DNA of 64,000 bases from Bryobacteraceae bacterium. Lineage in GTDB: Bacteria > Acidobacteriota > Terriglobia > Bryobacterales > Bryobacteraceae. The notes beneath the pieces are model-generated. The model was given only the letters and a program-made list of their open reading frames with translations, was not told the DNA's origin and made no database searches. A program made the translations under genes and the position numbers. This document shows positions 1-64,000 of this stretch, in pieces (within the stretch, counting starts at the first letter, position 1; each line of letters opens with the position of its first letter). Where the stretch lies: the NCBI GenBank assembly GCA_019752335.1, contig JAIEMJ010000026.1, forward strand, positions 1 to 64,000, in the 5' to 3' direction.

Positions 1-65
1 GAAAACCGCACGTCCGGTGGTGTGGGAGGGTGACCGGGCTTTACCTCCCGGTCACTCAACCCGAT
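1..65 (+). mobile_element. 3' end of a group II intron (domain V remnant and domain VI)
   Basis: The window opens in the GAAA loop of a domain-V-like element: GAAA, then ACCGCACGTCCGGT, the typical 3' strand of bacterial domain V. A domain-VI-like hairpin follows, with stem TGACCGGG (31-38) paired to CCCGGTCA (47-54). After it, CTCAACCC can re-pair with the G-rich strand at 24-30, leaving A58/A59 unpaired as the branch-point candidate. The 3' splice site would fall after ..CCCGAT at about 65, placing the bulged A 7-8 nt upstream, as is usual for these introns. The intron body and any reverse transcriptase lie outside the window, so subclass is not assigned. Confidence 0.75.
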
Positions 66-87
66 GTCCGGGTTTCGCTCCAACTCG

Positions 88-176
88 GGGAGCGAGTGGA
101 TTTTTTCTGAGCTTCAAGCGAGTGGGTCCCAAAAAGAATCAATGGGTTACGGGGTGGTTCATGGAGAGTCCCGGTG
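88..176 (+). repeat. Dispersed repeat, copy A
   Basis: This copy has a GAGCGAGTGG-type block followed by AGAATCAA and the core TTACGGGGTGGTT, ending CATGGAG. The core recurs at 292-320 (degenerate at its 3' end) and, inverted, at 13212-13287. It lies just downstream of the intron 3' end. No protein is supported here; short reading frames only translate the repeat. Confidence 0.6.
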
Positions 177-201
177 GCCCCCTGCGCGGCCACCAGTAAT
201 G

Positions 202-215
202 GTGAAAGCTTTCAC
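202..215. repeat. 14-bp perfect palindrome
   Basis: GTGAAAGCTTTCAC is a perfect palindrome between repeat copies A and B. No gene starts nearby. It may be part of the repeat array or chance. Confidence 0.4.
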
Positions 216-237
216 GGAGCCAGCGCATCATGCACCC

Positions 238-320
238 ACCAGCCCCGAGCGAAGCGAGTGGGTCCTTCGGGAGCGAGTGAAAGTGTCTTTTCAGAATCAA
301 CAGCTTACGGGATGATGGTC
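238..320 (+). repeat. Dispersed repeat, copy B
   Basis: The block ACCAGCCCCGAGCGAAGCGA is followed by TCAGAATCAA and CTTACGGG. It matches the inverted copy at 13212-13287 in order and spacing, and its right half matches copy A. The GAGCGAAGCGAG part is itself partly palindromic. Bases 66-371 otherwise hold no supportable gene. Confidence 0.6.
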
Positions 321-371
321 TCGCCTCGTTTTCACAAATAACCTAGGCTCCGGACGGCTTAGTGCCACCCC

Positions 372-408
372 TTGACTATCTACAATACTCGGCGTATTGT
401 AGATAGTC
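372..408 (+). promoter_or_regulatory. padR promoter covered by a 15-bp inverted repeat operator
   Basis: A -35 hexamer TTGACT (372-377) and a -10 hexamer TATTGT (395-400) are separated by exactly 17 bp. The same DNA is a perfect inverted repeat: GACTATCTACAATAC (374-388), 5-bp spacer, GTATTGTAGATAGTC (394-408). The repeat ends 5 bp before the padR ATG at 414, so the transcript would be nearly leaderless. A dimeric PadR repressor bound here would block RNA polymerase, so autoregulation is the natural inference. Confidence 0.8.
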
Positions 409-413
409 ATAGC

Positions 414-743
414 ATGGGAAAGCCAACCGATCTCGTCCAAGGCACACTCGACCTCCTCATCTTCCGCACCATCGCCCTGGAGCCGCTTCACGGCTGGGCC
501 ATCGCCAAGCGGATCCAGCAGCTCTCGCGCGAGGCTTTGCAGGTGCAGCAGGGCTCGCTCTATCCGGCCTTGCACCGGCTCGAACACCAGGGCTGGATTG
601 TGCCCCACTGGGCGGAGACCGACACCGGCCGGAAGGCGAAGTTCTACTCGCTCACCCAAGAGGGGCGCGTGCGGATGGACCAGGAACTCGCCAACTGGAA
701 CCGGCTCTCCGAAGCCATCAACCTGGTGGTGCGGGAGGCATAA
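414..743 (+). CDS. PadR-family transcriptional regulator (acidobacterial type)
   Basis: This 109-residue winged-helix regulator has the typical start (LVQGTLDLLIFRTIALEPLHG), where the GTLDLLIL-like helix and LHGWAIAKRI are characteristic. The wing segment QQGSLYPALHRLEHQGWI is the canonical PadR signature. The C-terminal helix would form the dimer arm. ATG 414 is preferred over an upstream in-frame TTG at 372 because the protein then begins at the conserved region and the promoter/operator sits directly upstream. The stop overlaps the start of the next gene by one base (TAATG), so regulator and permease are co-transcribed. PadR next to ADOP permeases is a known acidobacterial arrangement; the ligand is unknown. 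Confidence 0.92.
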   Translation: MGKPTDLVQGTLDLLIFRTIALEPLHGWAIAKRIQQLSREALQVQQGSLYPALHRLEHQGWIVPHWAETDTGRKAKFYSLTQEGRVRMDQELANWNRLSEAINLVVREA

Positions 744-3373
744 TGCGCTGGCTGCGTCAACTCCGCGCCCGGGTGCGGTCCTTGTTCCGCCGGCGGGCCG
801 TGGAAGCCGAACTCGACGACGAGTGGCGCTTCCACCTGGAGCAGCAGATCGCCGAGAATCTTGCCGCCGGGATGACGCCCCACGAAGCCCGGCTGGCCGC
901 GCGCCGGCTGCTGGGCGACGTCGAACAACGCAAGGAGGAGTGCCGCGATATGCGCCAGGTCCGAATGTGGGAAGATCTGTGGCGCGATGGGCACTACGCC
1001 CTCCGCACGCTGGCCCGGCAGCCGCTGTTTACGGGCGCCGCGGTGCTCTCGCTGGCCCTGGGCATCGGCGCCGCGTGCGCGGTGTTCAGCATGGTGGACG
1101 GGATTCTGCTGCGTCCGCTCGACACACCGCAGCCGGAGCGCGTCGTCCGCCTCAGTACCAGCACCCCTGCGCAACGCTTCAGCGACCTCTCCTTCCGCGA
1201 ATTCGAAGCCTTCCGGACCGCCAACCGCACCCTCAGCGGCCTGGCCGCCGAGGTCAGCAGCGGCATCGCCGTCCAAATCGCGGAAGGCGAACTGCCGCGC
1301 ATGACCATCGGCCTGATGGTGAATCACGGCTATTTCGCGACCCTCGGCGCCCAGCCGGCGCAGGGGCGCGGCTTCCTGCCCGAAGAGGACTCGCCCGCCG
1401 CCGGTGAACTGGCCGTGCTGATCAGCCATGGGGGCTGGCAACGCTGGTTCGGCGGCCGGAGCCCGGTTACGGGCCGTCGCATCAAGCTCAATGGACAGCC
1501 GGGCATCATCGTGGGCCTTTTGCCCGAGAGCTTCACCGGGACTGACCTCTATACGCGCCCCGAGTTCTACGTGCCGCTCGCCATGGCCAAACGCCTGAAG
1601 CCAGCCCTGGCCGGCGTGCTCGACGATCCGAAAGAACGGGGCATCGCCGTCCGCGGACGCTTGCGTCCGGGAGTAAGCGTGGCCGCGGCGGGCGGCGACC
1701 TGGCTGGCCTGCTCCCCGCCAGCGAAGCCGAACGTACGGTCGCGGTCTTGCGTGATCTCGACCAACGGCTCCAACAGAAGCCCGAGGATACGATGCTCAG
1801 CATGATCCTAGGCGCCATCGTTCTGCTGGTGCTGCTCATCGCGACCGTCAACGTGGCGAATCTGCTCTTGGGCCGCGCCACGGCCCGCCGCCGCGAAATG
1901 GGCATCCGCCTATCGATCGGCGCCGGACGGTTCCGGCTGATCCGTCAGTTGCTCACCGAGAGCCTGCTGCTGGGCCTTCTGGGCGCCGGGGCCGGCGTGT
2001 TGCTGGCGCAGGCGGGCATCCGTTATCTGCGCGCCATCTCGCTGCCCACTGACTATCCGGTAGTGTTGGATGTCCGGCTCGATGGCCGCGTACTCACGTG
2101 CGCCTTGTTGCTGGCTCTGTTCACGAGCGTCGTCTTTGGCCTGGCGCCCGCCCTGCAGGCCACGCGGACCGACCTGGTGACGGCCGTACACGCCCGCTTC
2201 CGGGGCCGCTGGCTGCTGGTGGCGGCGCAATGCGCGCTTTCGGTATTGCTGCTCATCTGCGCCGGGCTCTTCGCCAAGAGCTTCTACCAACTCGCCCACG
2301 CCGGACCCGGTTTCCAAGTCGATAACGTGCTCATCGCTTCGTTCGCGCCGAATAGCGTCGGCATGGAGGCGGCGCGGGTGGCGCGGTTTTACCGGGACAT
2401 TCAGGCCAGGGTCAGCGCCCTGCCGGGCGTCGAGTCCGTCGCCTTGGCCCAGCATGTGAAGCTGGGCACCGAAACCAGTTCCCGCAAGGTGACCGTCGAG
2501 GGCTTTGCCCATCCCCAGCACCGGGGCTGGGATCGCATCCAATACAATCAGGTGAGCGCCGGCTACTTCGCGACGCTCCAAATTCCCCTGAGGGAGGGCC
2601 GCGCGCTCGATGAACGCGATCAGGCCAGCGCGCCGCGCACCGCCGTGATTAACGAAACGATGGCCCAGCGCTATTGGCCCAATCAAAGCGCGCTGGGCCG
2701 GCGCTTTCAGTTGACCAGCGCCGACCCGGTCACCGTCGAGGTGGTGGGGATAGCCCGCAACACGAAGTACGACAATATGCTGGAGCCCCGCAAGCCGTAC
2801 TTCTATCTGGCTGCGGAGCAGTTTCCCGGGGAAGCGCTCAGCCTCCACATCCGGACGGCGCGCGATCCTCTCGCGCTGGTGCCCTTCCTGCGCCGCGAGG
2901 TGAAGGCGCTGGCGCCGGAGTTGCCGGTGTACGATATCCGCTCGCTCCGCGAGGCTTTTGAGAATAAGGGCCTCCTCGCGGCCCGTATCATGGCGCAGAT
3001 GATTGGCCTGATGGGGGTGATGGGGCTACTCATCGCCGTAGTCGGGCTCTACGCCCTGTTGGCCTTCCTGGTAGAGCGCCGGCGGCGGGAGATCGGGATC
3101 CGCATGGCGCTAGGCGCGAGTGCCGCTCGCGTCAGCCGCATGATCCTCGCCTCCGGCATGAAGCTAATCCTGGCCGGACTGGCCACCGGCTTGGCCGCCG
3201 CCGCGCTACTAACGGGAGCGCTGACGCAAATGCTGGAAGGCGTGACGCCGCGCGACCCCTGGATCTTTGGCGGCGCGATGCTGATTCTGCTGCTGGCCGG
3301 TCTACTGGCCGGCTGGCTGCCCGCGCGCCAGGCCGCGTCGATCGCCCCGGCCACTACTTTGCGTAACGAATAA
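743..3373 (+). CDS. ADOP-family (MacB/FtsX-like duplicated) ABC permease
   Basis: This is an 876-residue acidobacterial duplicated orphan permease. Residues 1-75 form the cytoplasmic permease prefix (ELDDEWRFHLEQQIAENLA). A first membrane helix follows (about 92-112, ending LALGIGAACAVFSMVDG), then a MacB-type periplasmic core. Two FtsX modules of three helices each lie at about 350-470 and 750-870, each with a helix followed by RRREIGIR or RRREMGIR. No ATPase gene is adjacent, as is usual for ADOP proteins. Translation is coupled to padR through the TAATG overlap. Substrate and energising ATPase are unknown; lipid, peptide or antibiotic export are all possible from family analogy. Confidence 0.9.
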   Translation: MRWLRQLRARVRSLFRRRAVEAELDDEWRFHLEQQIAENLAAGMTPHEARLAARRLLGDVEQRKEECRDMRQVRMWEDLWRDGHYALRTLARQPLFTGAAVLSLALGIGAACAVFSMVDGILLRPLDTPQPERVVRLSTSTPAQRFSDLSFREFEAFRTANRTLSGLAAEVSSGIAVQIAEGELPRMTIGLMVNHGYFATLGAQPAQGRGFLPEEDSPAAGELAVLISHGGWQRWFGGRSPVTGRRIKLNGQPGIIVGLLPESFTGTDLYTRPEFYVPLAMAKRLKPALAGVLDDPKERGIAVRGRLRPGVSVAAAGGDLAGLLPASEAERTVAVLRDLDQRLQQKPEDTMLSMILGAIVLLVLLIATVNVANLLLGRATARRREMGIRLSIGAGRFRLIRQLLTESLLLGLLGAGAGVLLAQAGIRYLRAISLPTDYPVVLDVRLDGRVLTCALLLALFTSVVFGLAPALQATRTDLVTAVHARFRGRWLLVAAQCALSVLLLICAGLFAKSFYQLAHAGPGFQVDNVLIASFAPNSVGMEAARVARFYRDIQARVSALPGVESVALAQHVKLGTETSSRKVTVEGFAHPQHRGWDRIQYNQVSAGYFATLQIPLREGRALDERDQASAPRTAVINETMAQRYWPNQSALGRRFQLTSADPVTVEVVGIARNTKYDNMLEPRKPYFYLAAEQFPGEALSLHIRTARDPLALVPFLRREVKALAPELPVYDIRSLREAFENKGLLAARIMAQMIGLMGVMGLLIAVVGLYALLAFLVERRRREIGIRMALGASAARVSRMILASGMKLILAGLATGLAAAALLTGALTQMLEGVTPRDPWIFGGAMLILLLAGLLAGWLPARQAASIAPATTLRNE

Positions 3374-3385
3374 TTTTTCTCATAC

Positions 3386-3424
3386 TCTCCCTCGGGCGCC
3401 CGATATGTCTCCCTGAGAGGGAGA
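3386..3424. terminator. Possible stem-loop after the ADOP gene
   Basis: TCTCCCTC (3386-3393) pairs with GAGGGAGA (3417-3424) and encloses the palindrome GGGCGCCC. There is no U-run, so termination is only possible; it could also be part of the flagellin leader. Confidence 0.35.
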
Positions 3425-3441
3425 ACTTGCCGCAGCCTCTT

Positions 3442-3465
3442 GTGAGACGAAATGATTTCGCTCAC
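3442..3465 (+). promoter_or_regulatory. Inverted repeat or hairpin upstream of flagellin
   Basis: GTGAG-A-CGAAAT-G-ATTTCG-CTCAC is a near-perfect dyad with one bulged A. It ends about 20 bp before the Shine-Dalgarno sequence AGGAAGGAG (3486-3494). It could be an operator for dimeric protein binding or an mRNA hairpin. No convincing sigma-28 or sigma-54 promoter was seen between the ADOP stop and the flagellin start. Confidence 0.4.
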
Positions 3466-3502
3466 GGCAACCGTTAGCGAACTCTAGGAAGGAGTCCATG
3501 CC

Positions 3503-6235
3503 ATGGGTGGTTTTTCCATCAATAGCAACATCACTTCGTTGCAGGCCCGCGAGTATCTCCGCGCCAATTCCGAATTTCAATCGAAGACCATTTCGCGGGT
3601 GACGTCGGGCCTGCGCATTACTTCCAGCGGCGACGACGCCGCCGGACTGGCCATTGCGAATGGCTTTCGCTCCGACATCAGCGTGATTACGCAAGGTATC
3701 CGCAACGCCAACGACGGCTTGAGCCAATTGCAAATCGTTGATGGCGGCTTGAATAACATCTCCAAACTGATTGACCGGGCACGGACCCTGGCCACGCAGT
3801 CCGCCACCGGAACCTTCAACGGTTCGCGCGCCGTGCTCAACAGCGAGTTCGGCTCGGTGCTCACCGAGATTGACCGGCAGGCCCAGACCATCGGCCTCGA
3901 CATTGGCGGCGCACTGGCGAAGAATCTGAGCGTCTTCATCGGCGGCGGCGCCGGCGCCTCGAATGCGGCGAAGATCGCCAATGGCAGCATCGGCGTTGAC
4001 CTCTCGCAATCCACCGTCGACACGCGCTCTCTGGGTTTGAGCGGCGTGCAGGCGGCGGGCGTCGCGGGGACCGACATCTCTACTTCGTCGCCGACTTCGG
4101 TGGCCAACGTCCTGGCTGATCTCTCGAATCTGGGCGACGCGTCCACGCCAGGAACCACCACCTTCACCTTCCGCGGCGCGGGCTTCTCGGACGCCAATCG
4201 CATCCGCGTGAACGTGCCGCTTTCGGGTGTGACCAATACCAGCAATCTGGCCGACGCGATCAACACGGCGGTGGGCGCGGCCGGCAACTCCGGCTCCCAG
4301 GAGGCGACGGCCTTCAAGAACGCGGGCGTGCGGGCGATTGTCGTCCAGGATAAGCAAGCCGACGGCACGGTGAAAGAACGGCTGGGCTTCACCAGTTCCG
4401 CCGCCGCTTTCCAGGTGGAAGCCGGTGACCGCACGGCCAATGCCCTGCTCGGTAACTTCGCGAGCGGCGCGTCCGGAAAGCGGCAGTTGAGCACCGTACT
4501 GGGCGGGGCAGCGGCCGCGGCGGCCGGGACCACCGGCGCGACGGCCGGCAACATCGTGGTTCGCGTGCAAGGCGGCGGCCTGGCCGCACCGGTCGACCTT
4601 CGTCTGGCCGTCACCGGTGGCACCACCACGGTAGACCAGGTGCTGGCCGACTTCCGCGCGCAGGTGGGCAGCAACACCACCCTGCAGGCCGCCGGTATCT
4701 CGGTGGTAAGCGCGAATGCGGGCCAGAACATCGTGCTCGAAAACAAGCAGGGCGAGCGCTTCAGCGTGGTGGCGGCGGGCGACACCACCGGCATCCTCGG
4801 GCTCGGAACGGCCTCCTTGGCCAATCAGGCGACGGCCACGTCGCTCGACTACACGTCGATTACCGGCGCGGGCGGCACATTTCCGGCCACGGCGTTTCGC
4901 TATGAGTTTGTCTTCAACGGCGCATTGGGCACCATCGACACCGGCGCCCTCACGCCGGCCGGGGCGACCGTGGCTGATACGGTGAATTCGCTGAACGCCT
5001 ATTTCGCTTCGAACACCACGGCGCAGAAGGCGGGCCTGCAGGCTTCGGCCGTGGGCGGCGAACTGCGCATCGCTTCCACCAACGGCACGGCGTTTTTGCT
5101 CAACAACCGCGTGGGCGTCGATCAGGGCTTGGGTACCGTGGCTTCCGGCGCCTTGACCAGCAACGCGAGCGACGTCCTGCGGTCCGACGCCGTGGGTTCG
5201 ATTGGCTTCGGCGCGGGGCAGACGCTCCAGTTGACGGCCAATGGTACGGCCTACGACGTGGACGTCAACGCCGATGCGAGTCTGGCCGACGTCGTCGCCT
5301 CGATCAACGGCACGGCGGGCCTGTCGGGACTAGTGACGGCATCGGCGGTGGATGGGCGCCTGGTGCTGACGGCGGCGCAAGACAACAAAGTGAAGGTGAC
5401 CGGGGGCACGGCGACCGTATTGACGACGTTGGGCCTGAAGGTGGGCGACGCGAACATCGCCGACAAGGCGAGCTACAACTCGGGAGGCTCCTACGCCACC
5501 GAACTCGGCACCGACAAGGACGTCTACCAGTTCAATCAATTTCGCTTCGGGATCGACTCGCAGACGCTCAACATCGTCGCCAACGACCCCGCCGGGGCGC
5601 AGCGCTCCGTCGCGGTGACGTTGCGCAACGACACGATCGCGCGCAACGCCCGGAGCCTGGATGAAGCCATTGCGACCATCAACCAGACGCTGCAAAGCTC
5701 GGGCGACCCGACCTTAAAGCAACTGGTGGCGGTAAAGGAGTCCGCGGCGGATGACCGCAAGCAAGGCATCCGCATTATCTCGAATCTGCGCGACTTCCGC
5801 GTTAGCGTCGGCAGCGTGGCGACGTCGACAGCGGCCAATGAGATCGGCATCTACGACGCCACCACCGGCGCGAGCACCTTGGGGCAAGGCCTGCTGACGG
5901 CGGCCACCCAGTCCGCCGGCGGCGCGCAAACGGACATCTCAACGCAAAGCAACGCCGAGGCGGCGGTGAGCGCTCTGGCCGAAGCCGTGCAGAAGTTGGG
6001 TATCTCGCAAGCTGTGGTGGGCCGCGGACAGAATCAGTTCACGTTCGCCGTGAACCTGGCGCAAAGCCAAGTGACGAACATCTCGGCCGCGGAAAGCCGG
6101 ATCCGCGACGCGGACTTGGCCACCGAAGCCGCGAACCTCACCAAGGCGCAGATCACGCTGCAAGCGGGTGTCGCCGCCTTGGCGCAAGCCAACTCGGCCC
6201 CGCAGCAGATTCTCTCTCTGCTGCAAGGCCGGTAA
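3503..6235 (+). CDS. fliC: Flagellin, unusually long (910 residues)
   Basis: This is a flagellar filament subunit. The N-terminal D0/D1 region (1-135) is canonical: SINSNITSLQAREYL, VTSGLRITSSGDDAAGLAIA, IRNANDGLSQLQIVDGGLNN. The C-terminal D1/D0 helix is also canonical (NLTKAQITLQAGVAALAQAN, ending QQILSLLQGR). The central 650 residues or so are Ala/Gly/Thr/Asn-rich and contain several flagellin-IN-like repeats, for example ADVVASINGTAGLSGLV followed by DGRLVLTA. Typical flagellins have 270-500 residues, so the surface-exposed D2/D3 region is greatly expanded. ATG 3503 has AGGAAGGAG 8 nt upstream. No other flagellar gene is in the window, so it is an orphan here. The symbol rests on family membership. 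Confidence 0.93.
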   Translation: MGGFSINSNITSLQAREYLRANSEFQSKTISRVTSGLRITSSGDDAAGLAIANGFRSDISVITQGIRNANDGLSQLQIVDGGLNNISKLIDRARTLATQSATGTFNGSRAVLNSEFGSVLTEIDRQAQTIGLDIGGALAKNLSVFIGGGAGASNAAKIANGSIGVDLSQSTVDTRSLGLSGVQAAGVAGTDISTSSPTSVANVLADLSNLGDASTPGTTTFTFRGAGFSDANRIRVNVPLSGVTNTSNLADAINTAVGAAGNSGSQEATAFKNAGVRAIVVQDKQADGTVKERLGFTSSAAAFQVEAGDRTANALLGNFASGASGKRQLSTVLGGAAAAAAGTTGATAGNIVVRVQGGGLAAPVDLRLAVTGGTTTVDQVLADFRAQVGSNTTLQAAGISVVSANAGQNIVLENKQGERFSVVAAGDTTGILGLGTASLANQATATSLDYTSITGAGGTFPATAFRYEFVFNGALGTIDTGALTPAGATVADTVNSLNAYFASNTTAQKAGLQASAVGGELRIASTNGTAFLLNNRVGVDQGLGTVASGALTSNASDVLRSDAVGSIGFGAGQTLQLTANGTAYDVDVNADASLADVVASINGTAGLSGLVTASAVDGRLVLTAAQDNKVKVTGGTATVLTTLGLKVGDANIADKASYNSGGSYATELGTDKDVYQFNQFRFGIDSQTLNIVANDPAGAQRSVAVTLRNDTIARNARSLDEAIATINQTLQSSGDPTLKQLVAVKESAADDRKQGIRIISNLRDFRVSVGSVATSTAANEIGIYDATTGASTLGQGLLTAATQSAGGAQTDISTQSNAEAAVSALAEAVQKLGISQAVVGRGQNQFTFAVNLAQSQVTNISAAESRIRDADLATEAANLTKAQITLQAGVAALAQANSAPQQILSLLQGR

Positions 6236-6237
6236 GT

Positions 6238-6771
6238 CTACTTTACGGAGACTAAGCCCTTGAACTTCTCGTAGTACTGGTTCCCCACGATCTTCTTCGT
6301 CGAAAGATCTTCGACGCTCGCGATCGGGCGAGCCTTGATGATCTTGTCGGCGTTGGCCTCGCCGATACCGGGCAGGGCGATCAGTTCGGCGCGCGTGGCG
6401 GTGTTGAGGTTGACCTTAGCGCCGCCCATGGCCGGAGCCGCGGCGGCGGTCTTCTTCTTCGGTTCCACGGCCTCCACGGTCTTCTTGACGCCAGTCTTGG
6501 TGGCGTCGGCGGTCTTCTCGGCCACTTCCTTGGTGACTTTGGCGGTCTTCTTCACGCCGGTCTTGGTCGCGTCGACGGTGTCGGTCGCGACCGTCTCGGT
6601 CACCTTCGCTGTCTTCTTGGCCACCTTTTTGGTACCTTCGGCCGTGTCTTTGGCGACGGTTTCCGTCACTTTGGCCGTTTTCTTAGCCGTCTTCTCCACG
6701 GCCTCTTTTACCGCCTGCGGCGCGGCCGCCAGGCCAAAAGCAACTACGAGAGATAATCCGAGCTTCAACAT
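6238..6771 (-). CDS. Secreted lysine-rich repeat protein with ComEA-like helix-hairpin-helix domain
   Basis: A 177-residue protein starting at ATG 6771, with AAAGGA just upstream; a longer TTG start at 6786 is less likely. Residues 1-18 form a short signal peptide (MLKLGLSLVVAFGLAAAP). About 85 residues follow of repeated Lys/Thr/Val/Ala units (KKTAKVTETVAKDT, TKTGVKKT) with an 11-14-residue rhythm, resembling LEA-type or histone-H1-like amphipathic repeats. The C-terminal 60 residues are a helix-hairpin-helix DNA-binding domain of ComEA type (VNLNTATRAELIALPGIG, then ADKIIKARP). A role in binding DNA outside the inner membrane is inferred from the HhH domain; function is otherwise unknown. 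It converges on the flagellin gene with 2 bp between stops. Confidence 0.8.
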   Translation of the reverse strand: MLKLGLSLVVAFGLAAAPQAVKEAVEKTAKKTAKVTETVAKDTAEGTKKVAKKTAKVTETVATDTVDATKTGVKKTAKVTKEVAEKTADATKTGVKKTVEAVEPKKKTAAAAPAMGGAKVNLNTATRAELIALPGIGEANADKIIKARPIASVEDLSTKKIVGNQYYEKFKGLVSVK

Positions 6772-6790
6772 ATTTTTCCTTTTCAATAAC

Positions 6791-7588
6791 TTACTTAGAC
6801 CAGCGTGGTAAGTCCGAACCCGTATCGGGGGACGGAAACGTCTTCGACAGCAGGTCGTGCCAGGTCAGCCGCTCCTGGTCGAACCACGCCCAAAACAAAC
6901 CCAATCCTAGCGGCAGGGCACTGAAGGCCCCCCAGGCGACACGCATGAAGCGATCCTGCGTGGCCGGCTGGTCGCCGTCAAAGGTGACCAGGCGCAGGCC
7001 CGCCCAGCGCATTCCGGGAGAGTCAGTCCCCGCGAGGATAAACAAACTTCGATAGAACACGATCACGGCCAAGGCCAGCACGCCGTAGATCGTCCATCCC
7101 AAAAGCGTCCCGGGTACCGGGTCGGCGCCGAGATCACGCGTCATCAGCGCGTAGGCGATGGCCATCAAGCCGAAGGCGCCGAGCATCACCAGGGTATCGA
7201 AGAATCCGGCCATCATCCGAGCCGCCAGCGGCGCAACGGCGTGGTCGGTGTAGATGTCGGACTCCGGTGCGCGTTCGCGATCGCGGGCCTGCTGAAAACT
7301 GAGCGATCCCCAATCGCCCTCTCCCGGCAGACCTGTGGCTGGCCGGGTGGGGGCCAAGTCGACGATGGGGGCCATGCGCGCGGCGGCGCCTGAGCTTAAC
7401 GCGATGGTGGGCGGAGGCAGGGGGGCGGCTTCGACGGAAACGGGCGGGCGGTCCACTTCGTGGACGGTCGTAGCCCGGTAGGAGTCCGGCGCGGAGCGGG
7501 CGTTCGCCAAATGCAGCCGCCGCCCGCAGCGAAAGCAGCGATCATCTTCACGAGCGTTTGAGGTTCCGCAGAATCGGCAACTAATCAT
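6791..7588 (-). CDS. RDD-family membrane protein with N-terminal zinc ribbon
   Basis: A 265-residue protein. Residues 4-25 carry two CxxC pairs (CRFCG and CFRCG), a small zinc ribbon. A proline/alanine-rich linker follows, then an RDD domain from about residue 115 (LAARMMAGFFDTLVML) with membrane helices, including about 130-150 and 165-188. The RDD arginine lies in the first helix region, and the acidic signature is present as SPGMRWAGLRLV. RDD proteins are poorly understood; some are linked to ion exchange or transport. The stop lies 20 bp from the lysine-rich HhH gene, so the two may share a transcript. It is divergent from lptD. Confidence 0.85.
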   Translation of the reverse strand: MISCRFCGTSNAREDDRCFRCGRRLHLANARSAPDSYRATTVHEVDRPPVSVEAAPLPPPTIALSSGAAARMAPIVDLAPTRPATGLPGEGDWGSLSFQQARDRERAPESDIYTDHAVAPLAARMMAGFFDTLVMLGAFGLMAIAYALMTRDLGADPVPGTLLGWTIYGVLALAVIVFYRSLFILAGTDSPGMRWAGLRLVTFDGDQPATQDRFMRVAWGAFSALPLGLGLFWAWFDQERLTWHDLLSKTFPSPDTGSDLPRWSK

Positions 7589-7670
7589 GGTCGGCTTTTA
7601 AGGCAGCACTCCCCAGTACTTGCGGCCGGTTCCCGGTCCATGCAAGAGTACAGAAGAGACCTTCCGCAGC

Positions 7671-10022
7671 TTGTATTGTCGTAACACATTTTCCATCGAA
7701 TGTCATCATTGGCTGCGTGGCGCTGCATTCTGTGTGCTGATCGCGGTCGCGCCCGCCTGGGCCCAGTTCAATCCGCGCCAATACTCGCTGCCGGCGGCCC
7801 CCCCCGTACCCCTGGAACCCAGCCAAAGAATCCTTCGCCAACGTCCGAATGCGCCCGGAGCGAATGACATTGTCGTCCGCGCCGTCAACCAGGAAGTGCA
7901 GGGCAACAAGCGGCTGCTGCGGGGCAGCGTCGAACTCGAGACCAGCGACCTCCTCCTGAAAGCGGATGAGATCGATTACGATACCGACTCCGGCGCGGCC
8001 GAAGCGCGCGGCCATGTCTACTACGAGAACTTCAATACGGGCGAAGTGCTTGACTGTGACCGGGCCGAGTACAACATTGAGGCGCAGGAGGGCAAATTTT
8101 ACAACGTCCGCGGCTCATCGCCCGCCAAGATTGACGCGCGGCCCGGCATTCTATCGACGTCCAACCCCTTCATCTTCCAGGGGCGCTGGGCAGAGCGCGT
8201 GAAGCAGCGCTACATTCTCTACGACGGGTTCATCACCTCCTGTAAGTTGCCGCGGCCATGGTGGCGGTTAACGGGACCTAAGTTCGACATCATTCCCGGG
8301 GAGCGGGCCATTGCGCAGCGGTCCTTCTTTAAGGTCGGCAATGTGCCGGTGTTTTACTTTCCCTATTTTTTTAAGTCGCTGGCGAAAGAGCCGCGGCGGA
8401 GCGGCTTTCTTACCCCGCGCTTCGGCACATCGTCACGCTTGGGCTTTGTCTATGGCTTTGGCTACTTCTGGGCGATTAATCGCAGTTACGACTTACTCTA
8501 CAACGGCACTTACTTTACTCAACGAGGGCTGGCACACACCGTGGATTTCCGGGGTAAGCCGAACGAGAAGTCAGACTTCAACGTAAATATCTGGGGCATC
8601 AATGACCGGGGCCGTTTACTGGGCGATGGTGTAACGCGCATTAAGGAGGGCGGCTACAACCTGACCTTCACCGGCCGGGCCGAGCTAGGCCGTGGCTGGC
8701 ATGCGCGCGGCCAAATCAACTACCTGTCGAGCCTGGTGTTCCGCCGCGCCTTTACGCAGACTTTTACCGAGGCGATTGCTTCCGAGGTGAAGTCCATCGG
8801 AATTTTGGACAAGCATTGGTCCAGCTTCAGTATCAACGCCATTTTTGCTCAGCTCGAAAATTTCCAAAGCGATGCACCGGGTGACAAAGTCGCCATCCGG
8901 CGGCTGCCGCAGGTGGAGTTTATTGTGCGGGAGAGGCCAGTCTTTAAACGGGAACTGCCAGTTTGGATTTCGCTGGAGAGTACGGGCGGACTGGTGCGCC
9001 GGAATCAGCCTCTGTTTCAGACGCGGGCCTTTGTGGAACGTTTTGACGTAAATCCGCGTGTTTCCACGCGCATGCGCTGGAAGGAGATCGCCCTGGTACC
9101 GAGCTTCGCGGTGCGCGGCACTTACTGGGGCTCCAGCCAACCGAATCAGACCACGCAGGTGACGGGCCAGAACCAGACGCGCCTGGCGAGCGACATCGGG
9201 CTGGATTTGATATTGCCCTCTTTCTCGAAGGTCTTTAACGCGCCATCCTGGGCGGGAGTGAAGATGAAACACGTCATTGAGCCGCGGGCCAGCTTTCGCG
9301 CGGTTTCCGGCGTCGCGGATTTTAACCGGACGATTCGCTTCGACGAAATTGAGTTGCTGAACAATACCCGCGAGGCCGAGATCTCTTTAGCCAACCGGTT
9401 CTTCGTGAAGAACAAGGCCGGTGTGGTGAGCGAGTTCCTTAGTTGGACGGTCTGGCAGCGGCGGTATTTTGACCCCACTTTTGGCGGGGCGATTGTGGAC
9501 GGCCGCCGCAACGTGCTCGAGAGTCAGATCGGTCTGACCTCGTTTTCCTTCCTGGGCGGGCCCCGCCATTACTCGCCCGTGGTCTCCTCCCTCCGGATGA
9601 ATCCGATTCCGAGCCTGGGAATCGAGTGGCGCACCGACTACGATCCATTGCGCGGGCAAATTACGAATTCCACGTTTGCGGCGAATGGCCGCATTAACGA
9701 GATCTTTCTCTCGGCTGGCCACAACCAGGTGCGCAATAGCCCGATCTCTCCTCCGGCGAATCAGTTCACGGGGCTCATCGGATTGGGCCGGGAGAACCGG
9801 CGCGGCTGGAACGCCGGCTTCAACGCGATTTACGACTATCGCCTGCGGCAATTGCAGTTCAGCAACTCGCAGTTAACTTACAACTCCGATTGCTGCGGCT
9901 TCTCTTTCCAATTCCGGCGCCTGGAGTACGGACCGATTCAATACAACCAATATCGCTTCGCTTTTGTGATCGCGAATATTGGCTCCGTGGGGAATTTACG
10001 GCGGCAGGAACGCTTTTTCTAA
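7671..10022 (+). CDS. lptD: LPS-assembly outer membrane protein LptD
   Basis: This outer-membrane beta-barrel inserts lipopolysaccharide into the outer leaflet. The N-terminal domain is LptA/OstA-like (VELETSDLLLKADEIDYDTD and ARGHVYYENF). The LptD-specific segment follows (DGFITSCKLPRPWWRLT, then VPVFYFPYFF), and a large barrel runs to the C-terminus. The start is uncertain: no in-frame ATG precedes the signal-like segment LRGAAFCVLIAVAPAWAQ. TTG 7671 gives a 31-residue signal peptide and is used here; TTG 7620 would extend it by 17 residues. Its presence marks an LPS-bearing diderm. No other lpt gene is next to it. The length, about 783 residues, is normal. Confidence 0.88.
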   Translation: MYCRNTFSIECHHWLRGAAFCVLIAVAPAWAQFNPRQYSLPAAPPVPLEPSQRILRQRPNAPGANDIVVRAVNQEVQGNKRLLRGSVELETSDLLLKADEIDYDTDSGAAEARGHVYYENFNTGEVLDCDRAEYNIEAQEGKFYNVRGSSPAKIDARPGILSTSNPFIFQGRWAERVKQRYILYDGFITSCKLPRPWWRLTGPKFDIIPGERAIAQRSFFKVGNVPVFYFPYFFKSLAKEPRRSGFLTPRFGTSSRLGFVYGFGYFWAINRSYDLLYNGTYFTQRGLAHTVDFRGKPNEKSDFNVNIWGINDRGRLLGDGVTRIKEGGYNLTFTGRAELGRGWHARGQINYLSSLVFRRAFTQTFTEAIASEVKSIGILDKHWSSFSINAIFAQLENFQSDAPGDKVAIRRLPQVEFIVRERPVFKRELPVWISLESTGGLVRRNQPLFQTRAFVERFDVNPRVSTRMRWKEIALVPSFAVRGTYWGSSQPNQTTQVTGQNQTRLASDIGLDLILPSFSKVFNAPSWAGVKMKHVIEPRASFRAVSGVADFNRTIRFDEIELLNNTREAEISLANRFFVKNKAGVVSEFLSWTVWQRRYFDPTFGGAIVDGRRNVLESQIGLTSFSFLGGPRHYSPVVSSLRMNPIPSLGIEWRTDYDPLRGQITNSTFAANGRINEIFLSAGHNQVRNSPISPPANQFTGLIGLGRENRRGWNAGFNAIYDYRLRQLQFSNSQLTYNSDCCGFSFQFRRLEYGPIQYNQYRFAFVIANIGSVGNLRRQERFF

Positions 10023-10034
10023 GCGTTTGCAATT

Positions 10035-11246
10035 CTACCGGATTGCGGCCACCACCATCTGCAGCGTGCGCCCGGTAGCGTCACCGACAATCTTCGGATC
10101 GCCGGGCTTCCAGGTAGCGCGCGAACCGTCGTAGGTGTATTTCACGGGCAGCCGAGTGAGGGCCAGGTCATACTGGCCTTCGTTACCGCCGAGCTTGTAG
10201 ACGACTAAGTCGAGTGAGGGCACGACGTAAATGGCGTAACCGCCGGACCCGCCCTTCCAATAGGCGTCGCGAGGCACGTCAGCTAGATTTCCATTTTCGT
10301 TGACGTTGAAATTGAAACTATGCTGATAGTGCGGGTTGTACTTCACCATGCGGCCGCACATCCGCGCGAAGTCGGCCGGAAGAATCTGCTGTTCGCCCCA
10401 TTTGCCGTCGTGCAACATCAAGTAGCCGAAGCGCAGCATGTCGGTGGCGCGCACGGCGATACTGCCGCCGCCGGGCGTGTGGAACATGCGGCCCTCGGCG
10501 TCGATGCCGCCCTTGAGCTTGGGCCGGTACATCGCATATCCCCAGGTGCCGAAGCCGAGGGGGCCGGTAAGCTTTCGCCGCAGGTATTCTTCCATTTCCA
10601 TGCCGGTGATCCGGCGCACGATCATCGCCGGCAAATGGCTGGACGAAGTCGCGTAGGAGTAACATTCGCCCGGCGAGCACCACAAGGACTGCTTCATGGC
10701 GAAGTCGTCGGTGGTGGAATAAGGTCCGTTGTCCTCCGTCGGATTTTCCCAGGTCTGCCGGACGCCTTTGACGTAGACGGGATTCGTCCCGCGAATGCCA
10801 GCCGACATGGCGAGTAGCTGGCCGAGCGAGATTTCTGACTTACGTGGATCGTCCAGCGGAAAATAGGCGGAGGGCAGATATTCGGGAGTAAACACCTTTT
10901 GGTCGAGCCCTTGGGGAAACAGCTTTGCCTTCTCGCGCAGCATGATACCCACGGCGACGCTGGTAAAGGCCTTGCCACAGGAAGCGAGTTCCGGCAACGC
11001 TTCGCGATGGCCGCGGCCGAAATATTTCTCGTAGACTAAGTGGCCGCGGCGCACGACGAGTAGGCCGCCGTGCTGGCTGGTTTGCTGAATATAGCCGAAG
11101 GCAGCGTCGAGTTGCTTAACATCGACGCCGAGCTTCGCGGGTTCCTTTGCGACGCGCCAACCGCCCTGGGTATCGGGCGGCGGAAAGTAGTCAGCACTCA
11201 GCGAAAGCAGCAGCGGGAGGATGAATGGAGCCGGCATGTCCAACAT
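10035..11246 (-). CDS. Beta-lactamase-fold serine hydrolase, secreted
   Basis: A 403-residue class C beta-lactamase/esterase-type protein. A short hydrophobic start (PAPFILPLLLSLSA) suggests export. The SxxK nucleophile motif is S89-C-G-K92 (ELASCGKAFTS), and the second motif is Y198-A-T (CYSYATSSS). The usual KTG-type triad is replaced by a Gly-rich WKGGSGG segment near residue 332. Such proteins include esterases, D-amino acid peptidases and carboxypeptidases, so substrate cannot be read from sequence. ATG 11246 is used, but no clear Shine-Dalgarno is present. It converges on lptD with 12 bp between stops and stands alone. Confidence 0.85.
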   Translation of the reverse strand: MLDMPAPFILPLLLSLSADYFPPPDTQGGWRVAKEPAKLGVDVKQLDAAFGYIQQTSQHGGLLVVRRGHLVYEKYFGRGHREALPELASCGKAFTSVAVGIMLREKAKLFPQGLDQKVFTPEYLPSAYFPLDDPRKSEISLGQLLAMSAGIRGTNPVYVKGVRQTWENPTEDNGPYSTTDDFAMKQSLWCSPGECYSYATSSSHLPAMIVRRITGMEMEEYLRRKLTGPLGFGTWGYAMYRPKLKGGIDAEGRMFHTPGGGSIAVRATDMLRFGYLMLHDGKWGEQQILPADFARMCGRMVKYNPHYQHSFNFNVNENGNLADVPRDAYWKGGSGGYAIYVVPSLDLVVYKLGGNEGQYDLALTRLPVKYTYDGSRATWKPGDPKIVGDATGRTLQMVVAAIR

Positions 11247-11260
11247 CGTATAACAGCGGA

Positions 11261-11818
11261 TCAGACGTCCTGGCCAGGGGGCGGGGCGAAGATGTAGTCC
11301 TTGAGGAGTTGGGCGACTTCGTTTTCGTGGTTGGACGAAACAAAGCCAATTCGTTGGACCTTGGCGAGGTCGGCGAGGGGGAGGTGGTCTGGTTTGTTGG
11401 GGTTGGCGAGGCGCTCGGCGATTTCTCGGGCGGTTTGGAGGGCTTTCAGTTCCTTGAGGGCGCGGTGGAAGGAGCGCTCGTGATGGCCGTGGTAACGGGT
11501 GAGGCGGTCGAGGAGGGGGAAGTCGGAATTCGCGAGGGCTTCGGACTGCAGGGTCTCGATGCGCTGGAGGTTCCAGGCGGCGGCGATGAATTGTGCGAAG
11601 ACGGTGAGTTCGAGGGCGCCGGTGGGGGCGATTTGCTCCCGATGGCTTTCCTCGAAGCTAGTGAAGGCGTCCTGTTCGTCGTCACGGATTCGGAGCCGGC
11701 CGGTGAGATTGTGGCGGTTGGCGTTTTGACTTACTTTGGCTTTGCCGGCTTCGGTACGGGGTCCGGTGGAGTGCAGGCTGTTTTGTTGGTTGGCGCTTTG
11801 TTGCGCGGGTGATGACAT
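11261..11818 (-). CDS. Conserved hypothetical protein, probably multicopy (STGPRTxxGK type)
   Basis: A 185-residue soluble protein. The N-terminus carries NSLHSTGPRTEAGKAKVSQN and NRHNLTGRL, a signature I recognise from uncharacterised proteins that occur in many copies in acidobacterial and other soil genomes. The rest is helical and rich in charged residues (about 65-160), without a membrane segment or catalytic motif. Function is unknown. Position beside tandem repeats and an antitoxin relic, and the probable multicopy nature, suggest an accessory or mobile gene. ATG 11818 follows a purine-rich stretch in its upstream direction (AGAGAGGAAA). Confidence 0.7.
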   Translation of the reverse strand: MSSPAQQSANQQNSLHSTGPRTEAGKAKVSQNANRHNLTGRLRIRDDEQDAFTSFEESHREQIAPTGALELTVFAQFIAAAWNLQRIETLQSEALANSDFPLLDRLTRYHGHHERSFHRALKELKALQTAREIAERLANPNKPDHLPLADLAKVQRIGFVSSNHENEVAQLLKDYIFAPPPGQDV

Positions 11819-12005
11819 GGCTGGAATTTCCTCTCTAATTCCAGTTTACGGGCGGGGGTGGTAATTTCCGGGTGGAGGTATTTGGCTAAGTGTATGTGGG
11901 TGTGTGGGTTACGGTCGTTTTGATTGGTTGGGAAGGGGCACGGCCGGGGGGGAGCAGGCGAGAGCGGCTAAGAGTTTCCACAGACGGGGTGCCGGACCGG
12001 GGGCC
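11819..12005. other. Non-coding, G-rich spacer
   Basis: No supportable gene is present. The stretch is G/T-rich and ends in an imperfect copy (GGACCGGGGGCC, 11994-12005) of the hairpin part of the adjoining tandem repeat. Confidence 0.5.
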
Positions 12006-12095
12006 GGCTTACAAGGGTGACGGACCAGGGGGTCCGGCTTACAAGGGTGACGGACCAGGGGGTCCGGCTTACAAGGGTGACGGACCAGGGGGTCC
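12006..12095. repeat. Three exact 30-bp tandem repeats
   Basis: Three identical head-to-tail 30-bp units occupy 12006-12035, 12036-12065 and 12066-12095. Each contains TACAAGGGTGACGG and a small inverted repeat GGACC-AGGG-GGTCC. A degenerate unit precedes them and a partial one follows. The array can be translated as GDGPGGPAYK units, but no start signal or conserved protein is visible. There are no unique spacers, so it is not a CRISPR array. Confidence 0.85.
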
Positions 12096-12147
12096 GTCTT
12101 ACAGGTTACGAACTTCTATTCCCGATTGGTTGGCGCGCATGGCGGTC

Positions 12148-12177
12148 TTGACAGGACTAAGTCAACGACTTACTTAG
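12148..12177 (+). promoter_or_regulatory. Promoter and inverted repeat upstream of the antitoxin relic
   Basis: TTGACA (12148-12153) and TACTTA (12171-12176) are spaced by 17 bp, close to the sigma-70 consensus. The inverted repeat CTAAGT (12157-12162) / ACTTAG (12172-12177) overlaps the spacer and -10 region. This resembles an autoregulated antitoxin promoter. Confidence 0.65.
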
Positions 12178-12186
12178 TTATGAAAA

Positions 12187-12390
12187 ATGAAAGCGTTCAA
12201 CGTCAAAAACGGAGCTTCTCCGTCTGCTGGAGCAAACTCTCGTGAGCGCAGAACGGTGATTCCGCGGCGTGGCCAGCCGCCGGTCCTGCCGGCACCGCGC
12301 AAATTGGGTACCGCGGACGGAGACTTCCGGGTACCGGACGACTTCGACGCTCCCCTGCCGGAAGAGATCTGGCGGGATTTGAACGTTAAA
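12187..12390 (+). pseudogene. Frameshifted Phd/YefM-type antitoxin
   Basis: Three pieces of an antitoxin can be assembled across two frameshifts. Frame 1 from ATG 12187 gives MKAFNVK. The next frame gives KTELLRLLEQTLVSAER (about 12206-12256). The first frame resumes with VIPRRGQPPVLPAPRKLG and then VPDDFDAPLPEEIWRDL. Together these follow the Phd layout: the N-terminal strand and helix, the RRGQPVARL-like strand, and the acidic tail VPDDFDAPLPEEI that normally wraps the toxin. No toxin gene follows; the opposite-strand dioxygenase begins directly. Loss of an ancestral VapBC-like pair is inferred. A sequencing error in either spot is an alternative. Confidence 0.7.
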
Positions 12391-12399
12391 GTCCGCCCT

Positions 12400-13098
12400 T
12401 CAAGAGCCCCCGGCCTCCGAGAACCACCGGAGGCCATTCGGCAAGCCGCACGAAGCCCATTCGAGGTGAACGACGCGACGATGCGTGGGAGATGCAGCGG
12501 CGGAAGACGCGTGCAGCAGCAGGGGCCGCATGAGGAGGACGCCGCCCTTACCGACGGTGCAGGATTTGGAAGGGATGGACTCTCGCAGTGAGCGGATTTG
12601 TCCGGCGGTGAGGCGTCCCCGGGAATGAGACCCCGGAATGACGCGGACCGGACCATTGTCTGCACCACATTCGTCCAGGTGAATCCTGACGGCCAACATA
12701 CCCTCCAGGATCTCGGTGGGAGGTTGCACATGTTGTACTCCGTCTTTCGTCGTCCAAGAGCCAAAGCCGGTTGTTTCTTCCCTGCTTTGTACAGCGATCG
12801 TGAGGTCCTGGTGCCAGGGAACTTTCCAATTCGCGTCTGGAGTCTTGTCAAATAAAATCCCGCGCACCGGAAATGCGCGGAGACCAAGCACGGGTTGGAC
12901 CAGGCTGCGGATCGCCGCAGAATTTGCGACTTCGGCAACCGCCGGACATCGATCCAAAAGATTCCGCACGCCTCCTTGGCGAGTGGGTTTGCAGAGGGAA
13001 CCCTCCAGGGCTTCGCGTAGCATACGCACTTCTTCCGTTGTAAGTACATCAGGGATGACGGCAAAGCCTTGGGTTGCGAGTTGCTCGCACTTACTCAT
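12400..13098 (-). CDS. Phytanoyl-CoA dioxygenase (PhyH) family protein
   Basis: A 232-residue Fe(II)/2-oxoglutarate-dependent oxygenase. The iron-binding facial triad is visible as H96-Q-D98 (VPWHQDLT) and H196 (LLLHASS), with R207/R208 as the likely 2-oxoglutarate anchor (THRRVVHLEW). The N-terminal helix (LTTEEVRMLREALE) is also typical. The reaction would hydroxylate an aliphatic substrate; the substrate is unknown and bacterial members are often involved in secondary metabolism. Start at ATG 13098 with MSKCEQLATQGFAVIPDVLT matches the family N-terminus. It sits alone in an accessory patch between an antitoxin relic and a dispersed repeat. Confidence 0.9.
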   Translation of the reverse strand: MSKCEQLATQGFAVIPDVLTTEEVRMLREALEGSLCKPTRQGGVRNLLDRCPAVAEVANSAAIRSLVQPVLGLRAFPVRGILFDKTPDANWKVPWHQDLTIAVQSREETTGFGSWTTKDGVQHVQPPTEILEGMLAVRIHLDECGADNGPVRVIPGSHSRGRLTAGQIRSLRESIPSKSCTVGKGGVLLMRPLLLHASSAAASPTHRRVVHLEWASCGLPNGLRWFSEAGGS

Positions 13099-13478
13099 AC
13101 ATCTGGCAGCTTAGCAAGCACCGGACGCTCCCGTCCGGGCGCTGACGGAGGGATGAAACTGGGGGAGAGCGAGTTCGTCAGATAGATCACCGCCGAGAAC
13201 GCGCTTACTCCTCCAGAAACCACCCCGTAAGTAATTGATTCTGAATTGATTCTGAGTCGACCCCCTCACTGCGTTCGGGGCTGGTCGGTACGCAGCAATT
13301 CGGGGTGGTTCTTGTGGCCCCATGACGCGAGCAGCGCGTCGGCGACTGTCGTGCGCGGCTGGCCGGCGTGCAAATGGCCTCATTTTGCTGGGCTTTTGTC
13401 TCGAGGTGCGGAACTGCTGGGTGCAAAGGGCACGTTTGCCAATGTTTTCTGGGCTTCTTACCTTACGGTCGGGGTTCG
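13099..13478. other. Non-coding accessory spacer
   Basis: I see no supportable gene. The stretch contains repeat copy C (13212-13287) and GC-poor islands such as 13376-13400. Short reading frames on both strands read through the repeat and have no recognisable domain. Confidence 0.5.
13212..13287 (-). repeat. Dispersed repeat, copy C (inverted)
   Basis: Read on the minus strand it gives ACCAGCCCCGAACGCAGTGA, then TCAGAATCAA twice in succession, then CTTACGGGGTGGTTTCTGGA. It matches copies A and B near the window start, about 13 kb away. The internal duplication of AGAATCAATT is specific to this copy. Confidence 0.6.
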
Positions 13479-15431
13479 TTAGGGGGTGGAAAGGCCCAGT
13501 TTTTCGTCGAACCTCTCTACCCTTCGGAGACGCGCGCCCAACGACTTCGCGACTTCGGGTAGATCGGTAAAGGCGAGCACGCCGGGGAGGAAATCGGCCG
13601 TGGGGTGGCGGTATTCTTCTTGCTTGGCGATCTCCTGGTAAGAGGGCACTTCGCCGGTGAGGGTGAGCCGGGTGATGGCGGGCTCTAGAACCGTGGCCAG
13701 AAGCGCGGGGACGACGAGGCGGCCGCTGGCGGCGAGTTCTACGGTGAAGCCGGCGGCGCGTAACGCCGTCACCAGGGCGCGGATGTCGGTGATGCGTTGC
13801 CCGGCGAGCGGCTTGCCGAGCATCAGCGAACCCCAGGCCCAGAACTCTTCTTCAAAATGCGAAATCGCGTAGTTGGCCGCGCCCTTGCCGAGGGCGGGCC
13901 GGAGGTCGCCCAACCCGCGGACGTCCGCGGCGCAGACGGCGATTCCGGCTTGCGCGAGGCGGTGGTAGAGACTGCCCTCCTGCCAGCGCGTGCCCTTGCC
14001 GCCGTCTTCGAGGAGCAGGAGGCAGTGCTTCGCGTCGCGGTTGTAGAGCCAGGCCGGCAACACCACCTCGGGCTCGCTACGGACCTCGATCGCGCGAATG
14101 CGGACCGGGCCAAAGCGGGTTTCGCCCACTTCAGCGAGGCGCGCGGCGGGACGGGCTTCGGCGCCGGTGAGCGCGGCCCAATCGGCAGCCGCGGGCTGGA
14201 GCGATGGAATTAGTTGCCGCGAAGAACGCGCGCCAAAGTCGCGCTTGACGTTACCGGTGGGGCCGCACCAGAGGGTCTCGTCGGGTTCCGGCTGCACTTT
14301 GGGCTCTTCGGTGATCGACTTGGTCGCCCCCTGCAGCCAGCGGCCGAACCAGTTGTAGATCTCGATGCGCAGGGGCTCGCTGAGGTTGTGGGGCAGGGGA
14401 GACTCCACCCAGCGCAGACGGTCACGCTGGCCGAGGACGGCGTAGACCTTTTCGAGACGCGCGAATTCGGCGCGGCCGTCGAGCAGGTAGTTCGGCGAGT
14501 AGGTGCCCTGGAAGTCGCGGCCGCTCATGACGAAGGCGATGGGCTTGGGGGCCAGGGGGTAGAGGGTGTCCCAACGGTCAAAGCCGGCGGGGCCGCCGCC
14601 GATGAAGTTCTGCTCGGCGTCGTCGACGGAGCCGGGGGCAATGAAGTCGCGGGTGGCGTGGTTCTCGGTGTTGCCGCAGGAGACCGCGGCGCAGGCGAGG
14701 CGCGAGTCGACCGCGCCGAGAAACATGGTCAACGTGCCGCCGCCCGAGGTGCCGGTAGAGGCCAGCCGCGTGGGGTCAACGGCCGGGTGCGCAGCGAGCA
14801 CATCCAGGCCGCGGACGGCATCCCAGGTTTGGAGCTGGGTGGCGGAAAGGCCGGCGAGCAGGAGTTGCCGGCCGGGGACGGTGTGCTCGTCGTCGGCGGA
14901 GGGCAGGCGGGTGAGCGTGCCGCCGTTCGGACGTGGATAATCGGTACGTTCGCCTTGGCCCATGGGATCAAAGGCGAGCACGACGTAGCCCAACCGGGCC
15001 AGGCCTTGGCAGCACTTCTGGTAGGGCTCAGCGGCCTTGCCGTTGAGGCTGTGCCCCAGCTGAAAGAGGACACCGGGGAGGCGGCCCGCGCGATCCGGCA
15101 AGTAGAGATTCGCAGGAATGACGAGGCCGGGCTGGCTCTCGTAGACGATCTTTTCGACACGGTAGCCGTCGCGGCGGAATTCGCCCACCGTGCGCAGGTT
15201 GAGGGGTGTGCGCGCGGGTTCGCCGCCCGTCAGCCGCCAGAAGGTTTCGCGCGCCCAGCGTTGGCGGGCGGTGATGGCCGTGGGCGTGGTGAGGGCGTCC
15301 AGAGCGCGCTGGCGTCGCGTGTAAGCGTCGCGGGCCAGACGTGTGAGATAATCCGGTAAGGCCTGCGAAAAGGTGCGGTAATGCACCGTTTGGGGCGCCA
15401 GGGCTAAGGCCAAAATTTCGCGACGGGTCAT
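13479..15431 (-). CDS. Tat/Sec-exported alpha/beta-hydrolase (acetyl-xylan-esterase-like), two-domain
   Basis: A 650-residue protein with a short twin-residue start (MTRREILALALAPQ) that resembles a weak Tat signal. Residues 100-380 form an alpha/beta-hydrolase: oxyanion region PGVLFQLGHSLNG, nucleophile elbow GTSGGG (about 237-242), acid region near VMSGRD and a terminal HN in SPLPHNLSEPL. The C-terminal 250 residues repeat the hydrolase fold in degenerate form (LPAWLYNRDAKHCLLLLEDG, then ADVRGLGDLRP) without a clear serine elbow. Families of this kind deacetylate plant polysaccharides or cleave peptides; which applies is not decided here. It stands alone, divergent from rplS. Confidence 0.82.
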   Translation of the reverse strand: MTRREILALALAPQTVHYRTFSQALPDYLTRLARDAYTRRQRALDALTTPTAITARQRWARETFWRLTGGEPARTPLNLRTVGEFRRDGYRVEKIVYESQPGLVIPANLYLPDRAGRLPGVLFQLGHSLNGKAAEPYQKCCQGLARLGYVVLAFDPMGQGERTDYPRPNGGTLTRLPSADDEHTVPGRQLLLAGLSATQLQTWDAVRGLDVLAAHPAVDPTRLASTGTSGGGTLTMFLGAVDSRLACAAVSCGNTENHATRDFIAPGSVDDAEQNFIGGGPAGFDRWDTLYPLAPKPIAFVMSGRDFQGTYSPNYLLDGRAEFARLEKVYAVLGQRDRLRWVESPLPHNLSEPLRIEIYNWFGRWLQGATKSITEEPKVQPEPDETLWCGPTGNVKRDFGARSSRQLIPSLQPAAADWAALTGAEARPAARLAEVGETRFGPVRIRAIEVRSEPEVVLPAWLYNRDAKHCLLLLEDGGKGTRWQEGSLYHRLAQAGIAVCAADVRGLGDLRPALGKGAANYAISHFEEEFWAWGSLMLGKPLAGQRITDIRALVTALRAAGFTVELAASGRLVVPALLATVLEPAITRLTLTGEVPSYQEIAKQEEYRHPTADFLPGVLAFTDLPEVAKSLGARLRRVERFDEKLGLSTP

Positions 15432-15547
15432 CCTGGTACTTTATCAGTTTCGCGCTTTCCCGATACGAATCAATGGTTTCGCTCCGCTAGGTGGCGAAGT
15501 GTGCCAGAACCCGCTATGCTAGTAGGAGCTATTTTTAAGAGGTTGTT

Positions 15548-15901
15548 ATGAATCACACCGCGATCATGAAAGTCTTCGAAGCGAAGAAGCGTACCGACAT
15601 TCCCGCCATTCAGATTGGCGATACCCTCCGCGTGCAGGTCCGCATCCGCGAAGGCGAAAAGGAACGCCTGCAGGCGTTTGAAGGCACGTTGATCGCCCAG
15701 CAGGGTTCGCAGTTAGGCGAAACCATCACCATTCGCAAGATCAGCTTTGGCCACGGCGTGGAGAGAATCTTCCCGCTGCACGCGCCGATCCTCGACCGGA
15801 TTGAGATCGTCCGTACGGGACGCGTCCGCCGGGCGAAGCTGTATTACCTGCGCGCGTTGCGTGGCAAGGCTGCCCGCTTGCGCGAGCGCGAAACTCGCTA
15901 G
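15548..15901 (+). CDS. rplS: 50S ribosomal protein L19
   Basis: A 117-residue protein of the large ribosomal subunit, at the 30S-50S interface. The family pattern is clear: IPAIQIGDTLRVQVRIREG, RLQAFEGTLIAQQG, ITIRKISFGHGVERIFPLH, and VRRAKLYYLRALRGKAARL. The ATG is at 15548. A -10-like TATGCT (15515-15520) lies upstream, but a convincing -35 is not visible. It is the first gene of the cluster rplS-rnhB-membrane protein-lepB. The usual trmD/rimM neighbours are not in the window. Confidence 0.97.
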   Translation: MNHTAIMKVFEAKKRTDIPAIQIGDTLRVQVRIREGEKERLQAFEGTLIAQQGSQLGETITIRKISFGHGVERIFPLHAPILDRIEIVRTGRVRRAKLYYLRALRGKAARLRERETR

Positions 15902-15921
15902 TTCCTCCAGGATTCTTTCAA

Positions 15922-16554
15922 CTGCGCGCCACCTGCCACAGTGCGTTTGAGCGTCGAGCCCGCAAACAGGGCTTCCGCTGGATCGCCGGTGTGGATGAGG
16001 TGGGGCGCGGTTGTCTTTTTGGGCCTGTAGTGGCCGCGGCCGTGATACTTCCGGAAAGCCACGGCATTCGCGGCTTGAACGACAGTAAGCTGCTGGAGCC
16101 CGAGGAGCGGGAACGGTTGGACCGGGCGATTCGCGAACGCGCGGTGGCCTGGGCGATTGGACGCGGCGAAGTGAACGAAATCGACCAGATCAACATCCTG
16201 CAAGCCAGCCGCCTGGCCATGCGCCGCGCCGTGGAGTCGCTGAGCGTGCGACCGCAACTGCTGCTGGTGGACGCCGTCACCGTCGAGTCACCCATTCCGC
16301 AGAAGGCGCTGATTAAAGGCGATGCGCGGTCGCATTCGATTGCCGCGGCGTCGATTGTCGCCAAGGTCTTCCGGGATCGTTTGCTGCAGGAGTGGGATAC
16401 GGAGTTCCCGGCCTACGGACTGGGGCGCAACAAAGGCTACGGTACGCCGGAGCACAAGGCGGCGTTGGAGCGCTGGGGTCCCACGCCGTTACACCGCCGG
16501 ACGTTCGCGCCGGTACGGCAATTGGAATTGTTCACGATGGGGGCCGGCGCATGA
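15922..16554 (+). CDS. rnhB: Ribonuclease HII
   Basis: This enzyme removes RNA from RNA-DNA hybrids and single ribonucleotides. The catalytic motif AGVDEVGRGCLFGPVVAAAV opens the protein. Further conserved blocks are LNDSKLLEPEERERL, LLVDAV, KGDARSHSIAAASIVAKVFRD and LGRNKGYGTPEH. The start is a puzzle. The first in-frame ATG/GTG/TTG is GTG 15991, which falls inside the catalytic motif and would remove the first strand. Upstream the frame stays open and encodes a normal N-terminus (SAFERRARKQGFRWIAG). CTG 15922, with AGGA about 10 nt upstream, is proposed. It follows rplS by 20 bp and overlaps the next gene by 4 bp. Confidence 0.88.
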   Translation: MRATCHSAFERRARKQGFRWIAGVDEVGRGCLFGPVVAAAVILPESHGIRGLNDSKLLEPEERERLDRAIRERAVAWAIGRGEVNEIDQINILQASRLAMRRAVESLSVRPQLLLVDAVTVESPIPQKALIKGDARSHSIAAASIVAKVFRDRLLQEWDTEFPAYGLGRNKGYGTPEHKAALERWGPTPLHRRTFAPVRQLELFTMGAGA

Positions 16555-16832
16555 CGTATCGCTGGTACCACAAAGTGATCGCGCTGGTGAGCGCCGTGCT
16601 GATCATGGAGATCGGCATCTTTCTGCTGGTTTACCCCTGGTTTGACCAGTGGAGCTACTCGTACTTCAGCTACATCTCGCCCCGCTGGGACCGCATCTGG
16701 GATAGCCCTTACTTCCGCGGCGCCGTGAGCGGCGTGGGACTCGTCAACATCTACATCGCCTTCTCGGAGGTGCTTGGCCTGCGGCGTTTCTCGCAGCCCG
16801 CCCCCGAGGAGGATGCCCCGGAATCCCGCTAA
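16551..16832 (+). CDS. Small membrane protein, uncharacterised
   Basis: A 93-residue protein with two predicted membrane helices, VIALVSAVLIMEIGIFLLVY (about 9-28) and GAVSGVGLVNIYIAFSEVLG (about 57-76). Between them lies an aromatic-rich loop (WFDQWSYSYFSYISPRWDRIW). The start overlaps the rnhB stop (ATGA), so translation is coupled. I do not recognise the family. Lying between rnhB and the signal peptidase gene, it may simply be co-expressed with housekeeping genes; a role in membrane protein handling is speculation. Confidence 0.75.
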   Translation: MTYRWYHKVIALVSAVLIMEIGIFLLVYPWFDQWSYSYFSYISPRWDRIWDSPYFRGAVSGVGLVNIYIAFSEVLGLRRFSQPAPEEDAPESR

Positions 16833-16858
16833 AATGGGTACGGAGAAGGCGGAATACT

Positions 16859-17662
16859 TTGGATAACACGACCACAGCCCCCAAGGCCAAGAACGCCATT
16901 TGGGACTTCCTGTTTAAGCGCAAGGCGCAAAACCAGGAGCCGCCTCGCGGCACGATCGCGGAATGGACCGTCACCATCGTGCTGCTGCTTTTCGGCACCA
17001 CGACGCTGGTGCAGGCCTTCGTAATTCCCACGGGCAGCATGGAAGACACGCTGCTGATTGGCGACCATCTGCTGGTGGACAAACTGGCCTACGCTCCCGG
17101 CGGCCCGGTGAGCAAGTACTTCCTGCCCTATTCGCCCGTGAACCGCGGCGACATCATCGTCTTCCGCTTTCCCGAGGACATCCGCCAGACCTTCGTCAAG
17201 CGCGTGATCGGCGTCCCGGGTGACCGCATTCGCATCGAGAATAAGCAGGTCTATCTGAACGGCGTCGCCATCAAGGAGAAGTACAAGTATCACAAGTGGG
17301 CCGGCTACGATTCTTATCGCGATAACTTCCCCAGCGAGCCCAACGTGCGCCCCAACCCCGGCCTGATGCGGATGCTCGAGAACCACATCGTGAACCGCGA
17401 AATCGTCGTGCCGCAGAACGCTTACTTTGCCATGGGCGACAACCGCGACTCATCGCTGGACTCGCGCTACTGGGGCTTCGTCCCGCGCGAGAATATCATT
17501 GGCAAGCCGCTCATCATTTACTGGAGCTACGAGACCACCACAGACCGCCTGGCGGGCTCACTGATCTCCATCGAGCACATCGTCGATCTGGCGACTAACT
17601 TCTTCACCAAAACCCGCTGGCGCCGCACGTTCATGCTGATCCACGGCGAGCCGGTAGTCTAG
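16859..17662 (+). CDS. lepB: Signal peptidase I
   Basis: A 267-residue membrane serine protease that removes signal peptides. A single N-terminal membrane helix (about 34-53, WTVTIVLLLFGTTTLVQAF) precedes the catalytic Ser60 in IPTGSMEDTLL. The general base Lys114 lies in TFVKRVIGVPGDRI, and the family box MGDNRDSSLDSRYWGFVPREN follows. The start is TTG 16859, with GGAGAAGGCGG upstream; the nearby ATG 16834 is out of frame. The sequence between the Lys box and the GDNRDSS box includes a 50-residue insertion typical of longer family members. The 3' end overlaps the convergent PfpI gene by 4 bp. Secreted proteins are numerous in this window. Confidence 0.95.
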   Translation: MDNTTTAPKAKNAIWDFLFKRKAQNQEPPRGTIAEWTVTIVLLLFGTTTLVQAFVIPTGSMEDTLLIGDHLLVDKLAYAPGGPVSKYFLPYSPVNRGDIIVFRFPEDIRQTFVKRVIGVPGDRIRIENKQVYLNGVAIKEKYKYHKWAGYDSYRDNFPSEPNVRPNPGLMRMLENHIVNREIVVPQNAYFAMGDNRDSSLDSRYWGFVPRENIIGKPLIIYWSYETTTDRLAGSLISIEHIVDLATNFFTKTRWRRTFMLIHGEPVV

Positions 17663-18210
17663 GCGCGCAAACAGCCAAAGACTTCGCGGTAAAACTCGGG
17701 ATGGCTCTCCCAGGTCTGTGCCGTGACTAAGTTGCCATCGCGCACCGCTTGCCGCTTATCCCAAATCCCTTGGGCGAGCTTGACCTCGGAACGGACGTGC
17801 TCATAGCAGGTAACTCGCCGGCCTTCCAGAATTCCCGCCGCGGCTAACACTTGAATGCCGTGGCAGATGGAAAATACCCACTTACCCTCGGCGTGCATTT
17901 GCTGGACGATTTTGAGTAAGTCCTCATCGTGCCGGAGATACTCCGGCGCGCGGCCGCCGATGATCAGGATGGCGTCGAATTTCTTGGGCTTTACCTTGCG
18001 AAACGGGAGCGTGGCTTGGATCGGGTAACCCGGGATTTCGATATAAGTCTCCCAGTCCGGGTGCATCAGGTGGGCCACCATCTGCAAGCGGCGGGCATTC
18101 GTCGAGGCGACCACCGGCCGCATGCCCTCCTCCTGGAAGCGATGGAAAGCATACCAGCACTCATAGCCTTCGCCGGCGTCGCCGGTGACGATCAGGATGT
18201 CTTTGCTCAT
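17659..18210 (-). CDS. DJ-1/PfpI family protein
   Basis: A 183-residue protein of the glutamine-amidotransferase-like DJ-1/PfpI superfamily. The nucleophile elbow is SICHGIQVLAAAGIL, with C116 followed by H117, and the preceding strand is AILIIGGRAPEYLR. Family members include proteases, deglycases, chaperones and stress proteins, so the activity is open. An N-terminal insert around residues 45-75 (HPDWETYIEIPGYP) is longer than in classical PfpI. The start ATG 18210 lies 3 bp from the stop of the upstream ADOP gene on the same strand, so they are likely co-transcribed. Confidence 0.87.
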   Translation of the reverse strand: MSKDILIVTGDAGEGYECWYAFHRFQEEGMRPVVASTNARRLQMVAHLMHPDWETYIEIPGYPIQATLPFRKVKPKKFDAILIIGGRAPEYLRHDEDLLKIVQQMHAEGKWVFSICHGIQVLAAAGILEGRRVTCYEHVRSEVKLAQGIWDKRQAVRDGNLVTAQTWESHPEFYREVFGCLRA

Positions 18211-18213
18211 TCC

Positions 18214-20715
18214 TTATTCATACCGCAGCGCGACCATCGGGTCGATGCGCATGGCGCGCCGCGCGGGGAAGTAGCCAGCGGCGAGCGAGACGGCGGCAAC
18301 CAACAGGGTCGCCCCAACGAAGACCGCAACGTCGTTGCCTTTCATGCCGAAGAGCAGGCTTTCCGCGAACTTACCCAGCGCCATGGCGGCGGGAATGGCA
18401 ATGGCGGCGCCGATCACGGTGAGAATCGCCACTTCGCGCAAGACGAGATTGCGGACCGTGCCCGTCTGCGCGCCGATGGCGAGACGAATGCCGATCTCGC
18501 GGGTGCGGCGAGTGACGGAGAAGGCGAGCACGCCGTAGAGGCCGATGGCGGCCAGCAGCGTCGCCAGCGAGGCGAACGCCGCGGAGAGGGTAGTAATCAA
18601 CCGGTCCACGAAGATATTCTCGTGGACTTGTTGTGACAGTGTCGTGAGCTGTTCGATCGGCAGGTTCGGATCGAGTTGCGCTACCGTTCGGCGCAACGCG
18701 GTCATCAGTTGGCTTGGCGGCAAGCTGGTGACCACATAAAAGTAACTCGCACCAACGGTTTTGTCCTGACGGTAAGGCAAAAAGAAGAGCGGCGGAATTT
18801 CGTCTTTTACGCTGGAATATTTCGCATTACGTGCCACGCCGACGATTTCGATGTCGTTCTTCCCCTCGCCGCGTCCCGTACGCATACGCTTGCCGAGAAT
18901 GTTCGAGGAGGGAGAGAATTTCTTGACGAAAGCTTCGTTCACGATGGCGACTTTGCCGCTGGTGGGTCCGTCGTTGGCCGTGAAATCCCGGCCCGCCAGA
19001 ATCGGCACGTTCAGCGCGCGGAAGTATCCGGCGCCGACCTCATTGAAGTTCGAGTTCGCATCGGTATCGGGCCCCTTTTCGAAGCCGTCAATCGAAACAT
19101 CACTGCCCCAGTTATTGCCGGCGATCAGCGGCACCATTGATGCCCCCACGTGCGTCACTCCGGGTAACGCTCCGAGGCTTTCCTCCAGCCGCTCAAATAG
19201 AGTGCGTGTCGCCTCGGGCGTGTACTTACTCAGTTCCGGCGAAAGTCCGAAGGAGACGATATTCCCGGTGCGCAGCCCCAGGTCGATGCGGCTCACGTTT
19301 ACCAGGCTCTTCAGAAATAAGCCGGCCGAAATCAGCAGCATCAGCGCCAGGGAGATCTGCGCCGCCACCAGGCCTTGCCGCAGACGCGCCGCCGCGCCAG
19401 TGCCCGAAGCGCCCGCCGCTTGATCTTTGAGCGCGGTGACCAGGTCCTGCTTCGTGGATTGCAGCGCCGGAAAGAGGCCGAAGAGCAGGCCCGTCGAGAT
19501 CGCGACGGCCATGGCGAAGAGCAGCGTGCGCGGATCGAGATCAGCGGTCAGCTTGAGATTCTGATCTGCCGGCATGGCAGACAGGATCAAGCGCATCGTA
19601 GCGTACGAAACCGCGAGCCCCACCAGGCCGCCCGCCACGGCGATGAGCATCGCCTCCGTGAGTAACTGCCGGACGAGTTGCCAGCGCCCCGCCCCCACCG
19701 TAAGCCGGATCGACATTTCCCGGCTGCGTCCGGCGGCGCGGGCGAGGAGTAAGTTAGCAATATTCGCACAGGCGATGAGTAACACGAAACCGGTAATTCC
19801 CAGCAGTAAGGACAAAGGCGTCGACGCATTCGATTGGATGCTACTCTGGCCCTGTTCGCCGGGACGCAGGACTAACTCCTGCGAGCGAAAACGCTTCATA
19901 AATGTTTCGCTCGCGCCCTTCTGCTGCGGCGCATCCACTTCGTTGATGATGCCGCGGAAGAGCACGTTCATCGCGGACTGCGCCTGCGCGTGGGAGACGC
20001 CCTTCTTCACCCGCGCCATCAGATACACCCAGTAGGACTGTCGCTGCTCAAAGGCTTTCCACGTGGGAAACAGCGCCTCATGCATGGTTAATGGCACAAA
20101 GAGCTCCGGCATAGAGCCCAGGGTGACGCCGGTGAAACCCTCTGCCGCCACCCCAATTACCGTGAACGTGACGCCGTTCGCGGTGAGCGTCTGGTTCAGG
20201 ATGCTGTCGCTCCCGTTGAAGCGCTTCAGCCAAGCCGCGTGGCTAAGCACCGCCACCGGATGGCCGCCCCGGCTTTTGTCGTCGAGCGGACCAAGCAGGC
20301 GCCCCCGCGCGGCCCCGACGCCTAGCACCGGAAAGTATTGGCCCGACACCTCGGCGATCTGCGCATTGAACGTCTGGCGCTGGTGCGCGACATTCGCGCT
20401 CACGCTGCGGTGCGCGGCGATTCCGGTAAGCACTGTCTGCTTCGCCTCGAGGTCGCGAAACATCGGATAGCTGAAGATCGATTGGCTATTGCCCGCGTTG
20501 TTGTTCGAGTTGCTGCCCCGGCGCGGCCCGTTCGCGGTGAGGTAGACCAGTTCGCCGGCGTCCGGCACGGGGAGTCCGCGCAGCAGAATCTGGTCCAGCA
20601 GGGAGAACATTGCCGTGTTGCCGCCGATGCCGAGGGCGAGCGAGAGAATCGCCACCAGGGTGACGATGGGGGTACGGCGAAGCGTACGAAAGGCGAAGCG
20701 CAGATCGGCGAGCAT
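18214..20715 (-). CDS. ADOP-family (MacB/FtsX-like duplicated) ABC permease, second copy
   Basis: An 833-residue duplicated permease starting at ATG 20715 (MLADLRFAFRTLRRTPIV); upstream codons in frame are not family-like. It lacks the cytoplasmic prefix seen in the copy at 743-3373 and has no adjacent PadR gene. The layout is otherwise the same: first helix with LALGIGGNTAMFSLLDQ, periplasmic MacB core, an FtsX module with SREMSIRLTVGAGRWQLVRQLLTE, a second periplasmic part, and a final FtsX module with RTREIGIRLAIGAQ. It ends PMVALRYE, the usual ADOP terminus. The transport substrate is unknown and no ATPase gene lies close. It probably shares a transcript with the PfpI gene. Confidence 0.9.
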   Translation of the reverse strand: MLADLRFAFRTLRRTPIVTLVAILSLALGIGGNTAMFSLLDQILLRGLPVPDAGELVYLTANGPRRGSNSNNNAGNSQSIFSYPMFRDLEAKQTVLTGIAAHRSVSANVAHQRQTFNAQIAEVSGQYFPVLGVGAARGRLLGPLDDKSRGGHPVAVLSHAAWLKRFNGSDSILNQTLTANGVTFTVIGVAAEGFTGVTLGSMPELFVPLTMHEALFPTWKAFEQRQSYWVYLMARVKKGVSHAQAQSAMNVLFRGIINEVDAPQQKGASETFMKRFRSQELVLRPGEQGQSSIQSNASTPLSLLLGITGFVLLIACANIANLLLARAAGRSREMSIRLTVGAGRWQLVRQLLTEAMLIAVAGGLVGLAVSYATMRLILSAMPADQNLKLTADLDPRTLLFAMAVAISTGLLFGLFPALQSTKQDLVTALKDQAAGASGTGAAARLRQGLVAAQISLALMLLISAGLFLKSLVNVSRIDLGLRTGNIVSFGLSPELSKYTPEATRTLFERLEESLGALPGVTHVGASMVPLIAGNNWGSDVSIDGFEKGPDTDANSNFNEVGAGYFRALNVPILAGRDFTANDGPTSGKVAIVNEAFVKKFSPSSNILGKRMRTGRGEGKNDIEIVGVARNAKYSSVKDEIPPLFFLPYRQDKTVGASYFYVVTSLPPSQLMTALRRTVAQLDPNLPIEQLTTLSQQVHENIFVDRLITTLSAAFASLATLLAAIGLYGVLAFSVTRRTREIGIRLAIGAQTGTVRNLVLREVAILTVIGAAIAIPAAMALGKFAESLLFGMKGNDVAVFVGATLLVAAVSLAAGYFPARRAMRIDPMVALRYE

Positions 20716-20758
20716 ATCTGCATCATACGAACGAAGCCGCCGATGGTTCCGGCTTTTT

Positions 20759-20977
20759 TTAGTCGACGGCGAGCTTCGTGCCGCGCGACGCATCTGGCCG
20801 CGACATCTTCTCGATACGATGGTCCAGCAATTCGCGTAGGCCCTTCAGCACCTCGACGCTCGCGTTGCGAAAGTGTTCGTTGGCCGCTTCGGGCACATTC
20901 AGCGCTTGGCGCACGGCCCGGGAAAGCTCCGGACCCACGCCGGAACAGACACAATCAGGACATTTCTGGTCAGCCAT
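20759..20977 (-). CDS. Small Cys-rich protein downstream of the ArsA-type ATPase
   Basis: A 72-residue protein from ATG 20977, with AAGGA about 10 nt upstream. The N-terminus carries CPDCVC (residues 6-11), a possible metal or disulfide site. The middle is one long amphipathic helix (ANEHFRNASVEVLKGLRELL, then DHRIEKMSR). The tail is GTKLAVD. It starts 7 bp after the stop of the ATPase gene, so the two are almost certainly co-transcribed and probably act together. I do not recognise a named family. Confidence 0.72.
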   Translation of the reverse strand: MADQKCPDCVCSGVGPELSRAVRQALNVPEAANEHFRNASVEVLKGLRELLDHRIEKMSRPDASRGTKLAVD

Positions 20978-20984
20978 CTTTTCA

Positions 20985-22175
20985 TTATCCTTCGAGTTCA
21001 ACCGTCAAATATCCGGCTTCGAGCCGGGCGCGGCGAGGCGTTAGGGCCGTCATGGTGGCGGGCAGCCCGATGTGGCGCCGCAAAGCGCCGATCTCCACGA
21101 CCAGTTCATCGTTTTTCTTGAAGAGGCCGATCTCGCCCTTTTCGGCAAAAGGCAAATGCAGCCGGACCGCATAGCGGTTCTCGCCGTCCAGCTTCTCAAA
21201 CGTGTAAGCGCGTTCCTGGCGCAGTGCGAGCGACGGGTCCTCGTCAGCGCGGTAAGCCGCCGATGCCAATTGCTCCAGGCGCTCCATGCCGAGCACTTCG
21301 CCGGTGAACAAGGGCACTTGGCGCGGGGTGATGGGCTGGAAGTAGCGTTCCATTTCGCCGAGCACGCGCTGTTGCGAGTCGCGCCAGCCGGTGAAGAACG
21401 GGTCGCTTACTCCCGGCGGCAGAACGCGATTCACGATGATGTCATCCACCGTCAGCCCGTGCAGCGAGAAATAGACGTAGGCGCGCTGGGTCTCACGCAT
21501 TACCATTTGCTCGGCGTTGGTCACCAGACGCACGGACGTCGCGGCGGGGTCCTCCAGAATTTCGTCGATGCCTTCCAGGCGGCGGAACAAGTCGAGGATA
21601 TTGCCGAAGTAAGAGTCAGAGGGCAGTTCCACGGGAGAGATGCGATTGGCCAGCGGGCGGACGGCTTTGAGTAAGTTGCGCTGCATGGGAAAGACATGCT
21701 TCATGTACCAATCGAGCGTCCGCGGCATGGAGATAAACCGGATGCTTTCAGCCGTGGGCGCGCAATCGAGGACAATGACGTCGTAGCGATTGTCCTTGCG
21801 ATAGAGATTGACGTACATCAACGCGCTGATCTCTTCCATGCCGGGAAAAATGGCGAGCTCTTCCGCCTCCACACCGCCGATGCCCGTGGTTTTGAGCACG
21901 CTGGTGATGTAAGTGGCGATCTCGCCCCAGTGGCGCTTCACTTCGCGCTGGATATTTACCTCGAAGATATCGAGATTCGGCCGCATGGTGAGCGGGTCGG
22001 ACGTCCGGCCGTGGAAGAGGTCGCCGGGCAGGTTAAAGGAGTCGCCGAGGGAATGGGCGGGGTCGACGCTCATCACCAGGGTGCGATAGCCGTGCTGGGC
22101 GAGTCGTAAACCGGTCGCCGCGGCGAGCGAGGTCTTGCCGGTGCCGCCTTTGCCGGAGTAGAGAAGAATCCGCAT
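20985..22175 (-). CDS. ArsA/Get3-family ATPase with C-terminal HSP20-like domain
   Basis: A 396-residue P-loop ATPase. The deviant Walker A is GKGGTGKT (8-15). Further family blocks are VMSVDPAHSLGDSF, a switch-like LDCAPTAESIRFI, and VTNAEQMVMRETQRAY. The last 80 residues form the small beta-sandwich found in bacterial ArsA relatives (LFKKNDELVVEIGALRRHIG, ending GYLTVELEG). The classic ArsA is two fused copies; this is a single copy that would work as a dimer, as Get3 does. No arsB, arsC or arsR lies nearby, so arsenite efflux is unlikely and handling of membrane-protein or lipid clients is an inference. It is followed by a 72-residue Cys-rich protein. Confidence 0.9.
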   Translation of the reverse strand: MRILLYSGKGGTGKTSLAAATGLRLAQHGYRTLVMSVDPAHSLGDSFNLPGDLFHGRTSDPLTMRPNLDIFEVNIQREVKRHWGEIATYITSVLKTTGIGGVEAEELAIFPGMEEISALMYVNLYRKDNRYDVIVLDCAPTAESIRFISMPRTLDWYMKHVFPMQRNLLKAVRPLANRISPVELPSDSYFGNILDLFRRLEGIDEILEDPAATSVRLVTNAEQMVMRETQRAYVYFSLHGLTVDDIIVNRVLPPGVSDPFFTGWRDSQQRVLGEMERYFQPITPRQVPLFTGEVLGMERLEQLASAAYRADEDPSLALRQERAYTFEKLDGENRYAVRLHLPFAEKGEIGLFKKNDELVVEIGALRRHIGLPATMTALTPRRARLEAGYLTVELEG

Positions 22176-22202
22176 ACCCGTTGGATGCGGCCGGCTGGCT
22201 GG

Positions 22203-23492
22203 TTAGGGTAAAACTTCCAGCACCCAATCCTCGTTCGATGGCGGGCGGAACTCCTGCATCGGGGCGGTGCTTAGCGTCACCGGGGTGGTGTCGCGCGCGC
22301 CGGTGCGTGGATTCCACCAAGCGGCTTGCTTGGCACGGAAGGGCATGCGGCCCACGCGGAGCGTGTAGGCGGGTGCGCCGGCCGTGTAGACCAAGGCGCC
22401 CCCCGGGCCCGCGGCGATAGCGACGTACTCTCCGCCGAAGCCTTGGCCGGAGGCGAGCAGACCCTGCGCCGGCGCGAGCGCTCGCCCCTCCAGCAGGCGT
22501 CGCAGGTAGCCGAGTTGCGTGGCGCCGGGCAGTTCCAGCTTGGCCTCCCATCCGTCAAAGCCCCACACCCCTTGCGCGCCGTAGGTGTGCCCGGCCGCGC
22601 CGGCGAAGGTGGCCCAGTAGGCATGCTTGCGCACGTCGAGCGCGGTGAAGGTGCCTTTCAACTCAGCCTTCCAGTCCACCGGATGAGTCTCATAAGCGGG
22701 TTCTCCGTCGAGCACGGGCTTCACGGGCTTGCGCGTATAGTCGCCGCGAATCATTTCGTGGACGGGATTATCACGTAGGTTGTGTCCGCTTTGTAACATA
22801 TTAAAGTCGAGCCAAGGATCTTCCTGAAACCAGATACTCGACGAGTGGCGGCCGTTCGGATGGAAGGTCATCAAATGGCGAGTGCTTTCGCCGGCCTTGA
22901 TTCCGGCGGCTAATTCCCGCCAGACGGTTTCATAGCCGGACGCATTGCGGTCTCCGCCCATCACCCACACTAAGTTACGATGCCTTCCGAAACTTTTGCC
23001 GATTTGTAACCCATAAGCGCGCGCATTGGTGGCATTGAGGATGGAGTTCGGGTTACCTGGCCGTTCGAAGACCTTGTCACCCCAAGCCGGTAGCAGCGCC
23101 ACCGTAAGGCCGAATTCATTGGCTTTGCCGATCACCCAGTCGACGTGCGCGGCGTACGCCTCATTGTAAGTGAGCGGATCACCTTCGACGCGAAAAGGCC
23201 TTTGGCCAAAGGCATTGGGCTCATTGCGCCCGCTAAACTCGCTGAACGCGCTGGCGAGAATCACGTTGAATCCCTGCGCGGCGCGGGCGCGGAAGTATTT
23301 CTCGGTTTGCGCGCGGTCCAGCCGGCGAAAGAGCTCCCAGCCCGTATCCGCCAGCCAAAACGTAGCCTTACCGTTCCGAAGCAAGTGGCGGCCATCCGGC
23401 GCGACGCTCCATTCCGCCGAAGCTTGCGCCGAGAAAGCCAGGAGTAGACTACTACAAGTTAATTTTCCAAACCGACGTATGCTACGAAACAT
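22203..23492 (-). CDS. Secreted DUF4038 glycosidase-like protein
   Basis: A 429-residue exported protein with signal peptide (LTCSSLLLAFSAQASAEW). Residues 30-340 form the DUF4038 (beta/alpha)8 barrel with typical blocks: FWLADTGWELFRRLDRAQ, YFRARAAQGFNVI, GRHRNLVWVMGGDRN, and EPAYETHPVDW, where a conserved glutamate is expected to be catalytic. The C-terminal 85 residues match the collagen-binding-like beta domain commonly attached (AAGPGGALVYTAG, ending EDWVLEVLP). Relatives act on plant polysaccharide side chains such as apiose-containing pectin. It is alone on its strand, 27 bp from the ATPase start and divergent from the OmpA-type gene. Confidence 0.87.
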   Translation of the reverse strand: MFRSIRRFGKLTCSSLLLAFSAQASAEWSVAPDGRHLLRNGKATFWLADTGWELFRRLDRAQTEKYFRARAAQGFNVILASAFSEFSGRNEPNAFGQRPFRVEGDPLTYNEAYAAHVDWVIGKANEFGLTVALLPAWGDKVFERPGNPNSILNATNARAYGLQIGKSFGRHRNLVWVMGGDRNASGYETVWRELAAGIKAGESTRHLMTFHPNGRHSSSIWFQEDPWLDFNMLQSGHNLRDNPVHEMIRGDYTRKPVKPVLDGEPAYETHPVDWKAELKGTFTALDVRKHAYWATFAGAAGHTYGAQGVWGFDGWEAKLELPGATQLGYLRRLLEGRALAPAQGLLASGQGFGGEYVAIAAGPGGALVYTAGAPAYTLRVGRMPFRAKQAAWWNPRTGARDTTPVTLSTAPMQEFRPPSNEDWVLEVLP

Positions 23493-23552
23493 CCCTATGC
23501 CATAATACTCGTGGCTCCGAGAAGCCGCATGAGCCGTGAGGAGAGAGAACTT

Positions 23553-24758
23553 ATGTCGTTGTTGGAAACCTTGGGGAGTCTTATCACTCCGCAGATCGTT
23601 GGTAGCTTGGCCTCGCGATTGGGCGAATCAGAGAGCGCGGTACAGAAGGGTTTGCAAGGCGGCGCCGCGGCCTTGCTGAGCAGCCTGGCAGGTAGGGCCA
23701 GTGACTCTGGATTTTTGAGCCAGATCCTCGCCCTGCTCACCAGCGGCGGCGGCAGCGCGGGTTTCTTGGGAAGCCTTTCCTCGCTCGCCGGTGGACAGCC
23801 GAACGCCGGCGTCAGCGATCTGGGCAATAAGTTCCTCGGGCTGGTGCTCGGCAACAATCAGACCGTCGTCACCGACGCCATCAGCAGCGCCGCCGGTCTT
23901 AAAGGCAGTTCCGCTTCCAGCCTCCTCAGCATGGCCGCGCCGCTCGTCATGGGCATACTTGGCCAAAAAGTCTCCCAAGGCGGACTCAATGCCTCATCCT
24001 TGGGGCAACTGCTCCAGAGCGAAGCCCCCAGCCTCGCCGGACTCTTGCCTGGCGGACTGGGCAGCCTGCTCGGCTCCCTGCCCAGCCTGCCCAATCTCGC
24101 CGCCGCCTCCCTCCCCGAAGCCAAGGAGGGTGTCAAATGGCTTTGGCCCCTGGTGATCGGACTCGCCTTGCTGGCCGGCGTCTTCTGGTTGATGAACCAG
24201 GGTCCCAAGGCCGAACCCGTGAAGGAAGCGGTCGTCGAGACCGCCAAGACTGCCGAAACCGCTGTCGCCACCACCGCTAACTCCATGTGGGCCGCGCTGG
24301 GTGAGTTATTCAAGCGCAAACTGCCGAACGGTTTGGAGCTTTCGATTCCCAAACTGGGGGTCGAAAACCGTCTGATCGACTTCATCGAGGACGCTGCCAA
24401 GCCCGTCGACAAGACGACCTGGTTCGACTTTGACCGTCTGCTCTTCGACACCGGCAAGGCCACCCTGCAGGCTGCTTCCAGCGAGCAACTCACGAACGTG
24501 GCGAACATCCTGAAGGCCTTCCCCAACGTGGAGTTGAGAATCGGTGGCTACACCGACAACACCGGCGACAAGGCCGCCAACCTGAAGCTCTCCACGGACC
24601 GGGCCGCCTCCGTGCGCGCCGAACTCGTCACCATGGGCATCGACGCCGGGCGCCTTACGTCCGAAGGTTACGGCGATCAGTTCCCCGTGGGCGACAACTC
24701 GACGGAAGAGGGGCGGCAAAAGAATCGCCGTGTCTCCATGCGGGTGACGAAGAAGTAG
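23553..24758 (+). CDS. DUF937 (YidB-like) plus OmpA-family envelope protein
   Basis: A 401-residue protein starting at ATG 23553, with GAGGAGAG upstream. Residues 1-190 are a DUF937 domain (MSLLETLGSLITPQIVGSLA and MAAPLVMGILGQKV), helical and Gly/Ser/Leu-rich. One membrane helix follows at about 198-216 (WLWPLVIGLALLAGVFWLM), then an Ala/Glu/Lys linker and a C-terminal OmpA peptidoglycan-binding domain (FDTGKATLQAASSEQLTNVA, RIGGYTDNTGDKAANLKLS, NRRVSMRVTKK). The OmpA residues that contact diaminopimelate, D and R, are retained (YTDNTG and LSTDRAASVR). It may link a cytoplasmic domain to the cell wall, but topology is inferred. Confidence 0.88.
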   Translation: MSLLETLGSLITPQIVGSLASRLGESESAVQKGLQGGAAALLSSLAGRASDSGFLSQILALLTSGGGSAGFLGSLSSLAGGQPNAGVSDLGNKFLGLVLGNNQTVVTDAISSAAGLKGSSASSLLSMAAPLVMGILGQKVSQGGLNASSLGQLLQSEAPSLAGLLPGGLGSLLGSLPSLPNLAAASLPEAKEGVKWLWPLVIGLALLAGVFWLMNQGPKAEPVKEAVVETAKTAETAVATTANSMWAALGELFKRKLPNGLELSIPKLGVENRLIDFIEDAAKPVDKTTWFDFDRLLFDTGKATLQAASSEQLTNVANILKAFPNVELRIGGYTDNTGDKAANLKLSTDRAASVRAELVTMGIDAGRLTSEGYGDQFPVGDNSTEEGRQKNRRVSMRVTKK

Positions 24759-24847
24759 CGGGGACTTTGGCCCCTTAAATCCTCGCTTAACCTCGTCCCT
24801 AGCTCAATTCGCCACAAAGTCGATTCCTTCTCCGCTTCCCGAGCGTT

Positions 24848-24892
24848 ACCTTCACCAGAGGGTCTGTTTATTTCCTCTGGGAAGGTGGAGCA
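24848..24892 (+). promoter_or_regulatory. Hairpin that overlaps the TonB-receptor ribosome binding site
   Basis: ACCTTC-A-CCAGAGG (24848-24861) pairs with CCTCTGG-GAAGGT (24874-24886): 13 pairs with one bulged A and a 12-nt loop. The 3' arm contains part of the Shine-Dalgarno AAGGTGGAG (24882-24890), which lies directly before ATG 24892. Folding would hide part of the ribosome binding site, so translation may be controlled by a protein, small RNA, temperature or ligand. Confidence 0.6.
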
Positions 24893-27800
24893 TGGTCTCG
24901 AAAAAGGTTCTCCAATTTACGCTCGCTGCATTACTGGTAACTGGCTTGGCTTCCGGCCAAGCCATTACCGGGGAAATTCTCGGCACTGTTGCTGACGGTT
25001 CTGGCGCGGCCATTGCCGATGCCAAAGTTACGGTCCGCAACTTACAAACGAACATACGCAAGGAAGCGGCTACCAGCCCGGAAGGCACCTTTCGGATTCT
25101 GCAACTGCCGTTTGGCTCGTTTGAAGTGACGGTGGAGAAAACCGGCTTCTCCCGCTATCTGCAGCCCAGCGTCCAACTGGCGTTGAATCAGCGCGCGGAG
25201 TTAAAGATCACTCTGCAGGTAGCGTCGGCTTCGGAGAGTGTCACCGTGGAAACACAGTCGCCGGTGATCAATACGACGAACGCCGAGATCGCCACGAACT
25301 TCGACGCCAAGCGGATTTCCGAGTTACCGCTTTCGACAAATCGCAATATCCTCAATTTGGCGGCGTCGGTGCCCGGCGTGAGCGTGATTAGTTCGGGCAA
25401 TAGCTCTTTCGGGGCCCAAGGTAACCAGGGTACGGAAAACTCGTCAACGGCTTTCTCCGTCAATGGCAATCGCCTGCGGTCGAACTCCTTCCTGATCGAC
25501 GGGCAGGATTCCTACTACGGCTCTACCGGCGGCTTACTCCAAGGTTTGAATAATCCCGACATCATTGGCGAAGTCCGCATCATTACGAATCAATTCCTGC
25601 CCGAGTACGGCCGCGCGGCCGGCTCGGTGGTGAACATCGTTACCAAAGGCGGTGGCAATGCCCTGCATGGCTCCGCGTTTTGGTTCTACAACGGGAACCA
25701 GCTGAATGCGCGGGGCAACCTGGACAAGGCCGCCGGTTTTTCCGCCGCGCCTTTCCGCATCGAACACCAATATGGTGGCACCTTCGGCGGACCCGTAATC
25801 AAGGACAAGACCTTTTTCTTCGGCTCCGTGCAGCGTTGGACCACGCGCGTGCTGGGTTCCGGCAATACCATCAACGGCGCGCCGACCGAGCAAGGCCGGG
25901 CCGCTCTGGAATCGATCGCCGCTGGGCGCCCCACCGTACGCGCGCTGCTCGACAATCTGCCAGCCGGCGTGGCGAACGGCCAGGTAAAGTCGCTGGTTGT
26001 CGATGGCCGTACCATCATGGTGCCGCTGGGCAATATTACCGGAGCGGCCGCCGGCAAGTTTGACGACTGGCAATACTCCGGGCGTATCGACCATCGGTTT
26101 AACGACCGCCACAGCCTGATGGGCCGCTACATGGTGGACGACTCGACGTCTTCCGGGCAAGGCCAGGCTACGCCCAGCGGGCTCACCACGGTCGTGCCCC
26201 TGGCGTCGCGGTCCTTGATCGTGGGTTTGACGAGTTCGCTGCGGCCCACGGTGCTGAACGAGTTCCGCGTCTCCTACAATCGCTACGTGAACTCGACGAA
26301 CGCGGAGAATCCCAAGGTTGCCGAGCGCATTCCATCGATCGAGATTCCGGATCTCGGTTTGCGCCAATTCAACTCGGGCGCCGGCCGCACCGGCATTGGC
26401 CTGGCGGCGAATCTGCCGCAAGCCACCTTCGTCAATGGTTATCAGATTCAGAACGCCGTCTCCATCATTCGCGGCGCGCATTCGATGAAGTTCGGCATCG
26501 ACCTGCGGCGCCAGGAGCAGTTCGGAACCTTCCTGCCCCAACTGCGAGGACGCCTGGAATACGCGAACTTACAAGCCTTGGCTGAGGATCGCGCCACGGC
26601 CGCCCAAATCAACGCCCTGTTACCCGGCGCGCTCTCTACTCTCCGCTATCGCTACAACGACTACTTCTTTTTCCTGCAGGACGAATGGCGGCTGAAACCG
26701 AATTTCACCATTACCTATGGCGTGCGTTATGAGTCACCCGGTAACCCTTTCCAGAATCTGGCGGACCAGAATCAGAAGGTACTCGCGCTCAATAACAATA
26801 ACCCCGCTTATGCCTACGGACCCGTACCGAATCGCGACCGTAACAACTGGGCGCCTCGCTTTGGTTTTAATTACCGCTTCGGGAAGCACGATGGCGCGCT
26901 CGGCTTACTCACGGGCGATGGCAAGTTAGTCCTGCGCGGTGGTTACTCGCGCACCTACGACACGATGTTCGTGAACATCCCGCTGAATATTGGCAGTTCG
27001 TTCCCGTTTGTATTTGCGTACGACGTGCCGGTTGACCCAACCTTACCCGGGGCAGTCCGGCCGAATGCCTTCACCACGCTGGCCAACATCCGGGCCGGGC
27101 AGATTCCGACGGTGGCCAACCCCAATCTCCTGGTGCGCACCATCACCTCGAAGGACTTTCGCGCGCCGCTCTCGGAGCAAGCCTCCTTGCAGTTCCAACG
27201 CGAACTGCGCGGCGGTTGGGCCGCCACCGTGGGTTACGTCGGAACGAAGGGAACCGGCCTGCTCCAGTCGATTGACGGCAATGCTCCGGTTCTTGAGCAA
27301 AACGGGCGCCGCGTTGACCCCACGCGCGGCGTGATTCGGGAACGTTGTAACTGCACCTCGTCTACTTATCACTCCTTGCAAACCAGCCTCGAGAAGCGCC
27401 TCTCGCGGAACTTCTCGGTGGCCACTCACTACACCTGGAGCAGTTTCATCGATGGCGCCAGCGAAGTATTCAATCCTTCGGCGCGCGGCGAAATCGCCTT
27501 TCCCCAGGATCCTACCAACCGCAACTTAGATCGCGGGCGTTCCACCTATGACCGGCCGCATCGCCTCTCGACGAACGGTGTCTTCGAACTTCCCTGGATG
27601 AGCGCGCAGAAAGGAACTCTGGGGCGGCTCCTGGGCGGCTGGCAGGTGAGTGGCTTTCTCACCTTCCAATCTGGCGCGCCCTTCACGGCCCTGAATGGCT
27701 CTGATCCCCGCGGCCGCACCGCGGGCAACGTGGTCGGCACGCCCACGCGGCCGGACCTCAACACGAACCTCAAGCTTTCGACCATGACGGTGCGGGAAAT

Positions 27801-28104
27801 TCAAGCCGCTGGCGGCGGCGCGCTCTTCCGGCCCATTACCGGCGCCCACCCCACCGGCGTGGGCAACGCCGGCCGCAACATCCTGCGTGCCGACGGACTG
27901 AATCGCCTGGATTTAGGCATCATCAAAAACGTGCGAGTTCGTGAGGGCCGCACCCTGCAGTTCCATGCGAATTTTTTCAATACCACCAACACCCGCGACT
28001 GGGGCATTCCCGACGCTGTGGTCACTTCGCCGAGCTTCCTACTCGAAGGTCCCACCGACGGCGGGAACCGGCGCATTCTACTGGGTCTGCGCTTCGCTTT
28101 CTAA
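24892..28104 (+). CDS. TonB-dependent receptor with N-terminal carboxypeptidase-regulatory domain (Oar-like)
   Basis: A 1070-residue outer membrane transporter. A signal peptide (FTLAALLVTGLASGQ) is followed by a carboxypeptidase-D regulatory-like beta-sandwich (about 24-110, GEILGTVADGSGAAIADAKV). The plug comes next (about 130-230; LPLSTNRNILNLAASVPGV and AGSVVNIVTKGG), then a long 22-strand barrel that ends with terminal Phe in ILLGLRFAF. This architecture is greatly expanded in acidobacteria and is thought to import sugars or polymer fragments. No SusD-like partner is present. Its ribosome binding site lies in a hairpin. It stands alone between an envelope gene and the propeller/MoaD pair. 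Confidence 0.93.
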   Translation: MVSKKVLQFTLAALLVTGLASGQAITGEILGTVADGSGAAIADAKVTVRNLQTNIRKEAATSPEGTFRILQLPFGSFEVTVEKTGFSRYLQPSVQLALNQRAELKITLQVASASESVTVETQSPVINTTNAEIATNFDAKRISELPLSTNRNILNLAASVPGVSVISSGNSSFGAQGNQGTENSSTAFSVNGNRLRSNSFLIDGQDSYYGSTGGLLQGLNNPDIIGEVRIITNQFLPEYGRAAGSVVNIVTKGGGNALHGSAFWFYNGNQLNARGNLDKAAGFSAAPFRIEHQYGGTFGGPVIKDKTFFFGSVQRWTTRVLGSGNTINGAPTEQGRAALESIAAGRPTVRALLDNLPAGVANGQVKSLVVDGRTIMVPLGNITGAAAGKFDDWQYSGRIDHRFNDRHSLMGRYMVDDSTSSGQGQATPSGLTTVVPLASRSLIVGLTSSLRPTVLNEFRVSYNRYVNSTNAENPKVAERIPSIEIPDLGLRQFNSGAGRTGIGLAANLPQATFVNGYQIQNAVSIIRGAHSMKFGIDLRRQEQFGTFLPQLRGRLEYANLQALAEDRATAAQINALLPGALSTLRYRYNDYFFFLQDEWRLKPNFTITYGVRYESPGNPFQNLADQNQKVLALNNNNPAYAYGPVPNRDRNNWAPRFGFNYRFGKHDGALGLLTGDGKLVLRGGYSRTYDTMFVNIPLNIGSSFPFVFAYDVPVDPTLPGAVRPNAFTTLANIRAGQIPTVANPNLLVRTITSKDFRAPLSEQASLQFQRELRGGWAATVGYVGTKGTGLLQSIDGNAPVLEQNGRRVDPTRGVIRERCNCTSSTYHSLQTSLEKRLSRNFSVATHYTWSSFIDGASEVFNPSARGEIAFPQDPTNRNLDRGRSTYDRPHRLSTNGVFELPWMSAQKGTLGRLLGGWQVSGFLTFQSGAPFTALNGSDPRGRTAGNVVGTPTRPDLNTNLKLSTMTVREIQAAGGGALFRPITGAHPTGVGNAGRNILRADGLNRLDLGIIKNVRVREGRTLQFHANFFNTTNTRDWGIPDAVVTSPSFLLEGPTDGGNRRILLGLRFAF

Positions 28105-28144
28105 CGAATTGTGTTAGCCTAATTCGCCAGGAGGGCCGGGAAAC

Positions 28145-29263
28145 ATGGCGAAGCGCGTACGCGTGCTGGTCGGTACTAAAAAGGGCGCTTTTCTCATCGA
28201 CAGCGATGCCCAACGGCGCGATTGGAAGATCACGGGGCCGCTCTTCGGCGGTTGGGAGATCTACCACCTCACCGGCTCCTCAGCCGACCCGAACCGGCTG
28301 TACGCGTCCCAGTCCAGCGGTTGGTTCGGACAGATGATCCAGCGCTCGGACGACGGCGGCGAGACCTGGAACCCCGTGGGAAACGAGTTCAGCTACCTCG
28401 GCGCCACGGGTACCCATCAGTGGTACGACGGCAAGCCCCATCCCTGGGAGTTCAAACGCGTGTGGCATTTGGAGCCTTCCCACTCTGATCCGGACACCGT
28501 CTACGCCGGCGTCGAGGACGCGGCCATCTTCAAAACTGTCGATGGCGGCAAGAGTTGGGCAGAGTTGCCCGGCCTGCGCCAGCATGGATCGGGCGACCGC
28601 TGGCAACCGGGCGCCGGTGGCATGTGCCTCCACACGATCCTGATCGATCCGGTGGACCCGCAACGCCTTTACGTAGCCATCTCGGCGGCCGGCGCCTTTC
28701 GCAGCGTCGACGGCGGCGCCACCTGGACGCCCATCAATCAGGGTTTGCGCTCCCAATACATTCCTGACCCCACAGCCGATGTCGGCCATTGCGTCCATCG
28801 CATCGCTCTCCACCCGTCCCGGCCGCAAACGCTCTTCATGCAGAAACACTGGGACGTGATGCGCTCCGACAACGGCGGTGACACCTGGCGCGAAGTCAGC
28901 GGCAACCTGCCGACTGACTTCGGCTTCCCCATTCAAATCCACGCCCATGAGCCGGAGACGATTTACGTCGTGCCCATCCTCAGCGACTCCCTGCACTACC
29001 CGCCTGACGGCAAACTGCGCGTCTACCGCAGCCGCACCGGCGGCGAAGAGTGGGAAGCGCTCACCAATGGACTCCCGCAGCAGGATTGCTACGTCAACAT
29101 CCTGCGCGAGGCCATGGCCGGCGACCAACTCGACGCCTGCGGTATTTACTTCGGCACAACGGGCGGCCAGGTCTACGCTTCGGCCGACGCGGGCGACCAT
29201 TGGATGGCCATCGCGACGAACCTGCCGCCGGTACTCTCGGTGGAAGTGCAAACGCTGGGATGA
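28145..29263 (+). CDS. BNR/WD40-like beta-propeller protein
   Basis: A 372-residue protein with at least six Asp-box/BNR repeats: [54 protein letters not shown]. No signal peptide is visible ([18 protein letters not shown]), so it is probably cytoplasmic, unlike classical sialidases and sortilins with similar repeats. No sialidase catalytic residues are recognisable. The stop overlaps the start of the MoaD-like gene (ATGA). BNR proteins adjacent to MoaD/ThiS-like genes recur in several phyla as I recall, suggesting a shared but unresolved function. Start ATG 28145 has GGAGGGCCGGG upstream. Confidence 0.87.
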
Positions 29264-29559
29264 TCGTCCGTGTGGCGCTGCCGGCTCATCTGCGTACCAT
29301 CGCCCGGGTGAGCGGTGAGGTGGAGCTAGAGGTCGCGGGCGGGTGTACGATCGCCGGCGTGCTCGACGCGCTGGAGGCGCGTTTTCCGGCCCTCAGGGGC
29401 ACCATCCGCGACCACGGGACGCGCGAACGGCGTCCTTTCATCCGCTTCTTCGTCTGCGCCGAGGACTGGTCCCACCACGCGCCGGACTCCGAATTGCCAG
29501 AGCCAGTCCGCGCAGGCCGCGAGCCGTTCCTGGTGATCGGCGCCATCGCCGGAGGCTAA
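29260..29559 (+). CDS. MoaD/ThiS-family ubiquitin-like sulfur carrier
   Basis: A 99-residue beta-grasp protein ([35 protein letters not shown]) ending in the diglycine IAGG needed for adenylation and thiocarboxylation. Known family members carry sulfur for molybdopterin, thiamin or siderophore synthesis, or are conjugated to proteins. No moaE, moeB or thi gene is nearby. The start overlaps the propeller gene by 4 bp, so the two are translationally coupled. A role in modifying, or being loaded by, the propeller protein is a hypothesis. Confidence 0.85.
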
Positions 29560-29606
29560 GTTAGCTAGAGCGCCCCTTGACTTCACCCAGTTGGGACCCC
29601 TCCAGC

Positions 29607-29625
29607 CCACCTCGTAAAGAGGTGG
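29607..29625. terminator. Hairpin between convergent genes
   Basis: CCACCTC (29607-29613) pairs with GAGGTGG (29619-29625) around the loop GTAAA. It lies between the MoaD-like gene and the convergent methyltransferase gene. No U-run follows in either direction. Confidence 0.45.
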
Positions 29626-29665
29626 CACAGTTGCCGTTTTCATGTCAGCGAAGAGCCAGCAAAAG

Positions 29666-30409
29666 CTAGGGTTTCTGCGCAATCAGCTTCACCATCCGCA
29701 ACTCCTTTTGCGCCCATTCATGCCAACTCAAGCCATCCTCATACTTCAGGATCCGAAAACCATCAAGGATCTGGAGTAGCTCTCGCGTGTCGTACTCAAA
29801 CGGTGCACTTCCTGCGTTTTTGTGGCCGCATTCCACAACGACGATGCCACCTGGCTTAAGCGCCTGCCGAACTCGATAGATACTTCGCTTTTCCAGCGGG
29901 TAGAGGATCGCTATGAGGTCCCATTGCGCGGTGCCGAAGTCGAATTCTTCATCGGCCGCCAGGACGGCCTCAATTCTTAGGCCGCTCTGCGCGGCCTGGC
30001 GGCGGGCCTGACGAAGGCCCACGTCCGAAACGTCAAACCCAGTCACCTGCCATCCCAATCGAGCAAGGGCTATGGAGTTGCGCCCTTGGCCCATTCCGAC
30101 ATCAAGGGCGCGGCCGGGGCGACGTCCCTTCACTGCCTCCAGCAGCAGACGGTTGGGTCGGGTTTCGAACTTGGGCATCTGCGCGTAGATTGGGTCATAC
30201 AGGGTTGCTTCGTCATGCGCGGAGATAACATGGATACTCTTTTCGACTTGTCTTTGGCTAAGGCCGGAAGCTCTCAGTTGGGCGGCGTATCTTTCGATGG
30301 CCTTCTCCCAGGCCAGATGGGCATTCCCGGGAGACTTGCGCCAACGGCAGAACTGCTCGTAGTCGCCGGCGGCTGAGAGCCAAAGCACCAGCCAGCAGAG
30401 TGAGCGCAT
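29666..30409 (-). CDS. SAM-dependent methyltransferase with signal-like N-terminus
   Basis: A 247-residue class I methyltransferase. Motif I is LDVGMGQGR (102-110), followed by the acidic strand FDVSDVGLRQA and the motif KPGGIVVVECGH. Residues 1-16 (MRSLCWLVLWLSAAGDY) look like a signal peptide, and the following segment (EQFCRWRKSPGNAHLAWEKA) is not part of the usual fold. Export of an enzyme that needs cytoplasmic SAM would be odd, so either the start is downstream or it is membrane-anchored facing inside. It follows the TlpA-like gene with 2 bp between stop and start. The substrate is unknown. Confidence 0.82.
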   Translation of the reverse strand: MRSLCWLVLWLSAAGDYEQFCRWRKSPGNAHLAWEKAIERYAAQLRASGLSQRQVEKSIHVISAHDEATLYDPIYAQMPKFETRPNRLLLEAVKGRRPGRALDVGMGQGRNSIALARLGWQVTGFDVSDVGLRQARRQAAQSGLRIEAVLAADEEFDFGTAQWDLIAILYPLEKRSIYRVRQALKPGGIVVVECGHKNAGSAPFEYDTRELLQILDGFRILKYEDGLSWHEWAQKELRMVKLIAQKP

Positions 30410-30411
30410 CG

Positions 30412-30930
30412 CTAGCGGACGCTCCTGGCCAACCCGGCGATATCCGCGAGGATTTGCGGGTCCATCCAGTCGCGTTCCGCGATGTACTTACGGCGGACGC
30501 GTCCGGATCCATCGATGACGTAGGTCTCCGGCCAAGCGAACGTGCCGAACGAAGCGGAGACGCGCGCCTCGGCGTCGCGCGCCGTCAGGAAGGCCGGACG
30601 GAGTTTCTGCAGGTAGCGACGGTAGGGCTCGGCATTCCCGTCGATGCTCACCGCGGCGACCACCACGCCCTCGCCGCGCATGGCTTGCGCGAAGCGGTGG
30701 AGGCTCGGCATCTCCCGGAGGCAGGGCGGGCACCAGGAGGCCCAGAAGTTCAGTACCAGCAGCTTGCCGCCGAAGTCTCTTGGCCCGATGGTGGCGCCGC
30801 TATCCATGGTCAGGGCAAAGGCCGGCGCGGTCTCGCCGGTCTCGACGGGCACTTGCCGCAGGGTGCCGCGCAGCAAGAGACCGAACGTGGCGATGAGCAC
30901 GAGTTGGGCGCTGAGGATGAGCCGGGTCAT
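30412..30930 (-). CDS. TlpA/ResA-like membrane-anchored thioredoxin
   Basis: A 172-residue thiol-disulfide oxidoreductase. One N-terminal membrane helix (MTRLILSAQLVLIATFGLLL) anchors a periplasmic thioredoxin fold with active site WC67PPC70 (ASWCPPCLREMPSLHRF) and cis-proline in FAWPETYVIDGSGRV. Such proteins reduce cytochrome c cysteines before haem attachment or other exported disulfides. ATG 30930 is used; TTG 30957 would add nine residues. It is followed after 2 bp by the signal-bearing methyltransferase, so both may work outside the cytoplasm. Confidence 0.88.
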   Translation of the reverse strand: MTRLILSAQLVLIATFGLLLRGTLRQVPVETGETAPAFALTMDSGATIGPRDFGGKLLVLNFWASWCPPCLREMPSLHRFAQAMRGEGVVVAAVSIDGNAEPYRRYLQKLRPAFLTARDAEARVSASFGTFAWPETYVIDGSGRVRRKYIAERDWMDPQILADIAGLARSVR

Positions 30931-31037
30931 GGAGGACAAGACGGATACCGCTACCAATTTCTTCCCGAGGCAAACGGATCTGCATCAGTACCCCCAGGGC
31001 TGGCGTTGCGACCGATTCCCGCGTATCCTAACAAAGT

Positions 31038-31574
31038 TTGCCGCACGCCATCCGACCCTACGCCGCCCACGACCTCCACCCGCTGGTCAACCTCTGGTAC
31101 GACACCTGGCACGCCACCTTCGCCCCTCGCCGCCATCCCCGGCCGCTCGCCGCTTGGCGCGAACGCTTTCTTACCGACTACGTGCCGCATGCCGAAATCT
31201 GGCTCTCGCCCCGGCCTGATGGCACGCCCGCCGGCTTTCTGGTGCTGCTGCCCAATTGGATTGAACAACTCTTCGTCAGCCCGGCGGAGCAGCATCGTGG
31301 CATTGGACGGGCGCTGATTGCGTTAGCCCGTTTTCGCTATCCAAAGGGCTTGGCCCTCGATACGCCCGCGGACAATCATGCCGCCCGTGAGTTCTACCGC
31401 AACCGGGGCTTCGCCGCGCAGCAAGCCGGCTTCGATCCCGTCAACCAACGGCCGACACTACGCTACTCCTGGCCGGCGGTGGCGCGGGCGCGGGTGCCAT
31501 ATGTGACGGCCGCTACCAGTAACAGCCCCAGCAGGCTCATCGCCGCGCCCAGCCGTAGCGACACGGGCCGGTAA
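31038..31574 (+). CDS. GNAT-family N-acetyltransferase
   Basis: A 178-residue acetyltransferase. The acetyl-CoA pyrophosphate loop is QHRGIGRALIALAR, preceded by the strand IEQLFVSPAE. The C-terminal AAREFYRNRGFAAQQ is the typical tail motif. The substrate is not predictable. TTG 31038 gives MPHAIRPYAAHDLHPLVNLW, a normal GNAT start. The fold is complete by about residue 148 (LRYSW), so the last 30 residues, which overlap the 3' end of the convergent YfhO gene, may be a recent extension through a lost stop. Confidence 0.8.
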   Translation: MPHAIRPYAAHDLHPLVNLWYDTWHATFAPRRHPRPLAAWRERFLTDYVPHAEIWLSPRPDGTPAGFLVLLPNWIEQLFVSPAEQHRGIGRALIALARFRYPKGLALDTPADNHAAREFYRNRGFAAQQAGFDPVNQRPTLRYSWPAVARARVPYVTAATSNSPSRLIAAPSRSDTGR

Positions 31575-33712
31575 GCGAACTCCACCGTGTGTTCGCCGGC
31601 CGGTACCACCACGGCGCGCGCCACCCCGTAAGCGACGATCAGGTCAGCCGCTTTGCCGTCCACCGTCACCTGCCAGCCTGGATAATGCGTATCGCCCAAA
31701 ATCAGCACGCCCGCGCAGCCCATTTGGGCCGCGATCACCAGGTGCGATGGCACTTCCTGGCGAATGCGCACCCGATCTTCGGCACAGTTCGGACCAGGGA
31801 AGGGAACGGAGGGCGCCGGGCCCACGATGGTTACCGCTTGCCGCACTTGCTGCGGTATCATCCGGCCCATGGCGGCATCCAGGTCGCGGGCGTCTACGGG
31901 CAGCACGGTATGCACGGTCCACACGCGCGGATGCCAGCCCGCCAAGCGATAGACGTTTACGCCGCTCTTGCCTGGAAAGACGAGTTGTTCCTCCGCGTTA
32001 CGCGGCGCGCTGCCCACATAGTGCGTCACCGAGAAGATCTCGCGCCCCACGGCTGAGTTCGGATCCAGGCGCACCAGGTTCGTGGTCAGGCTGGCCAGAT
32101 AGCCGCCAAAATGCGAGATGCCATGCCAGTCGCCGAAGTTGTAGCCGATCTTCTGGCTATCTACCTCCACGCGCACGGGTTCGCTTAGGCTCTTGAGGTA
32201 AGCCGCGATGTCGTCGTGGTCGCCCGTCGCTGCCAGGAAGCGACCGCCGCCCGGGCGGTTCGCATTCGGCAATTCGTAGCCACTCACGTTCGCCAGTTCC
32301 AACAGACTCAGCCCGATCACCCCGGCCGCCAGATGCCGGGCCGCCAGTTCACCCGTCCGGTGCCAGGTGAAGAGCCCGGCGAGCAAAAGCGCCACCAGGG
32401 CCGTGATCATCGGCCGCTCGTCACTAAAGCTCTCCTTGCCGCGCACCATCCCCGTGACGAAGTAAGTGACGAACACCAGCGCCGCGACTCCCAACAGCAT
32501 GCGCCGGGCCGCCGGCAGCAGCCTCTCTTGCGAACTCATCCTGGCCAGGCCCGCCGAGGCCAACGCCGCTACCGCGAAGCCGAAGACGGCCATCGCCATG
32601 CCGGGCGACCGCGCTTTTTCCACCAACGGCGCCCAGGCGTAGAGGACTCCGTGCAGTAGGCTGTTCGGGCCCAAGGCCACCAGCAAACTCAAGAGTCCCA
32701 GTCCGCTGAGCCAGCGCACCCGCGCATCCTGCCGCCAGCCGCCGAAGAGTCCGAGCAGCGCCAAGGTCAGGCCTGCCGCGCCCACGAACGGAGGAAAGCT
32801 GCGGCTCAGGCCAGGGAAGACGGTGCCGAGCAGGGAGATGGGGAAGAGCGAATAGAGTTCGTGGACATGGTAAGAGACTTTGGTCTTCCAGTCGGCCGCC
32901 TCGGTCATGCCCACCCAGCGCTTGGCGAGCGGTCCGTATTCGGCTGCGGGGACCGTCTGCAGGGCCGAAATCAGTCCCATCACCGAGACGAAAAGGAGGA
33001 ACGGCCGTAGCAAGTGGAGGCCCTGCCGCAGGGCCAGCCACAGCCACGTGGCTAGCGCGGCGTAGGTGACAAAAGTGGGAATCTGGTGGTGCCCGGCGAG
33101 CCAGGAGAGCCCCAGCCAGAGCCCGGCCCAGGCCGCATGACGATTGGCCCGCTCCGGCTCGTCATGGATTTTGCAGAGATTCAGGAAGACGAGCGGCATC
33201 CAGATGGCTCCGTTGGCCATTTGCGGCCAGTCGATGTTGCCCACCGCTGCGCCGAACGCGAAAATACAGCCCCCCAAAATCGCGGCCGGCCGGAAGCGTC
33301 CGAGATAGAGGCAAAACCGATAGGCATTGAGCGCGGCAATCCAATGAAAGAGGATGAAAAACCAGTGCAGATAGCTGAGTCGCAGATGGCCGTTGCGCAA
33401 AGGGGTGAGAAACAATAGCCAGTTGAGGGGATAAGCCGCGCCAGGCTGCATCTGGCCCACCAGCGGCTGTCCACCCCATTGGTGGGGGTCCCAGGCCGGA
33501 AAGCGCCCGGCGTGCCACTCCCGGGCTTCAAAATTCCACCAGGGCAGGACTTGATTCGCGAGATCTGGCGAGTCCAGCCAGGTATATTGGTCGGTAGTGG
33601 TGAGCTTCCAATAGAAGAGGGTCGTGAGGAGGAAAAGCAGGACCGGGCCAGCCAGGGCGTGCGCCAGGGTTGCGCGGTTCAAACCAGACTGGTGCTTTTC
33701 AACCATGTTCAT
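31463..33712 (-). CDS. YfhO-family multi-spanning membrane protein
   Basis: A 749-residue protein with about 12-13 membrane helices, starting AHALAGPVLLFLLTTLFYW. The first periplasmic loop carries DSPDLANQVLPWWNF and AWDPHQWGGQPLVGQMQPG, typical of the YfhO/GT-C-like family and holding conserved acidic residues. A C-terminal periplasmic beta domain (YPGWQVTVDGKAADLIVAYG, PVSLRLG) precedes the last helix. In Firmicutes, relatives glycosylate teichoic acids; in acidobacteria function is unknown, with lipid-linked sugar transfer the best guess. It overlaps the GNAT gene by about 112 bp, tail to tail. ATG 33712. Confidence 0.87.
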   Translation of the reverse strand: MNMVEKHQSGLNRATLAHALAGPVLLFLLTTLFYWKLTTTDQYTWLDSPDLANQVLPWWNFEAREWHAGRFPAWDPHQWGGQPLVGQMQPGAAYPLNWLLFLTPLRNGHLRLSYLHWFFILFHWIAALNAYRFCLYLGRFRPAAILGGCIFAFGAAVGNIDWPQMANGAIWMPLVFLNLCKIHDEPERANRHAAWAGLWLGLSWLAGHHQIPTFVTYAALATWLWLALRQGLHLLRPFLLFVSVMGLISALQTVPAAEYGPLAKRWVGMTEAADWKTKVSYHVHELYSLFPISLLGTVFPGLSRSFPPFVGAAGLTLALLGLFGGWRQDARVRWLSGLGLLSLLVALGPNSLLHGVLYAWAPLVEKARSPGMAMAVFGFAVAALASAGLARMSSQERLLPAARRMLLGVAALVFVTYFVTGMVRGKESFSDERPMITALVALLLAGLFTWHRTGELAARHLAAGVIGLSLLELANVSGYELPNANRPGGGRFLAATGDHDDIAAYLKSLSEPVRVEVDSQKIGYNFGDWHGISHFGGYLASLTTNLVRLDPNSAVGREIFSVTHYVGSAPRNAEEQLVFPGKSGVNVYRLAGWHPRVWTVHTVLPVDARDLDAAMGRMIPQQVRQAVTIVGPAPSVPFPGPNCAEDRVRIRQEVPSHLVIAAQMGCAGVLILGDTHYPGWQVTVDGKAADLIVAYGVARAVVVPAGEHTVEFAYRPVSLRLGAAMSLLGLLLVAAVTYGTRARATAGQE

Positions 33713-33801
33713 GCTTGCTCAGTTTAGCGCAACTGTCCTCGAATCTTCTAGATAGCCTTTGGCGCGAGAATTGCAACGACGATGGCGTAAGAAGGAGTAC
33801 G

Positions 33802-36288
33802 ATGATGACCACCTCAATGCGAATTGGCTTTGTTTCGTTAGCCATGTGGTTGGCGCCCCTCTCGGCGCAGGACGCCGGTGAAGCCCCCGACGTCCCCGGC
33901 CGTGGCGTAGCGCGGATTAGTCTCTTGAACGGTGACGTCACCGTGCGGCGCGGTGACTCCGGCGACGCCGTCGCCGCGGCGATCAATGCTCCTGTGGTCG
34001 CGGCGGACCATGTGCTCACCGGGCCCATGTCGCGCACCGAACTCCAGTTCGACAGCGCCAATCGCCTGCGCATCGCCGCCGACTCTGATCTGCGTCTCGC
34101 TGAAATCGAGTACCGCCGTTACACGGTTGAACTCGGCCGGGGCACCCTCACCTGGCACGTCTCGCGCAACTCCGGCGCCGATATTGACATCAACACGCCC
34201 TCGGTAAGTGTGCGTCCCACTGAACCCGGCGACTACCGGATCACGGTAAACGCCGACGGCACTACTGAGGTCACCGCCCGCACTGGCGCGGCCGAGATTT
34301 ACTCACCTCGCGGCGTGGAACGCGTCCGCCGCGGCAAAACGACGCTGGTCCGCGGTAGCCGCTCGGACCCCGAATTTCAGACCATCGCCGAACTGCGCGA
34401 AGACGACTGGGACCGTTTCAATCTGGGCCGCGACCGTGAACTCGACCGCTCGCCCAGCCGCCAGTACCTGGCGGACGACATTGTTGGGGCCGAGGAACTC
34501 GACAACCACGGCACATGGGTGGACTCGGCGCCGTACGGCCGCGTCTGGCGGCCCCGGGTCGCGGCCAGTTGGTCGCCTTATAGCCAGGGCCGCTGGGTCT
34601 GGCTCGACTATTACGGTTGGAGTTGGGTCAGCTACGATCCTTTCGGCTGGGCGCCCTTTCATTACGGTAGCTGGTTTTACCAGAACACCGGCTGGTGCTG
34701 GTATCCTGGGCCCCGTATCGGCCGCACGTGGTGGCGGCCGGCGATGGTGGCATGGTTTGGCTTTGGCTCCGGCCGCGGCGGATTTGGCTTCGGCGCGAGC
34801 TTCGGCGGCGGCTTCGGTAACTTTGGTTGGGTGCCGCTCGCGCCGTTTGAACGCTTCCGCCCCTGGTATGGCGGAGGATTTTACGGCAATCGAGTCAATA
34901 TTCAGAACAATATTCGGATCGTTAACAACTACAACATCGTCAACAACTACCGCAATGCGCGGGTAGACGGCGGCGCCCGGTCGATTGAGGCGGACCAGTT
35001 TGGCCGTTCCGGCGGCCGGTTCGACCGCGTGGGTGAAGCCAATCTGCGCAACGCTGGTTTGATGCAAGGCCAGTTACCGGCCACCCCCGGCCGTGAGTCG
35101 CTCGCCTTCAACGACCGCCGTGTGAACGAGACGGCCGTTCGGGGGGCCTACGACGGATCCTTCTATAGCCGCCGTCAGGTGACGGCGCAAGAACGCGTAC
35201 CCTTTGCCGAGCAACAACGTGGCCTGGAGCGCACACTGGCGGGCGATCCGGCCATGCGGGACTCTGCCATGCGCGGCGGTGGCGGGGTTGGTGTTCGTGG
35301 CGATAGTGCCGTCCGAGATAACGCCGTCCGCAGTGATAATGCCGTTCGCAGTGATAATGCCGTTCGCGGTGGCGACCCCGGTTGGCGCCGGGCCGGCGAT
35401 CCGGCCACCCCGTCGGGCTCGGTACGTGGGAGCGGCGATAACGCCGTGCGCGGTGCTCAATCGGCTGACGGAAATGGTTGGCGCCGCTTCGGCGAACCCT
35501 CTGGCCGCGTGTCCGACGGCGCGTCCGACACGGGCATGCGCGGTGGCGGCAGTCGTCGAGGCGATGCCGCGCCTGTATCCGGCGCCGTCTCGGGCTCCGG
35601 CCGTGAAGTTGACTCCGGTGTGCGCGGTGGTAACTCCGCGGGAGCCAACGGCTGGCGCCGGTTTGGCGATCCCGCTCCGGCCTCCGATGCCGTCCGGGGC
35701 TCGGGCCGCGAGTATGGCCGCGGTTCGTCAGCGGACTCAGGCTCCAGCAACACCGGCTACGGATCCCGCGTTCAGGGCGAGCGCAATTCCGACTCCGGTA
35801 TGCGCGGCTATGGTGATACTGGCCGCGGCGAAAGTGTCCGCGGGGATGCTGTTCGTGGCGGCGGTACCTACCGCCAATCCCCAGACTCCTCATCCTACGG
35901 AGGCTACGGAAGCCGCGGCGATTCGATCCGCGTCAATCCCCCTGTTCTCCGCGACCGGTCTTCTGACTCGGGCTACCGGGGCTCGACGCCTTCGCCCGAG
36001 GGTGCCTATCCCTCCGGCGGTGGCTCTCGCGGTGGCGATGGCATGCGTGGTGGTGGCGGAGGTCAGTATCGCTCGGGACCTTCTAATGTAGGGCCCTCGT
36101 ACGGGGGATCTCAGGCCCCCTCAGGTGGGGGAGGGTCCTTTGGCGGCGGGATGCGTGGCGGCGGTTCCGGTGACGGCGGCGCCGGAATGCGTGGCGGGGG
36201 CAGTGCGCCAAGTGGTGGATTATCAGGTGGTTCCCGTGGTGGCGACGGCGGCGCTTCCCGAGGTGGCGGCGGACGTCGAGGTCAATAG
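33802..36288 (+). CDS. FecR-like/DUF6600 secreted protein with Gly/Arg/Ser-rich tail
   Basis: An 828-residue exported protein. ATG 33802 follows AAGGAG closely; ATG 33805 is an alternative with better spacing. A signal peptide (IGFVSLAMWLAPLSAQ) precedes a FecR-like beta domain (about 30-190, GRGVARISLLNGDVTVRRGD). A DUF6600 region comes next, dense in Trp/Tyr (YGRVWRPRVAASWSPYSQGR, WVSYDPFGWAPFHYGSWFY). An Asn-rich strand (NNIRIVNNYNIVNNY) leads into a 430-residue low-complexity tail of Gly, Arg, Ser and Asp with repeats such as SDNAVR, RGGGS and GWRRFGDP. The tail is probably disordered and surface-exposed. Function is unknown. Confidence 0.82.
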   Translation: MMTTSMRIGFVSLAMWLAPLSAQDAGEAPDVPGRGVARISLLNGDVTVRRGDSGDAVAAAINAPVVAADHVLTGPMSRTELQFDSANRLRIAADSDLRLAEIEYRRYTVELGRGTLTWHVSRNSGADIDINTPSVSVRPTEPGDYRITVNADGTTEVTARTGAAEIYSPRGVERVRRGKTTLVRGSRSDPEFQTIAELREDDWDRFNLGRDRELDRSPSRQYLADDIVGAEELDNHGTWVDSAPYGRVWRPRVAASWSPYSQGRWVWLDYYGWSWVSYDPFGWAPFHYGSWFYQNTGWCWYPGPRIGRTWWRPAMVAWFGFGSGRGGFGFGASFGGGFGNFGWVPLAPFERFRPWYGGGFYGNRVNIQNNIRIVNNYNIVNNYRNARVDGGARSIEADQFGRSGGRFDRVGEANLRNAGLMQGQLPATPGRESLAFNDRRVNETAVRGAYDGSFYSRRQVTAQERVPFAEQQRGLERTLAGDPAMRDSAMRGGGGVGVRGDSAVRDNAVRSDNAVRSDNAVRGGDPGWRRAGDPATPSGSVRGSGDNAVRGAQSADGNGWRRFGEPSGRVSDGASDTGMRGGGSRRGDAAPVSGAVSGSGREVDSGVRGGNSAGANGWRRFGDPAPASDAVRGSGREYGRGSSADSGSSNTGYGSRVQGERNSDSGMRGYGDTGRGESVRGDAVRGGGTYRQSPDSSSYGGYGSRGDSIRVNPPVLRDRSSDSGYRGSTPSPEGAYPSGGGSRGGDGMRGGGGGQYRSGPSNVGPSYGGSQAPSGGGGSFGGGMRGGGSGDGGAGMRGGGSAPSGGLSGGSRGGDGGASRGGGGRRGQ

Positions 36289-36343
36289 TACGGGTACCGG
36301 TACCCTCCTTTGCGCTTGCCGCCAGTCTGTCTAGTAACCCTTA

Positions 36344-36374
36344 GGGGGAGTCAGGGCTTAAGCCTGACTCCCCC
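36344..36374 (+). terminator. Strong 12-bp hairpin after the DUF6600 gene
   Basis: GGGGGAGTCAGG (36344-36355) pairs perfectly with CCTGACTCCCCC (36363-36374) around a 7-nt loop. There is no U-run, so termination may be factor-dependent or the hairpin may protect the mRNA end. Confidence 0.6.
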
Positions 36375-36463
36375 TGTGGAATATCCCCACCTAACTCGGT
36401 GATTTTTATTGCGCTTTTTTTTCATTCCCTCTTGCTCCCCCCTTGCGGAATTGGTTACACTCG

Positions 36464-36549
36464 CTACAGCAAGTAAACCAGACTTAGGTCCTGGTACCTT
36501 GGATTTGGCTGCGGCAGAAGTTGTCCCGCAAAGAGGAACGCTGCTGTAG
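36464..36549 (+). ncRNA. Candidate structured leader of the PEP-CTERM gene
   Basis: A closing stem CTACAGCA (36464-36471) / TGCTGTAG (36542-36549) encloses two smaller hairpins: ACCAG/CTGGT (36477-36481 / 36491-36495) and GCGG/CCGC (36511-36514 / 36526-36529). The unpaired parts are purine-rich (AAGTAA, GCAAAGAGGAA). The layout, a closed multi-branch element about 120 nt before a start codon, suits a riboswitch or protein-binding leader. It does not match the c-di-GMP-I consensus or another class I can recall. Bases 36289-36670 hold this element, the hairpin at 36344 and no gene. Confidence 0.45.
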
Positions 36550-36670
36550 AGGGACTTCCTTCAGCCGGTCTCAAGATGTCCGATGTAAAGATTTGCCCGA
36601 GTCATGCCGATAAATCGCTTGGCCGGAATTATGGTTCGTTTTCGGTCCTTTGAGGAGGAACAGGTCTCAG

Positions 36671-37708
36671 ATGAAGCTCTCTAACTTTCGTATCATCGCG
36701 TTAGCAATTCTCACGTCAGCGGTGGGTAGCGCAGCCTACCTAACTGGCGTTACCAGTGGCAACACCACGTTCCAGGTGAACGACACCAACCGGATCGCTG
36801 GTGGCAACAACAATATCACGAACAATGCCACAAACCCTGCTCAAATGGGCCGGATTCAAGCGTTCGGCTTTGAGGTATTGGACGTCCAGGATCACACGGC
36901 GGACTTCGGTTACCAGATTGGCGACGCGAGCAGCTTCGTCACGAACTATATTGGTGGCGCGGGCGCGAATACTCCTCCTGTCGGCTTCACTACCACATCT
37001 GTGCTGCCGAACTCCCCGGTCGCGGGCACCGTTTCCACTACCGGTAGCTTCACAGCTGGCGGTATCAATGTTCTGTGGACGCGGACGTACCGTTTCATTG
37101 CCGCAAACATTATCGAAGAAGTCTACACGGTCCAGAACGCGGGTACGGCGGCTATCACCAACTTCCGTGGTTTCGGTGTGTACGACCCAGATGCTCTGAA
37201 CTTGGGCAATAATTTCGGCAACTTCAACTCTTTCAACAGTGTCGGCACTTTCGGAACTGCGGGTGAGTATGCCTTGGCCAGTTTCTCGTCCCTGACCATC
37301 AATCCCGCCGGGCTGAACGCGGTCCTGGCTACGACCGACGCACGAGTCAATATCGGGTTCTCTGGTACCACCAACATCAACGGTAGCTGCGTCGACGCCA
37401 TCGTCAACGGCTCCACTAACTGCGGTGTGGCTATCAATAATCAAGGTGGCGCCGGCCAGGATCGCGCCTACGCATACGCATTCAACATTGCCAACTTCCT
37501 CACCGGAGCCCAGAACGCACAGAGCTTTACCGTGTATCACCTCTTCGGCAATAGCACTTTCAACTTGGCGAACAGCTTGGCGAGTCTTCCTCTCTCGGGC
37601 TCTTCCTCCTCTGGCGGCGGTGCTGTCCCGGAACCTGGCTCGTTAGTTATGTTGGGCTCGGCTTGCGTCGCGCTCGGCCTCTTCGCTCGCCGCCGCGCGA
37701 AGCAGTAA
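36671..37708 (+). CDS. PEP-CTERM sorting-domain protein
   Basis: A 345-residue exported protein from ATG 36671, with GAGGAGG 12-18 nt upstream. A signal peptide (NFRIIALAILTSAVGSAAYL) is followed by about 280 residues of Thr/Asn/Gly-rich beta sequence without a recognised enzyme motif. The C-terminus is a classical PEP-CTERM tripartite signal: VPEPGSLVML, a hydrophobic helix (SACVALGLFA) and the basic end RRRAKQ. An exosortase elsewhere in the genome would cleave it; such proteins are linked to exopolysaccharide and floc formation. A structured leader lies upstream and a good terminator downstream. Confidence 0.9.
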   Translation: MKLSNFRIIALAILTSAVGSAAYLTGVTSGNTTFQVNDTNRIAGGNNNITNNATNPAQMGRIQAFGFEVLDVQDHTADFGYQIGDASSFVTNYIGGAGANTPPVGFTTTSVLPNSPVAGTVSTTGSFTAGGINVLWTRTYRFIAANIIEEVYTVQNAGTAAITNFRGFGVYDPDALNLGNNFGNFNSFNSVGTFGTAGEYALASFSSLTINPAGLNAVLATTDARVNIGFSGTTNINGSCVDAIVNGSTNCGVAINNQGGAGQDRAYAYAFNIANFLTGAQNAQSFTVYHLFGNSTFNLANSLASLPLSGSSSSGGGAVPEPGSLVMLGSACVALGLFARRRAKQ

Positions 37709-37743
37709 GCAGTTTAGACCGAAAAATCCTCCTCTCGACACAC

Positions 37744-37787
37744 AGCGGCTGGAGCCCCAAGGCTCCAGCCGCTGTTTCCGTTCTTGC
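37744..37787 (+). terminator. Rho-independent terminator of the PEP-CTERM gene
   Basis: AGCGGCTGGAGCC (37744-37756) pairs with GGCTCCAGCCGCT (37761-37773) around the loop CCAA, followed by the T-rich GTTTCCGTTCTT. Confidence 0.8.
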
Positions 37788-37807
37788 CTTCTTCCCTCAG
37801 TCTCAGT

Positions 37808-39457
37808 ATGCTGATGAACGCCATGTCGAAGTTCCTGCTGCTCCTACTTCCCCAACTTCTGCTCGCCCAAAGCACTAACGCCAACTGGCCCCATTACGGC
37901 GGCAGCTATCAGTTCTGGCGTCACAGCGCTCTCACGCAGGTTAACCGCACCAACGTCGCCCAACTGACCCCGGTCTGGGCCTTTCAAACCGGCATGAATG
38001 AAGGCGGCCTTCAGTCGACGCCGATCGTCATCGACGGCGTCATGTACCTCTCCTCTTCCGGCAATCGCGTTTTCGCCATCGACGCTGCCACCGGTCGCGA
38101 AATTTGGCATTATTTTTACCAAAATCCCAAGGAAATCGGCGTGATCTACAGCCCTTGGAACCGCGGCGTCGCCGTCGACCAGGGCCGCGTTTTTATGGGC
38201 ACGCTCGACAACCACATGGTCGCGTTGGATGCCAAGTCCGGCCGCGAACTGTGGAACGTCGAAGTGGAACCCCTGGCCAAGTGTGGCTGCAACATCACCG
38301 GCGCCCCGCTCGTCGTGAAGGACAAAGTCATCGCTGGCGTCACCGGCGGCGACTCCGCCCATCGCGGCTACCTCAATGCTTTCCACGTCAAAACCGGCCG
38401 CCTCGCCTGGCGCTTCGAAACCATTCCAGGCCCCGGCGAACCTGGCCACGAAACCTGGTCCGGCGACTCCTGGAAGTTCGGCGGCGGAGCCACCTGGATG
38501 ACCGGCTCCTACGACCCCGAACTCAACCAGGTCTACTGGGCCGTCGGAAACCCCGCAGCCGACTTCTACGGTGACTCCCGCCAAGGCAAGAACCTCTATA
38601 CGGACTCCATCGTCGCCCTCGACGCCGACACCGGCAAACTCAAGTGGCACCACCAGCAAATCCCCCACGACGTCTGGGACTGGGACACCGCCTATGAGGC
38701 CGTCCTCGTCGACCTCCCCGTCAAAGGCCGTCTCCGCAAGCTCCTCATCAACGTCAACAAGGGCGGCTATACCTTCGTCGTCGACCGCACCAACGGCGAG
38801 TTCATCACCGCCTGGCCGGTCGCCCGCAACATCAACTGGGTGAAGGGGATCGACGAGAGCGGAACCCTCATCGGCCGCAACGAACCCAAAGTGGGCGTGC
38901 CCACCACCATCTGCCCCAGCATCGGTGGCGGCCGCAGTTGGAACCACGCGGCTTACTCGCCCAAGACCAAGTGGTTCTACACCACCGCCATCGAATGGTG
39001 CCAAACCGTCACCGTTCAGTCTGAAGAGCCCAAAGAGGGCCAAAACTTCTTTGGCGGCGTCTTTTCCCTCAAAACCACCCCCGACGGCAAGCCCGGCGGC
39101 CACCTCGACGCCTACGACCCCGTCACGGGCCAAAAGAAGTGGACCTACGAGTCGAAGTACCCGCTGCTGGCCTCTGTCCTGGCCACCGCCGGCGACCTCA
39201 TCTTCACCGGTGACCCCGAAGGTCACTTCTTCGCTCTGGACGCTGAAACCGGTAAGAAACTCTGGAGCTTCCCCACCGGCAGCGGCCATCGCGGCTCCTC
39301 CATTAGCTACTCCGTCAATGGCCGCCAGTACATCGCCACTCCTTCCGGCTGGGGCTCGGCCGTCGCTGGCTTGATGGGCCAGCTCTGGCCCGAAGCTGAG
39401 CAATTCCGCAATGGCTCCACGCTCTTTGTCTTCGCGCTGCCGGAGACCAAGAAATGA
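37808..39457 (+). CDS. PQQ-dependent dehydrogenase (quinoprotein alcohol dehydrogenase type)
   Basis: A 549-residue periplasmic quinoprotein. The start is ATG 37808, with ATG 37823 possible; both precede the signal peptide SKFLLLLLPQLLLAQ. Eight-bladed propeller motifs are clear, for example VFAIDAATGREIWHY, ALDAKSGRELWNV, and LDADTGKLKWHHQQIPHD. The active-site region DVWDWDTAYEA supplies the catalytic aspartate. The vicinal CysCys that usually precedes VNRG is replaced by YS (VIYSPWNRGVA), while a CxC (KCGCN) lies 50 residues later. Sugar or alcohol oxidation is likely. It overlaps the cytochrome gene (ATGA), which is the probable electron acceptor. Confidence 0.9.
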   Translation: MLMNAMSKFLLLLLPQLLLAQSTNANWPHYGGSYQFWRHSALTQVNRTNVAQLTPVWAFQTGMNEGGLQSTPIVIDGVMYLSSSGNRVFAIDAATGREIWHYFYQNPKEIGVIYSPWNRGVAVDQGRVFMGTLDNHMVALDAKSGRELWNVEVEPLAKCGCNITGAPLVVKDKVIAGVTGGDSAHRGYLNAFHVKTGRLAWRFETIPGPGEPGHETWSGDSWKFGGGATWMTGSYDPELNQVYWAVGNPAADFYGDSRQGKNLYTDSIVALDADTGKLKWHHQQIPHDVWDWDTAYEAVLVDLPVKGRLRKLLINVNKGGYTFVVDRTNGEFITAWPVARNINWVKGIDESGTLIGRNEPKVGVPTTICPSIGGGRSWNHAAYSPKTKWFYTTAIEWCQTVTVQSEEPKEGQNFFGGVFSLKTTPDGKPGGHLDAYDPVTGQKKWTYESKYPLLASVLATAGDLIFTGDPEGHFFALDAETGKKLWSFPTGSGHRGSSISYSVNGRQYIATPSGWGSAVAGLMGQLWPEAEQFRNGSTLFVFALPETKK

Positions 39458-40089
39458 TCTGGCTGGCGCTTCTCGCCCTGCAGCTTCCCCCCAGCGTGGA
39501 GCAGGGAAGCAAGCTCTTTGCCAAAAGCTGCGCCACCGGCTACTGCCATGGCGCCGAAGGCGCCGCCGCGCGCGGACCCCGCTTGAAGGACCGTCAGTTC
39601 GAGCGCGCTTACCTCGCCCGTGTCACCCGCGAGGGCATTCCTCGTTCCGCGATGCCGGCCTGGAAGGACCGCTTTTCGCCCGCCGAGATCGAGGCCGTCG
39701 TCGACTACATCGTTCACCTGAACGGCGGTCAACTTGGCGCGCCCACCAGGTCTGAAGCCGCTCCCGCGGCGGCCCCTGGGCTGAAGCTTTTTCAGACGAA
39801 GTGCGCCGGTTGCCACCGCGCCAAGTCCGTCGGGCTAGCCGGCGGAGCCTCCCTGGCCAAGGGCCAGATGGTCCGTCAACTCACGCTCAAAGATGGCGAG
39901 ACCTTCCCGGCTTACCTCGTCTCGGAAGGCCAGGGCCTTACTGTCGTCCTCGACCTTACCGAGGCCGCGCCCATCCGCCGTTCGCTCGAAACCGCCGAAA
40001 TCGTCTCACGCGGCCCCGCGAAATGGCAGCATTCCGCCGTCGACCCCGCCGATTCCGCCCAGATTCAAGCGTGGCTCATGCTACCTTGA
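39454..40089 (+). CDS. Dihaem c-type cytochrome with one CX4CH site
   Basis: A 211-residue exported cytochrome. A short signal (MIWLALLALQ) is followed by domain 1 with the haem site C26-ATGY-C31-H32, a CX4CH spacing instead of CXXCH, and a likely axial Met in SAMPAW. Domain 2 has a normal C117-AG-C120-H121 (TKCAGCHRAKSVG). A proline/alanine linker joins them. The start overlaps the PQQ dehydrogenase stop, so it probably takes electrons from that enzyme. The second domain has no clear axial Met and extends 90 residues, suggesting an additional beta-rich part. Confidence 0.88.
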   Translation: MIWLALLALQLPPSVEQGSKLFAKSCATGYCHGAEGAAARGPRLKDRQFERAYLARVTREGIPRSAMPAWKDRFSPAEIEAVVDYIVHLNGGQLGAPTRSEAAPAAAPGLKLFQTKCAGCHRAKSVGLAGGASLAKGQMVRQLTLKDGETFPAYLVSEGQGLTVVLDLTEAAPIRRSLETAEIVSRGPAKWQHSAVDPADSAQIQAWLMLP

Positions 40090-40114
40090 GATAAAGGTAT
40101 CTATTTCCAAGAAC

Positions 40115-41785
40115 ATGGCCGATAAAAAGTTGCAAGTCATCCCCCTCGGCGGCCTGGGTGACTTTGGCATGAATTCCCATGCCATCCGCTACGGCGACGA
40201 CATCATCATCGTCGACGCCGGAATGATGTTTCCCGATTCCGACATGCTCGGCGTCGACATCGTCATTCCTGATTTCACTTTCCTGCTGGAGAATCGCAAG
40301 CACGTCCGCGGCTTGATTCTCACGCACGGTCACGAGGACCATATTGGCGCCGTGCCTTTCCTCCTCGCTGACTTAAACATTCCCGTTTACTCGAGCCCCC
40401 TCACGCTGGCCATGGTCAGCCGGCGGCTGGACGAGCACGACCTGAAGGACAAAGCCAAGCTCATCCCGGTGAAGCCACGGCAGGTGATTGAGCTCGGCCC
40501 CTTCAAGATCGAGTTCATCAACGCCACGCACTCCATGCCCTGCTGCCTGGCCCTGGCGATTACGACGCCCCTCGGCGTCATCATCCACACCGGCGACTTC
40601 AAGGTGGACCCTTCGCCCATCGACAACGAGCCCTTTGACCTCCACACCCTGGCTGAATACGGCAAGCGCGGCGTCCTGCTCTTGCTCTCTGACTCGACCA
40701 ACGTCGAGCGCCCCGGCTATACGGAGAGCGAACGCGCCGTTCGTCCCAAGCTCGAATCCATCTTCAAGAACGCCGAAAAGCGCCTGATCATCTCGTGCTT
40801 CTCCAGCTCCATTCCGCGCATTCAGCAGATCTTCGAAGTCGCCAAGGACTTCGGCCGCAAGGTCGCCATTCTCGGCCGGAGCATGACCAGTACCACCGAG
40901 ATCTGCCATTCGCTCGGCCTGATCGAAATCCCCGACGGGTTGCTGCTGCGTCCGCAGGACATCATGGAGTCCGCACCGTCGAAGGTGTGCGTGCTGGTCT
41001 CCGGCACCCAGGGTGAGCCGATGTCGGCGCTGGCTCGTGTCGCCGTCGATAACCACCGGCACCTGAGCGTCAGCAAAGGCGATACCGTGGTCCTCAGTGC
41101 GCGCATCATCCCCGGCAACGAGAAGCCGATCTACCGGATGCTGAACCACTTCGCCCGCCGCGGCGCCGAGACGATCTACGGGGCCACTTCGCCGCCCGTC
41201 CATGTGTCGGGCCACGCCAGCCAGGAAGAGCTCAAGCTGATTCTCAACCTGGTGCGCCCGCGCTTCTTCCTGCCCGTGCATGGCGAGTACCGCCAGCTTT
41301 CGAAGCACGCTGCCTTGGCCGAACACCTCTTGCATGGCCGCCTCGAGAAGTCCTTTGTGATGGATTCCGGCGATGTGCTCGAGATCGACAAAAATGGCGC
41401 GCGCCGTGGTGAGAGCATTCAGTTGCGCCGCGTCTGCATCGACTCCGGCTCGCTCGACGACGTCGTCGAGGATGTCGTTATCCGCGAACGCCGCCACCTC
41501 GCCGAGGACGGCTTCGTTCTTCCCATCCTCGCCATCGACAAAGCCACCGGCAAGCTCGAAGGCCTTCCCGAGATCGTCAGCCGCGGCTTCATCTCCCTCG
41601 ACGACGGCGCGCCCTTGCTCGCCGAAGCTCGCAAGATCGTCAATAAGACCTTCCAGGATTCCAAAGCCGAGGAACGCGGCGACTGGGGCGTCATGCAGGA
41701 GAAGATCCGCAACGACCTCAAGCGCTTCCTCAGCAAAGAAACCCAGCGCCGCCCGCTCATCGCGCCCGTTCGCATCGAGGTGTAG
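40115..41785 (+). CDS. rnj: Ribonuclease J
   Basis: A 556-residue metallo-beta-lactamase/beta-CASP nuclease with 5'-exonuclease and endonuclease activity on mRNA and rRNA. The zinc motif is H71-G-H-E-D-H76, with HSMPCCLAL, HTGDFKVD and LLLSDSTNVERPGYTESE following. The beta-CASP part has VLVSGTQGEPMSALARVA and the RNase J signature SGHASQEELKLILNLVRPRF. The C-terminal region (PVRIEV) supports tetramer formation. ATG 40115 is chosen because it begins at the conserved MADKKLQVIPLGGLG; upstream in-frame codons belong to the cytochrome region. It lies 25 bp after the cytochrome gene. Confidence 0.95.
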   Translation: MADKKLQVIPLGGLGDFGMNSHAIRYGDDIIIVDAGMMFPDSDMLGVDIVIPDFTFLLENRKHVRGLILTHGHEDHIGAVPFLLADLNIPVYSSPLTLAMVSRRLDEHDLKDKAKLIPVKPRQVIELGPFKIEFINATHSMPCCLALAITTPLGVIIHTGDFKVDPSPIDNEPFDLHTLAEYGKRGVLLLLSDSTNVERPGYTESERAVRPKLESIFKNAEKRLIISCFSSSIPRIQQIFEVAKDFGRKVAILGRSMTSTTEICHSLGLIEIPDGLLLRPQDIMESAPSKVCVLVSGTQGEPMSALARVAVDNHRHLSVSKGDTVVLSARIIPGNEKPIYRMLNHFARRGAETIYGATSPPVHVSGHASQEELKLILNLVRPRFFLPVHGEYRQLSKHAALAEHLLHGRLEKSFVMDSGDVLEIDKNGARRGESIQLRRVCIDSGSLDDVVEDVVIRERRHLAEDGFVLPILAIDKATGKLEGLPEIVSRGFISLDDGAPLLAEARKIVNKTFQDSKAEERGDWGVMQEKIRNDLKRFLSKETQRRPLIAPVRIEV

Positions 41786-41788
41786 TCC

Positions 41789-42535
41789 GTGCGCGGCCTG
41801 ACGAGCCTCTTCGCGTTGCTGCAGCCCAGCCACTACCGGCTGGGCACCGTGGCAGGGCGCCAATGGCTCCTCTCGCCCCGCGGCGCACCGGTCGCGTGGC
41901 GCTACGCGCCTGAAACTCTGGAACTCATCCAGCTCGGCCCGGACCCATTCGACGACGACCTCGTCACCGCCGCCCAACAGGCGGCCCAGCGTGGCCGTCA
42001 GCGGTCCGCACTTATCGGCTACACCTGGGCTCCCTCCCACTGGTCCCCCGCGCGCCTCAAGGCCCTACGCCGTCTGGGCGCCGACAGCGCGGGCAAACAG
42101 CAGTACGTCGGCTATCTGAAGGAGCGCTACGCTTACTCGATCGAGCGCGTCAACGAGATCTACGGTCTCGAGTCCACTTCGTTCTCTGACCTCCTCACCG
42201 AGTCTTTCACTCGCCTCGATACCGGCAAGCCCGCCGTCGCCGCCGATGACCGGCAGTTTCTTCACGACACGGCCTCCCGCATCGCCGAGGCCCTCGCCGC
42301 CGCCCTCAAGGAAGCCCACCCCGGCGCCTTGCTCTTCACCGAGCCCATGGAAGACTCCGGCCTCGCTGCTGCCATGGCCCAGCATGCTGATGTCCTCGTC
42401 GCCAGCCAGCCGCTGGCCAGTGCCAAGGCGCAGGTGCTACTCGGCGCGCCGCCGGAGCCCTTGCCGGCGAACGTGGTCGGCCTCGCTCGTGATCTGGCGG
42501 CCCTCGAGCGTTTGTTGCCTATCCCCCAAAACTGA
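41789..42535 (+). CDS. Uncharacterised protein, possibly a reduced glycosidase-like barrel
   Basis: A 248-residue protein starting at GTG 41789, 3 bp after the RNase J stop. The central part (KQQYVGYLKERYAYSIERVN, EIYGLESTSFSDLL) resembles helices of GH42/GH5-like barrels, where phrases such as YLKERYGSIEALN occur, and FLHDTASRIAEALAAALKEA continues this. The catalytic glutamates are not obvious, and the protein is shorter than those enzymes. No signal peptide is seen. It may be a non-catalytic relative; function is not assigned. Confidence 0.6.
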   Translation: MRGLTSLFALLQPSHYRLGTVAGRQWLLSPRGAPVAWRYAPETLELIQLGPDPFDDDLVTAAQQAAQRGRQRSALIGYTWAPSHWSPARLKALRRLGADSAGKQQYVGYLKERYAYSIERVNEIYGLESTSFSDLLTESFTRLDTGKPAVAADDRQFLHDTASRIAEALAAALKEAHPGALLFTEPMEDSGLAAAMAQHADVLVASQPLASAKAQVLLGAPPEPLPANVVGLARDLAALERLLPIPQN

Positions 42536-42591
42536 ACCGGCTGACTCTTCCCGCTGCTTCCCGTTACCGATGACTGAAGTGGAGGTGAGGC

Positions 42592-43275
42592 ATGAGGCTT
42601 CTCAGCAGTGTTAAACAAAGGCTGGTTCCCGCCGGAATCGCTCCCCGCGTCATTCACGCGGGCCCCTTTCGCGGACTCAAGATGGATCTCGATCTGCGCA
42701 ACCAAACCCAGGTGTACCTGGGGCTCTTCGAGCGCGAGGTACACCCCTGGGTGACGGAGCTCTCGCGCGGTATCCACACGGCCATCGACATTGGCTCGGC
42801 GCAAGGAGAGTATCTCTTGTACTTCCTGAAGCGCACGCCCGCCGTCCAGGTACTCGGCTTCGAGCCCGACGAGACCTGCTGGCCCGCGCTGCGGCGCAAT
42901 CTGGCCCACAACGCGCTGACGGGTGATCCCCGCCTGTCGCTCTCGAACCAATTCATCGGCGCCCAGGACGGGCCGCGTCATGTCTCGCTGAACTCGCTTG
43001 TCTCCCGCATCAGCGGACCCTGTCTCGTCAAGCTCGATGTCGATGGCCAGGAGGCCAATATCTTGGCCGGAGCGAGCCAGTTTCTGGCCCAGTCCCAAGC
43101 CCGGCTGATCGTCGAAACCCATTCCGAGCAACTCGAGCGCGACGTCATCGGGATCCTCGAAAACCATGGTTACCACTGCCAGATCATCACCCAAGCCTGG
43201 TGGCGCCGCTTCGTCCCGGAGCATCGCCCCGGTCCGCAGAACCGCTGGCTGGTCGCTCGCCGCCTCATCCAGTGA
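42592..43275 (+). CDS. FkbM-family methyltransferase
   Basis: A 227-residue SAM-dependent methyltransferase. The SAM-binding strand is AIDIGSAQGEYLLYFL, followed by VLGFEPDETCWPALRRNL. The FkbM signature appears as CLVKLDVDGQEANILAGASQ and LIVETHSEQLERDVIGIL. Members methylate sugars or polyketide hydroxyls; no biosynthetic cluster is visible. ATG 42592 has GGAGGTGAGG upstream. It lies 56 bp after the unknown protein and 15 bp before the Uma2 gene, so read-through transcription is possible. Confidence 0.87.
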   Translation: MRLLSSVKQRLVPAGIAPRVIHAGPFRGLKMDLDLRNQTQVYLGLFEREVHPWVTELSRGIHTAIDIGSAQGEYLLYFLKRTPAVQVLGFEPDETCWPALRRNLAHNALTGDPRLSLSNQFIGAQDGPRHVSLNSLVSRISGPCLVKLDVDGQEANILAGASQFLAQSQARLIVETHSEQLERDVIGILENHGYHCQIITQAWWRRFVPEHRPGPQNRWLVARRLIQ

Positions 43276-43290
43276 GTCTAAAATAGGGAT

Positions 43291-43794
43291 ATGGCTGCCG
43301 CCGTCCTGGTTCCCCTCGCCGAGTATCTCGCGCACTCCTACGATCCGGACTGCGAATACGTCGACGGCTTGGTCTTGGCGCGGAACGTGGGTGAGATTAG
43401 CCATAGTGACGCGCAGGGCCGCACCTATCTGTATGTATTGACACAGACCAGCGGCTTTTGGGCGGGTGTTGAAGTCAGGGTCCAGGTGAAGACGGACCGC
43501 TATCGCGTCCCGGACGTCACCATTGTCCGGGGCAGCCGGCCCGTAGGTCGTATCATCACGGCACCGCCCGAGGTCGTGGTGGAAGTGCTTTCCCCGGACG
43601 ACCGCGCCGCGGACCTCCAAGTCAAGATCGACGACTACTTCGCCTTCGGCATCGGCTGTGTCTGGGTGATCCATCCTGAGTCCGGCCGGGCCTGGATGCA
43701 CACTCCCGAAGGCTCGCGCGAAGCCAAGGACGGCTGGCTCCGCAATCTCGCCGGTGACCTGGCCGTACCCCTCTCGGCCATTTTCCCAGCCTGA
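43291..43794 (+). CDS. Uma2-family putative restriction endonuclease
   Basis: A 167-residue protein with the PD-(D/E)XK-like Uma2 fold: YDPDCEYVDGLVL at the N-terminus, then YRVPDVTIVRG, then PPEVVVEVLSPDDRAADLQV with the acidic residue and the lysine in VKIDDYFAFGIGCVWVIHPE. These genes are multicopy in several phyla and are annotated as nucleases by fold only. There is no methyltransferase partner, so a classical restriction system is not supported. The GTG/ATG context is simple: ATG 43291 with a weak Shine-Dalgarno. Confidence 0.87.
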   Translation: MAAAVLVPLAEYLAHSYDPDCEYVDGLVLARNVGEISHSDAQGRTYLYVLTQTSGFWAGVEVRVQVKTDRYRVPDVTIVRGSRPVGRIITAPPEVVVEVLSPDDRAADLQVKIDDYFAFGIGCVWVIHPESGRAWMHTPEGSREAKDGWLRNLAGDLAVPLSAIFPA

Positions 43795-43871
43795 GTTTGT
43801 TGACCCTTATGCTGCGCACTTTCCGCTAGTTTCGTTCCCAGGACTCTCCGCATGGCCTTTCTCCGCTCTGC

Positions 43872-44252
43872 TTACTTTGCCGGCGCGCAGAAGCACAACT
43901 GGTTGCCGTCTGGATCCGTCACCGCGAATTCCCGCAGACCCCAAGTCTGATGGACTGGCGCGGTGTGAAGGGGAGACTCGGGCCGCTTCGTTGTGTCCAG
44001 TCCGCGCGCGCGGAAGGTCTCAAAACGTTCATCGACATCGTCCACAAACACCCGGTTGACCGAGCCGAAAACGCCGTCGCCCGCGTGCCGGGAAAGCTGC
44101 AATTCCGCCCCGTCTCGAAGCAGATCAACGACACCGTTGGCCAATTCCTGGTCCTCATATCCGGGCCATTTGCGCTCGAAGTCGAGAACGGCGGTGTAGA
44201 AGTGGATGGATCTTTCGAGATCACTGGACTTGATGACGGGAACGATCTTCAT
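43872..44252 (-). CDS. VOC-superfamily (glyoxalase/bleomycin-resistance-like) protein
   Basis: A 126-residue vicinal-oxygen-chelate protein. The beta-alpha-beta units [20 protein letters not shown] and [19 protein letters not shown] carry the usual Asp-Pro-Asp-Gly-Asn motif. It resembles bleomycin-binding proteins, with a short helix between strands. As the last gene of the export operon (its ATG overlaps the ATPase stop, 44249-44252), it may bind the substrate exported by the permeases and confer resistance by sequestration. That is inferred from context only. Metal ligands cannot be fixed confidently by eye. Confidence 0.85.
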
Positions 44253-44953
44253 ACCGGCTTCTTCGGGTACTCCACTTCAGGCTTGAGTTCGCCCTTCTCC
44301 AAATGCCGGATGACGGTGGCGTACTCGGCCGCGTGACGGTCGTGGGTGACCATGATGATGGTCTTGCCGAAGTCCTGATTCAGCTTCTGCAGCATCACCA
44401 TCACGTCGCTGGCAGACTGTGCGTCGAGGTTGCCGGTGGGTTCGTCGGCGATGAGGATATCCGGGTCCGTCGCGATGGCGCGGGCGATGGCGACGCGCTG
44501 CTCCTGTCCGCCCGAAAGTTGCCGCGGAAAGTGGGTCATGCGGTCGCCCAGGCCTACCAGGCGTAGCGCGGTTTCGGCTTGTGCGATGCGTTCCTTCCCG
44601 TTCAGGCTGGTCAGCTTGAGCGGCAGTTCGACATTTTCGAGCGCCGTCAGGACGGGGATCAGGTTGAACTGCTGGAAGATGAAGCCGATGTGGCGATTGC
44701 GCCAGCGCGCGAGTTCGGCGTCGTCGAATTGGGAGAGGTCTTCGCCGAGGACGGCGATCCGGCCCGACGTCGCGCGATCCATGGCGGCTATCAGGTGCAT
44801 CAGGGTCGACTTGCCCGAGCCCGACGGACCCATCAGCGCGACAAACTCACCGCGCTTGATTTCGATGTCGCAGTTGTCGAGCGCGCGGACCTCGAACTCG
44901 TCACGCTTGAACGTCTTCGACAGCTTGCGGGCTTCAATCACCACTTCGCTCAT
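44249..44953 (-). CDS. ABC transporter ATPase (MacB/LolD type)
   Basis: A 234-residue ATPase. Walker A is GPSGSGKST, the signature is [16 protein letters not shown] and Walker B is [10 protein letters not shown]. The LolD/MacB-specific segment [20 protein letters not shown] is present. It would power the two FtsX-type permeases upstream in the operon. The start overlaps the adaptor gene's stop by 4 bp and the stop overlaps the VOC gene's start by 4 bp. Without its own membrane part, it acts as a dimer on the cytoplasmic face. Confidence 0.95.
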
Positions 44954-46299
44954 GGCTTGCTCCTTACCGGCGCCCCGATTTTGAGGGTGGCGGGCGGATC
45001 GAGAATCAGCGTCTCTCCACCGTTCAGCCCCTCTACCTTCAGGCCGGCCGAGTTTTCGCCCTTCGGCCGGATGATGCGCTTGCGGGCCTCGCCGCGTTCC
45101 ACGATCCAGACGGAGCCATTGCGGACGGCGGCCTTCGGAATGATGACCACCGGCAACGAGCCGGGCGCGCCGTCCATCGCCGGCTCGCGCTTCTGGTCGT
45201 CCTGAAACTGGACGGTCGCGTTCATCTCGGGGCGGAGGTTATCGTCGGGACTGAGGATCTTCACCTTCACCTGCACGGTGGCCTTCTGGCGATTGGCTTC
45301 GGGCGAGATCTCCGTGATGGAGCCGGCGTACTTCTTGTCGGGATAGGCGTCGGTGAAGACGATGGCCTTCTGGCCGAAGCGCAGTTTGGCGAAATCGGAC
45401 TGGTTGATGTCGAGTTCCACTTCGATGTCCTTCAGGTCGGCCAGCGAGACGACGAAACCCTTGGCGCCGCCCACGCCCGAGAAGCCGGTGGTGACGAACT
45501 CACCCTTCTCGACGTTGCGTTCGAGAATCGTACCCTGCACCGGGGCGCGGATCACCGTGTTGTTCAATTGGGTTTGCGCATACTCGACGCGGCCCTGGGC
45601 TTCGCGGACGCTACCCGACAAGGCCGCGAGGGTCTCCTGCCGCGGACCCAGCTTCGCCAAGGCGAGCGTCCGTTCCAGGCTTTTCACGCGATTGTCGAAG
45701 CCATCCATGCGCGCCACGGCGTCATCGAGCGTCTGCTGGGCTAGCACGCCTTCGGAGACCAGCGAGCGGGTGCGCCCCAGGCTGACCTGCGCATTCTTGC
45801 GATCGGCCTGCGCCTGATCGAGGTCGGCTTGCGCGCGTTGGATCTCCTCGGGCCGCGAGCCGTTTTTCGCTTCGGCGAGGCGCGCCTGCAAGGACTCCAG
45901 GCCGCCAATCGCCGTCTGCAGATTGGCGCGATACTCCTCGTCTTCGAGGCGCACGATCACCTGGCCTTGCGCCACGCGGTCGCCTTTGTTCACGCCAATC
46001 CAGGCCACTTTGCCGATCACCTTCGACGCGACTTCGATCTTATGCGCGGCTACTATATAGCCGGTGGCGTCGAGCACGCTACCCGCCGCGCTCATCGCAT
46101 CACCCGCGGCGGCGGGCATGGGCACGCGCGTGGTGGCGACTTCGATGGGCGCGTCCAGCCGCCGGTAAACGACATTGGCCGCGCCGAGCAGGAGGAACAA
46201 AATCACTCCGCCGATGATCCAGCGCGTGGAGTTCGAACGCTTCTGGCGTTCGCGCCCCCGGTCAATCTTCAGGCTCTTCAGTTCCGCGTCCATGCTCAT
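44950..46299 (-). CDS. Periplasmic adaptor (membrane fusion protein, HlyD/MacA type)
   Basis: A 449-residue adaptor. An N-terminal membrane helix ([19 protein letters not shown]) is followed by a lipoyl half-motif ([20 protein letters not shown]), a long coiled coil of about 100 residues ([20 protein letters not shown] and [14 protein letters not shown]), the second lipoyl half ([20 protein letters not shown]) and beta-barrel and membrane-proximal domains. It bridges the inner membrane permeases to an outer membrane channel supplied elsewhere, possibly TolC-like. It starts 4 bp after the permease stop and overlaps the ATPase start. Confidence 0.93.
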
Positions 46300-46303
46300 T
46301 GCT

Positions 46304-47473
46304 TTAGATATCTCTCAAGGCGTCCAGAATCTGTTTACGTGCGGCGGCTGCGGCGGGCAGCAAGCCGCCCAGCGCGCCCATGAAGAGCGCGAAGCCGATC
46401 CCCATCAGCATGATCTCCGGCGTAATCTTGAACCGGAAAGCGACCTCGGAAAACGTGATCAGGCTGCCGATGCCGGTGGTGAAGCCATCCAGCGGCAGCA
46501 CCAGCAAACAGCCCACGATGCCGCCCAGCAAGGCCAACACCAGGCTCTCCAAAAAGAAGCTCAGCAGCACACTGAACCGCGAAAATCCTAACACCCGCAA
46601 GGTGCCAATTTCGCGCGACCGCCGCGCGACGGCCGCGTACATTGTATTCATCGCGGCGAACGAACTGCCTACCGCCATCACCAGCGCGATGAAGATGCCG
46701 AGAAACTGGATCGGCGCCGCCGAACTCGATTGCTGCTCGTAGTAGAACTGCTCCGTCATCGCGCCCACCTTCAGCCGCTGATCGTCCTTCAGGCTTTGGA
46801 TAAACGGTCCTACGTTGGACACGGGCTCCACCCGCACCAGCGCCGAACTGAGCGTGTCGCAGCGATTGTCGTCGGAGCAGACCTGATCCAGGTCCGCCCA
46901 GATCTCGCTATTCGCGGCGGACTCGCCCGCGTCGAAGACGCCCACCACGCGCCAGGCGCCCTTGCCGAAGCGCAGGTCCTTGCCGAGTTGGGCCTCCGGG
47001 TTACGCCGCGCGACATTCTTGCCCACCGTCACTTCGCGCTTGCCGGCCGAGAACCAGCGCCCGGCGGCGATCTTGATCTCGGGACGGAGCGCGAAACCGG
47101 GATTCGGCTTCAGCCCGCGAATCGAGATGTTGATTCCGGCCTCATAGTCCACGCTGTCGAGCAGCACCGTGCTCACCAACTCCAGCGACGCCAGAGCTTG
47201 CCCGGTCGCGTCGCGCTGGATGCCCGGCCGCAGTTTCAAATCCTGAAACTGCTCCCGCGTGAAGTTGCTACTCAATTCTGACTCCGCGCTCTGCCGCATC
47301 ACCAGGACGTTGCCCGCGACGCCCGTGCTCGCGAAAGCGTTGCGCAGGCCTCCCACCAGCGCCAGAATCGAGAGCAGCACGGCCACCGTCAGCCCGATGC
47401 CCAGCGCCGTCATCAGCGTGGTGCCGCGGCGGACCCACAGGTTGCGCAGGTTGTAGCTAAAGGGGAGTCTCAT
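46304..47473 (-). CDS. FtsX-type ABC permease (second of a pair)
   Basis: A 389-residue permease with MacB_PCD periplasmic domain and four helices: one N-terminal (about 17-37, GTTLMTALGIGLTVAVLLSI) and three C-terminal. The core contains RDLRFGKGAWRVVGVFD-like sequence (DLRFGKGAWRVVGVFDAGES). The FtsX block is AVARRSREIGTLRVLGFSRF. It differs from the other permease in this operon, so the transporter is probably a heterodimer, as in LolCE. It starts 6 bp after the upstream permease stop. Substrate unknown. Confidence 0.92.
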   Translation of the reverse strand: MRLPFSYNLRNLWVRRGTTLMTALGIGLTVAVLLSILALVGGLRNAFASTGVAGNVLVMRQSAESELSSNFTREQFQDLKLRPGIQRDATGQALASLELVSTVLLDSVDYEAGINISIRGLKPNPGFALRPEIKIAAGRWFSAGKREVTVGKNVARRNPEAQLGKDLRFGKGAWRVVGVFDAGESAANSEIWADLDQVCSDDNRCDTLSSALVRVEPVSNVGPFIQSLKDDQRLKVGAMTEQFYYEQQSSSAAPIQFLGIFIALVMAVGSSFAAMNTMYAAVARRSREIGTLRVLGFSRFSVLLSFFLESLVLALLGGIVGCLLVLPLDGFTTGIGSLITFSEVAFRFKITPEIMLMGIGFALFMGALGGLLPAAAAARKQILDALRDI

Positions 47474-47479
47474 CGCCGA

Positions 47480-48655
47480 TTATCCGGAATACCGCATCGC
47501 CTCAATGATGCTGGTCCGCGAGGCGCCCCACGCTGGCCAGATCGCCGCCAGCGTCCCCATCACCACGGCCGCCGTCATCACGGTCACCCACATCCACGGA
47601 GCGAGCGTCATCCCTTCCAGGTTCGCGAAGCCACCCGAGGCGCCGGAGACGGCTTTGCAGAGTAAATAAGCGATCACACAGCCGAAGAAGCCGCCCAGCA
47701 GCGAGATCACTGTCGCTTCGCCCAGGATCATCCCCATCACTTCTCCATTGGTGAAGCCCAGCGTCTTCATGATGCCGACTTCCCGCACGCGCTCCCGCAC
47801 GCTCATCGCAATGGTGTTGCCGCACACCAGCAGAATCGTGAAGGTGATGGCGGCGGAGATGGCGAACAGATACAACTTCACGTTCCCCAGGAAGCTCACA
47901 AAGCTGGCGGCGAAGGCGCTCTCTGACTCCGTCTTGGTGCGCACCTGTGCATTGCGGAACAGGCTGTCGATCTGCTGCGCGACGGCGGGGCTATCCTCGG
48001 CGGATTGCGTGAGCATGAGGTACGTACCCGCGAAGTCGCGCCGGTCCGCCGGCAGGCTCTTCCACAGATAGTCGATATTGAACCACATCACATCTTCGTT
48101 CTTGTCCGCGTCGAAGAGACCCCGGATGTTGAATTCCAGGTCCACCGGAAAGATATCGCCCTTCAGGGTGATCTTGTCGCCCACCTTGAGTTGGTACTTG
48201 GCGGCCAGGTCCCGTCCCAGCAAGGCGCCGGCGCGGTCCGCGATGAAGGCTCGCTTCTCGTCCTCCGCCACGCGGTAGTCCGGATAGATTTGGAACAGTT
48301 GCGCGGGTTCGCAGGCGAAGCGGGCGAAGAAATTCTTGGGCTCTTTGTAGACGCCGCCAAACCACTGGTAGGCCATGATCGCCTCCACGCCAGGCACCTG
48401 CCGGATCTTCGCCTCGTAGCTGATGGGCATCACCTGAGTTAAGGAAATCCGGTTGCGCGTGACCAAACGGCGGGATCCCGCAGGGCTTTCATCCCGGCTG
48501 ATAAACAGTGCGACATAGATCGCGAGCAGCACGCCCAGCAAACAGAACGACGCGGCAATGCTCGCCACGGTGAGCAAGCTGCGCCGCCGGTTGCGGGTCG
48601 CGTTCTTCCAGATGAGTGAAATGAATTGTCCCAAGGCCTTCTCTCTTGGATCCAT
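47480..48655 (-). CDS. FtsX-type ABC permease (first of a pair)
   Basis: A 391-residue permease from ATG 48655 (MDPREKALGQFISLIWKNAT); upstream in-frame codons are not family-like. The N-terminal helix (SLLTVASIAASFCLLGVLLA) is followed by a periplasmic domain with RISLTQVMPISYEAKIRQVP and LKGDIFPVDLEFNIRGLFD, and three C-terminal helices with RVREVGIMKTLGFTNGEVMG. It opens the operon permease-permease-adaptor-ATPase-VOC. The promoter would lie in the 35 bp between it and the divergent small gene at 48691. Confidence 0.92.
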   Translation of the reverse strand: MDPREKALGQFISLIWKNATRNRRRSLLTVASIAASFCLLGVLLAIYVALFISRDESPAGSRRLVTRNRISLTQVMPISYEAKIRQVPGVEAIMAYQWFGGVYKEPKNFFARFACEPAQLFQIYPDYRVAEDEKRAFIADRAGALLGRDLAAKYQLKVGDKITLKGDIFPVDLEFNIRGLFDADKNEDVMWFNIDYLWKSLPADRRDFAGTYLMLTQSAEDSPAVAQQIDSLFRNAQVRTKTESESAFAASFVSFLGNVKLYLFAISAAITFTILLVCGNTIAMSVRERVREVGIMKTLGFTNGEVMGMILGEATVISLLGGFFGCVIAYLLCKAVSGASGGFANLEGMTLAPWMWVTVMTAAVVMGTLAAIWPAWGASRTSIIEAMRYSG

Positions 48656-48690
48656 TTGCCCGGGCGAAAGATTCGCTAATCTATAGGCCG

Positions 48691-48987
48691 ATGCCGCGCC
48701 TGCAACAGACTCACCTCGACGCCCTCCGCGTCCCCACCACACCGCGCGTGTACCTCACACTCCTAGACGACGCCTCCGGCGGCAGCCTGCGCGTGCGAAA
48801 GTTCATCATGACGGCGCCCGCCGCTGGGCGGTCGCGCGAATGGTATTCCACCCACCCCACCGACGATCGCTGGACCGAGATCGACCGGGATAGCGAACTC
48901 ACCGCAGAGGAGCTATTGGCCGAGGTGCAAACCGAACTGGCGCGTTGGGAGGCTAGTACCCCGCCGACTGGTAATCCGCCACAATAG
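48691..48987 (+). CDS. Small hypothetical protein
   Basis: A 98-residue protein from ATG 48691 (MPRLQQTHLDALRVPTTPRV). The sequence has a beta-rich core (PRVYLTLLDDASGGSLRVRK) and an acidic C-terminal helix (SELTAEELLAEVQTELARWE). I do not recognise a family. It is divergent from the export operon and its last 35 bp overlap the 3' end of the convergent dehydratase gene. The coding status rests on an orderly frame and a sensible amino-acid composition. Confidence 0.55.
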   Translation: MPRLQQTHLDALRVPTTPRVYLTLLDDASGGSLRVRKFIMTAPAAGRSREWYSTHPTDDRWTEIDRDSELTAEELLAEVQTELARWEASTPPTGNPPQ

Positions 48988-49873
48988 CCTGCACCGTCGC
49001 CCGGTGCTCCGGCCGGACGTCTTCGAGCGGCGGACGCACGGGGCCGCCGGTGATGCCGCCGCCCGTCAGGTCCATCGCGTACTTCATGACGGAGACTTCG
49101 TAGCCCTTCACGTGCTCACGCACCGCGTAAATCGGATGGACGAAGCGATTCATCAGCGGGGTGATCGCCGCGAAGTCCGCGGGCTTGCCAGTGGTGAGGC
49201 CACCGAGCCGCGCGAGTTCCAAGGCCAGCTTGGGCGAGGTATTCGAAATACTCGATGTGAAGGCCTGCACACCGCAGGCGAGGTAAGTCGGCAGGCAATC
49301 GTCGCCCAGCCCGCCCACCCAAGCCAGCCGGTCTCCCAGCTTGGCCATGATGCGCTGGTAGGTGCGCGCGTTGCCCTGTCCGTCTTTCCAGATTTCGAGC
49401 GTTGGCACCAGGTCTGCCAGGCGCGCGACCATGTCGGGCGAGAAGACGGCCCAGTCGCGCGAATAGATGCTCAGCGGCAGGCCGGTGGCCCGGCCGATGT
49501 CGGCGTAGTATTGCATCAGGCCATTCACCGGCGCGTTGATGTAAGAGGGCGGCAGCACCAGCAGCGCGTCGGCGCCGGCTTTCTCCATGCCGCGGGCCAT
49601 GGCGCAGGCAATCGGCGAATTCAGTCCGACGCCGCCCACCACGGGCATCTTCGTCGTCGCCTTCGCTACGCGGACCACCTCAATGGCCTCTTCGACGCTG
49701 AGCGAATAAAGCTCCCCCGTGCCGCCGGCGGCGACCATTGCGCAAAAGGGGTGCGCGCTCATCAGGGCGACGTTTTTCTCGAGGGCGGCGTAGTCGACCG
49801 AGAGGTCGCTCGCGCGGAAGGGCGTAATCGGAAAGCCAAAGACGCCGCGGAGTTGATCACGAAGTTTTGCCAT
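48953..49873 (-). CDS. DapA-family lyase, 5-dehydro-4-deoxyglucarate dehydratase-like
   Basis: A 306-residue (beta/alpha)8 class I lyase. The family start is GVFGFPITPF; the substrate loop is AAGGTGELYSLS (49-60); the Tyr is in LSIYSRD (Y137); and the Schiff-base lysine is K163 in LEIWKDGQGN. The GVFGFPITPF start, the absence of lysine-biosynthesis neighbours and the overall pattern fit KdgD (glucarate/galactarate breakdown) better than DapA. The reaction would give 2-oxoglutarate semialdehyde and CO2. The precise substrate is inferred. It is divergent from the YhbY gene with 47 bp between starts. Confidence 0.87.
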   Translation of the reverse strand: MAKLRDQLRGVFGFPITPFRASDLSVDYAALEKNVALMSAHPFCAMVAAGGTGELYSLSVEEAIEVVRVAKATTKMPVVGGVGLNSPIACAMARGMEKAGADALLVLPPSYINAPVNGLMQYYADIGRATGLPLSIYSRDWAVFSPDMVARLADLVPTLEIWKDGQGNARTYQRIMAKLGDRLAWVGGLGDDCLPTYLACGVQAFTSSISNTSPKLALELARLGGLTTGKPADFAAITPLMNRFVHPIYAVREHVKGYEVSVMKYAMDLTGGGITGGPVRPPLEDVRPEHRATVQAIVADYQSAGY

Positions 49874-49920
49874 ACGGTATTCAATTACTCTATCGCGCGT
49901 GCGACCATAGAACCAGACGT

Positions 49921-50247
49921 ATGCCCGCCGCCCTCACGAATCCCCAGCGCAAATTCCTCCGCGGACTCGCCCATGGCCTGCCCCCCACCATGCAACTGGG
50001 CAAGCACGGCCTGACGCCCACGTTCTTCCAGAGCTTCGAACTCGCTCTGACGAATCACGAGTTGCTGAAGCTCCGCTTCGCCAATCTGCAGGACGAACGC
50101 AAGGAACTTTCGGCCAAGATCGTCGAGCAGACGGGCGCGGTACTAGTATCGATGGTGGGCCACACGGCCGTTTATTACCGGCCGAGTCCGGACGAAGAGA
50201 AGCGCCGCTTGGTGCTGCCGCGCGCCAAAACAGTGCCAATTTCTTAA
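49921..50247 (+). CDS. YhbY-family CRM-domain RNA-binding protein
   Basis: A 108-residue protein with a single CRM domain: LTNPQRKFLRGLAHGLPPTM, QLGKHGLTPTFFQSFELALT, and HELLKLRFANLQDERKELSA. The GxxG loop of other members is replaced by VSMVGHTAVYYRPSPDEEKR, which retains MVGHT. YhbY binds pre-50S ribosomal particles. ATG 49921 begins at the conserved part. It stands alone before the large FG-GAP gene. Confidence 0.9.
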   Translation: MPAALTNPQRKFLRGLAHGLPPTMQLGKHGLTPTFFQSFELALTNHELLKLRFANLQDERKELSAKIVEQTGAVLVSMVGHTAVYYRPSPDEEKRRLVLPRAKTVPIS

Positions 50248-50318
50248 GAAGTACCAGAACTCTCAAAAACGTCCGTTCCGTTGAGCGGCAAAATTAAATC
50301 CGGCATACTTGCAGAATT

Positions 50319-53300
50319 ATGCGCCAGTTCTGCCTGTTGTTGACCTTATTCTCTGCTGGTGCTGCCGCAGCGACTGGCCCTATCGACGGGAAGCAGCTTC
50401 GCGCCGCGCACGACCAGTATCTGCATCGGGTTACGCCGCAAGGCATCGCTTACAATCCCGGCCAACAATGGAACGCGCGCTTCGACGGGCAGGGCTTCAC
50501 GGTCTCGCCAAAGACCAGTGGCTGGACCTGGGGACTCACGCTCGAACGCTTTGGTTGGGCCGGACAAACCCAGGCGGCCGGCGTTGCGCAAATGCGCACA
50601 GAGGGCAATCGCGTCACCTACACGCGGCCCGGTGTGGAGGAGTGGTTCGTCAACGATCAGCGCGGGCTGGAGCAGGGCTTCACCGTCCACGCGCCGCCGG
50701 TGGGCTCCGGGCGTACGCTCGTCTTCGACATGGCGGTGCGCGGCGGGCTGCGGCCTCGCGTGCAAGAGCGCGAAGTCTGGTTCGGCGAACGCGTCCGGTT
50801 CTCTGGTCTGCGGGCCTGGGACGCCACGGGGCGCGAACTAGCCGCGTCGTTCCAGGCGACGCCCGAGGGGTTTCGCTATCGCGTGGAAGCGGTGGGAGCG
50901 CGCTTTCCGGTCACCGTCGATCCGGTGGCCCAGCAGGCTTACGTGAAGGCCTCGAACACTGGCCCCGGCGACGTTTTCGGTTCAGCGGTCGCCATCTCGG
51001 GCGACACCATGGTCGTCGGCGCCCCGAGCGAAAGCAGCGACGCCACCGGCGTGGGTGGCCCGGACAACAACAACGCGCTACTTTCCGGCGCCGCGTATGT
51101 CTACGTTCGCACCGGAACCACTTGGACCCAGCAGGCCTACCTCAAGGCTTCGAACACCGGCGCGGGCGACCGCTTCGGCACCTCAGTCGCGATCTCCGGC
51201 GACACGATTGTCGTCGGCGCCTCTGGCGAAGCCAGCAACGGCTCCGGCCAGGGTAACAACGGAGCGCTGGGCGCCGGTGCCGCCTACGTCTTCACGCGGA
51301 CTGGCACTACGTGGACCCAGCAGGCCTATCTGAAGGCTTCGAATCCGGACCCGGCCGATCTGTTCGGCGGCTCCGTCGGCATCGCAGGCGACACGATTGT
51401 GGTGGGCGCCACGGGCGAGAGCAGCAACGCGACCGGCGTGGGCGGCGGTCAAGGAAATAGCCTCCTTACCACGGGCTCCGGCGCGGCTTATGTCTTTAGC
51501 CGCACCGGCACCACCTGGACCCAGCAAGCCTATCTGAAGGCTTCCAACACCGGGGCCTTAGATGCCTTCGGCGGATCGGTGTCGGTCTCCGGCGACACTG
51601 TCGTTGTCGGCGCCGCGAACGAGGGCAGCAATGCCACGGGCGTCGGCGGCGCGCAGAACAACAACCTCGCTCTGCTTTCGGGCGCCGCCTACGTCTTCAC
51701 TCGTACGGGCACCACCTGGACCCAGCAAGCCTATCTGAAGGCTTCGAACACTGGCGCGGGCGACCTCTTTGGCCGTTCTTCCGCCGTCTCTGGCGACACC
51801 ATTGTTGTGGGCGCGCGCAATGAGGGCAGCGACGCCACTGGGGTGAACGGCGCGAACAACAACAACGCCCTGCTTTCGGGCGCCGCCTACGTCTTCACCC
51901 GCACGGGCACCACCTGGACCCAGCAAGCCTATCTGAAGGCTTCGAACACCGGTGCGGGCGACCTTTTCGGCGCCAGCGTCGCCATCTCTGGCAACTACAT
52001 CGCGATTGGCGCCCCCAGCGAAGGTAGCGACGCCACGGGCGTGGACGGCCCGAACAACAACAACGCGTTGCTCTCGGGTGCGGCCTACGTCTTCTTGCGC
52101 AACGGCACCAACTGGGCTCAGCAGGCTTATCTGAAGGCGTCGAACACCGGGCTTGGCGACCTCTTCGGCACGGACGTCGCGGTCGCAAATAATACGGTGG
52201 TGACCGGCGCCCCCAGCGAGGGCAGCAATGCCACCGGTATCAATGGCGACGGCACTAATGACAACGCGCTGCTCTCGGGCGCGGCGTATGTATTTAGCTT
52301 GCCCATCACCATCACCGCCACTGCCGGTGACTCGCAGTCGACGATCATTGGCACCGCGTTTCTCACGAATTTGCAAGCCACCGTTACGGATGTGAACGGC
52401 AATCCGGTGGGTGGGGTCACGGTGACGTTTACCGCGCCGAACGCGGGCGCCAGCGGCACGTTCCCCGGCGGACTACTCACCGCCACCGCCACCACGAATG
52501 CCTCGGGCGTCGCCACCGCGCCCATCTTCACGGCGAATAACACCATTGGCGGGCCCTACAACGTTGTGGCGAGTGCCAGCGGCGCGGATACGCCAGCGAA
52601 TTTCGCCCTGAGAAATCTTACCAACCTGGTGCAGATCACCTTGCAGACCAACGTCCCCGGTCCGCAACTCTCCGTGGATGGCGGGGCGCCGTTTACCCCG
52701 CCGCAGACCTTCAATTGGGTGATCGGCTCCACGCACACCATCACGACGACGTCGCCCCAACTCTTCAACGGCGGCCTGAGCCGGTACGTCTTCCAAAGCT
52801 GGTCCGACGCCGGCGCCATCAGCCACACCATCACCACGCCGAACATCGCCACCACCTTTACGGCCACCTTCGGCGTTGAGCATCAGGTCACCTTCAACGC
52901 GCTGCCGGCGGCCGGTGGCACGATTACGCCGGCCAGCGGCTTCTATACCCAGGTCACCGTCCTCACCGTTACCGCCACGCCCAATGCGAATTACACCTTC
53001 GCCGGCTTCACCGGCGCGCTTACCGGTTTGACGAATCCGCAACTGTTGGCGGTGACTGGGCCCCGCACCGTGAACGCCATCTTCCTCGCTGACGGCGCCT
53101 ATCAGGTGCGCTACATGTCCGGCCTGAACCAGGCTGACTCCGTCATCAATCTGACCAACACCGGCGCGCGTGGCGCGGGCCTCGCCGCGGGCACCACCGC
53201 AGCCACGACGGGCGCCATCTGCGTGAATGTCTACGCCTTCTCGCCCGACGAGCAGATGGTCTCCTGCTGCTCCTGCCCGGTGACCCCGAACGGGCTCGCG

Positions 53301-53672
53301 TCGCTCTCCGGCCGCAACGACCTCACCAGTAACACCCTCACGCCCGCCGTGCCGACTTCCATCGTGGTCAAGCTCGTCGCCACCGTTCCCGACGGTGGCA
53401 GTTGCGCCAACTCGGCCGCCAACATTGGCCTCGCCAATCTCGCGCCCGGGCTCGCGGCTTGGGGCACCACCGTGAAAACGGCGCCCAACAACGGTCTCGC
53501 CATCGTCGAGACGCCGTTCCTGCCCGCCACGCCCAGCTTTGGCGGCGCCGGTCTTGATATCGGCGAACTGGAGCGGCTGCGTCAACTCTGCAACTTTATC
53601 AATTCGAACGGCTCGGGCTTCGGCGTCTGCCGCAGTTGCCGATTGGGCGGACTCGGCGCGGGGCGAATCTAG
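50319..53672 (+). CDS. Large secreted FG-GAP propeller protein with Ig-like and Cys-rich C-terminal domains
   Basis: An 1117-residue surface protein. A signal peptide (FCLLLTLFSAGAAAATG) leads to a 185-residue beta domain. Seven FG-GAP repeats of about 65 residues follow (205-660), each with QQAYLKASNTGAGDLFG and SGDTIVVGA; nucleotide identity between repeats is high, so they are recently amplified. A Big_1-like domain follows (VNGNPVGGVTVTFTAPNAG), then two InlB-like beta repeats (LPAAGGTITPASGFYTQVTV). The last 185 residues form a Cys-rich module with eight cysteines, including CCSC (MVSCCSCPVTPNGLASL) and CRSC. Calcium binding by the propeller loops is expected. Adhesion or extracellular matrix is a guess. 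Confidence 0.87.
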   Translation: MRQFCLLLTLFSAGAAAATGPIDGKQLRAAHDQYLHRVTPQGIAYNPGQQWNARFDGQGFTVSPKTSGWTWGLTLERFGWAGQTQAAGVAQMRTEGNRVTYTRPGVEEWFVNDQRGLEQGFTVHAPPVGSGRTLVFDMAVRGGLRPRVQEREVWFGERVRFSGLRAWDATGRELAASFQATPEGFRYRVEAVGARFPVTVDPVAQQAYVKASNTGPGDVFGSAVAISGDTMVVGAPSESSDATGVGGPDNNNALLSGAAYVYVRTGTTWTQQAYLKASNTGAGDRFGTSVAISGDTIVVGASGEASNGSGQGNNGALGAGAAYVFTRTGTTWTQQAYLKASNPDPADLFGGSVGIAGDTIVVGATGESSNATGVGGGQGNSLLTTGSGAAYVFSRTGTTWTQQAYLKASNTGALDAFGGSVSVSGDTVVVGAANEGSNATGVGGAQNNNLALLSGAAYVFTRTGTTWTQQAYLKASNTGAGDLFGRSSAVSGDTIVVGARNEGSDATGVNGANNNNALLSGAAYVFTRTGTTWTQQAYLKASNTGAGDLFGASVAISGNYIAIGAPSEGSDATGVDGPNNNNALLSGAAYVFLRNGTNWAQQAYLKASNTGLGDLFGTDVAVANNTVVTGAPSEGSNATGINGDGTNDNALLSGAAYVFSLPITITATAGDSQSTIIGTAFLTNLQATVTDVNGNPVGGVTVTFTAPNAGASGTFPGGLLTATATTNASGVATAPIFTANNTIGGPYNVVASASGADTPANFALRNLTNLVQITLQTNVPGPQLSVDGGAPFTPPQTFNWVIGSTHTITTTSPQLFNGGLSRYVFQSWSDAGAISHTITTPNIATTFTATFGVEHQVTFNALPAAGGTITPASGFYTQVTVLTVTATPNANYTFAGFTGALTGLTNPQLLAVTGPRTVNAIFLADGAYQVRYMSGLNQADSVINLTNTGARGAGLAAGTTAATTGAICVNVYAFSPDEQMVSCCSCPVTPNGLASLSGRNDLTSNTLTPAVPTSIVVKLVATVPDGGSCANSAANIGLANLAPGLAAWGTTVKTAPNNGLAIVETPFLPATPSFGGAGLDIGELERLRQLCNFINSNGSGFGVCRSCRLGGLGAGRI

Positions 53673-54132
53673 TTCTAGTAACTTCTGTGGCTACAGGTAC
53701 TTGCCCCCAAACGGGGGTACCCGCGAGCACCGTCCAAAAATAATACTGTAACCAATCTTCGCGGCAAACATCTCTATTAGCAGGCAGAGTTATCGCCAAA
53801 TGGTGGTATACTCTCCTGGGTACCAAGCGGCCGCGAAACGAAGACGAATCTGACATCCTCTGTGCCTAACCGAACTTATTGATTCCAGGCCAGATCACGC
53901 CCTAGCCGGCCAAGATCCTTCGCTCTTTGCGCTTCCCGCTCGCCCCCGAAACGGGAGAGGTTCGCCTCTTCTAGGCCAGGATACTTGCGCGACGATGTGC
54001 GTCGCCGAGGGGAAAACCCGCGTATTTACGTGAGGGGGCAAATCCACCGCCGAAAAAATTATTTGCGTTGAGAAGAGAGGAACCAGACTCATATGACCGG
54101 CTGCGCTCGCTGGTCTGAGGAGGTATTGCCAC
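53673..54132 (+). promoter_or_regulatory. Long leader region of the main sigma-factor gene
   Basis: A 460-bp stretch without a gene. It contains an extended -10 promoter-like element TGG-TATACT (53804-53812) without a good -35, which would give a leader of about 315 nt. A hairpin GACCGGC (54095-54101) / GCTGGTC (54109-54115) lies just before the Shine-Dalgarno GAGGAGG (54117-54123). Growth-dependent control of the sigma gene through this leader is plausible but not shown. Confidence 0.4.
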
Positions 54133-55674
<1,542 letters not shown>

Positions 55675-55684
55675 GCACGCGGCG

Positions 55685-55722
55685 AAAAAGCCCCGCTTCC
55701 CTCAGGGAGGCGGGGTTTTTTA
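55685..55722. terminator. Bidirectional terminator between rpoD and the AAA ATPase gene
   Basis: AAAAAG, then CCCCGC (55691-55696) and TCCCT pair with AGGGA and GCGGGG (55110-style arms at 55104-55115 in the opposite half), followed by TTTTTT. The A-run on the left and T-run on the right make it work for both convergent genes. Confidence 0.88.
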
Positions 55723-56976
55723 CGTCTTGGCGAAGTATAGCTGCGCTGCCCGCTCCAGGTTCGCTTTCGTCGCCTCCACCGGACGGTGTTCATACCGGCT
55801 GATCGACATCAGCAGGCTGCAAATGTCATTCGGATAGCAGGCGCGCAATTCGTTGCGGCCGTCGCCCAGGCAGATGCGGCGCAGGAATTCCGCCGAGTCC
55901 GGTTCCGTGGGCACCTCGCGCGCTTGCATCACCCGCTGGAAGATCTGGTCAAAGACGTGCGGCGCCACCGGCTCCACCAGAATCTTGTTGTGGATGCGGC
56001 GCAGGAAGGCTTCGTCGGCCAGGTCCGACGGGTCCAGGTTGGTCGAGAAGACCACCATCAGCTCAAACGGAATCTGGAATTTAACGCCGTAGCGCAGCGT
56101 CAGATAGTCCACCTTGCGATCCAGCGGCACGATCCAGCGATTCAACAGGTCGCGTGGCGACATCAGTTGCCGTCCGAAGTCGTCGATGATAAAGATGCCG
56201 TTGTTGGCCTTCATCTGCAGCGGCGCCGCGTAAATGCCGGACGTGTCGTCCAGCCGCAACTCCAGCATACTCGGCACCATCTCACCGCCTACGACGATGC
56301 AGGGCCGCCGGCACAGCACCCAGCGCGGATCCATGTCGGGATCGTCGATTTCGATGCGCTGGTGGACGACGGGGTCAAACAGGTTGATGATCTGGCCGTC
56401 CACCTCGACGGACCACGGAATGTACACCGCGTCCTGGTAGACGCGCAGCATGCGCTCGGCGATCGACGTTTTTCCATTCCCCGACGGCCCGTACAGGAAG
56501 ATCGAGCTCTGCGTAATCAGCGCCGGACCTACGGCGTCCAGCATGGTGTCCGTCACGACGAGATCCGAGAACGCCATGCGCAACGCGCGCCGGTCAATCG
56601 CCACCTTGGCCGCCTGCAGCTTCGTTGCCGCGTGGTAGTCCTTCAAGCCGACGGGGCAGGCGCCCGCGTACTGCGAAATCTGCAAGCGATCCGAGGCCAG
56701 TTGCTTGCCAGCCTGCGAAAGGACGAACGAATAGTCGTTGGCGATCATGCCTTTCACCTCCACCAACTGCTGCTGCCGCAGATGCTTAAAGGCGACGTCG
56801 ACGATCGGAATCGAAACCCGCAGGTGCTTAGCCAGGGATTCGAGCGTGCTAAAACCTTCCATCAGCAGACGCCGCAGTACCAGGTCGAGCACCAGGGATT
56901 GCGAAATCCCCAATTCCTCATAGTTTTGCGGCATCGCCGGCGAGAATCTCGAACGCAAAGCTTCAGACGGTGGCAT
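55720..56976 (-). CDS. AAA-type ATPase with N-terminal winged helix
   Basis: A 418-residue protein. Residues 20-90 form a winged-helix-like domain (LGISQSLVLDLVLRRLLMEG, LESLAKHLRVSIPIVDVAFK). The AAA core has Walker A GPSGNGKT (163-170), Walker B-like GIFIIDDFGRQL, and sensor segment LMVVFSTNLDPSDLADEAFL followed by the arginine pair RRIHNK. The C-terminal helical part (RACYPNDICSLLMSISRYEH) is typical of MoxR-like relatives. These acidobacterial proteins are uncharacterised; switching of a partner complex by ATP is likely. No VWA-domain partner is adjacent. ATG 56976. Confidence 0.85.
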   Translation of the reverse strand: MPPSEALRSRFSPAMPQNYEELGISQSLVLDLVLRRLLMEGFSTLESLAKHLRVSIPIVDVAFKHLRQQQLVEVKGMIANDYSFVLSQAGKQLASDRLQISQYAGACPVGLKDYHAATKLQAAKVAIDRRALRMAFSDLVVTDTMLDAVGPALITQSSIFLYGPSGNGKTSIAERMLRVYQDAVYIPWSVEVDGQIINLFDPVVHQRIEIDDPDMDPRWVLCRRPCIVVGGEMVPSMLELRLDDTSGIYAAPLQMKANNGIFIIDDFGRQLMSPRDLLNRWIVPLDRKVDYLTLRYGVKFQIPFELMVVFSTNLDPSDLADEAFLRRIHNKILVEPVAPHVFDQIFQRVMQAREVPTEPDSAEFLRRICLGDGRNELRACYPNDICSLLMSISRYEHRPVEATKANLERAAQLYFAKT

Positions 56977-57030
56977 ACCCTAGGGAAATCGGCCACTCCC
57001 GCCCCGGACTTTAACCGCTACTCTAGTAGG

Positions 57031-58092
57031 GTGACCCAATCGAAGATGCTCGCCGAGATCCTCGAGCAACCGGACGCCCTCGCGCGTACCCTCAAGGCTC
57101 AGCTTCCCGCCGTCAAAAAGCTCCAACGCGCCGTCGCCGCCCGTCGGCCCTCCCTCATTGTGCTGGCCGCCCGCGGCACCTCGGATAACGCCGCGCAATT
57201 CGCGCGCTATCTGCTCGAAATTGAAACCGGAATTCCCGTCTCCCTCGCCGCTCCCTCGATCAACACGCTTTACGGCGCCCAGGTGAATCTGGCCAACGCC
57301 CTGGTGGTGGCCATCTCGCAGTCCGGCGAATCCACCGACACGAACTTCGTCCTCGAACGGGCTAAGGCCCAGGGCGCGATGACCGTCGGCATCACCAACG
57401 AGAGCGGCAGTACGCTCGCCAAGCTCGCTGACCATGTGCTGCTGGTGCGCGCTGGCAAGGAACGCTCCGTCGCCGCCACCAAGACCTACACGGGCCAACT
57501 GCTCTCCGTCTATCACCTCGCCTACGCCCTCGGCGCTCGCTTTACGCTGGAGCACCTGGAGCGCATCCCGGAGTTGGCCGCCGCCGCGCTCACCCTGGAG
57601 CCCGAGATTACCGCTCTCGCCGCGCGCTATCGCTTCATGAACCACGCCGTGGTCGTCGGCCGCGGACTCAACTACTCGAACGCCTTCGAACTTGCCCTCA
57701 AGCTGATGGAAACCTGCTACGTCGTCGCCGAGCGCTTCTCCTCGGCTGACCTCCTCCACGGCCCCATCGCCATGGTGGAAGCCGCTTTTCCTGTCTTCCT
57801 TTTCGCCCCGCCCGGACCCACCTGGCCCGGGCTCCAAACCATGCTCGAAAAGCTCGACACGCTTGCCGCCGATGTTCTCGTCATCACCGATCCGCGCAAC
57901 GCCGCCGCCCACAAAGTCCGGCGCCGTTTATCGATTCCCATCGCGCCCCCGGCCAGCAAGGGTTTCGATGATCTCTTCACGCCCATTCCCTACATCATTC
58001 CCGGCCAAATGCTGGCCGCGAAGTTAGCCGCCGAGAAGGGCCTCAATCCAGATGCCCCGCGAGCGTTAAGCAAGGTGACGCGGACGCTATAG
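57031..58092 (+). CDS. SIS-domain sugar isomerase, GlmS C-terminal-like
   Basis: A 353-residue protein with two SIS domains (about 35-165 and 200-340), lacking the N-terminal glutaminase domain of GlmS. Conserved blocks are LIVLAARGTSDNAAQFARYL, VVAISQSGESTDTNFVLERA, AGKERSVAATKTYTGQL, VVVGRGLNYSNAFELALKLM, and ERFSSADLLHGPIAMVE. The ending RALSKVTRTL corresponds to the GlmS tail LAKSVTVE. It may deaminate or isomerise glucosamine- or galactosamine-6-phosphate (AgaS/NagB-II type). GTG 57031 gives VTQSKMLAEILEQPDALART; ATG 57046 is an alternative. It is divergent from the AAA ATPase. Confidence 0.88.
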   Translation: MTQSKMLAEILEQPDALARTLKAQLPAVKKLQRAVAARRPSLIVLAARGTSDNAAQFARYLLEIETGIPVSLAAPSINTLYGAQVNLANALVVAISQSGESTDTNFVLERAKAQGAMTVGITNESGSTLAKLADHVLLVRAGKERSVAATKTYTGQLLSVYHLAYALGARFTLEHLERIPELAAAALTLEPEITALAARYRFMNHAVVVGRGLNYSNAFELALKLMETCYVVAERFSSADLLHGPIAMVEAAFPVFLFAPPGPTWPGLQTMLEKLDTLAADVLVITDPRNAAAHKVRRRLSIPIAPPASKGFDDLFTPIPYIIPGQMLAAKLAAEKGLNPDAPRALSKVTRTL

Positions 58093-58854
58093 CCGCTCGT
58101 GGCGCTGAATCCAGCGCAGGGCCCGGTTGAGTTCTTCGTACATATGGCCGCGATTCGGACCAAAGTCATGCTCGGCGTCTTCGAGCGTGCGTAAGTGGTG
58201 CGGCCGCCGGATGCTGGCCAGCATCCGCTTCGACACCGAGGCGGGCGTAAAGTGATCGCGGCCGGCCTGGATCACGGCCAGCGGCAACGGCGCGATCCGT
58301 GCCAGATAAGTCTCGGTGGCGAACTGGGGCCCGCCCGGCGCGCCGCGCCATAGCGCCGCCACGGAATCCTTCCAGCGCCAAGCGAGCACGCCCGTGTCCG
58401 GCAGCGCCAACAGCACCACGCCGGCGAACGCATGCCTCCCTTCGGGGCTCGCCCCGGCGACGGCCGACATCGCCGCGCCCTGGCTCCAGCCGGCCAGGAT
58501 CACGCGGCGGCCGGGTCCGCTGACGCAAGCGGCGCGGATGCTGGCGAAGTCGCCGCCGAGTTGCTCTTCGCGCAGTTGTCCGTCGCGCGCGGTGAAGGTG
58601 CTCAAGTAGCGCTTGGTGTCCCAGACGCAGACGTCGTAACCGGAGTCCGCCATGGCGCGGCTCATCTCCTTGGCCGCACCGCGATAGCCGCCGTCGCCCG
58701 GCAGAAATAGAATAGCCTCGGAGTGTTTCGGCGCCTTGGCCGCCAGAAACAGAACCTCCTGCCGCACGCCGCGCACCTCGACGTCGTTCCAACCCGGGCT
58801 GAGCGCCACCAGGGGCAGCGGCAACCACAGCCACAGTAGCCAACGCGTGGTCAT
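58087..58854 (-). CDS. VirJ/AcvB-type serine hydrolase, copy 2 (membrane-lipid cassette)
   Basis: A 255-residue alpha/beta-hydrolase of the VirJ/AcvB family, from ATG 58854. A signal peptide (WLLWLWLPLPLVALSPGW) precedes the N-terminal motif LFLPGDGGYRGAAKEMSRAM and WDTKRYLSTFTA. The nucleophile elbow is LAGWSQGAAMS; the acid and base are likely in IQAGRDHFTPAS and DAEHDFGPNRG. AcvB of Agrobacterium is a periplasmic lysyl-phosphatidylglycerol hydrolase. Here the gene overlaps the flippase-like gene by 4 bp, the last in a four-gene cassette with an MprF-type synthase. Removal of an aminoacyl head group is therefore the leading hypothesis. Confidence 0.87.
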   Translation of the reverse strand: MTTRWLLWLWLPLPLVALSPGWNDVEVRGVRQEVLFLAAKAPKHSEAILFLPGDGGYRGAAKEMSRAMADSGYDVCVWDTKRYLSTFTARDGQLREEQLGGDFASIRAACVSGPGRRVILAGWSQGAAMSAVAGASPEGRHAFAGVVLLALPDTGVLAWRWKDSVAALWRGAPGGPQFATETYLARIAPLPLAVIQAGRDHFTPASVSKRMLASIRRPHHLRTLEDAEHDFGPNRGHMYEELNRALRWIQRHERL

Positions 58855-59792
58855 TGCGTGCCTCGCAGTTCCGCCCAGTGCACGCCGCAGTTGGCGATCG
58901 CCACGTAGCCCAAGGCCCAGAGGGGCAGCGTCAGCACCAGAAATACTACCACCGAGAACGCCGCCGCCGCGCTCTTCTCCACGCCGAAGAGTTGCAAACC
59001 CAGCACAGTGAAGAACTGGAAGGAGCCCACGTTGGCCGGCGCGTTCGGCACCGCCGTCCCCAATTTCACGATCAGAAAGACGGCCGCGCCGGCCGCGAAC
59101 GACAGGCCTAACCCAGCCGACTCCATCACGAACCAGAACGCCCCCGCCTGCAACACCGACAGCCCCAACGAATACACCGCCGCCGCCGGCCAATGCCGGT
59201 TCAGCCCGATCTCGCCGATGCCGCCCAGCACCCGCCCTACCATTTGGCGGACCGCCGAATCCGGCTGCATCCGCCAAGCGGCCACCCAGCGCGGCGGACG
59301 CCACGCCAGGCCCACAAAGACCGCCACCAACAGCAGCATCAAGAGTCCGATCGCTTCTCCGGCCCAGGCCAGATTCGCCGGCAACGCCACAAAATGTACG
59401 AGCAACGCGCAGCCCACGCCCATCCACACGCCGTCCAACAGGCGGCCCACCGCCATCGACGGCAGTAACTCTGGAATCGCCGCGCCGCTCCACCGGCTGC
59501 CCAGGTACGCCCGCACCACTTCGCCCGCGCGCAGGGGCAGTATCTCGTTCGTAAATAGCCCGGCGTAGATCGCCTGCACGGCGCGCCACAACGGCAACGG
59601 CGCCACGGACCGCAACAGCAAGCTCCAACGTTGCCCTTCGCAGACATAGCTGAGGACGTCGCACAATACCGCCGGCACCAGCCACCACAATTGCATCTGG
59701 CCCACCTGCGCGCTGATCACCCGCCAATCGACGTCATGGAAGACCCACATCAGCGCGGCGACGGCCAGCGCGTAGCTAAAGAATCGCTTCAT
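58851..59792 (-). CDS. LPG_synthase_TM (UPF0104/AglD-like) membrane protein
   Basis: A 313-residue membrane protein with about seven to eight helices, equivalent to the flippase half of MprF. Family signatures are FTNEILPLRAGEVVRAYLGS and VKLGTAVPNAPANVGSFQFF. The N-terminus (MKRFFSYALAVAALMWVFHD) and the first loop YVCEGQRWSLLLR are also typical. It lies between two VirJ-type genes with 4-bp overlaps on both sides. In MprF this domain flips lysyl-PG to the outer leaflet; moving the lipid made by the cassette's synthase is the natural inference. Confidence 0.9.
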   Translation of the reverse strand: MKRFFSYALAVAALMWVFHDVDWRVISAQVGQMQLWWLVPAVLCDVLSYVCEGQRWSLLLRSVAPLPLWRAVQAIYAGLFTNEILPLRAGEVVRAYLGSRWSGAAIPELLPSMAVGRLLDGVWMGVGCALLVHFVALPANLAWAGEAIGLLMLLLVAVFVGLAWRPPRWVAAWRMQPDSAVRQMVGRVLGGIGEIGLNRHWPAAAVYSLGLSVLQAGAFWFVMESAGLGLSFAAGAAVFLIVKLGTAVPNAPANVGSFQFFTVLGLQLFGVEKSAAAAFSVVVFLVLTLPLWALGYVAIANCGVHWAELRGTQ

Positions 59793-60520
59793 GGCGCGCC
59801 TCCGGCCCAGTCGGTTTCGCGCGCCAGGATGCGCAGAAACTCCTCCTGATTGCCGCTGTAACGATGGTTGCGCGCCGTCACCGCGAAGAAGTGTTTGGGC
59901 TCACGCGCCCGCGCGAAGAGCGCCTTCGCCGCGGCCAACGGGACGTACTCATCCGCCGTCGACTGGATCATCACCAGCCGCGCGGGAGCGACGTGTTCCA
60001 TCCAAGGCGCCGTGGCAAACGTGGGCTCGTTCGGCTCGGCCTTGGTCAGGTAAGTGAGGTTGTCGGCGAAGCGCCAACCCCGCACCGCCGTTTCGGGCAA
60101 ACCCAACAGCACCACTCCGGCGGCCCGGCCCTTGGCGGCCGCGCCCAGCAGCGCCATCGCCGCGCCCTGGCTCCAGCCGATCAGCACCACCTTCGGCACG
60201 CCTACCTGCTGCGTCATCGCTTCCACATCGGCCTGCATCTGCTTCTCACTCAAAGGACCCTGGCTGGCGGTGAAGCCCGTCAGATATTGCTTCACGTCCC
60301 AGCCGTACACATCAAAGCCGTTCTTGCTCAAGGACCGCGCCATGTCGATGGCGAACCCCCGCCAGCCGCCGTCGCCCGGCAGAAACAGCACCGCGCCCTT
60401 CGCCGGGCCCGTCGCGCGGTAGAGCGTCACTTCCTGAGGCTGTCCGCGCAGGTGCCAAGCCAGGCTCTCCTCGCCCCACAGCGTGGCCGCCATCAGGCAC
60501 ACCATTCCCGCCCGAATCAT
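59789..60520 (-). CDS. VirJ/AcvB-type serine hydrolase, copy 1 (membrane-lipid cassette)
   Basis: A 243-residue paralogue of the protein at 58087-58854, from ATG 60520; this start overlaps the synthase stop (ATGA). A signal peptide (MIRAGMVCLMAATLWGEES) is followed by LFLPGDGGWRGFAIDMARSL, WDVKQYLTGFTA and the elbow LIGWSQGAAMALLG. Likely acid and base are in IQSTADEYVPLAAA and VTARNHRYSGN. The two copies differ markedly outside the motifs, so they may have different substrates, for example different aminoacyl lipids. Periplasmic location is predicted. Confidence 0.87.
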   Translation of the reverse strand: MIRAGMVCLMAATLWGEESLAWHLRGQPQEVTLYRATGPAKGAVLFLPGDGGWRGFAIDMARSLSKNGFDVYGWDVKQYLTGFTASQGPLSEKQMQADVEAMTQQVGVPKVVLIGWSQGAAMALLGAAAKGRAAGVVLLGLPETAVRGWRFADNLTYLTKAEPNEPTFATAPWMEHVAPARLVMIQSTADEYVPLAAAKALFARAREPKHFFAVTARNHRYSGNQEEFLRILARETDWAGGAP

Positions 60521-62235
60521 GCGTCCCCCTCGCCCTTCGGAAACTCCGACACTCGTCGCAACGCCAGCGGCAGTCGCGCCAGGTCCAGGCGCGATCCGTA
60601 GACGACGTACAGCGGTTCCCACGCGCTCGCGAACTTGGCCTTGTAGGCTCGCAGGCCAGAGAAGCTGAAGACTACGGTGAGATGTTGGAAGAAGGCATGC
60701 GCGGCGCGCTCCTCCAGGCTGGGCTCTTCGCCCGGCTGAAAGCCGCCCATGGGCGCCATGCCCAGATTGAAGCGCGTGTGGCCCCGCTCCTTCGCGTGGG
60801 CGAAGGCGCGCAGGAACAGGAAGTCCATCGTGCCGTTGGGGCTCTCCTCCTTACGCCGCATCAGATCCAGCGTCGCTTCGCCCGGCCGGTAGGAGGGAAT
60901 GAAGTTCAAGAAACCCAGCATCTCGCCCTCCTGGGTGTAAGCGCCCAACAAGCCCGTCGATTCGACGTAGCCTCGTTCGAACTGGCCCACGGTAAACTGA
61001 CGCTCCCGGCGGCCGGGCAGTTGCAACCACTCGCGCGACACGGCTTCGGCCGCATCCAGCACCTCGGCCGGCACTGGCGCGGGGTAGTAACGCGTCGCGA
61101 TCCCGGCGCGCTCGAACTGCTTCAGCGTCGCCCGGAAAGCCTTCGCGCGTTTGCCTTCCAGCGTAAACTCGTCCAAATTCACGATCGCCTCATCGCCCAG
61201 CTTGAAGTGCCGCATGCCGCAGGCCTCGTAGTGCCCCAGGCAACCCGGCGAGGCTTGATGAAACACCAGTCCCCAGTCGTTGCTTCGGCAATACTCGCGG
61301 AAAGCCGCGATCAGCGGCCGGATGTGGCCGGGCTCGCCCACCGGGTCGCCCAGCACCAGCGCCAGACCGGCTCCGACGCGGTACGCAAGAAACGCCTGCC
61401 GGTCGTCGCTAAAGAAGAAGCTCTTGTCCAGGCGGCATTTGAAATAGTCCTGCGCGGTGCGTCCATGCGCTTGCACAATCCGCGCGGCCAGTGCCGCCTT
61501 GCGTGGATGAATCCGGAAGTGGTGCAGCACGGGCCGGAAGCAATTCCAGGCGCCGTAAGCCAGGGTGGCGAAGGTAATCCCGTTCAACGACTCCAGGAAC
61601 CAACGCGCGTATTCCGTACGGGGCGTCAACCCAGTGCTGCCCATCAGCAGCAACGCGTCGAGCGTCTCGCGCAGTGCATCGCCCCATGCGAAGTCGACAC
61701 CGAACTCCCGCGGATCCAGCCACCAGAAGCCGGCGCTGCCGTAAACGAAGGCCAGCGCCACCACCGCGGCCAGGCGCCCCGTCGCTCCGCGCCAATGCCA
61801 CTCCCGGCTTTTTACCTGAAATTGGCCGCGCGTGATCCACAGTCCCGCCGCCAGTGCGCCGCTCAACGCCGCCTCCTCCCAGTCCATCCCTTTCGTGCAA
61901 TGCAGGACGGCCGCCAGCAGCGAAATGGCCAGGCCGAAGATCCAGGCGCGCCGTTTGCGCTCCAGCAGTTGCAAGCTTAAGAGCACCAGCGCAAAGCCCA
62001 GCAGGAGCACGCCGGATCGCGACGAGTCCAGAATTTCGAGGGGCAGCCACCGCCGTAGGGCTTCCACGCGTGCTGGATCACCCGCGCTCATCACGGAGTA
62101 GATGTTCAGCAGTCCACTGCCGCAGGTGAGCCCGGCTACCCACCATACGAGCGGGCGGCGCCAGTCCGTTTGGGCGGCCGCGGCTGGCTCCGGCCAACGC
62201 GGCAGTTCGTAGTTTCCCTCGCCGAGTTTGGCCAT
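60517..62235 (-). CDS. MprF-type aminoacyl-phosphatidylglycerol synthase (DUF2156) lacking the flippase half
   Basis: A 572-residue protein. The N-terminal 250 residues hold about six membrane helices (VWWVAGLTCGSGLLNIYSVM, SGVLLLGFALVLLSLQLLER, WIFGLAISLLAAVLHC, LAAVVALAFVYGSAGFWWL). The C-terminal DUF2156 aminoacyl-transferase domain (about 260-560) has FFSDDRQAFLAYRVGAGLAL, LGDPVGEP, GTMDFLFLRAFAHAKERGHT, and FSGLRAYKAKFASAWEPLYV. The usual N-terminal flippase domain is absent but encoded separately at 58851-59792. It uses aminoacyl-tRNA to modify phosphatidylglycerol in the family. It heads the operon synthase-hydrolase-flippase-hydrolase. Confidence 0.92.
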   Translation of the reverse strand: MAKLGEGNYELPRWPEPAAAAQTDWRRPLVWWVAGLTCGSGLLNIYSVMSAGDPARVEALRRWLPLEILDSSRSGVLLLGFALVLLSLQLLERKRRAWIFGLAISLLAAVLHCTKGMDWEEAALSGALAAGLWITRGQFQVKSREWHWRGATGRLAAVVALAFVYGSAGFWWLDPREFGVDFAWGDALRETLDALLLMGSTGLTPRTEYARWFLESLNGITFATLAYGAWNCFRPVLHHFRIHPRKAALAARIVQAHGRTAQDYFKCRLDKSFFFSDDRQAFLAYRVGAGLALVLGDPVGEPGHIRPLIAAFREYCRSNDWGLVFHQASPGCLGHYEACGMRHFKLGDEAIVNLDEFTLEGKRAKAFRATLKQFERAGIATRYYPAPVPAEVLDAAEAVSREWLQLPGRRERQFTVGQFERGYVESTGLLGAYTQEGEMLGFLNFIPSYRPGEATLDLMRRKEESPNGTMDFLFLRAFAHAKERGHTRFNLGMAPMGGFQPGEEPSLEERAAHAFFQHLTVVFSFSGLRAYKAKFASAWEPLYVVYGSRLDLARLPLALRRVSEFPKGEGDA

Positions 62236-62473
62236 CCCCTCCAGTACAGCCCCAATTCACGTCCTCGTCACTCCCATCGTGCGAGGATGCTGGCCCCCCT
62301 AGTCACGCTATCCCACCTTCCCTCCCCACGGGATGTTTCGGCTCCTCGCCCGGCGGGATACATTAAAGGGGTAACGTAATCACTGGGGGACGCATCCTTT
62401 AACTACGGGTCTTAGCGTCCAGGTCTTTGGATCCGTCCGGCGGCATTAGCGTTGGAAATAGGAAATACTGATC

Positions 62474-63244
62474 TTGCTACGCCAAATCGCTTGTCTCGCC
62501 ATCACCGCCGGAGCCTTCCTCACGGCCCAGGAACCCGCGCCACCGCAGGAATCTGCAACGCCGGAAATTTCCTCGCCTGCCCCGACACCCCACGCGACCG
62601 CGGCGAATATTAAGCACGCCAGCCAATCCGACATGCTGGTCGGCACCCGGGTCCCGCGGGACCTAGATTGGAGCACTCCCTCCAGGCAGGAGCGCCTGCG
62701 CGTCTGGTGGCGCGGTATCGCCGCCAGTCCGGGCTCCTACATCCGGTCCACCGTCACCTCGGGTATGAATCACCTGTCGAACAGTCCCCGCGACTATGGC
62801 CAAGGCTGGGGCGCCTTCGGACAACGCTACGGGAATACTTTCCTTACCTACAGCTTGCAGGACACGGTGGGCCAAAGCCTCTCCGCTTCCGTGGGCTACG
62901 AAATGCGCTACATCCAGTGCAAGTGTACCGGCTTCATGCCGCGTTTCGGACACGCGCTCGCCTGGAACTTCGTCACCTACAACCGGGAAGGGAAGAAGGT
63001 CTTCAACTGGCCTTCCCTCGTGGGTGGCTACGCCGTGGGTGCGCTTTCCACCACCTACACGCCGAATCAGAAGTGGTCCGCGCAAGGGATTCAGGCCGGC
63101 AACTCCGCCATTTACTTTGGCTTCATGTCGTCTTTGCTGCAGGAGTTTTCCCCCAGCAAGATCTTTGGGCGCCACAAGAGCCGGAAGATGTCGCTTACCG
63201 CCCCCGACGTCCCCCCAACTCCCGCCGCCAGCCCCACCAAGTAG
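62474..63244 (+). CDS. Secreted hypothetical protein, acidobacterial conserved type
   Basis: A 256-residue exported protein starting at TTG 62474. A signal peptide (QIACLAITAGAFLTAQ) is followed by a proline-rich linker (PPQESATPEISSPAPTPH). The remainder is rich in aromatic and Gly residues and probably forms an outer-membrane or lipid-associated barrel-like structure (YGQGWGAFGQRYGNTFLTYS, ASVGYEMRYIQCKCTGFMPR). The C-terminus is basic and Pro/Ser-rich. I recall similar unnamed acidobacterial proteins but no function. It is divergent from the lipid cassette; a 238-bp gap with no gene separates them. Confidence 0.72.
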   Translation: MLRQIACLAITAGAFLTAQEPAPPQESATPEISSPAPTPHATAANIKHASQSDMLVGTRVPRDLDWSTPSRQERLRVWWRGIAASPGSYIRSTVTSGMNHLSNSPRDYGQGWGAFGQRYGNTFLTYSLQDTVGQSLSASVGYEMRYIQCKCTGFMPRFGHALAWNFVTYNREGKKVFNWPSLVGGYAVGALSTTYTPNQKWSAQGIQAGNSAIYFGFMSSLLQEFSPSKIFGRHKSRKMSLTAPDVPPTPAASPTK

Positions 63245-63254
63245 CCGCGTCCTT

Positions 63255-63770
63255 GTGTTCGACTACCTCTCCACGCTCCGTTCTTCCAGCTGGATCTTGG
63301 ATCTCGGCTCCTCCACGGGGAGCTTTGATCAGTCGATCACTGACGCTCACGTGGTCCGCGTCGACCTGGATCGGAAGAAATCGCTGCGGGGAGGGGAGGT
63401 CGTGCAAGCGGATGCCGCGGCTCTCCCGCTCAGCGATCAACGTATCGACGTGGTGATCGCGAACCATTCGCTGGAGCACATCCTGGCCCTTGGCCCCGCC
63501 CTCGCCGAGATTGGGCGAATCATCAAGCCCGGCGGTACACTCTTTGTTTCCGTGCCTGACGCGTCAACGCTAACGGATCGCATCTACCGATGGCTGGCTC
63601 GGGGCGGGGGACACGTTAACCCCTTTGTGCATAGAGACCAACTCTCTCACCTGATCACCACCCGGACCGGATTACCCCTCCGGGCGACCGTCGATTTGTA
63701 CTCGGGTCTCTCTTTTCTCAACCGGAAGAATTTGAGCCAATTTGCCGGTGGTGATGCGCTCGCTGGATGA
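63255..63770 (+). CDS. Class I SAM-dependent methyltransferase, short
   Basis: A 171-residue methyltransferase from GTG 63255, 10 bp after the previous stop. Motif I is WILDLGSSTGSFDQSI, followed by VVRVDLDRKK, the aspartate region VVQADAAALPLSDQRIDVVI and ANHSLEHILALGPALAEIGR with KPGGTLFVSVPDASTLTDRI. The shape is that of the Methyltransf_11 group, which modifies small molecules, quinones or lipids. Its 3' end overlaps the start of the next gene by about 17 bp, so the two are coupled. The substrate is unknown. Confidence 0.85.
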   Translation: MFDYLSTLRSSSWILDLGSSTGSFDQSITDAHVVRVDLDRKKSLRGGEVVQADAAALPLSDQRIDVVIANHSLEHILALGPALAEIGRIIKPGGTLFVSVPDASTLTDRIYRWLARGGGHVNPFVHRDQLSHLITTRTGLPLRATVDLYSGLSFLNRKNLSQFAGGDALAG

Positions 63771-64000
63771 AGCAAGCACCGCCGCTCCATCTCAGGTTAT
63801 CGAGGTGATCCAAGCCTCCATTCCGTCACTGCCTCCAGTCCGCTTCACCCTGGTATATTTCGGCGGCTACGACCCTGGCCATCCGGCGCCTCGCACCAAT
63901 GTTTGCGTGGGCTGTGGATCGGGCTTCAGCGCCAAGCTACTGCGGCAACGCGTCACCCGCTACTTCTACCGGTGTCCTGCTTGCGGGAGCGGCAATCTTT
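63754..64000 (+). CDS. Partial gene, zinc-ribbon protein
   Basis: The first 82 codons of a gene that runs off the window. ATG 63754 (GTG 63751 also possible) begins inside the end of the methyltransferase gene in another frame. Residues 54-57 are CVGC and residues 75-78 are CPAC, in the context RYFYRCPACGSGNL; together these look like a zinc ribbon. N-terminal residues 12-40 form a plain domain (APSQVIEVIQASIPSLPPV). The rest is unseen. Zinc-ribbon starts of this kind often precede a methyltransferase or sugar-modifying domain, but that cannot be judged here. Confidence 0.65.
   Translation, partial: MRSLDEASTAAPSQVIEVIQASIPSLPPVRFTLVYFGGYDPGHPAPRTNVCVGCGSGFSAKLLRQRVTRYFYRCPACGSGNL

Follow-up and report, generated by a model that had tools for sequence, protein, structure and literature searches.

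The window, a stretch of 64,000 nucleotides from a soil acidobacterium of the family Bryobacteraceae, carries on its minus strand a cassette of four genes (62235-58087) that probably constitutes a self-contained operon for aminoacyl-phospholipid turnover, encoding the synthesis, flipping and hydrolysis of aminoacyl-phosphatidylglycerol (aminoacyl-PG). Compared with the known MprF/AcvB system of membrane charge, the cassette is likely to be a rearranged version, with the flippase of MprF apparently exchanged for another protein and not simply cut away. The broad function proposed in an initial annotation of this DNA is likely to be right and its evolutionary reading wrong.

Organization of the cassette

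The genes are arranged in the order SYN, HYD1, FLIP, HYD2, and at all three junctions (3/3) the ATG overlaps the preceding stop codon within a 4-bp ATGA. SYN (60517..62235, minus strand) encodes a predicted aminoacyl-phosphatidylglycerol synthase of 572 aa, comprising MprF Subdomain 2 (TM9-14) and a GNAT domain without Subdomain 1. HYD1 (59789..60520, minus strand) encodes a VirJ-family alpha/beta hydrolase of 243 aa with residues Asp50, Ser117, Asp190 and His219, which is probably periplasmic. FLIP (58851..59792, minus strand) encodes a stand-alone LPG_synthase_TM (UPF0104) membrane protein of 313 aa, a presumed aminoacyl-lipid flippase, and HYD2 (58087..58854, minus strand) encodes a second VirJ-family alpha/beta hydrolase of 255 aa with Asp54, Ser124, Asp200 and His229, in which a His follows the catalytic Asp. 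The four-gene cassette with 4-bp overlaps described in the initial annotation was thus borne out by the minus-strand reading frames and their Pfam matches. Outside the cassette, a SIS-domain gene is convergent to HYD2 and the next gene upstream is divergent. Besides FLIP, two more LPG_synthase_TM genes were present in the genome; no further VirJ or LPG_synthase_C genes were found elsewhere in it.

Conservation of gene content and order

Conservation was investigated across 200 genomes from the same order, which the named relatives indicate to be Bryobacterales. SYN was present in 15 of the 200, and a strong HYD1 was found in the same 15 genomes, with one additional HYD1 located on a cut contig (G465); the cassette is therefore found in just part of its group. 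HYD1 lay directly downstream of SYN in all 15 SYN-bearing genomes and FLIP was the third gene, after HYD1, in 14 of them, which argues against a chance association of SYN, HYD1 and FLIP. HYD2 occupied the fourth position, after FLIP, in 4/15 genomes (G000, G338, G417 and G307), a count that is a minimum for the four-gene order, as some contigs end near the cassette. Of the order DUF2156-VirJ-UPF0104-VirJ that had been put forward for this locus, the three-gene part was therefore kept and not scattered, whereas the full order was seen in these four genomes; SYN-HYD1-FLIP is the conserved operon core and the four-gene order a minority form. Since the genes flanking the cassette in the window did not travel with it in relatives, the cassette itself was regarded as the unit.

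Related arrangements were also observed elsewhere. Among Acidobacteriota at large, the order SYN-HYD1-FLIP recurred in G095, and SYN and FLIP were adjacent, with no hydrolase between them, on short contigs of two further genomes (G188 and G211). In the clade of L102 and L104, SYN-HYD1 occurred with FLIP absent next to the pair, indicating that FLIP is not strictly needed in the cassette. In most of the named relatives, which are mostly Bryobacterales genomes, VirJ-type hydrolases adjoin MprF.

The synthase SYN

SYN matched LPG_synthase_C (PF09924; E 6.5e-78, Pfam), and its residues 30-562 matched the bifunctional MprF model over positions 323-838 at 418 bits, below the NCBIfam cut-off of 600. 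Alignments to solved MprF chains began at about residue 345, and on R. tropici MprF, in which Subdomain 1 (24-325) and Subdomain 2 (334-530) are followed by the synthase (PMC8131360), SYN covered the region from ~356 to 842, i.e. Subdomain 2 and the synthase. Judged by these alignments, SYN is MprF minus its first eight membrane helices, with no Subdomain 1 predicted in the chain; its start at model position 323 agrees with the earlier description of an MprF-type synthase devoid of the flippase half. The same cut as in SYN, which leaves Subdomain 2 and the GNAT synthase of the bifunctional MprF known from S. aureus and R. tropici, had been engineered in MprF(-8). S. aureus MprF lacking helices 1-8 still made Lys-PG, and the N-terminal part of MprF, even when supplied as a separate protein, was required for translocation and for full peptide resistance (PMC2774229).

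Most strong LPG_synthase_C genes in Acidobacteriota at large were fused, with frames of about 850-1160 aa; frames of 557-595 aa were also detected in G095, G162, G188 and G211. L166 (Bacteroidetes OLB10), a candidate for a second natural split MprF, was set aside because its two frames look like a single MprF gene interrupted by a frameshift.

The stand-alone protein FLIP

FLIP matched LPG_synthase_TM with 131.5 bits (E 5.9e-38; Pfam gathering cut-off 33.4). A profile built from the cassette FLIPs scored about 210-360 bits against a group of stand-alone UPF0104 proteins within the order and matched no MprF N-half, nor did a profile of MprF N-halves match the FLIPs. In the corresponding tree, a 100/99 branch separated 42 MprF N-halves from FLIP, which lay with stand-alone UPF0104 proteins; the cassette FLIPs clustered together, apart from one stand-alone exception. 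The profile scores and the tree rule out FLIP as a fission product of MprF, and in this sense the 'split MprF' of the initial annotation had to be abandoned. FLIP is a member of the Pfam family LPG_synthase_TM that, by its placement in the tree, lies outside the MprF flippase lineage.

The flippase of R. tropici MprF contains a gate formed by Glu280 and Arg304 and a YRXXY motif (PMC8131360). Most MprF N-halves showed Glu and Tyr-Arg at the columns aligned to FLIP. In the cassette FLIPs the Glu280/Arg304 gate was absent, the aligned columns holding Gln and Val (or another non-Arg residue), and the YRXXY motif was likewise absent. It is this absence of the gate, together with the position in the stand-alone UPF0104 clade, that makes the MprF flippase look replaced.

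Flipping of the SYN product by FLIP is presumed from the adjacency of the two genes, FLIP being a flippase by family name only. An unrelated function, acting on another lipid or carrier, would make FLIP a mere neighbour of SYN. Its relatives elsewhere in the order do occur in varied gene contexts, and the missing MprF gate residues and the L102/L104 pairs are in line with such a function. We nevertheless consider it unlikely, as FLIP adjoins its partners in all but one of the 15 cassettes and stands next to SYN in the two genomes with no intervening hydrolase, and as the cassette FLIPs group together.

The hydrolases HYD1 and HYD2

Both hydrolases scored above the Pfam cut-off of 22 bits for VirJ (PF06057; HYD1 39.9 bits, HYD2 27.9 bits), and both predicted structures were alpha/beta hydrolases (pLDDT 92.6 for HYD1 and 92.2 for HYD2). 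HMM-HMM comparison gave probabilities of 99.6% (HYD1) and 99.4% (HYD2) for the C-domain of AcvB and of 99.2% for its N-domain with HYD1. In a search of solved folds both models matched many esterases at similar Z; AcvB (9XHM) was not among the matches listed, and the library may lack this entry. The N-termini of both proteins are hydrophobic, as judged by eye.

A tree of 118 domains resolved the N-domains and the C-domains of AcvB as separate 100/100 clades, with the acidobacterial hydrolases in neither. A smaller tree including other Acidobacteriota again placed them outside both clades. HYD1 and HYD2 are thus, by tree placement, a third lineage, and an origin as separated N- and C-domains of AcvB was ruled out.

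Active-site residues of 24 sequences (18 HYD1 and 6 HYD2) were mapped on AcvB by means of alignments to 9XHM. In AcvB numbering, the GDGG Asp (Asp271), Ser (Ser336), His (His433) and the catalytic Asp were kept in 24/24 sequences. The column of Asp340 contained Gly, Ala, Asn or Ser in all 24, and the column of Asp370, where the loop alignment is uncertain, contained Val, Ile, Phe or Ala in all 24. The earlier equation of the hydrolases with AcvB was contradicted by their lack of Asp340 and Asp370 as well as by their position in the trees. The residue following the catalytic Asp was Glu, Asp or Gln in 18/18 HYD1 and His or Arg in 6/6 HYD2, and the positions His-1 and His+1 also differed between the two groups, in agreement with the proposal of two hydrolase paralogues; both retain the catalytic residues and diverge around the active site.

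In AcvB, Asp271 and Asp340 lie near the alpha-amino group of lysine and Asp370 near the epsilon-amino group; Asp340 and Asp370 are needed for Lys-PG, and homologues from Ala-PG producers carry Thr or Ser at 370 (PMC13197417). The loss of Asp340 and Asp370 suggests that the cassette hydrolases may recognise an amino acid unlike the lysine of AcvB, perhaps a neutral one. The best solved relatives of SYN were MprF and LysPG synthases, with Lys-PG synthases closer than the Ala-PG synthase, which weakly points against such a shift; no usable residue rule for the amino-acid specificity of SYN was found in the literature examined.

Five HYD2 formed a 99/99 clade, and the HYD2 of the window (P0004) lay near HYD1 sequences in the free tree, without a supported join to these five. 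A single HYD2 clade including P0004 was not rejected (p-AU 0.444), and one or two origins of the fourth gene are both possible.

The initial annotation had contrasted the two hydrolases of the cassette with AcvB as a single hydrolase. AcvB itself, however, consists of two alpha/beta-hydrolase domains, the N-domain of which shows no hydrolase activity (PMC13197417). Furthermore, tandem VirJ-type genes were located near MprF in L007-L009, paired HYDa and HYDb genes in L242-L244 and L110, and three VirJ-type domains in L131. As paired VirJ-type domains are found widely in the neighbourhood of MprF, the presence of two hydrolases is not peculiar to the window; two such domains per synthase are a recurring theme. 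We know of no role for the N-domain of AcvB.

Two explanations for the second hydrolase were considered. HYD1 and HYD2 might act on different substrates supplied by a promiscuous SYN, with either the amino acid differing or the lipid being PG in one case and diacylglycerol or cardiolipin in the other. This is possible though doubtful: the charge swap after the catalytic Asp and the altered residues around His are consistent with it, and MprF homologues are able to make a range of aminoacyl lipids, Lys-DAG and Ala-DAG among them (PMC10580965), but HYD2 was undetected in 11/15 cassettes and prediction of a pocket from single residues is weak. Tentatively, HYD2 might instead be a duplicate of HYD1 that is redundant or decaying, or else serve as a regulatory partner in the manner of the inactive N-domain of AcvB. 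Its patchy occurrence and the recurrence of tandem VirJ-type domains in many lineages would fit this explanation; HYD2 has, however, kept the Ser, Asp, His and GDGG Asp in 6/6 sequences, and its structural model matches that of HYD1 in confidence.

Proposed pathway and comparison with known systems

From the gene content, order and co-occurrence, the predicted folds, the catalytic residues and the lineage placement described above, we infer a set of reactions and a topology. SYN would use aminoacyl-tRNA to aminoacylate PG at the inner leaflet, the amino acid being perhaps neutral. FLIP would stand in for Subdomain 1 of MprF and carry the lipid to the outer leaflet, and exported HYD1 would cut the aminoacyl ester and thereby restore PG. 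HYD2 would be an optional second hydrolase with an altered active-site rim, providing either a second activity or a tuning step. Because SYN, FLIP and HYD1 are encoded together and HYD1 would remove the aminoacyl group, a single transcript would set both supply and removal, so that the level of the lipid could be held within bounds. The notion that aminoacyl-lipid synthesis, translocation and hydrolysis are encoded as one unit was supported. In known systems, AcvB and VirJ hydrolyse Lys-PG (PMC13197417, PMC13135905), and Agrobacterium without AcvB accumulates Lys-PG and is impaired in growth at low pH (PMC13135905).

In a more far-reaching version of the pathway, flipping would have passed to a stand-alone UPF0104 protein whose gate differs from that of MprF, and two paralogous hydrolases from outside the AcvB lineage would edit two different lipids made by one promiscuous SYN; as a whole this seems rather improbable. 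It is very unlikely that the hydrolases are instead partners of SYN acting as esterases or acyl-transfer enzymes, turning one aminoacyl lipid into a different one and not just degrading the product. A precedent for such a conversion is reportedly the PesT/AlaDAGS pair of Corynebacterium. AlaDAGS and LysX of C. pseudotuberculosis are MprF homologues that charge diacylglycerol, and the link of pesT and alaDAGS to the synthesis of Ala-DAG and Ala-PG was the reason for employing a C. glutamicum strain deleted for both genes (PMC10580965). The members of the VirJ/AcvB family characterised in the literature examined, however, hydrolyse aminoacyl-PG (PMC13197417, PMC13135905). As for the synthases themselves, LysX/AlaDAGS of Actinobacteria resemble SYN in being MprF-like without the flippase half; LysX differs in its fused lysyl-tRNA synthetase and in charging diacylglycerol.

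The turnover operon proposed here most closely recalls the LpiA-AcvB operon of Agrobacterium and Rhizobium, where LpiA, an MprF-type synthase/flippase, likewise adjoins a VirJ-family hydrolase, the Lys-PG hydrolase AcvB. AcvB and the cassette hydrolases are alike in their Ser, His and GDGG Asp. In the cassette, by contrast, synthase and presumed flippase are separate genes, with the latter of another lineage, and each hydrolase is a single-domain protein of its own that belongs to the third clade and lacks Asp340 and Asp370. VirJ of the Agrobacterium Ti plasmid is also a single-domain hydrolase of the same Pfam family as HYD1 and HYD2; it is homologous to the catalytic C-domain of AcvB (PMC13135905), outside the clade of which HYD1 and HYD2 fall.

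If the proposed pathway is true, the cassette would parallel in nature the engineered MprF split, with a flippase of another lineage replacing the lost half, and would allow the needs of a flippase beyond the MprF gate residues to be tested. Acidobacteria are abundant in soil. The literature examined contained no account of aminoacylated lipids from this lineage and nothing useful on the lipids of Bryobacter. The third hydrolase lineage would also offer a means of probing why VirJ-type domains so often pair. The HYDa/HYDb pairs of other Acidobacteriota (L110 and L242-L244) belong to this same lineage, with two hydrolases near one MprF. They differ from the cassette in that MprF is fused at these loci and in that HYDa proteins beside MprF-type synthases of other Acidobacteriota carry Glu at the Asp370 site (9/9).

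The acidobacterial SYN-HYD1-FLIP cassette (MprF-type synthase, first VirJ-family hydrolase and presumed flippase) was present in L113 (CALQCC020000008.1), which is titled Bordetella parapertussis. Because of this cassette, and because the L113 contig is of the same size (136143) as contig C8 of G187, a genome of the window's family, L113 is probably a mislabelled MAG. The contig L103 (JAEUIF010000591.1), titled Planctomycetia, had a cassette highly similar to the one in Bryobacter sp. L106, indicating that this contig had probably been misbinned.

In L104, a 214-aa membrane protein (6670-7314) was encoded after HYD1, at the expected place of FLIP, for which it might be a substitute. A FLIP-like gene overlapping a 671-aa frame, which looks like an arginine decarboxylase, was observed in L199 (5864-8795; genome G396), where neither SYN nor a hydrolase was found.

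In the Bacteroidetes locus L166 (3197-5861), MprF was split into two frames of 329 and 551 aa, probably as a result of an assembly frameshift. MprF of the alphaproteobacterial locus L131 (5632-8899) was followed by three VirJ-type hydrolase genes.

Within the window, a SIS-domain (GlmS-like) gene (57031-58092, plus strand) is convergent with the second hydrolase gene, HYD2, and shares its final 6 bp with it.
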